In this document: piece after piece, positions 1 to 22,333 of the stretch
How the letters are laid out: each line of letters starts with the position of its first letter
Numbering within the stretch: position 1 is the first letter of the stretch
Source: a virus
Strand: one strand, 5' to 3'
IMG/VR virus record: IMGVR_UViG_3300011994_000010
Location: 1 to 22,333 of that record
Length of the DNA stretch: 22,333 bases
Notes under the pieces: model-generated
What the model was told of the DNA's origin: nothing
Seen by the model: the letters and a program-made list of their open reading frames with translations, nothing else
Database searches by the model: none
Program-made: the position numbers and the translations under genes

Positions 1-213
1 GGTCAAAGCCTGGACCGGGCTGGCGTCGTATCCGATCCGATATCCGTCCACCCAGGACGTTCCTGCACCCGGGTTGGCCACCATTCCACCCGGGAAAGAA
101 AGGGCGAAATCAGTCGCCGGCTTCAGAATGCCGTTCCCCACAAAATCCTTATCTCTGTTCCTGAATTCCTGGGCGCTGTATTTTATGTGATCAAAATAGC
201 TGCAAGTTATCAC
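1..213 (-). CDS. Tail/fibre-region protein, N-terminal part only (runs off window)
   Basis: An open frame starts at a GTG (213-211) and stays open for 71 codons to the window edge, so only the N-terminus is seen. A strong GGGAGGTGGGGG stretch lies a few bases upstream, and the preceding gpI-like gene ends at 234. The visible residues begin MITCSYFDHIKYSAQEFRNR and are followed by a Gly/Pro-rich stretch. I do not recognise a domain. The place directly after the gpI-like gene is where contractile-tail operons carry a tail fibre or a fibre-attachment protein (XkdV position in PBSX), so a baseplate-distal or fibre protein is the likely role by position only. The rest of the gene to the left is needed to identify it. 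Confidence 0.7.
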   Translation of the reverse strand, partial: MITCSYFDHIKYSAQEFRNRDKDFVGNGILKPATDFALSFPGGMVANPGAGTSWVDGYRIGYDASPVQALT

Positions 214-233
214 CTTGCCCCCACCTCCCTACT

Positions 234-821
234 TTATACGATCGTCACTGTCTCGTTTGGTTGCTCGCCTAATGGCGATGTGTCGACCCCGTTGTGGTAT
301 ATTATGGCAGATGAACGAGCCATCTTTATCCCTTCTATTGCATTTTCCATGTCTTGATGGTCATAGCTCAGTCCGTCCGGATTTTGCACGAATAGCTCGA
401 ACGTAAATGTATCTGAAATACCAGCGCTGAATCCGGCCTCACCGATTGCGCTTTCGTCCATTGTGAATGCTCCTGGACCGTATTCAAAAATAATAGGGTC
501 CGCTCCTGTGAATGGATTTATGACAGCCCTTATTCCGGGATTTGATGGGCCATTAACATAAAGTGGTAGAAGTGAAAGGACCCGCTGTCTGAATGCGGTA
601 TCACTTTCGTTCGCCTTCCTGAAACGGCCCCAATCCGCCCCTTGCTTATTAAGCGAATAAGCAGTTGCTTTTGTCACTGAAAATTCCGCCTGTAGTCCAA
701 TTATTTCTGGATCGTATTTATCTAGTGCCGATCCTATAGCACCCATTAAGGCCTGGAAAACCTCGCCGTCTGTGTTATAAGAAGGCGGGATTATATTGTA
801 AATAAAATCTTTATATCCCAT
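234..821 (-). CDS. Baseplate wedge protein, gpI / XkdU-like
   Basis: This 195-residue protein is probably the phage tail protein I type component that joins the baseplate periphery to the tail fibres. It begins MGYKDFIYNIIPPSYN, an opening typical of this family, where residues near the N-terminus contact the gpJ-type wedge protein. The middle (about residues 60-90) carries a Trp/Arg-rich stretch and then TAFRQRVLSLLPLY, also seen in gpI/XkdU relatives. The ATG is preceded by GGAGGGG with short spacing, and 12 bases separate it from the stop of the gpJ-like gene, which supports co-translation. Position between gpJ and a probable fibre gene is the standard order in P2 and PBSX. The family assignment rests on sequence feel plus synteny; the coding call itself is firm. 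Confidence 0.8.
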   Translation of the reverse strand: MGYKDFIYNIIPPSYNTDGEVFQALMGAIGSALDKYDPEIIGLQAEFSVTKATAYSLNKQGADWGRFRKANESDTAFRQRVLSLLPLYVNGPSNPGIRAVINPFTGADPIIFEYGPGAFTMDESAIGEAGFSAGISDTFTFELFVQNPDGLSYDHQDMENAIEGIKMARSSAIIYHNGVDTSPLGEQPNETVTIV

Positions 822-833
822 CAGCCCCTCCTT

Positions 834-1931
834 CTATGCCGTGACGGTTATCGTTCCAGCCTGCGGCAACTGATAAATAGTAATTTGCGTACTGGCATAG
901 GTCGTCGTAGCGTCAACTACACCGCTTATCGTGAGCGCTGCGGCTGTTAACTGTGAAGCGTAGACCCATCCAATCTCCCCAGCTCCCACTCCAAGCGAAT
1001 TAATATATGCATTGACCGCGGTCTGTACTGCCGGATAAACAAGTGCCGGGTCTTGTCCTGGCGCCAGTACGTGGATTGTAGCATTAATCTCCACAAGTGT
1101 AGGTGTCTGCTCTTTTGCGTCGTCTGTACACGGTCGGCCTGCATCGAGCGCTGCCTGGGTCAGTGCTTGGAGGTCTGCAGATGGAATCGTATTGTTTGGG
1201 CCAACAATGAAAATGTCCACGGTGCCAGGTCCTCTGTTCTGTGGGACCACAGTTGCCGATTGAATACCCGCCACTCCCAGCGCGGTTTGTTGGTACCATG
1301 CTGCCGTGCCGCGGGCCAGACTAGCGAATGCTGCCAGTGTTCTAGTTCTGAGTAGATCGTCGCTTTCTATGTCCACACCGTCTGTAATGTTTGTGGTGAT
1401 GCTGACCCCATCGATCCCCGGAATAGCCGAGCCTATAAGAAGGTTTGTGTTGGCGGCGAGATTACCACTTGCTCCGGCCGTTTGGCATGTTGCATTAACA
1501 GTTACGCTCGTCTGCCCTGCTGGAAGTGAGGCACTTGCATCCGTCGTAAATGATGCGACTATTCCATTGGTATCCGGTATCGTGGTGATTAGGGATCCTA
1601 CTGCGATCGGTGTCGGACCAGTTGATGGCGTTATCCTTGTAAACGTGAACGGGTTACTCGATGCTACCGCTGGCTTCCGGAGTATCCCATAGTCGTTAGC
1701 CTTCGCGTCTAAATCTTCCCCGACGGCCGTCGATATGTTAGCTGCCTGACGGGCCAGGTAGATAGCATAGGCATTCGTGTCGACTGCTACTGCAACGGCC
1801 GCTAAAATCATATAAATTACCGACCCTGGCGTGAAATCGGTCACTTTTGGCACGCCGCTCTGCCAGTTGGTGTTGTCTTGCATGTAGTCGATCATGCTTT
1901 GGAGAATGGTCGTCTGTTGGCTTGTATACAA
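834..1931 (-). CDS. Baseplate J-like protein (gpJ / XkdT)
   Basis: A 365-residue protein of the baseplate J family, which forms the wedge arms around the hub of contractile tails. The N-terminal third (to about residue 90) is helical and contains DFTPGSVIYMILAAVAVAVD, followed by the GEDLDAKANDYGILRKPA motif that is highly typical of gpJ/gp6/gp47 proteins. A beta-rich Thr/Ala/Gly segment follows, then TDGVDIESDDLLRTRTLAAF and GTAAWYQQTALGVAGI, again family hallmarks. Length is usual for XkdT. The start is a TTG (1931-1929) with a purine-rich GGGGGGAGAGG site about 6 bases upstream; no better ATG exists nearby. It lies between the gp25-like and gpI-like genes, the canonical order. Confidence 0.92.
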   Translation of the reverse strand: MYTSQQTTILQSMIDYMQDNTNWQSGVPKVTDFTPGSVIYMILAAVAVAVDTNAYAIYLARQAANISTAVGEDLDAKANDYGILRKPAVASSNPFTFTRITPSTGPTPIAVGSLITTIPDTNGIVASFTTDASASLPAGQTSVTVNATCQTAGASGNLAANTNLLIGSAIPGIDGVSITTNITDGVDIESDDLLRTRTLAAFASLARGTAAWYQQTALGVAGIQSATVVPQNRGPGTVDIFIVGPNNTIPSADLQALTQAALDAGRPCTDDAKEQTPTLVEINATIHVLAPGQDPALVYPAVQTAVNAYINSLGVGAGEIGWVYASQLTAAALTISGVVDATTTYASTQITIYQLPQAGTITVTA

Positions 1932-1947
1932 AGCTGTCCTCTCCCCC

Positions 1948-2334
1948 CTAGCTCATCACGCTTCCTGTTTTCGTCTGCCCTGTCATAGTAATAATAGTAA
2001 ATGTCATTAATAAGCTGTTACCGTCCTGAGTGACACTAAAATTTACAATCGATGCAATCCGTGGATCCTCAAGTATTGCGTTTTTCGCATCTGCCTCGAT
2101 TCGGCTCTTTAGGTTGTCAGTCAAAGGTTCATCGACAAAGGACCCGGAGTTACTTCCAAATTCACTTACAAAATAGTTCTCTCCGCGTATGGTCGTTAAT
2201 CGTAAAACGACCGCCTGCCATACGTTCTCCGTCGGGTCCTGGTCTCCTATCATGTCAATATCCCCAAGCTGGGAATATCCGAGGTCGCCATTATGTAGTC
2301 TTAAATCTACGCCTATAAATGGATCCTTCCCCAT
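1948..2334 (-). CDS. Baseplate wedge protein, gpW/gp25-like (XkdS)
   Basis: A 128-residue protein of the gpW/gp25 lysozyme-like family that links the wedge to the sheath at the baseplate. Residues near 35-75 include VWQAVVLRLTTIRGENYF and then a Phe-Gly segment (EFGSN), followed by AKNAILEDPRIASI and a C-terminal beta pair (VNFSVTQDGNSLLMTFTI). This is the pattern of the family: a helix with LRTxxGE, a conserved F/YG, then the RI..I-x-V strand region. I place the start at the ATG (2334), two codons inside a GTG, because GGGAGG then sits at 7-base spacing instead of abutting the start. It is 13 bases from the spike gene upstream and 16 from gpJ downstream. Confidence 0.88.
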   Translation of the reverse strand: MGKDPFIGVDLRLHNGDLGYSQLGDIDMIGDQDPTENVWQAVVLRLTTIRGENYFVSEFGSNSGSFVDEPLTDNLKSRIEADAKNAILEDPRIASIVNFSVTQDGNSLLMTFTIITMTGQTKTGSVMS

Positions 2335-2347
2335 ATTCACACCTCCC

Positions 2348-2749
2348 TTATCCTGCCTCGATTATACTCGATCCCGATGTTATCGTGCCGGTGCAAACTC
2401 CGACACCTGGAACCGTTACGGACACTGAATCCCCAACCCTAGCAATCGGTTTGCGGTTTGGGGCTGCTGGGTCGCTGCAAACAATAATTCTGCCAACATT
2501 GAGGTTCCCCATTTCAAAGACGACGACTACCGCCGTCCCCTCTGGTGGCATGGACGATAAGCCGTACATAAATCCTAATGGTATCCAGCCCGTCTCAATC
2601 CCTAGCGGCTGCAGCATTACCTTGGCTATCTTCTTGACTGGGTCCATTGATGTGATATATCCATCGCTGGCTATCATTAGTTGTTGCGCCTGCCGTCGTG
2701 CTATCATCTTAGCTTGTTCGGTGAAATCAAGCCCAATATATCCAGCCAA
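2348..2749 (-). CDS. Baseplate spike/OB-fold protein, gpV-like, short form
   Basis: This 133-residue protein looks like the N-terminal OB-fold part of gpV/gp5 spike proteins: GYITSMDPVKKIAKVMLQPL, a Trp-Ile-Pro turn, then PPEGTAVVVVFEMGNL and NVGRIIVC, which are the usual strands and the PxxGxxVVVxFExG motif. The C-terminal 25 residues (VGDSVSVTVPGVGVCTGTI) are beta-prone but there is no long triple-stranded helix and no HxH iron-binding tip. The start is TTG (2749-2747), preceded by GAGGGGG at about 9 bases; only one base separates it from the hub gene stop. Its role is probably to cap the gpD-like hub and thread the tube. Short homologues exist in PBSX-type tails, so it need not be truncated. 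Confidence 0.8.
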   Translation of the reverse strand: MAGYIGLDFTEQAKMIARRQAQQLMIASDGYITSMDPVKKIAKVMLQPLGIETGWIPLGFMYGLSSMPPEGTAVVVVFEMGNLNVGRIIVCSDPAAPNRKPIARVGDSVSVTVPGVGVCTGTITSGSSIIEAG

Positions 2750-2750
2750 A

Positions 2751-3878
2751 TTAGACCGCCCCCTCTTGTACAGTGCCCTCGTATTGATTAGTGAAGCTGG
2801 CGTTTATCGCATATCCTGCTGTCTCATCAAATTGATGTGATACTCGGTTAAGATAGTAGTTATCGGTTAATCCTTCCCCAACTCCGGCTATTGATATCTT
2901 GCGGTCAGTCTCCACGTCCGTATTTCCGGCTGCGTCGATTTGCCCGATCACCTGGCAGCGCGATAATTCGTAGCATATCGCTTGGGCCTTTTTCTGGGCT
3001 TGCTGCCTGGTTAGACCTGGGATCGTATATGTCTCAGTATATGCCGCTCTTACCCCGCCTTGTATGCGTTGGGCATATTGGGTTGTCGACTTAGCTGTCT
3101 CGACGATTCTAGTTTTGCTGCCGCTGTCCCAAGTTATTACCTTTACGATGATATCCTTAGCTGCGTGCGGGCTGCGCTCTAGTTCTAGATCCTCAATGTT
3201 CTTACCCCAAATATAAGGTATTGGGTCTTTATTGATGTATCCGGTCACTACCGAATATGGACCGAATAATAGTTTTTTTCCCTTGACCCTAACGACGAAG
3301 TCCTCCTGCTGTGCTAAGAATAAGAGGATATCCCACTCGCTTGCATCATTACTTAGGATGGTACTGTTTTGGTTGTAGTATGTCCCTGCTATGGTAGTTG
3401 TTGGCGTAACCACCGGCGTCAGACCATGATTCCCGGCATATTTAATAGCTATAGCACTGGCCGTTAGGTTTGGCAATTTGTCAGTTGTCGCAGCGTCCAT
3501 CATCTGGCCGACAGCGTTTCGTCCGTTTAATGTCACGATCTCTCCGTCGGTGTTATTAAAATTCCAGCGTGCCGTATCCATGTATCCGTCCATTATTTGC
3601 GTTAGGTCGGACGTCGTAAAGTGAACGGGATCAGGCGGATATCCAATATAAACTTGAACGGGTACGACGTCCTGCGTCAGTAGTATGCTTTGAAAGTTTG
3701 GCCCATTTGCTAAGATGGGGTTTCCCCCTTGGTTATTCCTAATAAAAAATGGTAGAACAACCTCAAAGGTATTCGCCCCCGAGAAAGCATTTTGTTCAAC
3801 ATCAAAGCTTTTAAATTTAACACTTGTACCACTCACTATTATGATGCCTCGTGACGGCTTTGCCGTTGGTTGGTCCAT
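2751..3878 (-). CDS. Baseplate hub protein, gpD/gp27-like (XkdQ)
   Basis: A 375-residue protein that should form the trimeric baseplate hub between tube and spike. It opens with a short Ile/Val strand and VKFKSFDVEQNAFSGANTFE, typical of hub tube domains that match the tail tube fold. Residues about 115-185 include an LNGRNAVGQMMDA segment and an ASEWDILLFLAQQEDFVVRV stretch, both hallmarks of gpD/XkdQ proteins (the latter is the conserved helix before the second beta domain). C-terminal motifs include GLTRQQAQKKAQAICYELSR and ADRKISI-like VETDRKISIAGVG. GGAGG lies 7 bases before the ATG. It follows the LysM protein and precedes the spike, as in PBSX. An A7 run inside the codons GGA AAA AAA is present but not remarkable in this window. 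Confidence 0.9.
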   Translation of the reverse strand: MDQPTAKPSRGIIIVSGTSVKFKSFDVEQNAFSGANTFEVVLPFFIRNNQGGNPILANGPNFQSILLTQDVVPVQVYIGYPPDPVHFTTSDLTQIMDGYMDTARWNFNNTDGEIVTLNGRNAVGQMMDAATTDKLPNLTASAIAIKYAGNHGLTPVVTPTTTIAGTYYNQNSTILSNDASEWDILLFLAQQEDFVVRVKGKKLLFGPYSVVTGYINKDPIPYIWGKNIEDLELERSPHAAKDIIVKVITWDSGSKTRIVETAKSTTQYAQRIQGGVRAAYTETYTIPGLTRQQAQKKAQAICYELSRCQVIGQIDAAGNTDVETDRKISIAGVGEGLTDNYYLNRVSHQFDETAGYAINASFTNQYEGTVQEGAV

Positions 3879-3894
3879 GAGGTCGCCTCCGCTC

Positions 3895-4482
3895 TTATGG
3901 AATAACTAGTACGTTACCGGGATAAATAAGGTTAGGGTTTTTTATTTTTGGGTTAGCCTTTGCTATCTTCGGCCATTGGCTACCATCTCCATAATATCTG
4001 GACGCGATTTTCCACAGGCAATCTCCGGATTTTACTGTATATGTCCTCTGTGGTGTTGGGGCCGCTTTGGCTGGTGTATTGTTTGCTGGGGCCACTATCG
4101 TGTCCGCCTCTCCATTCACGGTTACGCCCGAAGCATAAGCGGTGAGTGGTTGTAATTCTATGTTATAAGTGACGGACGCGTCGTTCTGATACGTGTAGGT
4201 AAATTTAGTAATTATTACCTTTCTCGTCATACGACCAATTACCAAGGGAATGGCTACCCCCTTGATCCGCATGTTGTCTATTGTTATAGCCCTATCCAGT
4301 GCATTGGCATACATAAACGTGGCTCCCCATGTAATCGGGTCATCATATGCCCCTAATGGTTGAACGTCTAATCCTCCGCCTGGGTATTGACGAATTGCCA
4401 GGGCCTGTGTTCCTCCCAGTGGTATTTCTTCTGGGAGGTCATCTACTCCAAAATTAATACCGTTCAGGCTCAATATAGACAC
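3895..4482 (-). CDS. LysM-containing tail protein (XkdP-like, baseplate/tube initiator)
   Basis: A 195-residue protein with two parts. Residues 1-125 form a beta-rich domain (ending YTYQNDASVTYNIELQPL) found in XkdP and related tube-initiation proteins; a Pro/Ala-rich linker near 130-145 follows; residues 147-195 are a complete LysM domain (TYTVKSGDCLWKIASRYYGD then NPNLIYPGNVLVIP). LysM normally binds N-acetylglucosamine polymers, but in tails it probably contacts the tape measure, hub or peptidoglycan. The start is GTG (4482-4480) with AGGGGG 7 bases upstream; the tape measure ends 11 bases before. The order tape measure, LysM protein, hub is conserved in PBSX, T4-like gp53 and R-type pyocin-like systems. 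Confidence 0.9.
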   Translation of the reverse strand: MSILSLNGINFGVDDLPEEIPLGGTQALAIRQYPGGGLDVQPLGAYDDPITWGATFMYANALDRAITIDNMRIKGVAIPLVIGRMTRKVIITKFTYTYQNDASVTYNIELQPLTAYASGVTVNGEADTIVAPANNTPAKAAPTPQRTYTVKSGDCLWKIASRYYGDGSQWPKIAKANPKIKNPNLIYPGNVLVIP

Positions 4483-4493
4483 CCGATCGCCCC

Positions 4494-6809
4494 CTAGCTT
4501 ACTCCTGACACGATTGCCGTCGGCCTACTCCAAGTTTGGCCGCGAAATTTGCGAGATATCTTTTTCATTACGCTCTCTGCTATATCGTCGGCGGATTGAC
4601 CTGGCGCAGCGATAACTGTAATCGCGCCTTTCTCGAATGACGCCCCTTGGCCTCCATTTTCTCCGCCACCGCTTTGCGACATGCCGACCACCTGGGAATA
4701 TGGATCGCCGCCCAAGTAGTCATTTATCCGATGGTTTGGTATTACTTGACTACCCCTCGGAAGGTTGACTATCTCTGGGCCTTTTTCTCCGACCAGTGAT
4801 AATCCACCAGACCAGTAATCGGTTCCAGCAGCGTTTCCTTTTACCCAATTCCGGAAATTTCCCAATGCATTACCTATGCTACCAATTATTCCTGGGTTTT
4901 GTGGCTGAAGTGTTCCGTTGGGGTTTGATGGCTTGTAATTGGGGCTATTAAAGTTGGTATAAGCCTGGATCGTCTGTTGCTCTGGTGTTTTCCCTCCGGA
5001 TGTTACCCCGAAGAAGTCCCTGAGCGCCACTGTGGCATCATTGATCGCTTTCTTGACAGAATCCCAGTTAGTTACGATAAGCATTACCGCGGCGGCGATT
5101 AATGCTAAGGTGAGTAACCATGGATTATCCGACGACACTAGATTAAATGCAATGGCGGCCAATTTCATAGTGTCATAAGCCTTTTTACCGACATAAACTG
5201 CCGCTGCTATTTTGGCCAGCCAACCCAAAACATCGGAAAGTTTCCCTTTATCATCAATTAATCCTAGATCCTTGGCAAAGTCTTTGACGTTCTTAATCGC
5301 CTTTGGCATCTCCTGCTTTATCCAATCTACGACCCCTTTTGTTATTTCTCGGATGCCGCCCCAGTCATTTTTCCACGCTTGGTATAGTAAGTATCCTGTA
5401 GCAATTAATAATAACATCGGTGTACTCGCACCTTTGATTGCAGTCCCCATAAGTTTAAAGCCCGTCGTAACCATACCAGACGTACTCAGGTAACCTAACA
5501 CTCCTGTAATAAGCAATATTGGCCCCACAATCAAAAGCGCCGCTGCAGCGACAGAGGCAAATGTGGCGATCCATTTAACAATTTCCGGATGTGTTTGCTC
5601 GAACTCGAGTATTTTGGCCAGAATTTCATCTAAACCATTAATAAATGGCAGGAACCCAGACTCTACCCCCTGCCCGAATGCCTGTTGAATATCAGCCAGT
5701 GTCGTTTGGAATTGTTTAGTCTTACCCTGCCAAGTATTATTTAGGTCTCCTTGTGTTTTGTCGATATTGTCTGTTCCGCTGATCTGCTTTTGCACGTTGG
5801 TGTATTGTTCAGACGCACCCCCACTTGTCATCATCATCGCTACTCTTGCACCCTGGGCACCAAAAATACTATTAAGTAAAGGACTCATAGTGTTTGAGTT
5901 TCCCTTGAATCTAGTCCCAAAGTCTTGCATGATTTTCACGGCTGCAGGTATACCCACAAATGCGCCTTTTGCATCCTCAAATACCGAGTGCCCATCCTTA
6001 ACGAAGCCAGCTGCCTCCATGGATTTGTCAGCTTTTTTGCCTGACGATCCGTAAATGCTCCGTTTCAGGAAGTCCGCAAAGTTAGTACCACCTTTTCCGC
6101 TTCCTAGCCCCATTCTGTCTAGCCATGCTGTGGTTGATAGGGTATCACTCGAACTCATCCCCATAGTCCTTGCTTGACCGCTAATGTACTTATATGTTGT
6201 ACCAAACTCGTCAGCTGTGCTACTTGAGTGCAGAAGCGCCCCATTTAACTCATTTAAAAATGGGGCGATTTGGCTTGAAGTGTAGAGCTGATATTGGTGC
6301 GCCATCTTCACTGCTGCCCCCACGACATCTGGTGCATTTTCTTTTTTTATCTGGGCTTGGACATCTGCAAAATTAACATATTCCTTAAGGATATTCGGGT
6401 CCATAACCTGTTTCTTATTTAGCCCAGAGGTGGCCATAGTCTGCATTATACTTCCTACATCGTTTGCCGAGAAGATAGTAGGGATGCCGACGGTTTGTGC
6501 CATTTTAATAGCTTTCGCGTATTCATCATTATTTAGGGATAGGGCTGTCCTTACACCAGCTAGGGACATTTGTAATTCTCCGGCGGCATTTGCGGCATCA
6601 AAAAGGCCTTTTGCTATTGCTCCACCAGCTAACGTCAGTGCCCCACCAACAAACGCCATGTTTTTAAATCCATTCATTCTTGTTTGCAATGCCTTAGTTC
6701 TTTCGTCCAAGACACCCATTTGTCCGGCCATCGCTTGCATTGGCCTAGTCATATTGTCGACGGCCGAAAACACAACAGCTACCTCGAATGCTTTATCAAG
6801 CATTCCCAC
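4494..6809 (-). CDS. Tail tape measure protein (TP901 family, XkdO-like)
   Basis: A 771-residue tape measure protein that sets tail length and is ejected during infection. The N-terminus has the TP901-type core: MTRPMQAMAGQM, a helix with FVGGALTLAGGAIAKGLFDA, ELQMSLAGVRTAL and later MATSGLNKKQV. Hydrophobic, probably membrane-inserting segments lie near residues 412-440, 461-477 and 563-580. Residues about 664-690 hold the common tape-measure tail motif GLSLVGEKGPEIVNLPRGSQ. The start is GTG (6809) because GGGGGA sits 7 bases before it; the ATG two codons later would have a 13-base gap. Length predicts a tail a little above 100 nm by the usual 0.15 nm per residue rule. It follows the frameshifted chaperone directly, as expected. 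Confidence 0.96.
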   Translation of the reverse strand: MGMLDKAFEVAVVFSAVDNMTRPMQAMAGQMGVLDERTKALQTRMNGFKNMAFVGGALTLAGGAIAKGLFDAANAAGELQMSLAGVRTALSLNNDEYAKAIKMAQTVGIPTIFSANDVGSIMQTMATSGLNKKQVMDPNILKEYVNFADVQAQIKKENAPDVVGAAVKMAHQYQLYTSSQIAPFLNELNGALLHSSSTADEFGTTYKYISGQARTMGMSSSDTLSTTAWLDRMGLGSGKGGTNFADFLKRSIYGSSGKKADKSMEAAGFVKDGHSVFEDAKGAFVGIPAAVKIMQDFGTRFKGNSNTMSPLLNSIFGAQGARVAMMMTSGGASEQYTNVQKQISGTDNIDKTQGDLNNTWQGKTKQFQTTLADIQQAFGQGVESGFLPFINGLDEILAKILEFEQTHPEIVKWIATFASVAAAALLIVGPILLITGVLGYLSTSGMVTTGFKLMGTAIKGASTPMLLLIATGYLLYQAWKNDWGGIREITKGVVDWIKQEMPKAIKNVKDFAKDLGLIDDKGKLSDVLGWLAKIAAAVYVGKKAYDTMKLAAIAFNLVSSDNPWLLTLALIAAAVMLIVTNWDSVKKAINDATVALRDFFGVTSGGKTPEQQTIQAYTNFNSPNYKPSNPNGTLQPQNPGIIGSIGNALGNFRNWVKGNAAGTDYWSGGLSLVGEKGPEIVNLPRGSQVIPNHRINDYLGGDPYSQVVGMSQSGGGENGGQGASFEKGAITVIAAPGQSADDIAESVMKKISRKFRGQTWSRPTAIVSGVS

Positions 6810-6826
6810 GATCGGTTCCCCCTTTC

Positions 6827-7027
6827 TTATTTCGGGGTTTTATCCATTGCCTTTTTCTGTTGCTCTCGGATTTTCTTTATCACTTCAATCGCTGCCCGGC
6901 GCTCTGCGGCGGTCATTTCCAGCGCTTGGTTATAGGGAATGCCGCCCCGCGTTGCGTCAGCGATAACTATTGCCTGGATAAAGGCCGCCGTCTTGGTTAG
7001 CTGTCTAGCTCGGCGGCTGATATTTCC
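6827..7027 (-). CDS. Frameshift-encoded C-terminal extension of the tail assembly chaperone
   Basis: In the -1 frame relative to the chaperone gene, an open stretch runs from just after a TGA (7036-7034) to the TAA at 6829-6827. It has no ATG, GTG or TTG for its first half, so it must be reached by frameshifting. Joined after the GGG codon ending at 7027, it adds 66 residues and gives a 178-residue product. The translated piece contains GGIPYNQALEMTAAERRAAI and a basic helix with REQQKKAMDK, which fits the second half of gpG-GT / E-E' type chaperones: a proline-containing bend, a short acidic/Met stretch, then a charged helix. Such long forms recruit tube subunits to the tape measure. The exact slip position is inferred. 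Confidence 0.75.
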   Translation of the reverse strand, partial: GNISRRARQLTKTAAFIQAIVIADATRGGIPYNQALEMTAAERRAAIEVIKKIREQQKKAMDKTPK

Positions 7028-7030
7028 CCC
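6984..7030 (-). promoter_or_regulatory. Candidate -1 programmed frameshift signal
   Basis: Five Gs (7030-7026) followed by AAA sit in the codons CAG GGG GAA ATA. Six bases after GGGGGAA comes a perfect 7-bp all G/C stem, GCCGCCG (7017-7011) with CGGCGGC (6990-6984), around a 20-base loop that itself holds an AGCT-agac-AGCT mini-hairpin and the zero-frame TAA. Slippery run, short spacer and stable stem are the standard parts of a bacterial -1 site. The heptamer is not the textbook X_XXY_YYZ type: the P-site GGG re-pairs perfectly but GAA to GGA has a mid-codon mismatch. Place, frame and downstream protein make the shift likely. Confidence 0.72.
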
Positions 7031-7362
7031 TGGTCATCCTCCGTCTTCGTCTCTACGATGTCGTCATTCAATCGCGAGAATGCCTTGGCAATTCGGGAGG
7101 TGTCTTTCATCCTGAATTTTACCATCAAGGCACGGGCCGCCGTTAGGTTGGTCGGGCGGATAACCGGGGCGCCATCTATCTCCTTGATTGAGAGTGCGTG
7201 GAGAATAGCATGGTATTGTATTACGCCGCCACCTGTGTTCATTTCGTCTCCGGCTATTTTACCTGCGATCATTTCGTCCAGCCCTGTCAGTTCAATGATT
7301 TTTACTTTTCGGCCGTCCTTTAAAGTTACAATCTCAGTTTCGCGTTCTACTTGCTCCGCCAT
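6997..7362 (-). CDS. Tail assembly chaperone, short form (XkdN-like)
   Basis: A 121-residue protein between tail tube and tape measure genes, where tailed phages keep their tail assembly chaperone. It opens with charged EQVERETEIVTLKDGRKVKI and then a helical domain beginning ELTGLDEMIAGKIAGDE, the usual layout of XkdN-type chaperones (a beta hairpin followed by a helical bundle). The C-terminus is acidic (DIVETKTEDDQGE). The ATG is preceded by GGAGG about 9 bases upstream. The last codons overlap the slippery stretch and stimulatory stem; most ribosomes should stop at the TAA (6999-6997) and a minority continue in the -1 frame to make the long form. Confidence 0.88.
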   Translation of the reverse strand: MAEQVERETEIVTLKDGRKVKIIELTGLDEMIAGKIAGDEMNTGGGVIQYHAILHALSIKEIDGAPVIRPTNLTAARALMVKFRMKDTSRIAKAFSRLNDDIVETKTEDDQGEISAAELDS

Positions 7363-7391
7363 GATTCGTTTTCCTCCTTAATTTTCGGAAA

Positions 7392-7416
7392 GGTGCAACA
7401 TTTTTTGTGCTACACC
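7392..7416 (-). terminator. Intercistronic hairpin after tail tube gene (attenuator-like)
   Basis: On the transcribed strand GGTGTAGC (7416-7409) pairs with GTTGCACC (7399-7392), 8 pairs including two G-U, around a 9-base A-rich loop. Only UUU follows before CCG, so termination would be partial at best. It lies in the 83-base gap between tube and chaperone genes, where a step-down of expression from the abundant tube to the scarce chaperone would make sense. Confidence 0.45.
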
Positions 7417-7445
7417 CCTGTCTACTTATTATTTAGTCGCGTGTC

Positions 7446-7901
7446 TTAACCCTTAATGCGTTTAGGCGCCCATCCAGACATTTCCTGCTTGATTGCATCC
7501 TCCGCGTTGTCCTTGTTGGTTTTTAATCCATAGAGGATCGCGTTGTCATAGATGTATGTCTCGACGCTTCCGTCAGTTAGAATCGTGGTCTCTGTGACCC
7601 GATATTTAGGAGTAGCTTGTCCTGCGAGAAGGGCTGCGTCCTGGGCCGCCTGGATTTGATCCCAGTCGCCATTCACCTTTGCGCCCTTGAAGCTCAATTT
7701 GTAGCCCTTATAAATCATCTGTCCGTGTTCTTCTGGTTGCCCGAGTGGATGGAATTTCTTAAGTTCATGCTCTGGTTCGGCATCGAAGCTGTCTAGCTCT
7801 CCATATGGTACTGGGCCGCTTGGCCCATAAACTTCAATCGTAGCCGCAGAGCCTAGGATCCGGTCCTTGCCGAATAGTTGGAGATTCATTTTAAGTTTCA
7901 T
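7446..7901 (-). CDS. Tail tube protein (XkdM-like)
   Basis: A 151-residue protein directly after the sheath gene, the fixed place of the tail tube in contractile phages. It begins MKLKMNLQLFGKDRILGSAA, then a beta-rich core: a PYGELDSFDAEPEHELKKF segment resembling the loop and strand of tube proteins, a GYKLSFKGAKVNGDWDQIQAA stretch and a C-terminal helix-strand region rich in Asn/Asp. The size matches tube proteins (about 140-175). The chosen ATG (7901) has GGAGGA 6 bases upstream; the reading frame extends further but the upstream part overlaps the sheath gene and lacks a ribosome site. I am sure of the coding call and fairly sure of the role, mostly from synteny. Confidence 0.85.
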   Translation of the reverse strand: MKLKMNLQLFGKDRILGSAATIEVYGPSGPVPYGELDSFDAEPEHELKKFHPLGQPEEHGQMIYKGYKLSFKGAKVNGDWDQIQAAQDAALLAGQATPKYRVTETTILTDGSVETYIYDNAILYGLKTNKDNAEDAIKQEMSGWAPKRIKG

Positions 7902-7917
7902 GGTGGGTCCTCCTTCC

Positions 7918-9396
7918 TTAAGCCGCTTGGCTGCTAGTTGTAATGGTACCCTGGCTGATGTCGGCATTGATAATGATATCCTTGGCTATCCCGAGAAGTC
8001 TTACTTTTACGTTGACGCTTAGTTTTCCTTTAGCTATTTGGTCGAGCGGGTTGTTACTCAAATCGCAAATGGTCAGATAGCTGTCGATTGCCTTGTTGTC
8101 TGGATCCACTGGGCCAGCCATCGGTGAGAAGAATGTATCAATACTTGCCTTGATGCCCTTCCGTAGCGGGTCTTTCGGATCACTGGATTGCATTTCGTCA
8201 ACCGCCCAGCCCATCGAAGACATGACTGAAAGTTCCAGGAAGTAACGCATTTGCCGTGTTACCAGGTCTGATCCGTCGGCAGCAATGCCGCTCCTGGTTC
8301 CTACTCCGCCGCGTGGTATGTTGTCGCATACGCAAAGGACGCCGGCAGATTGCAATGTCGCCAGGTCGTCAGTGCTCCGTGGTGTGACCGCTGCCAGTGT
8401 GCCATATATGGATTTGTTGCCCCATGATTTGTAGACTGCTTTTTGGCTAGCCATCCCAGCTACTAGGGCCATCGGTGCAATGTTACGATTGGTGCCGGTA
8501 TCGGGATCGAACATGGTTCTCCATCCGTCGCAAAACGCGACGTTATCCTGAATGCTGAGATTGGCTGCCGTGGTTACTGTGACAGTGGAATTTGGAGCTG
8601 CACAAGTGAGTGGTATGCAATTATAGTTATTGCCATGCACAGCGAGGGCCGCGTTGATTGCCGGGCTGTATTGGTTGGCCACAAAAACCAGATTTCCGAT
8701 TACTGCTTCAAGTGCTTTCAGCCCGGTCCTGTTTCCGCTCCCATCTACTGTACCGACAAAGTCGGCGTCTACCGCAGTCCCATTAGTTCCACCCGCAAAG
8801 CTGAAAGTCCCGGCCTTAGCCAAGTTGCTACTTGGCGAAGCCGGTAAGCTGGCGATTGCGATCTTACTGGCTGCGTTGATTGTGGCCACCATGTTGGCAA
8901 GTGTCAAGGCGTTGTAGTTTTCCACTGTCCCGCCATAGGCAATGGAAAGATCGAAGGTCGTTCCCGAGCTGTTGGCTACCGCCGCTATCATGGTGTTGGC
9001 ATCGGTACCGAGAATTTCGCCTACCACTCCAGCTTGTGGGTGAACCTGGGCGGCGGTCAAAGTTAAAACGTTCCCGACGGTAGCGTCCTGGAGAGTGACC
9101 GCTGCAGATACTGCGGCACTTCCGAATACCGGCACGACCAATATTCCTCCAGTTTTTTGGTTAATCAATGCCTGCATGTTAATTGGTCCGTCTACTGTGG
9201 CGATAGAACGTCCGAGCAAACGCACGGCGCTGGCATAATCGCTAATTGTGTAAACGGCCCCCGGGATGCCCTTCGTAAATGTCCCAGCCATTTTGACGAT
9301 TCCTGCTTGGATCCCCTGGATATTCGGTGGGCTTTTGGTCTCAATCGTATAAACGTCGTCGAGAACTTGGCCGAGTATGCTGGTAACGATCGGCAT
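7918..9396 (-). CDS. Contractile tail sheath protein (XkdK-like)
   Basis: A 492-residue sheath protein whose contraction drives the tube through the envelope. The N-terminal region holds GIQAGIVKMAGTFTKGIPGA followed by ISDYASAVRLLGR, the usual first sheath segment. A Thr/Ala/Gly-rich inserted domain spans about residues 95-230. Later come VTPRSTDDLATLQSAGVLCV and RQMRYFLELSVMSSMGWAVD, and the C-terminal strand-handshake region GKLSVNVKVRLLGIAKDIII, all typical of sheath proteins. I use the ATG at 9396 rather than the GTG two codons earlier, because AAAGGA has 9-base spacing to the ATG and only 3 to the GTG. The upstream gene is an XkdJ-position protein and the tube follows after 16 bases. 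Confidence 0.94.
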   Translation of the reverse strand: MPIVTSILGQVLDDVYTIETKSPPNIQGIQAGIVKMAGTFTKGIPGAVYTISDYASAVRLLGRSIATVDGPINMQALINQKTGGILVVPVFGSAAVSAAVTLQDATVGNVLTLTAAQVHPQAGVVGEILGTDANTMIAAVANSSGTTFDLSIAYGGTVENYNALTLANMVATINAASKIAIASLPASPSSNLAKAGTFSFAGGTNGTAVDADFVGTVDGSGNRTGLKALEAVIGNLVFVANQYSPAINAALAVHGNNYNCIPLTCAAPNSTVTVTTAANLSIQDNVAFCDGWRTMFDPDTGTNRNIAPMALVAGMASQKAVYKSWGNKSIYGTLAAVTPRSTDDLATLQSAGVLCVCDNIPRGGVGTRSGIAADGSDLVTRQMRYFLELSVMSSMGWAVDEMQSSDPKDPLRKGIKASIDTFFSPMAGPVDPDNKAIDSYLTICDLSNNPLDQIAKGKLSVNVKVRLLGIAKDIIINADISQGTITTSSQAA

Positions 9397-9415
9397 AGTC
9401 ACACATCCTTTCTCT

Positions 9416-9943
9416 TTAGTCGAATGTTATAATTGGGTTCAGTGTCGCTACTTTCTGGGCTGGCGTGGCGTCTAGGACGCGTGTCCATACCTCAAAGGTT
9501 AGATCCCTTTGATAGTAATTGGTTTCGCCCTGAGCGTCGTGTTTGCCCTTATATTTAAACGTGGCCGTCTCTCCGTCGGCCAAGGTTAGCCTGTAGTTTG
9601 TAATCAAGTATTGCATGATCGCCCATCCAATGCTCGACCTGTCCTCCGGTGTATTCGTAAAAAGACTGATCTGCAGTAAGTAAAATACTCTTCCCTGCTC
9701 TGTGAAAATGTACCCAGTTCCGTCCGGGTTGGTCGTGCTCTTATGGACGTTTAGGCGACTGACGACGCTGTGCTCGGTATCGGAAACCTCCCAGAAGAAT
9801 ACAGCAGGGAGATTGCCATCTACCTTTGTGAATTTCGCGTCAGGCCATCCAATCTTTGCGCTCTTTAGCGTCGGGTTTTGGGCCAGCATGACAGTTTCCA
9901 AGGCCTCACATATTACTCTGTAGGGTTCGTCCTGTAGGTTCAC
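9416..9943 (-). CDS. Tail terminator/completion-position protein (XkdJ-position)
   Basis: A 175-residue protein just before the sheath. The start is GTG (9943-9941) with GGGGGAAGG about 7 bases upstream; the frame could run further but would overlap the previous gene by over 40 bases. The sequence has an N-terminal helix (EPYRVICEALETVM), a beta-strand ending in PAVFFWEVSDTEHSV, a YLLQISLFTNTPEDRSSIGW segment and a strand pair near YYQRDLTFEVWTRVLD. This alternating helix and four-strand design is typical of tail terminator (gpU/gp15-like) proteins that cap the tube and sheath. I assign that role from fold impression and position only; a generic phage protein is the alternative. Confidence 0.75.
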   Translation of the reverse strand: MNLQDEPYRVICEALETVMLAQNPTLKSAKIGWPDAKFTKVDGNLPAVFFWEVSDTEHSVVSRLNVHKSTTNPDGTGYIFTEQGRVFYLLQISLFTNTPEDRSSIGWAIMQYLITNYRLTLADGETATFKYKGKHDAQGETNYYQRDLTFEVWTRVLDATPAQKVATLNPIITFD

Positions 9944-9959
9944 CGGTTTTCCTTCCCCC

Positions 9960-10445
9960 TTATAACCGCCTGAATGAACGCGCGATGGCATTCGTTGTTT
10001 CAACGCGTATAAAGTCCTGCTCCTGGAATAGTGCAGGCCGCAAGAATGGCCTTGGTGGAATGTTCGCTTTTGGAGCTCCGTACTCGTGGTGCTTGCCGAT
10101 CGGGTCGTCCGTTCCGACTACTCCTGTCCATCCTCCGTCGGTTACATAATCGCTGATACTCGACATGAGCGGCATCCCATGTGTGCGGTTTCGGCTCTTG
10201 ACCGTATAATGCCCGATTAGTGGATCATCTCCGCCGCCCGCTTTGGCCTTTCGGCGAATAGTGGCCGGTTTAAGCTGTGCCCATGCAGGGAAACCTCCGA
10301 CCGATGGTTGGTAGGACCCGAACTTCTTTGTAGCAGTGTCCCTGACTTTCCTAGTGCATTTGCTTATGGATATCTTCATTTCCGCATCGATTAGGTTAGG
10401 AGCTTGGGCGAATTTAGCCATTAACCCATTTAAGTCTATGATCAT
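9960..10445 (-). CDS. Head-tail joining / tail completion protein, HK97 gp10-like
   Basis: A 161-residue protein with the hallmark C-terminal motif of HK97 gp10-like and gpS-like completion proteins: KHHEYGAPKANIPPRPFLRP followed by an alpha helix. The middle part includes WAQLKPATIRRKAKAGGG and SSISDYVTDGGWTGVVG, also usual for the family. The N-terminal helix is amphipathic. Its ATG (10445) overlaps the stop of the upstream gene as ATGA, a sign of coupled translation; a GGGTGG site sits 7 bases upstream. The role is probably to seal the joint between the tail top and the head connector. Confidence 0.85.
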   Translation of the reverse strand: MIIDLNGLMAKFAQAPNLIDAEMKISISKCTRKVRDTATKKFGSYQPSVGGFPAWAQLKPATIRRKAKAGGGDDPLIGHYTVKSRNRTHGMPLMSSISDYVTDGGWTGVVGTDDPIGKHHEYGAPKANIPPRPFLRPALFQEQDFIRVETTNAIARSFRRL

Positions 10446-10828
10446 GGTTCTACCACCCTACTGCCCGTTGCCATTTCGAGCCGATCTGTGCCGCCCATCG
10501 GCGCTTTCGTTACCTCTTTGATCTTGAACACATGCTCGTCATAGGTGACCTCGTCGTGCTCGATCAATGTTCCAAGTGGACATAGAAATACAACTACTTC
10601 CTTCGGTTTGCTACCAGCCTCGATGCCTTGATCATCCAGGTATTGGTAAGCCACTAGGACTTTCGCTGTGGATTCTTGCGGTGTATATCCCTGTGGAGTA
10701 CCGAAGATGTTACGCGTGGTTATTTGACTTTCAACGTATCTCTTTACTGGCAATGTCACGCCGTGAGCTACAAGAAGTTGACTCATATCTCGCGTGGCCC
10801 CGCTGAACCGATCATCTCCTAGTGCCAC
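10442..10828 (-). CDS. Head-tail connector / stopper protein (XkdH-like position)
   Basis: A 128-residue beta-rich protein placed between the adaptor and the gp10-like protein. It contains TLPVKRYVESQITTRNIFGT, then strands around KEVVVFLCPLGTLIEHDEVT and DEHVFKIKEVTKAPMGG. The pattern of short strands with a central hydrophobic hairpin fits head closure (gp16/gpFII or DUF3599-type) proteins that form the stopper ring. The start is GTG (10828-10826) with AGGAGG about 9 bases upstream; it overlaps the end of the previous gene by 10 bases. Role is by position and size. Confidence 0.78.
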   Translation of the reverse strand: MALGDDRFSGATRDMSQLLVAHGVTLPVKRYVESQITTRNIFGTPQGYTPQESTAKVLVAYQYLDDQGIEAGSKPKEVVVFLCPLGTLIEHDEVTYDEHVFKIKEVTKAPMGGTDRLEMATGSRVVEP

Positions 10829-11532
10829 CGGTCATCGCCTCCTGACGTCGCGTATGCTTTGAGGATGATCTCCTTCTCAAAGATGGTTCTGTAGCTCTCT
10901 GCCTCTTTCAGCAAGTTCTCTGTGATCTTGCTGTCGTCGACCTCGAATCCCGCCTTGCCTCCGACCTTGTATTTCTGCAGCTTGGCGGCGTAATCTGTCG
11001 CGATTGCTCTCAGCGCGTTTTCGGCGGCTGGCAGAAGTGCGTAATACAAAAGTGGTGCAGGTACCGTGCTCCCGCTGGTGTCGGCCGTATGGTATGCGTA
11101 GTAATCGAAAGTCAATGTGTAAGGCTGCAGCGGATCGCTACTCAATGTTAGCTGCTGGTCGTCGTCGTACCATCTGAAATTAATCGTACTTAGTTGAACG
11201 CCCAAAGGTTGCGAGGTGTAGACGAAAGGCAGCGCGTAGACGTCCGGATCCGGCAGCGGAGCTGGTTGGCATGCCTCCTGGAATGATCCACTGTCTACGG
11301 TAATCCAATCCTCGGGCATCGTGTAAGTTCTGGTCCCAGGCTGCAATGTCAGTGTCGTTGAACGCCGGCGTGGCCGCCACCTACTGTATGTACCGAGTGA
11401 GTCCTGGACGAATTGCTGTAGCTCTGGGCTGGTTCCTTCCACACCGCCGATATCTGGGAATACCTGCGTCGCTCCATTGTCTCGTATCTGGTTACGCAGT
11501 CGAATCACCAGGTCAGTAATCTTGGCGCTCAT
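10819..11532 (-). CDS. Head-tail adaptor / connector protein
   Basis: A 237-residue protein that probably forms the adaptor ring under the portal (gp6/gp15 type). The N-terminal helix (ITDLVIRLRNQIRDN) and a second helix (SPELQQFVQDSLGTYSRWRP) are typical for adaptors. A beta-rich inserted domain with LTLQPGTRTYTMPEDW and later FRWYDDDQQLTLSSDPLQPY occupies the middle. A long C-terminal helical part (APLLYYALLPAAENALRAIA to about residue 225) closes it. The ATG at 11532 overlaps the stop of the upstream 56-residue gene as ATGA, so translation is likely coupled. The assignment is from architecture and gene order. Confidence 0.75.
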   Translation of the reverse strand: MSAKITDLVIRLRNQIRDNGATQVFPDIGGVEGTSPELQQFVQDSLGTYSRWRPRRRSTTLTLQPGTRTYTMPEDWITVDSGSFQEACQPAPLPDPDVYALPFVYTSQPLGVQLSTINFRWYDDDQQLTLSSDPLQPYTLTFDYYAYHTADTSGSTVPAPLLYYALLPAAENALRAIATDYAAKLQKYKVGGKAGFEVDDSKITENLLKEAESYRTIFEKEIILKAYATSGGDDRWH

Positions 11533-11699
11533 GGCCCTTCCTTGCCTTTACTTTCGATGATCGTCTTAATTCTGGATTCCATCTCATTCCTTACGTCGGT
11601 AGGAATCCGATCGTCATCGATTGCATCCTTGACGATCGCGACTAGGTCTTTGAATAGCTCAGTTTCGGACATTTTAATTGACACTTTTAATCCTGACAT
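11529..11699 (-). CDS. Small helical protein of unknown function (56 aa)
   Basis: A short open frame with ATG at 11699 and TGA at 11531-11529 encodes 56 residues starting MSGLKVSIKMSETELFKDL and ending with a Lys/Gly-rich tail (KGKEGP). It is almost wholly amphipathic helix with many charged residues. A GGTGAGAG site precedes the ATG, and the stop overlaps the next start as ATGA, which strongly supports it being a real gene in this tightly packed operon. Its place between a small capsid-proximal protein and the adaptor suggests a head accessory or assembly role, but I recognise no family. Confidence 0.8.
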   Translation of the reverse strand: MSGLKVSIKMSETELFKDLVAIVKDAIDDDRIPTDVRNEMESRIKTIIESKGKEGP

Positions 11700-11712
11700 G
11701 CTCTCACCGCCC

Positions 11713-11946
11713 CTACTTGTTGGCCCCAGTGTCCTTCGCTGCTGCCGCTTCCTTCTGCGCTGCTGCCTTCTGTGCCTTAGTCATGGCTGACGCGGTTCCT
11801 GAGTCCCCTGGTGGCTGGCTGTTCCCCTCCGTGTCAGACGGTTCTACGTCCTCATGGTCTAAGTGCGCCGCGCCCTGATAAAATGCTCTGGTAGCTATCA
11901 ACGTGTGCGTCACCGGATGAAAAAAAGGCGCCCCTGTGTTTTGCAT
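11713..11946 (-). CDS. Small Ala/Lys-rich protein downstream of capsid gene
   Basis: A 77-residue protein with ATG at 11946 and a GAGGAAGTGAG site just upstream. The first 25 residues (MQNTGAPFFHPVTHTLIATR) could form a small beta element; the rest is low-complexity, acidic then Ala/Lys-rich (a segment of AQKAAAQKEAAAAKDTG type). Similar small proteins after the capsid gene in Firmicutes phages are head accessory or decoration proteins, but this is inferred from place. A hairpin lies in the gap behind the capsid gene, and the next small gene begins 14 bases downstream. Confidence 0.75.
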   Translation of the reverse strand: MQNTGAPFFHPVTHTLIATRAFYQGAAHLDHEDVEPSDTEGNSQPPGDSGTASAMTKAQKAAAQKEAAAAKDTGANK

Positions 11947-11985
11947 CGTTTGCTCACTTCCTCGTTTTCTCCTGATATATTAGTG

Positions 11986-12005
11986 GCCCCGGCGCGAACC
12001 AGGGC
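11986..12005 (-). promoter_or_regulatory. Hairpin downstream of capsid gene
   Basis: On the transcribed strand GCCCTGG (12005-11999) pairs with CCGGGGC (11992-11986), 7 pairs with one G-U, around the 6-base loop TTCGCG. No U-run follows, so it is not a normal terminator; a 3' mRNA-stabilising or processing hairpin behind the capsid cistron is more likely. Confidence 0.4.
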
Positions 12006-12039
12006 TGTCTAATGTCTGTGTGCTTGTTATTGTTTAAGA

Positions 12040-14907
12040 TTACGCTGTGAACTTGATGGTTCGGCTTACAGGGTTGATAACCTTGCCAGTTGCGTCGGTT
12101 ACTTGTGGCGTGCATAGGACGCTGTTCTCGCGGCCATACCATACTTTGGCGTCGATAATCTGGCCGTTCGTGTCGTACTTTGGATAAGGCCCTTCGATTT
12201 GGTACGGAGTTTCCACACCATACTTGGTTGCGCCCTTTTGGGTGAGCAGCATCCGTCCGTCTCCAACTGACCAAGGTGCATTGAGTTTCGCGAAGTTACA
12301 CCCTGCGCGCTCACCAAAATAGTTCCCCGTAGTGATGAGGCGTGTGCCATCCGGCTGGGCTAATTTGTAGAACATTTGAGCATTCTCGATGTAGGTTGCA
12401 GCGTTCAGACTGAAAAGGCCAAGATTTGGCTTTTTGAAGCGTGGGCTGCTGCCCATCAAGGCGACAGTTCTGCTGATTTGTTGCAGTAAGGTGTTGTAGT
12501 AGTCCTCTGGGCGGGTACCACCTGGAACTGTCAGGCTCCAAGAGTCGTAGTTGGTTACGGCGCTGTATTTGAAAGTTGGGAGGTTTGCTGGGTCTGCTAC
12601 TGCGGACGCAGCGTTGAAGAAGGCGATACCGTTTTCCCAATCGACAGCATAGGTTGCGCCTGCTCCGGCAATGTTTCCGCTCGCATCGAGGTAACCTAGA
12701 ACCTGGGTTTGTAGTCCCGGCACCGTGACCCCGAAGGTGTTTGTAACTACTGTAGCAATCGATCCGTCGGACTGCAGTTGCTTTTTGGAACGTGGACGGA
12801 CGACGGGGTTTTTGCCTGCGGTAGCTGAGAGCGCTCCGCCTCCGAGGAGGTTATATTTCTTTGTTACGTTAGTTCCATTGGAAACGGCTACTAGGGCACC
12901 GGTTAACGTAGTCTCGCCGGCTTCACCAACTACCAGAGCGGCGTATTCATCGGACGCCAGAATCATTTCGTAATAAGCAGCGTTGTCCAGCTTCCGGCGT
13001 TTGTCCTCGCCGATATGATAGATGGCCCTGGCGATCGACTCGTATCGGGCAGGTCCATCACCTAATTGGCGGACGACATCTGTGGTCAAGCTGACCGCGT
13101 TGCGCCTCCAGTCGGGCTGGTAAGATTGCCATGCCAAGTTGATAGCGCTCTCTGGGATTCCGTTGCCCTCTGGTACGAGAATGTCTAAGAGGCCAGTTGC
13201 GGTATTCATCGTCGCTGCGCTCGTGAAGGTCTCCACTGGGATCCTCCACTCTGTGCCGCCGAATGTGTCAGCCATCATAAATTGCAAGCTCTCGACGTCC
13301 TGGAATGCTTGTACTAATACTGCTGTCAGAATGGTGGGCTGATTCAAAAGCTGTGACGTGGTGACGCTCACACTGTCTGACATAAGATTCTCAAATCCCT
13401 GGACGCTGTCGGCTAGAACTTTAACGCCGACCTCTTGCTCGTAGCGAGTAAGGATTTTGTCTACAAATTTCTGGTTCTCTTTCCGAAGGCTCGGATCCAC
13501 CGTCTTTCCGAATTGCACCCCGTACTCGTCGAACGCCTTTGTAATTGCATCAACCATAGGCTTCCATGGCTTTGGTTCGTGTACGCCCTCAAGTCGAGTG
13601 TGTCCGGCCTCGCTCTGTTGCCCGTTGAATCCTACGCCGGCCAGTAATGTTGCGGCAGTCGAATCGCTGAATGCTTTCAGAATAGCATCAAACATGATTC
13701 CTGCGGCTTCCTTGGTGGCGGGTTCAGCCTGCGTGACTGCATCTGTAATTGCCTTTACAGACTTTTCATCCATCTTGCCTTTTAAGGTCCCGATCTTCTC
13801 GTCCATGAATGTCTTAACTTCGGCCTTTGCCACTGTTGCTTGTTTGGACGCTGTTTCTGCTGCTTGTTGGACGGCCAATGCGTCAAGTGCCGGCTTGGCT
13901 GTTTCTGCTGCTACCGCAGCGAAGGCTGCACGTACATTGGGATCCTTTAGGGCTTCCATTAAATCTTCAGGTTTGAACACTTCGGTCATTCCCCCTTTAT
14001 GTTGAGAGTCAGTCATGCTGCTCCCTGCTCCTACCAATTGGCGGGTGGCTATATACTGCCTAGCCAGGTCGTACCGTTCATAGTTGCCGGGATTAACTAG
14101 GCGTAGGTCAGCAGTTGCCGTCGTCGTCGATGTAAGGGCTGTATCGGAGATGAAAATACCCTTACACTTTGGGCACTCATAGAAATCAACGTCTCCGTCG
14201 TTGTCTCCGTCTTTTGGTTCCAGTGTACAACTGCAAGAAGGACAGGTTTGATCCCCTATTTGGACGCTATCTTCGACGGCCTCTGAATCAAGAATTGCGG
14301 TCATTTGGGCGTCTGTCAGAATCTGAACGACCCCGCATCCATCTGTGGCTGGATTCGCCACCACATCGAAGCTCTGTATGTCCAGAGAAGTGGCCACATC
14401 GACCATTACGCCATTTATGGATTTTCTTATCGATGTCCCAAGGGCGCGCATACTTATTCCGACTGGTACGCCTTGCTTAATTAGTGCCTTGAGGTCCTTT
14501 CCCTTGGCCGTATCCAGTATTACAGAATCAAGGAAAACCTCGCCATCCTTCATGAATAGGTCGGTGCCCTTAAGGACTGAATTTTCGAGCTTGCTATCGA
14601 AGATCACTTTGTTGCTATTGACCGCCTTCAATGCCTTTGGGTGTGGATTCTCTCCGACCATTTTACCTGGCTTGATATAGGCTTCGATTGATCGTTGGAT
14701 GCCATCCGTCATGACTGTATCTGGGTATAGGCGATTGTTGTCATTGATGACATTTACCTTTGTTCCACGCCAGCGCACTTTCATCGGTCCATCATCCGTT
14801 TTTGCGGCGTCCGTTATTATCTCCGGTGTTATAGTTAGTAAGTGCGACATATCATGGTTTACGGATCCTGTTTTGGCAGAGGCTATTATTTCCCTCAGCT
14901 TGGCCAT
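12040..14907 (-). CDS. Prohead protease - scaffold - major capsid protein fusion (955 aa)
   Basis: One uninterrupted frame joins parts that are usually separate genes (xkdF and xkdG in PBSX). Residues about 1-200 resemble T4 gp21-like S80 prohead proteases: RLYP near 59-62, GENPHP with His89, GISMRALG with Ser152 and DVVANPATD with Asp181 fit the His/Ser/Asp pattern. Residues 222-248 form a zinc-ribbon-like module (C222, C225, C245, C248) with an acidic loop. Residues about 300-420 are Ala/Lys/Glu-rich coiled-coil scaffold. From about 440 on, a capsid protein follows, with a helix near FENLMSDSVSVTTSQLLNQP and FGGTEWRIPVETF. Start ATG has AAAGGAG at 7 bases. An internal ATG at 14016 (Met298) with upstream AGGAG/GGGAG may start a shorter scaffold-capsid product. 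Confidence 0.9.
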   Translation of the reverse strand: MAKLREIIASAKTGSVNHDMSHLLTITPEIITDAAKTDDGPMKVRWRGTKVNVINDNNRLYPDTVMTDGIQRSIEAYIKPGKMVGENPHPKALKAVNSNKVIFDSKLENSVLKGTDLFMKDGEVFLDSVILDTAKGKDLKALIKQGVPVGISMRALGTSIRKSINGVMVDVATSLDIQSFDVVANPATDGCGVVQILTDAQMTAILDSEAVEDSVQIGDQTCPSCSCTLEPKDGDNDGDVDFYECPKCKGIFISDTALTSTTTATADLRLVNPGNYERYDLARQYIATRQLVGAGSSMTDSQHKGGMTEVFKPEDLMEALKDPNVRAAFAAVAAETAKPALDALAVQQAAETASKQATVAKAEVKTFMDEKIGTLKGKMDEKSVKAITDAVTQAEPATKEAAGIMFDAILKAFSDSTAATLLAGVGFNGQQSEAGHTRLEGVHEPKPWKPMVDAITKAFDEYGVQFGKTVDPSLRKENQKFVDKILTRYEQEVGVKVLADSVQGFENLMSDSVSVTTSQLLNQPTILTAVLVQAFQDVESLQFMMADTFGGTEWRIPVETFTSAATMNTATGLLDILVPEGNGIPESAINLAWQSYQPDWRRNAVSLTTDVVRQLGDGPARYESIARAIYHIGEDKRRKLDNAAYYEMILASDEYAALVVGEAGETTLTGALVAVSNGTNVTKKYNLLGGGALSATAGKNPVVRPRSKKQLQSDGSIATVVTNTFGVTVPGLQTQVLGYLDASGNIAGAGATYAVDWENGIAFFNAASAVADPANLPTFKYSAVTNYDSWSLTVPGGTRPEDYYNTLLQQISRTVALMGSSPRFKKPNLGLFSLNAATYIENAQMFYKLAQPDGTRLITTGNYFGERAGCNFAKLNAPWSVGDGRMLLTQKGATKYGVETPYQIEGPYPKYDTNGQIIDAKVWYGRENSVLCTPQVTDATGKVINPVSRTIKFTA
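14014..14032 (-). promoter_or_regulatory. Possible internal ribosome site and start for scaffold-capsid product
   Basis: Inside the protease-capsid gene, AGGAG (14032-14028) and GGGAG (14025-14021) lie 11 and 4 bases before an in-frame ATG (14016-14014, Met298). This is exactly at the border between the zinc-ribbon region and the scaffold helix. A second ATG (13989) follows a GGGGG tract but is too close to it. A nested product from Met298 would be 658 residues. Confidence 0.4.
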
Positions 14908-14953
14908 CGGCTCACTCCTTTCTCTTGGTCGTTTGCCCTGGGGTTCGATTGAA

Positions 14954-14976
14954 TGGTGCGATTACAATTTGCACCA
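14954..14976 (-). promoter_or_regulatory. Hairpin between portal and capsid genes
   Basis: In the 106-base gap between the portal-MuF and capsid-fusion genes, TGGTGC (14976-14971) pairs perfectly with GCACCA (14959-14954) around an 11-base loop. No U-run follows. It could be a 5' mRNA stabiliser or RNase processing signal that separates the capsid mRNA from the upstream part. The rest of the gap holds only the capsid gene ribosome site. Confidence 0.4.
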
Positions 14977-15013
14977 CCACCTTTCCATGTTTACTTTGAT
15001 TTCATATGTGACT

Positions 15014-17191
15014 TTAGCTTGCCTCGACCACCGTGCACCGGCACCGCGGATGCGCTGGCAGGCTTGCTTCTATTTCGTCAATCGTGAATACTTCACCGTT
15101 GTTACCACTGCAGATCGGGCATGTTCTAGCATCCATGACGGCCCGCCATTCTAAACGATGAACACCGACCTCCCTATATGTCGCCGTTAGGCCCTTAGAG
15201 TATGCAAAGGCTAGTTCTGTGCGGGCGATCATTTCGGCGCGCCCTACTGGTGAGTCGCAGTTTACCACAGACCGGATTCGACGAATCGTATCGGCCATGT
15301 TCTCTTGGCCGCGGTAGGCTGCCGCCATTTGGTCCTGCAGTGCTTTACGCGTCGTAGCGTTGATCTTGGTCACTCGCACGCTACTCTGAGTCTGGAAATA
15401 GTGAGTAATGTCTGGGTTTATAAAGTCGGTCGCGACCTCGATCTTGACTTGCTTCGCTACATTGGACCGAGCATAACCGGCAGCCGTCTCGTATAGTTGG
15501 AAGAAGGCGTCCACAAATCCATCCTGGTGATCCACCCATGCCTTGTCAAACAGGTCAGTAATGTGTTGAATCGCCAGCGGTGGTGGCTGGACGGCGTCGG
15601 TGTATACGCTACCTCGCAAGGTCTCGATCTTATTGATGGCTGCCTCCAGGTCCGGTTCCATGTCGGCTAGAACTTTGCCGTAAAGTTTGCGAATCTTGAC
15701 TACAAATCCCGCCTCTATCTTAGCGGCCTTCGCCCCGTGTAGAGGAAAGAACGATTTGAGCTTTTTTTTTACGTCGATCGTATCTGTGAGTGGCACCTTG
15801 CTCAGTGGACTGGTCGATGGATTTGACGGGTTGACGGTGGCTTGCATGACTAGCTGCTCCTGACGATCCTCTTCCAACTCTAGCCTTATGGCCTCTAGCT
15901 CGGCCTCGATGGCTGCCTCGCCCTCAAGCCCGACGTCTTTACTAATTACGGTTAGTGCCGTCTTTCTGCTTAAGAGGGGATCAGGTTGTGTCGCTCTTAG
16001 CTTAACTACGCGCTCCACTCGATCGTTGGCTGTCTCATTGTCATCATCGAACCAGCGGACGTTGTAATCTACTAGGAGAGGGTTTATCCCTTGAAGGGAA
16101 AGCGCAAAATCAAAAATGAAGCGCAGCCCGCTATAGGGTGATGAGTCTCCATTTTCTAATAAGCCTCGTAGCTCTTGTGTATCCTCTTTGAACTGAGACC
16201 GTTGGTCCTCTACGATGTCCCTGTTTACGTTCTGTCCAAAACCTAAAATGTGCAGCGGGACCGCTGTTCCGATCATGTAAACTTCCTGCAAGTGCCTGAC
16301 GTCATCGATCTCGTCCAGGTGTGCGTCTCCGTCTAGGGTCTTAATATCGGTCAATCCATTACTGTAATAATCAGTGGTTATCTGGGCCGTCTTTGGCGTG
16401 AGCTTGTTTGTGTCTTTATATTTTTCGACTTCCGTCCAGTTTTGTGGATTGTCCTTGGTGCCTATGCTATGGAGTCTCCGCTGCGGCGCCCTGGTCCGTC
16501 TCCGAACTACCAAGTCCTCTTCTGTCATATTCAGCTTGCGCCAGTATCCCCGGCATGCTAAGTATTGGCTCTGTCCGTAGCGGTCTCCCTCTTCATGGTC
16601 ATATCGGATGTGGTTGATCGCCCAGAGTGGAAATTCCCCCAGGACTTGCAGTGATATTGGGTCGATTTGTTGAAATGCTTTATTTACGTCCGGGAAGTTT
16701 CCCGTCATGTCATCGTTACGCTGCATCGTTATGGCCGGAAGCCGTTTTATGTTCTTGATCTTGCGTTCTTTAAGGTCGACGATTGGATTTAGGAATAAGT
16801 CGCCTTCTTTCGGTAGTATCCTGGCCCAGCTCGGCAGCTTGGCGTTGATTTGGCAATCTCTCATAAGTTCGTTGATTACCTCTTGTGCTCGGGAAGCCAT
16901 GTCATCACTGGTCTCGCTGGTTACTGTTACTGTTATCCCTCGCCGCACTGTTGTTGCTGCCAGAACCTTGTTAGCCCGCTTGATCCGTGTATCCGATCGC
17001 ATCATTAGGTCAATCTCTCGGAGCATAGTCCGTCGGTCCCATTCCAGCCGAAACATCTCGTATTCCCATATGGTCGGAGATGTCTTTATTACTAGGGAGT
17101 TGTCTTCTGTCGATGCCTTGCCTCCACGATCAGGAAGTAAGTCAACGAATTTTTGGGTTATATTATTCATGGTGTTTTTAAACCAGCCCAA
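15014..17191 (-). CDS. Portal protein fused to MuF-type head morphogenesis domain (725 aa)
   Basis: Residues about 40-470 are a portal protein: WEYEMFRLEWDRRTMLREID, RIKRANKVLAATTVRRGITV, LFLNPIVDLKERKIKNIKRL and DRYGQSQYLACRGYWRK are typical of the SPP1/PBSX portal ring. Residues about 500-725 form a MuF-like minor head protein domain: GRAEMIARTELAFAYSKGL and the C-terminal RTCPICSGNNGEVF ... HPRCRC with C691, C694, H714, C717, C719, a probable zinc site. Fusion of the two is known in some phages. The start is TTG (17191) with GGAGGTGAG 6-7 bases upstream. Between the two parts lies an A9 run at K475-K477 that may allow a 490-residue portal-only product. The gene sits 14 bases after terL. 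Confidence 0.93.
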   Translation of the reverse strand: MGWFKNTMNNITQKFVDLLPDRGGKASTEDNSLVIKTSPTIWEYEMFRLEWDRRTMLREIDLMMRSDTRIKRANKVLAATTVRRGITVTVTSETSDDMASRAQEVINELMRDCQINAKLPSWARILPKEGDLFLNPIVDLKERKIKNIKRLPAITMQRNDDMTGNFPDVNKAFQQIDPISLQVLGEFPLWAINHIRYDHEEGDRYGQSQYLACRGYWRKLNMTEEDLVVRRRTRAPQRRLHSIGTKDNPQNWTEVEKYKDTNKLTPKTAQITTDYYSNGLTDIKTLDGDAHLDEIDDVRHLQEVYMIGTAVPLHILGFGQNVNRDIVEDQRSQFKEDTQELRGLLENGDSSPYSGLRFIFDFALSLQGINPLLVDYNVRWFDDDNETANDRVERVVKLRATQPDPLLSRKTALTVISKDVGLEGEAAIEAELEAIRLELEEDRQEQLVMQATVNPSNPSTSPLSKVPLTDTIDVKKKLKSFFPLHGAKAAKIEAGFVVKIRKLYGKVLADMEPDLEAAINKIETLRGSVYTDAVQPPPLAIQHITDLFDKAWVDHQDGFVDAFFQLYETAAGYARSNVAKQVKIEVATDFINPDITHYFQTQSSVRVTKINATTRKALQDQMAAAYRGQENMADTIRRIRSVVNCDSPVGRAEMIARTELAFAYSKGLTATYREVGVHRLEWRAVMDARTCPICSGNNGEVFTIDEIEASLPAHPRCRCTVVEAS
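15712..15770 (-). promoter_or_regulatory. A9 slippery run with in-phase A_AAA_AAG between portal and MuF domains
   Basis: Nine As (15770-15762) followed by G read GTA AAA AAA AAG in frame, so the dnaX-type heptamer A AAA AAG is in the correct phase for a -1 shift. After a -1 shift, 13 codons follow to a TAA at 15722-15720; the +1 frame also closes after about 15 codons. A perfect 6-bp stem CCTCTA/TAGAGG (15745-15740 with 15717-15712) begins 15 bases after the run, somewhat far for a stimulator. No Shine-Dalgarno-like stimulator is seen at the usual 10-base distance upstream. A9 alone can cause RNA polymerase slippage. Confidence 0.45.
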
Positions 17192-17205
17192 AGTCTCACC
17201 TCCTC

Positions 17206-18522
17206 CTAAAAAAGATCACTATAATCGGCGTTAAGGATATCCTCATAGGTTGTAACTTGAGCTTCAGCCCTTGGTTCAGCGTAGCTCATAATTGCGAATA
17301 TCACGTACCTTAAGGCATCCATCGCGTGATCGAACTTTTTAATCGGCTTGTCTTCTCCTTTTTGTTGAGCTTTCTCGTCCCAAGTGTAACTAGCGAATTC
17401 AGCCAAGGTGTTCTTGCACTCACGGTAAACAAATAAGGCCAAGTTGCTTAATGTCGTACTGACGGTGCGTATTCCATTAAGTACGCTATTATCAGCTTCC
17501 ATGACATTTGCAACTTGGTCTTTCCTAAGTTGGTTTATGAAGGACGCTGCGGAAGGATCAATGAATATTCCTGAAACAGCTATCCCTTTGATAAATTCTT
17601 GGAAGTCTCGGGAGTACTCCCCATCGGTTTTCTGTCGGCCTGTAATGTGGCTATCGTAATAATATTCTTTGACTACATAGTACTTGCCGTCCTTAACGCC
17701 AATCAAGAGAAACACACATGGATTACTCGTTCCATAGTCCACACCTACATAGTATTTTTCGAATCCTTCGGGTAACTTCTTAATCTCGTGAACATCATCT
17801 TTAAACATGTCATAGATAACACCCTCAGCAAGCACCCACAGCCCCAGGATATATCTCTTAAAGAATATGCCGGTATACATCCGGCGGTACCGATCCCTTA
17901 CTCGTTCACTGAGCGAAAGATTATCGTCCATTGTGAAGTGTAGGTGGACGGCGTTCTTTTCTTCAAGTTTATCGATCCACTCTACCTTGAACCAGTGATA
18001 GGGCCCCTCAGGGTTGCAGTTGAACCAAAGCTTTGCACCATCCACAGAGCAACGGGCAGTGGCTTGATTAACGAACGACTCAGGCATTAGCGCCACTTCG
18101 TCGAAGAACATTCCAGCAAGCGTTATGCCCTGGATTAAGTCTTGACTGCTCTCGTCTTTTCCACCGAAGATATAGAATTCGTTGCTACGACCTTTGTAGC
18201 TTATCGTAAGATAATTGTCTGCCCGATGATCCTTGACCTTATACCCTCGACCCTTGAGTATTACCTTGAGCGGTGTGATTACATTACGCCTGAGTGAACC
18301 AATGGTCTTGCCTGAGATTCCAAGGTTTACTCCGTTAAACGTTTCCATGGCCCAAATGACATAAGAAAGAGACATAACCACGGTTTTTCCTGCACGAACC
18401 GATCCGTCGCAGATTATCGCGTCCTTGTCTTTGACAGGCGATTTCGGCATCCACCAGGTCAGGACTTGGAGCTGCTTTTTGGAAAAGGCCTTAAACTTGA
18501 AAGACGCTTGTTTAACGCTCAT
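17206..18522 (-). CDS. terL: Terminase large subunit (XtmB / PBSX type)
   Basis: A 438-residue packaging motor. The ATPase part has Walker A GSVRAGKT (residues 40-47) and Walker B MFFDE with D141/E142. The nuclease part shows the RNase H-like acidic residues: D262 in GVDYGTSNP, D322 in IFIDPSAA and the C-terminal FDHAMDALRY (D398, H399, D402). The order and spacing are typical of the PBSX XtmB family and the length is standard. I start it at ATG 18522, with GGGAGA 6-8 bases upstream; it overlaps the terS end by 11 bases, as is common for terS/terL pairs. The frame is open further upstream into terS, but without a ribosome site. The enzyme translocates DNA through the portal encoded next. Confidence 0.97.
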   Translation of the reverse strand: MSVKQASFKFKAFSKKQLQVLTWWMPKSPVKDKDAIICDGSVRAGKTVVMSLSYVIWAMETFNGVNLGISGKTIGSLRRNVITPLKVILKGRGYKVKDHRADNYLTISYKGRSNEFYIFGGKDESSQDLIQGITLAGMFFDEVALMPESFVNQATARCSVDGAKLWFNCNPEGPYHWFKVEWIDKLEEKNAVHLHFTMDDNLSLSERVRDRYRRMYTGIFFKRYILGLWVLAEGVIYDMFKDDVHEIKKLPEGFEKYYVGVDYGTSNPCVFLLIGVKDGKYYVVKEYYYDSHITGRQKTDGEYSRDFQEFIKGIAVSGIFIDPSAASFINQLRKDQVANVMEADNSVLNGIRTVSTTLSNLALFVYRECKNTLAEFASYTWDEKAQQKGEDKPIKKFDHAMDALRYVIFAIMSYAEPRAEAQVTTYEDILNADYSDLF

Positions 18523-19453
18523 CGTCTTCTCTCCCGTGGTCGTTTGAAACGTCCTCGAATTCGTTCCATGCCTCGTCACTTTTGCCATCTAACGCTTCCA
18601 TGAATCCGTCGTCAGGCGTTTCTTCATCTGAATCGTCGACCTTTTTCTTCTCAAAGTCGAACCTGGCCTGATCGAGTTTGAGCTTTTCGTCTTCGATTCG
18701 ACGTTTGTGTTTATCGGGTAGGAGGTCGAGGTACAGTTCCAATTTTTCTAGGGCCTTCATTTTGTCGTGAAGCTTAATACTCACCCCGTCCTTACCCTGC
18801 TTGACCTCGCTTATCAAGGTGCCGTCGATCTCTGAACTTGGCTTAAAGTCAACAAAGTTTACAGTTTTTAAGACTGCTTTCTTGTCTTTCCCCTTACCCT
18901 CGTAGACTGGACCATACATATTCATGACCGGAACATCTCTTTGTCCAAAGTCCAGGTAGTCGGTTATGTCAGTAAATGCAATATCTATATACTTCTGCAG
19001 TACCGCCATAACCTCTAGGCCAATGCCTTCCCTAATATTTAGCTTTAGCCGATCGATCTCTTTTTTTACACAAGGTTTTACAATATGCTTATACCCTTCA
19101 GCATTTGCAGTATTATATCCACATTCGTATGCCTTCTGATATGCCTTAGTAGCACTCCAATACTTCACAAAATACAAACAGAAAAGCCTTTGTTTCTCGG
19201 TGAGATCGAGGCTTTCGTCGGCTTCTATTTCCTTATTATTTACAACTATTCTTATTTTCGGTTCTCGCTTCGGTGCTTTACCCTTGCGTGCACCTTGCAC
19301 CTTTTCGGGTGCATCTAAAGGTGCACCTTTTTTCCACTTGCCCCTCTTGCTTCGACTCTTAACAGTGTTATATTTCAAGCCGTACTTTACAGCTAAATCA
19401 ATTAAGTTTATTTCAGTGGATTCATACTCTTTGCGTATCGCTATCCAGTCCAT
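18512..19453 (-). CDS. terS: Terminase small subunit (XtmA-like)
   Basis: A 313-residue DNA-recognition subunit. Residues 1-40 form a helix-turn-helix (LIDLAVKYGLKYNTVKSRSK), a basic linker follows, and residues about 84-136 carry the Terminase_2 core: LTEKQRLFCLYFVKYWSATK, AYQKAYECGY and a KPCVKKEIDRL helix. Later come VLQKYIDIAFTDITDYLDFG and a KLHDKMKALEKLELYLDL helix, both common in XtmA. The C-terminus is highly acidic. The protein is longer than SPP1 G1P (147) and nearer to PBSX XtmA. GGAGGTGG lies about 14 bases before the ATG (19453), a long spacing with no better start in frame. A cluster of GGTGCA/TGCACC repeats lies in its 5' coding part. Confidence 0.94.
   Translation of the reverse strand: MDWIAIRKEYESTEINLIDLAVKYGLKYNTVKSRSKRGKWKKGAPLDAPEKVQGARKGKAPKREPKIRIVVNNKEIEADESLDLTEKQRLFCLYFVKYWSATKAYQKAYECGYNTANAEGYKHIVKPCVKKEIDRLKLNIREGIGLEVMAVLQKYIDIAFTDITDYLDFGQRDVPVMNMYGPVYEGKGKDKKAVLKTVNFVDFKPSSEIDGTLISEVKQGKDGVSIKLHDKMKALEKLELYLDLLPDKHKRRIEDEKLKLDQARFDFEKKKVDDSDEETPDDGFMEALDGKSDEAWNEFEDVSNDHGREDDER
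19289..19330. repeat. Cluster of GGTGCA/TGCACC motifs inside terS
   Basis: TGCACC occurs at 19290-19295 and 19297-19302, GGTGCA at 19309-19314, and the palindrome GGTGCACC at 19321-19328, all inside 40 bases. The motifs are in mixed orientation. They lie in the linker-coding part of terS, where pac-type phages often carry their packaging start site. Coding for GAP/DAP/GAR/KAP in this linker could also explain part of it. Confidence 0.35.
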
Positions 19454-19488
19454 TACTACATGTCACCACCTCCAACGTGCTGAGCTGA

Positions 19489-19689
19489 TTACCCCCGCCT
19501 CGTCTGCCTAATACCTCCATGATCACGGCGATAGGCATCATGACGCATGAGGTTCTCGGTTTCTTTAAACCTAGCCATCAGTAATACCTCGTCCTTGCAT
19601 TTCGTCCAGCCCCAGTAAGTGCAGTTTGGACAACTAGCCTTATCCTGTTTATTTATTGGGTTATAATGCCAACACTTAGGGTTCTCCAC
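19489..19689 (-). CDS. Small Zn-ribbon-like protein before terS (66 aa)
   Basis: The start is GTG (19689-19687) preceded by AAAGAGGGG about 6-7 bases upstream; the longer frame would run into the hairpins of the leader. The protein has C6, then CPNC (C20, C23) and C31 in KCWHYN ... SCPNCTYWGWTKC, a likely four-Cys zinc site, and a basic C-terminus rich in Arg (MRHDAYRRDHGGIRQTRRG). It is the first gene after the candidate promoter and lies 35 bases before terS. Small HNH or Zn-finger proteins next to terminase help packaging in other phages, but this one lacks HNH residues. Its function is unknown. Confidence 0.75.
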   Translation of the reverse strand: MENPKCWHYNPINKQDKASCPNCTYWGWTKCKDEVLLMARFKETENLMRHDAYRRDHGGIRQTRRG

Positions 19690-19710
19690 TGCAATCCCCT
19701 CTTTTTGGAC

Positions 19711-19739
19711 ATAAGAAAAGACGCTCCTTCCGGAACGCC
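19711..19739 (-). terminator. Intrinsic terminator-like hairpin in the late leader
   Basis: GGCGTTCC (19739-19732) pairs with GGAGCGTC (19727-19720), 8 pairs with two G-U wobbles, closed by a GGAA tetraloop, and is followed by UUUUCUU (19719-19713). An extra A-U pair can extend the stem. This is a fair rho-independent terminator located before the start of the small gene at 19689. It could end transcripts from the early genes, or act as an attenuator for the leader promoter. Confidence 0.6.
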
Positions 19740-19750
19740 TGATTGAGCAT

Positions 19751-19782
19751 AAAAGTAGCCCCGCTTTCACTGTCAGCAGGGC
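19751..19782 (-). terminator. Second hairpin with U-rich tail in the late leader
   Basis: GCCCTGC (19782-19776) pairs with GCGGGGC (19764-19758), 7 pairs with one G-U, around an 11-base loop; UACUUUU follows. It lies between the candidate promoter and the stronger terminator-like hairpin, only about 10 bases after the expected transcription start. The U-run is interrupted, so termination would be weak. Confidence 0.4.
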
Positions 19783-19797
19783 GTACGTATTGAGTCA

Positions 19798-19827
19798 AGT
19801 ATACCACATATTGTCAATGATTAGCAA
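19798..19827 (-). promoter_or_regulatory. Candidate extended -10 promoter for the terminase/structural operon
   Basis: On the minus strand TGGTATACT gives an extended -10 (TG-n-TATACT; -10 at 19803-19798), with a weak -35 TTGCTA (19827-19822) at 18 bases. A perfect TTGACA (19817-19812) is also present but at a wrong distance for this -10. Expected transcription start is near 19791. It lies in the only larger gap between the early-side genes and the terminase genes. Confidence 0.5.
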
Positions 19828-19830
19828 CAG

Positions 19831-20235
19831 TTAATTGCCCCAAGTTTTAAGATATTCTGGCATTTTGTAAGGTGGCTTTGGAGGAACCTTACAATGCCCT
19901 CCTCCCCCAGGTGCACTTGGTCCGTCAAGGGGTATAGCTTCCTTATCGTGCAAACTTGGTGGATGATACTTCCGATACTCTGCCCATCGTTCAGCCTCTG
20001 TCATAGCATTAAGCCTAGATGCCCACGTTCCTCTGATACTAGCGTCTGATTCAACGACCTCGGCCTGCACAACGGGTTCGGTAACCTCAGTAATAATAAT
20101 ACCCAGATCAGTCTCCAGTTCGGGAGATTCTAATTCTGCTGTATATGTCCCGGCTTCGCACGCCTTGAGGTGAGCACAAAGTGAGCAATCGGTCCATCCA
20201 TTGGGACAGACTCGGATTTCAGAAGGGCATTTCAT
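19831..20235 (-). CDS. Cys-rich N-terminal protein of unknown function (134 aa)
   Basis: The ATG at 20235 overlaps the stop of the previous gene as ATGA, so translation is coupled. The first 26 residues carry five cysteines (C3, C10, C17, C20, C26; for example CPNGWTDCSLCAHLKAC), a probable zinc-binding or redox module. A disordered acidic linker (about 30-75) follows, and then WASRLNAMTEAERWAEYRKY and a Pro/Gly-rich C-terminal part. Similar proteins occur to my recollection in prophages of anaerobic Firmicutes next to the terminase, without known function. It is the last gene before the leader with promoter and terminators. Confidence 0.8.
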   Translation of the reverse strand: MKCPSEIRVCPNGWTDCSLCAHLKACEAGTYTAELESPELETDLGIIITEVTEPVVQAEVVESDASIRGTWASRLNAMTEAERWAEYRKYHPPSLHDKEAIPLDGPSAPGGGGHCKVPPKPPYKMPEYLKTWGN

Positions 20236-20516
20236 ACTCTCAGTCCTCTCGAATTAATCAGTACCGCCACGACTGTAAAGTAAATAGAGTCCGCAACATT
20301 ATTGAGCATAAAGAGTGCAATACTAACTCCTGCTAATGATATGACCATTACATCTAGGAGAATATTTAATACCCTTGCGCCTACTTGCCCTCTCTGATAA
20401 AAGCATTTTCTATTCCACGCAGGATAATTACTCGAGATCGTTTTTTTGCAGTTCCCCACGTCATACGGTGTCTTAATCTCTGGATTGGAACAGGATCTAC
20501 CTTTACACTTCATCAT
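20232..20516 (-). CDS. Small membrane protein with Cys-rich N-terminus (94 aa)
   Basis: The start is ATG 20516, overlapping the stop of the SANT-like gene (ATGA), with GGGGGAG about 9 bases upstream. The first 45 residues hold four cysteines (KCKGRSCS ... NCKK ... KCFY). Residues about 51-72 (VLNILLDVMVISLAGVSIAL) and about 77-90 (SIYFTVVAVLI) look like two membrane segments forming a hairpin. The next gene starts at the stop with a 4-base overlap. A holin role is possible by size but unlikely, because no endolysin is near and holins lie elsewhere in such operons. Function unknown. Confidence 0.75.
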   Translation of the reverse strand: MMKCKGRSCSNPEIKTPYDVGNCKKTISSNYPAWNRKCFYQRGQVGARVLNILLDVMVISLAGVSIALFMLNNVADSIYFTVVAVLINSRGLRV

Positions 20517-21328
20517 CTCGCCACACTCCCCCTCTTCGTATCCAGCGCCTCGCACATAATCCGCATTCTATCCTGCATATCCCTGGCCTTATCTAGGACT
20601 AACCTCTCAACCTTGCCCCTGATCGCTAAGGCCGATCTGGTGCCCAACTTTTCAGCGATGACCTCATATCCGTATCCCTTGCTACGTAGATTAACCAACG
20701 TGCGCACCTCTGCCTCAGTCCAAAGAGTATGATTCTCCGCTTTGATCGGCCTCTGCATTAGTTTAAGGTCAATCATTCGGCGCTTAATTGCGCCCTCAGT
20801 TCGTTTTAAATCCACAGATATTTCACGGTACCCATATCGAAAGGCATTCAACATATAGATTAGCCGGTTATCCTCATCCTCTGTCCAGGGAGTCGTAATG
20901 TATTTTGCAGCGTAGAAGTCGGCCTTACGTTTTTCCTTGACCCACTCCGGCTCCTCACCTAGCGCATTCACTTCGAACGTTGAAAACTCCAAGAGGTCTT
21001 TGTGTTGTTCTGCCCATTCCCAAAAGTCCTTGATGTAGATGATCTTAAAGGATTTAGTGACTGATTTCTTATGCTTGATGGGTAAACCCCTCGGAATCCA
21101 GCGTGCCTTAATCTGACTGAATGATTTGCCTAACGCGACTACTAACTGATTGAACGTGATGTATTCGCCACTGTGGATGTGCCGTCCGAGTCCGGATCGA
21201 CCGGCTTTTAGCTTAACTGCATTTAATGATTTACCGAGATGATTAGCGATCGTTGGGATTGATATCAGTCCCCATTTTTCCTCGAGGTAATCTAGTTCAG
21301 ACGCTGACCAATTAGGCATTCTACCCAT
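20513..21328 (-). CDS. SANT/Myb-like DNA-binding regulator (271 aa)
   Basis: A DNA-binding protein with three Trp-anchored SANT/Myb-like helix-turn-helix repeats: around residues 7-48 (WSASELDYLEEKWGLISI ... LGKSLNAVKLKAGRSGLGR), 148-190 (WTEDEDNRLIYMLN ... RTEGAIKRRM) and 203-245 (WTEAEVRTLVNL ... LGTRSALAIRGKVERL). Between the first two lies another HTH-like part and the typical FWEWAEQHKDLLEFSTF ... LGEEPEWVKEKRKAD motif of clostridial phage regulators. I start at ATG 21328, because AAGGAGGAG sits 7 bases upstream. Its place before the late leader suggests a late-gene activator or antiterminator-like role; this is inference. Confidence 0.88.
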   Translation of the reverse strand: MGRMPNWSASELDYLEEKWGLISIPTIANHLGKSLNAVKLKAGRSGLGRHIHSGEYITFNQLVVALGKSFSQIKARWIPRGLPIKHKKSVTKSFKIIYIKDFWEWAEQHKDLLEFSTFEVNALGEEPEWVKEKRKADFYAAKYITTPWTEDEDNRLIYMLNAFRYGYREISVDLKRTEGAIKRRMIDLKLMQRPIKAENHTLWTEAEVRTLVNLRSKGYGYEVIAEKLGTRSALAIRGKVERLVLDKARDMQDRMRIMCEALDTKRGSVAR

Positions 21329-21341
21329 CGGAATCTCCTCC

Positions 21342-21413
21342 TTATCCGCAAGCGCTCCATCCACAGACTGGGCAATGTACGCAGCCACCTTGATAGCAGT
21401 TATTCTTAATCAC
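21342..21413 (-). CDS. Cys-rich microprotein (23 aa)
   Basis: A short frame starts at GTG (21413-21411) and ends at TAA (21344-21342). It encodes 23 residues with five cysteines at positions 6, 11, 14, 17 and 22 (core GGCVHCPVCGWSACG). AGAGGAG lies about 8 bases before the GTG, the start overlaps the end of the upstream gene by 8 bases, and the stop is just ahead of the SANT gene ribosome site. The two CxxC knuckles and Gly turns are typical of a tiny zinc ribbon. The frame is distinct from the out-of-frame extension of the SANT gene. No known function. Confidence 0.6.
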   Translation of the reverse strand: MIKNNCYQGGCVHCPVCGWSACG

Positions 21414-21774
21414 GTTCTTTGCTCCTCTCAGTGCAGTCCTGACAGATACATCCAATATTCATTCGAGTGCTAAATTCTCCGCATTTGACACATATCATAC
21501 TAGCAAAAGGAGGAATAACCCCAAGAAAATAATGTTCCTTAGCAGTGAGATCCTCGACAGTACACTTTTTTGTCGTAAGTATCATTTCCATCTTGTGTTT
21601 AACTATCGTAACCTTGTCTCCGTACTTACGCCTTGAAACTCCAACATATATGTGATCTTTGGGGCAATCCTCCCACTTAGGAAGTTCTGACCTTCGCTTG
21701 ATCTCCTTGACTATCACAACTGCGGGTGTATTTTTCCAATACCCTTTTACCTTTTTCTCAAATTCTTTAATCAC
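21406..21774 (-). CDS. Protein with C-terminal zinc ribbon, unknown function (122 aa)
   Basis: The start is GTG (21774-21772), with GGGAGGA 7-8 bases upstream; an upstream extension would overlap the previous gene without ribosome site. The N-terminal half is a charged helix and strand region (KNTPAVVIVKEIKRRSEL, then HIYVGVSRRKYGDKVTIVKH). The C-terminus has CVKCGEF ... GCICQDC, four to five cysteines of a zinc ribbon. It lies 13 bases after the preceding gene and overlaps the microprotein start. No family recognised; DNA- or RNA-binding is possible. Confidence 0.75.
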   Translation of the reverse strand: MIKEFEKKVKGYWKNTPAVVIVKEIKRRSELPKWEDCPKDHIYVGVSRRKYGDKVTIVKHKMEMILTTKKCTVEDLTAKEHYFLGVIPPFASMICVKCGEFSTRMNIGCICQDCTERSKERD

Positions 21775-21787
21775 GTTATATTCCTCC

Positions 21788-22183
21788 CTAAACATTCTTA
21801 ATTTGTTGCATAGCTGCCTGAATACACTTACCGAATCGCCCCTGGTCTTTCTCACGAAAACTGACATCCACTTCCGGAATTAAGCTCTTACACATCCACT
21901 CAACGTAAGCCTTCTTGTTCTCGTACTTCTGGGCCATGTCCTTAAGCGTGATCGACAAGATCTCTGAGTTGATTTCATAGTCCCAAGTTATCAATGGATC
22001 GATATCGGGCGTGTTTACAAAATTAAAATTATCTAACATGAGAAAATCTAAGTAGTGTCCAGCGATCCCAGCAACGACTTGGTTATAAGCTTCAACATAT
22101 TTCAGCTTAGTTTCTGCTGGTAGAGCATCGGCTTTCGCTTTATGAGCCAAAAGGCCTTGTATTTTTTCAATTATCGTGTTCAA
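21788..22183 (-). CDS. Conserved-looking helical protein of unknown function (131 aa)
   Basis: A mostly helical, mildly acidic protein (KYVEAYNQVVAGIAGHYLDF; later SLIPEVDVSFREKDQGRFGK). I place the start at TTG 22183-22181 because GGAGGTGG lies 12 bases upstream, while the longer frame beginning at 22249 has only a poor site and would translate the ribosome-site region itself. It is the most upstream gene of the window and the first of the packed early-side cluster. No domain recognised. Confidence 0.65.
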   Translation of the reverse strand: MNTIIEKIQGLLAHKAKADALPAETKLKYVEAYNQVVAGIAGHYLDFLMLDNFNFVNTPDIDPLITWDYEINSEILSITLKDMAQKYENKKAYVEWMCKSLIPEVDVSFREKDQGRFGKCIQAAMQQIKNV

Positions 22184-22333
22184 TTCTAATTTCCACCTCC
22201 AATTTTTCGAAGGTAACCATTTGTGATTTATAGAGTGGGTACCTCCCAACCCCTACTACCACAGGGTTTCAAGCCTTTTTTCACAAAGTAACCACTAAAA
22301 TAAATAGGGTAGCACTATATATAAGAGTTATAT
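22184..22333. other. Non-coding upstream stretch at right edge
   Basis: This 150-base piece is A/T-rich at its right end (TTATATATAG on the minus strand) and holds the ribosome site of the first gene. A weak AACCC/GGGTT inverted repeat is visible near 22240-22270. I see no convincing promoter or terminator. Confidence 0.4.

Follow-up and report, generated by a model that had tools for sequence, protein, structure and literature searches.

A gene that joins a phage portal protein and a MuF protein in one reading frame raises a question of stoichiometry: how can an internal protein be present in only one or a few copies on a 12-fold portal, when fusion forces 12 MuF copies unless some subunits are made without MuF? 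Such a gene is present in the window, i.e. the whole stretch of 22,333 nucleotides analysed here (positions 1 to 22,333 of IMG/VR record IMGVR_UViG_3300011994_000010). Portal-MuF fusions are already known, e.g. in Microbacterium phages (PMC7302621). In phage SPP1, unlike in the window, the portal protein gp6 and the MuF protein gp7 are encoded by two separate genes (PMC6316719), so the low copy number of gp7 is set without fusion or slippage. A truncated portal produced from the fused gene would solve the copy-number problem, and slippage inside that gene would explain the low number of internal proteins through gene expression alone.

The fused gene (minus strand; Table 1) has the terminase genes on one side and, on the other, a head gene that contains a protease. 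Within its 725-residue product, Pfam places Portal_T4 at residues 88-323 and MuF at residues 629-721. The score for PF04233 (MuF/SPP1 gp7 family) was 57.5 bits, against a gathering score of 29.6, and the portal-MuF fusion family PHROG 19480 was matched over the full length (residues 25-723). The small and large terminase ORFs share 77 bases (window 18512-18588), so the true start of the large subunit may be downstream of the ATG at 18588. At window positions 12040-14907, one head gene encodes 955 residues that include a prohead protease (Peptidase_S77) and a zinc ribbon. Scaffold and major capsid protein may be located in its remainder; if so, head functions that commonly have a gene each would be fused here too.

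Table 1. Features of the portal-MuF locus and its neighbours (window coordinates).
Feature	Position	Strand	Evidence or remarks
portal-MuF fusion gene	15014..17191	-	ORF, 725 residues, TTG start; Portal_T4 3.7e-9, Phage_Mu_F 2.8e-15; PHROG 19480 1.1e-102
portal part, codons 1-448	15848..17191	-	Pfam, relatives, AlphaFold2
disordered linker, codons 449-480	15752..15847	-	AlphaFold2 pLDDT <50; poorly conserved among relatives
MuF part, codons 487-725	15014..15733	-	Pfam MuF core 629-721; AlphaFold2
A9 run, proposed slippage site	15762..15770	-	GTA AAA AAA AAG, codons 474-477; linker A9 likewise in L032, L028, L029
-1 / one-A-insertion tail, 13 codons, AQIVLSSTRGEGR	15720..15761	-	TAA at 15720-15722
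+1 / one-A-deletion tail, ends GRRPLR	15715..15761	-	TAG at 15715-15717
terminase large subunit gene, neighbour	17206..18588	-	Pfam
terminase small subunit gene, neighbour	18512..19453	-	Pfam

In the AlphaFold2 model of the protein (mean pLDDT only 60, portal core poor), the last portal helix spans residues 425-452 and the helical region of MuF begins at residue 487. As modelled, the A9 run is inside the low-confidence linker that leads from the last portal helix to the first long MuF helix, which agrees with its placement exactly at the portal/MuF border in the initial annotation. The run (T9 on the plus strand) is read so that both A AAA AAA and A AAA AAG are in frame, and the initial observation of the run was confirmed. 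It had also been described as the sole A9 among several A7 runs, and the window indeed has no other run longer than seven: its remaining runs of at least seven are five A7/T7 tracts (3273, 6342, 11920, 19061 and 20441), and A8 is absent. Nine As yield 725 residues, ten As or a -1 shift 490 residues, and eight As 491 residues; these computed products match the early estimate that both alternative frames stop about 15 codons on and that a -1 shift adds a 13-residue tail.

Bacterial RNA polymerase is reported to slip efficiently in vivo on a run of nine As or Ts, and in Thermus dnaX polymerase slippage on such a run is coupled to stops in both other frames (PMC5009743). The window shares this arrangement with the tau/gamma gene dnaX of Thermus thermophilus: an A/T run of at least nine bases lies within one long ORF, near stops follow in both non-zero frames, and slipped mRNA gives (in the window, is predicted to give) a shorter protein. 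It differs in that dnaX encodes a polymerase subunit, while the window gene is a phage head gene known from its sequence.

It is probable that the A9 is a selected recoding site at which slippage, mostly by the polymerase, gives a truncated portal besides portal-MuF. That the run is a real recoding site is very likely; given that, transcription is likely to be the level at which it acts, rather than translation. The host RNA polymerase would slip on the nine-base run, so that part of the mRNA would carry 8 or 10 As. Whichever other frame it enters, translation of slipped mRNA would meet a stop within about 15 codons and yield a portal of 490-491 residues that lacks MuF; unslipped mRNA would be translated into the full portal-MuF of 725 residues. 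With both forms in one ring, fewer than 12 MuF domains would be displayed within the capsid. We infer the occurrence of slippage, its mainly transcriptional nature, the ratio of the products and the assembly of mixed rings. A point against this reading is that slippage efficiency differs between RNA polymerases.

The run might also be fortuitous, AAA AAA AAG being an ordinary part of a lysine-rich flexible linker and the 725-residue protein the only product. At least one A9/T9 was found in 34% of shuffled windows and in 2% of shuffled genes. Because such runs are common in shuffled windows, the case for selection rests on relatives of the gene. These were collected by scans of viral contigs, which gave 43 distinct loci, most of them on metagenomic contigs; no relative was found in 84,980 species genomes by the contig scans.

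The window's own group comprises nine lineages (60% clusters). A linker A9 is present in four of them, i.e. the window, L032 (AGT AAA AAA AAA GAA), L028 (GGT AAA AAA AAA GTA) and L029 (GCA GAA AAA AAA ATA ACT), the portals of the last three being 69-76% identical to that of the window. The run occupies codon phase 2 in the window, 0 in L032 and L028, and 1 in L029. It is situated upstream of a conserved TD motif in L029, and downstream of it in the other A9 lineages; in L029, either shift meets a stop within two codons. Three relatives (contigs of 17-39 kb) have, like the window, no A9 besides that of the linker, and one contig of the L032 lineage has one more. Three of the nine lineages carry other slip sites, namely T9 in L112 and T TTT TTC in L110 and L123. 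In L123 the gene is split, with the MuF part in the -1 frame and the run given as T6. No slip site was detected in the remaining two lineages, L030 and L111. On a contig shared with L003 and L029, an intein (L012:5650-6690; C-LPGDTRV ... THN-C; Pfam Intein_splicing 8.7e-10) interrupts the MuF domain at a conserved HPRC/RC motif of the same gene that carries the linker A9.

Linker A9 runs were also found farther from the window. L105 and L106 (45% portal identity) have an A9 in the window's phase, and both other frames stop after 1-3 codons. L048, L052, L053 and L057 (about 33% identity) have a linker A9 plus a T7; in their sister L059 the run is A8, and the portal and MuF frames differ. Loss or gain of one A (A8 or A10) leads to termination within about 25 codons in every A9 gene. 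The expectation that homologues would retain the A-run was borne out on balance, though with a mixed record: 8 of 41 related loci, including the close relative L030, have no slip site, but exactly nine As are kept in four of the nine closest lineages, in differing phases and once at another place in the linker.

Enrichment of slip sites was quantified in 35 genes, one per 90%-identity cluster (33) plus L059 and Emery, which were retained for their differing run length; these statistics ignore shared ancestry. Runs of at least nine A/T numbered seven in linkers (11.3 kb) and zero elsewhere (66.6 kb; p=1.4e-6, kinship ignored), and runs of at least seven numbered 27 in linkers versus 22 elsewhere (p=4e-11, kinship ignored). 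An in-frame A6N/T6N site occurs in 27 of the 35 linkers; equally sized segments placed at random in these genes gave a mean of 4.4 and no more than 10 over 1000 trials. The stop in the -1 frame is nearer than background (p 0.014), a result driven by the immediate TAA/TGA of the T7 group described below. When whole runs are counted, a phase-2 bias is seen for T runs only and not for A6/A7 linker runs; phase alone is weak evidence, as T runs outside linkers are also in phase 2. For overlapping heptamers the phase test gave p 0.10, and A9 fills all phases.

The richness of the linkers in lysine raises the frequency of A runs and, together with the loci devoid of a site, speaks for chance. The evidence from T runs is unaffected by it: relatives with T runs encode Arg-Phe-Phe rather than Lys, and have frozen codons and a covarying hairpin (see below). 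In addition, long runs are enriched sevenfold to eightyfold in linkers, and most of the genes have a site; taken together, these observations make a fortuitous origin improbable.

Ribosomal -1 frameshifting in the manner of E. coli dnaX, at A AAA AAG or A AAA AAA, would provide the 490-residue portal from unaltered mRNA. The window resembles E. coli dnaX in its in-frame heptamer with a short -1 tail, the stop being 13 codons on. Moreover, in-frame A AAA AAG is found within the linker of L024/L120 and in-frame T TTT TTN in L110, L123 and L047, while the relative L058 (5430-5520) has a complete dnaX-type cassette, composed of GGAGG, a 9-nt spacer, A AAA AAG, a strong stem (z about -3.8) and a -1 stop that follows after one codon. 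For the window, in contrast to E. coli dnaX and L058, no correctly spaced Shine-Dalgarno sequence and no strong downstream stem were found. Its closest Shine-Dalgarno-like match, AAGGTG, precedes the run by about 23-26 nt instead of 10-14, and the region downstream appears to fold weakly (z -0.4 to -1.4 by segment, computed for stem-loops). Furthermore, the A9 of relatives occurs in all three phases, and the length that is kept is nine bases, not seven. Originally, the heptamer A AAA AAG was emphasised; for the window this view is therefore disfavoured, and a purely ribosomal mechanism appears unlikely. On the basis of the nine-base length, the unfixed phase, the stops in both frames and the failure to find a spaced Shine-Dalgarno sequence or strong stem, we favour polymerase slippage as the predicted mechanism. 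As every A9 contains the in-frame heptamer A AAA AAA, the run alone cannot separate the two mechanisms, and they may act together.

A different device is found in a distant branch (about 33% portal identity to the window), whose named members are from Brevibacillus (phage Emery and plasmids L025 and L026). Here, a T7 is located at the start of MuF as CGT TTT TTT, a phase that permits a -1 slip, and in many members TAA or TGA is immediately next in the -1 frame. In 11 genes of this branch, only 6 of 218 columns with an invariant residue also have an invariant codon, and four of these correspond to GCG and CGT TTT TTT. Directly 5′ of the run lies a hairpin, GCGAAGGAAACAGTCCTTCG-TTTTTTT, in which 97% of cells are paired and three of six pairs show a compensatory change. 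Neither the paired percentage nor the covariation score was reached by any of 500 shuffles, and pairing drops to 40-63% in slid registers. Because of the compensatory changes, the GGAGG upstream of the T7 is assigned at least to the 5′ arm of the hairpin and not to a Shine-Dalgarno sequence alone; an additional role as a Shine-Dalgarno stimulator is possible. Hairpins that look unrelated to it occupy this position in L047 and L112.

Intrinsic terminators share this layout of a hairpin followed by a run, as does the site of stem-loop-mediated polymerase slippage in Roseiflexus IS630 (PMC5009743). The T-run relatives resemble IS630 in having a hairpin immediately 5′ of the run, although the IS motif is T5C5. 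The window differs from IS630: a search for a hairpin of the T-run type 5′ of the A9 sites found none, and the window stem score gave p of about 0.4.

In Brevibacillus phage Emery, a putative ribosomal slippage site in gp4/gp5 was reported, with predicted products of 58.9 and 82.5 kDa (PMC4168068; PMC4909266). As in the window, this is a homologous portal-MuF gene with a putative slip site at the same border. Unlike in the window, the run is T6 and not A9, it is the shifted frame that yields the fusion while the zero frame ends at a stop, and the gene was described as a head morphogenesis gene. The T6 of Emery (L006:4446-4461) corresponds to T7 in the near-identical sequence of L051 (5443-5449), and Emery's group used 454 sequencing for later Brevibacillus phages. 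The reported frameshift could thus be a homopolymer miscount, so the split gene of Emery was not counted as independent proof.

One-base differences of this kind would also be expected from phase variation at the DNA level, in which replication slippage would change the genomic run length and toggle MuF in subpopulations of the phage. Besides Emery and L051, they include L059 (A8) versus L052 (A9) and the T6 of the split gene in L123. Single-base homopolymer differences, as in Emery, L059 and L123, can be sequencing errors, however; the conserved hairpin and the dnaX-type cassettes work at the RNA level, and replication slippage would be expected on longer runs than T7 or A6G. We regard phase variation as highly improbable. 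For annotators, portal genes of relatives that are apparently broken at homopolymers may in fact be intact.

On the portal tree (quick search, SH-aLRT only), no fewer than 13 changes are needed to account for the site types and no fewer than seven for presence/absence, which indicates frequent gain, loss and replacement of sites. We lean slightly towards the view that recoding has a hot-spot at the portal/MuF border, rebuilt several times as a bare A9, a terminator-like hairpin with U7 or a dnaX-type cassette, each setting the number of MuF-bearing portal subunits. If true, different slippage devices replaced one another at one spot in evolution and load a 12-fold ring with a defined, substoichiometric cargo, and a structural phage gene joins the few known uses of polymerase slippage. 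Our literature search found no paper on recoding at portal-MuF borders in general, and the prior art consists of the one prediction in Emery. What this analysis adds is the family-wide recurrence of such sites, clades with A9, a conserved hairpin, and slip devices of different kinds exchanged at a single border.

The original proposal of two products from one gene, while still a prediction, has strong comparative support from the recurrence of slip sites at the border and from the stand-alone portals of distant relatives, which at 432 and 473 residues are close to the 490-residue product. In L043 (4001-7288) and L052 (4001-6826), the MuF parts are extended by roughly 230-360 additional C-terminal residues with no Pfam match, which are candidate MuF-borne cargo or effector domains.
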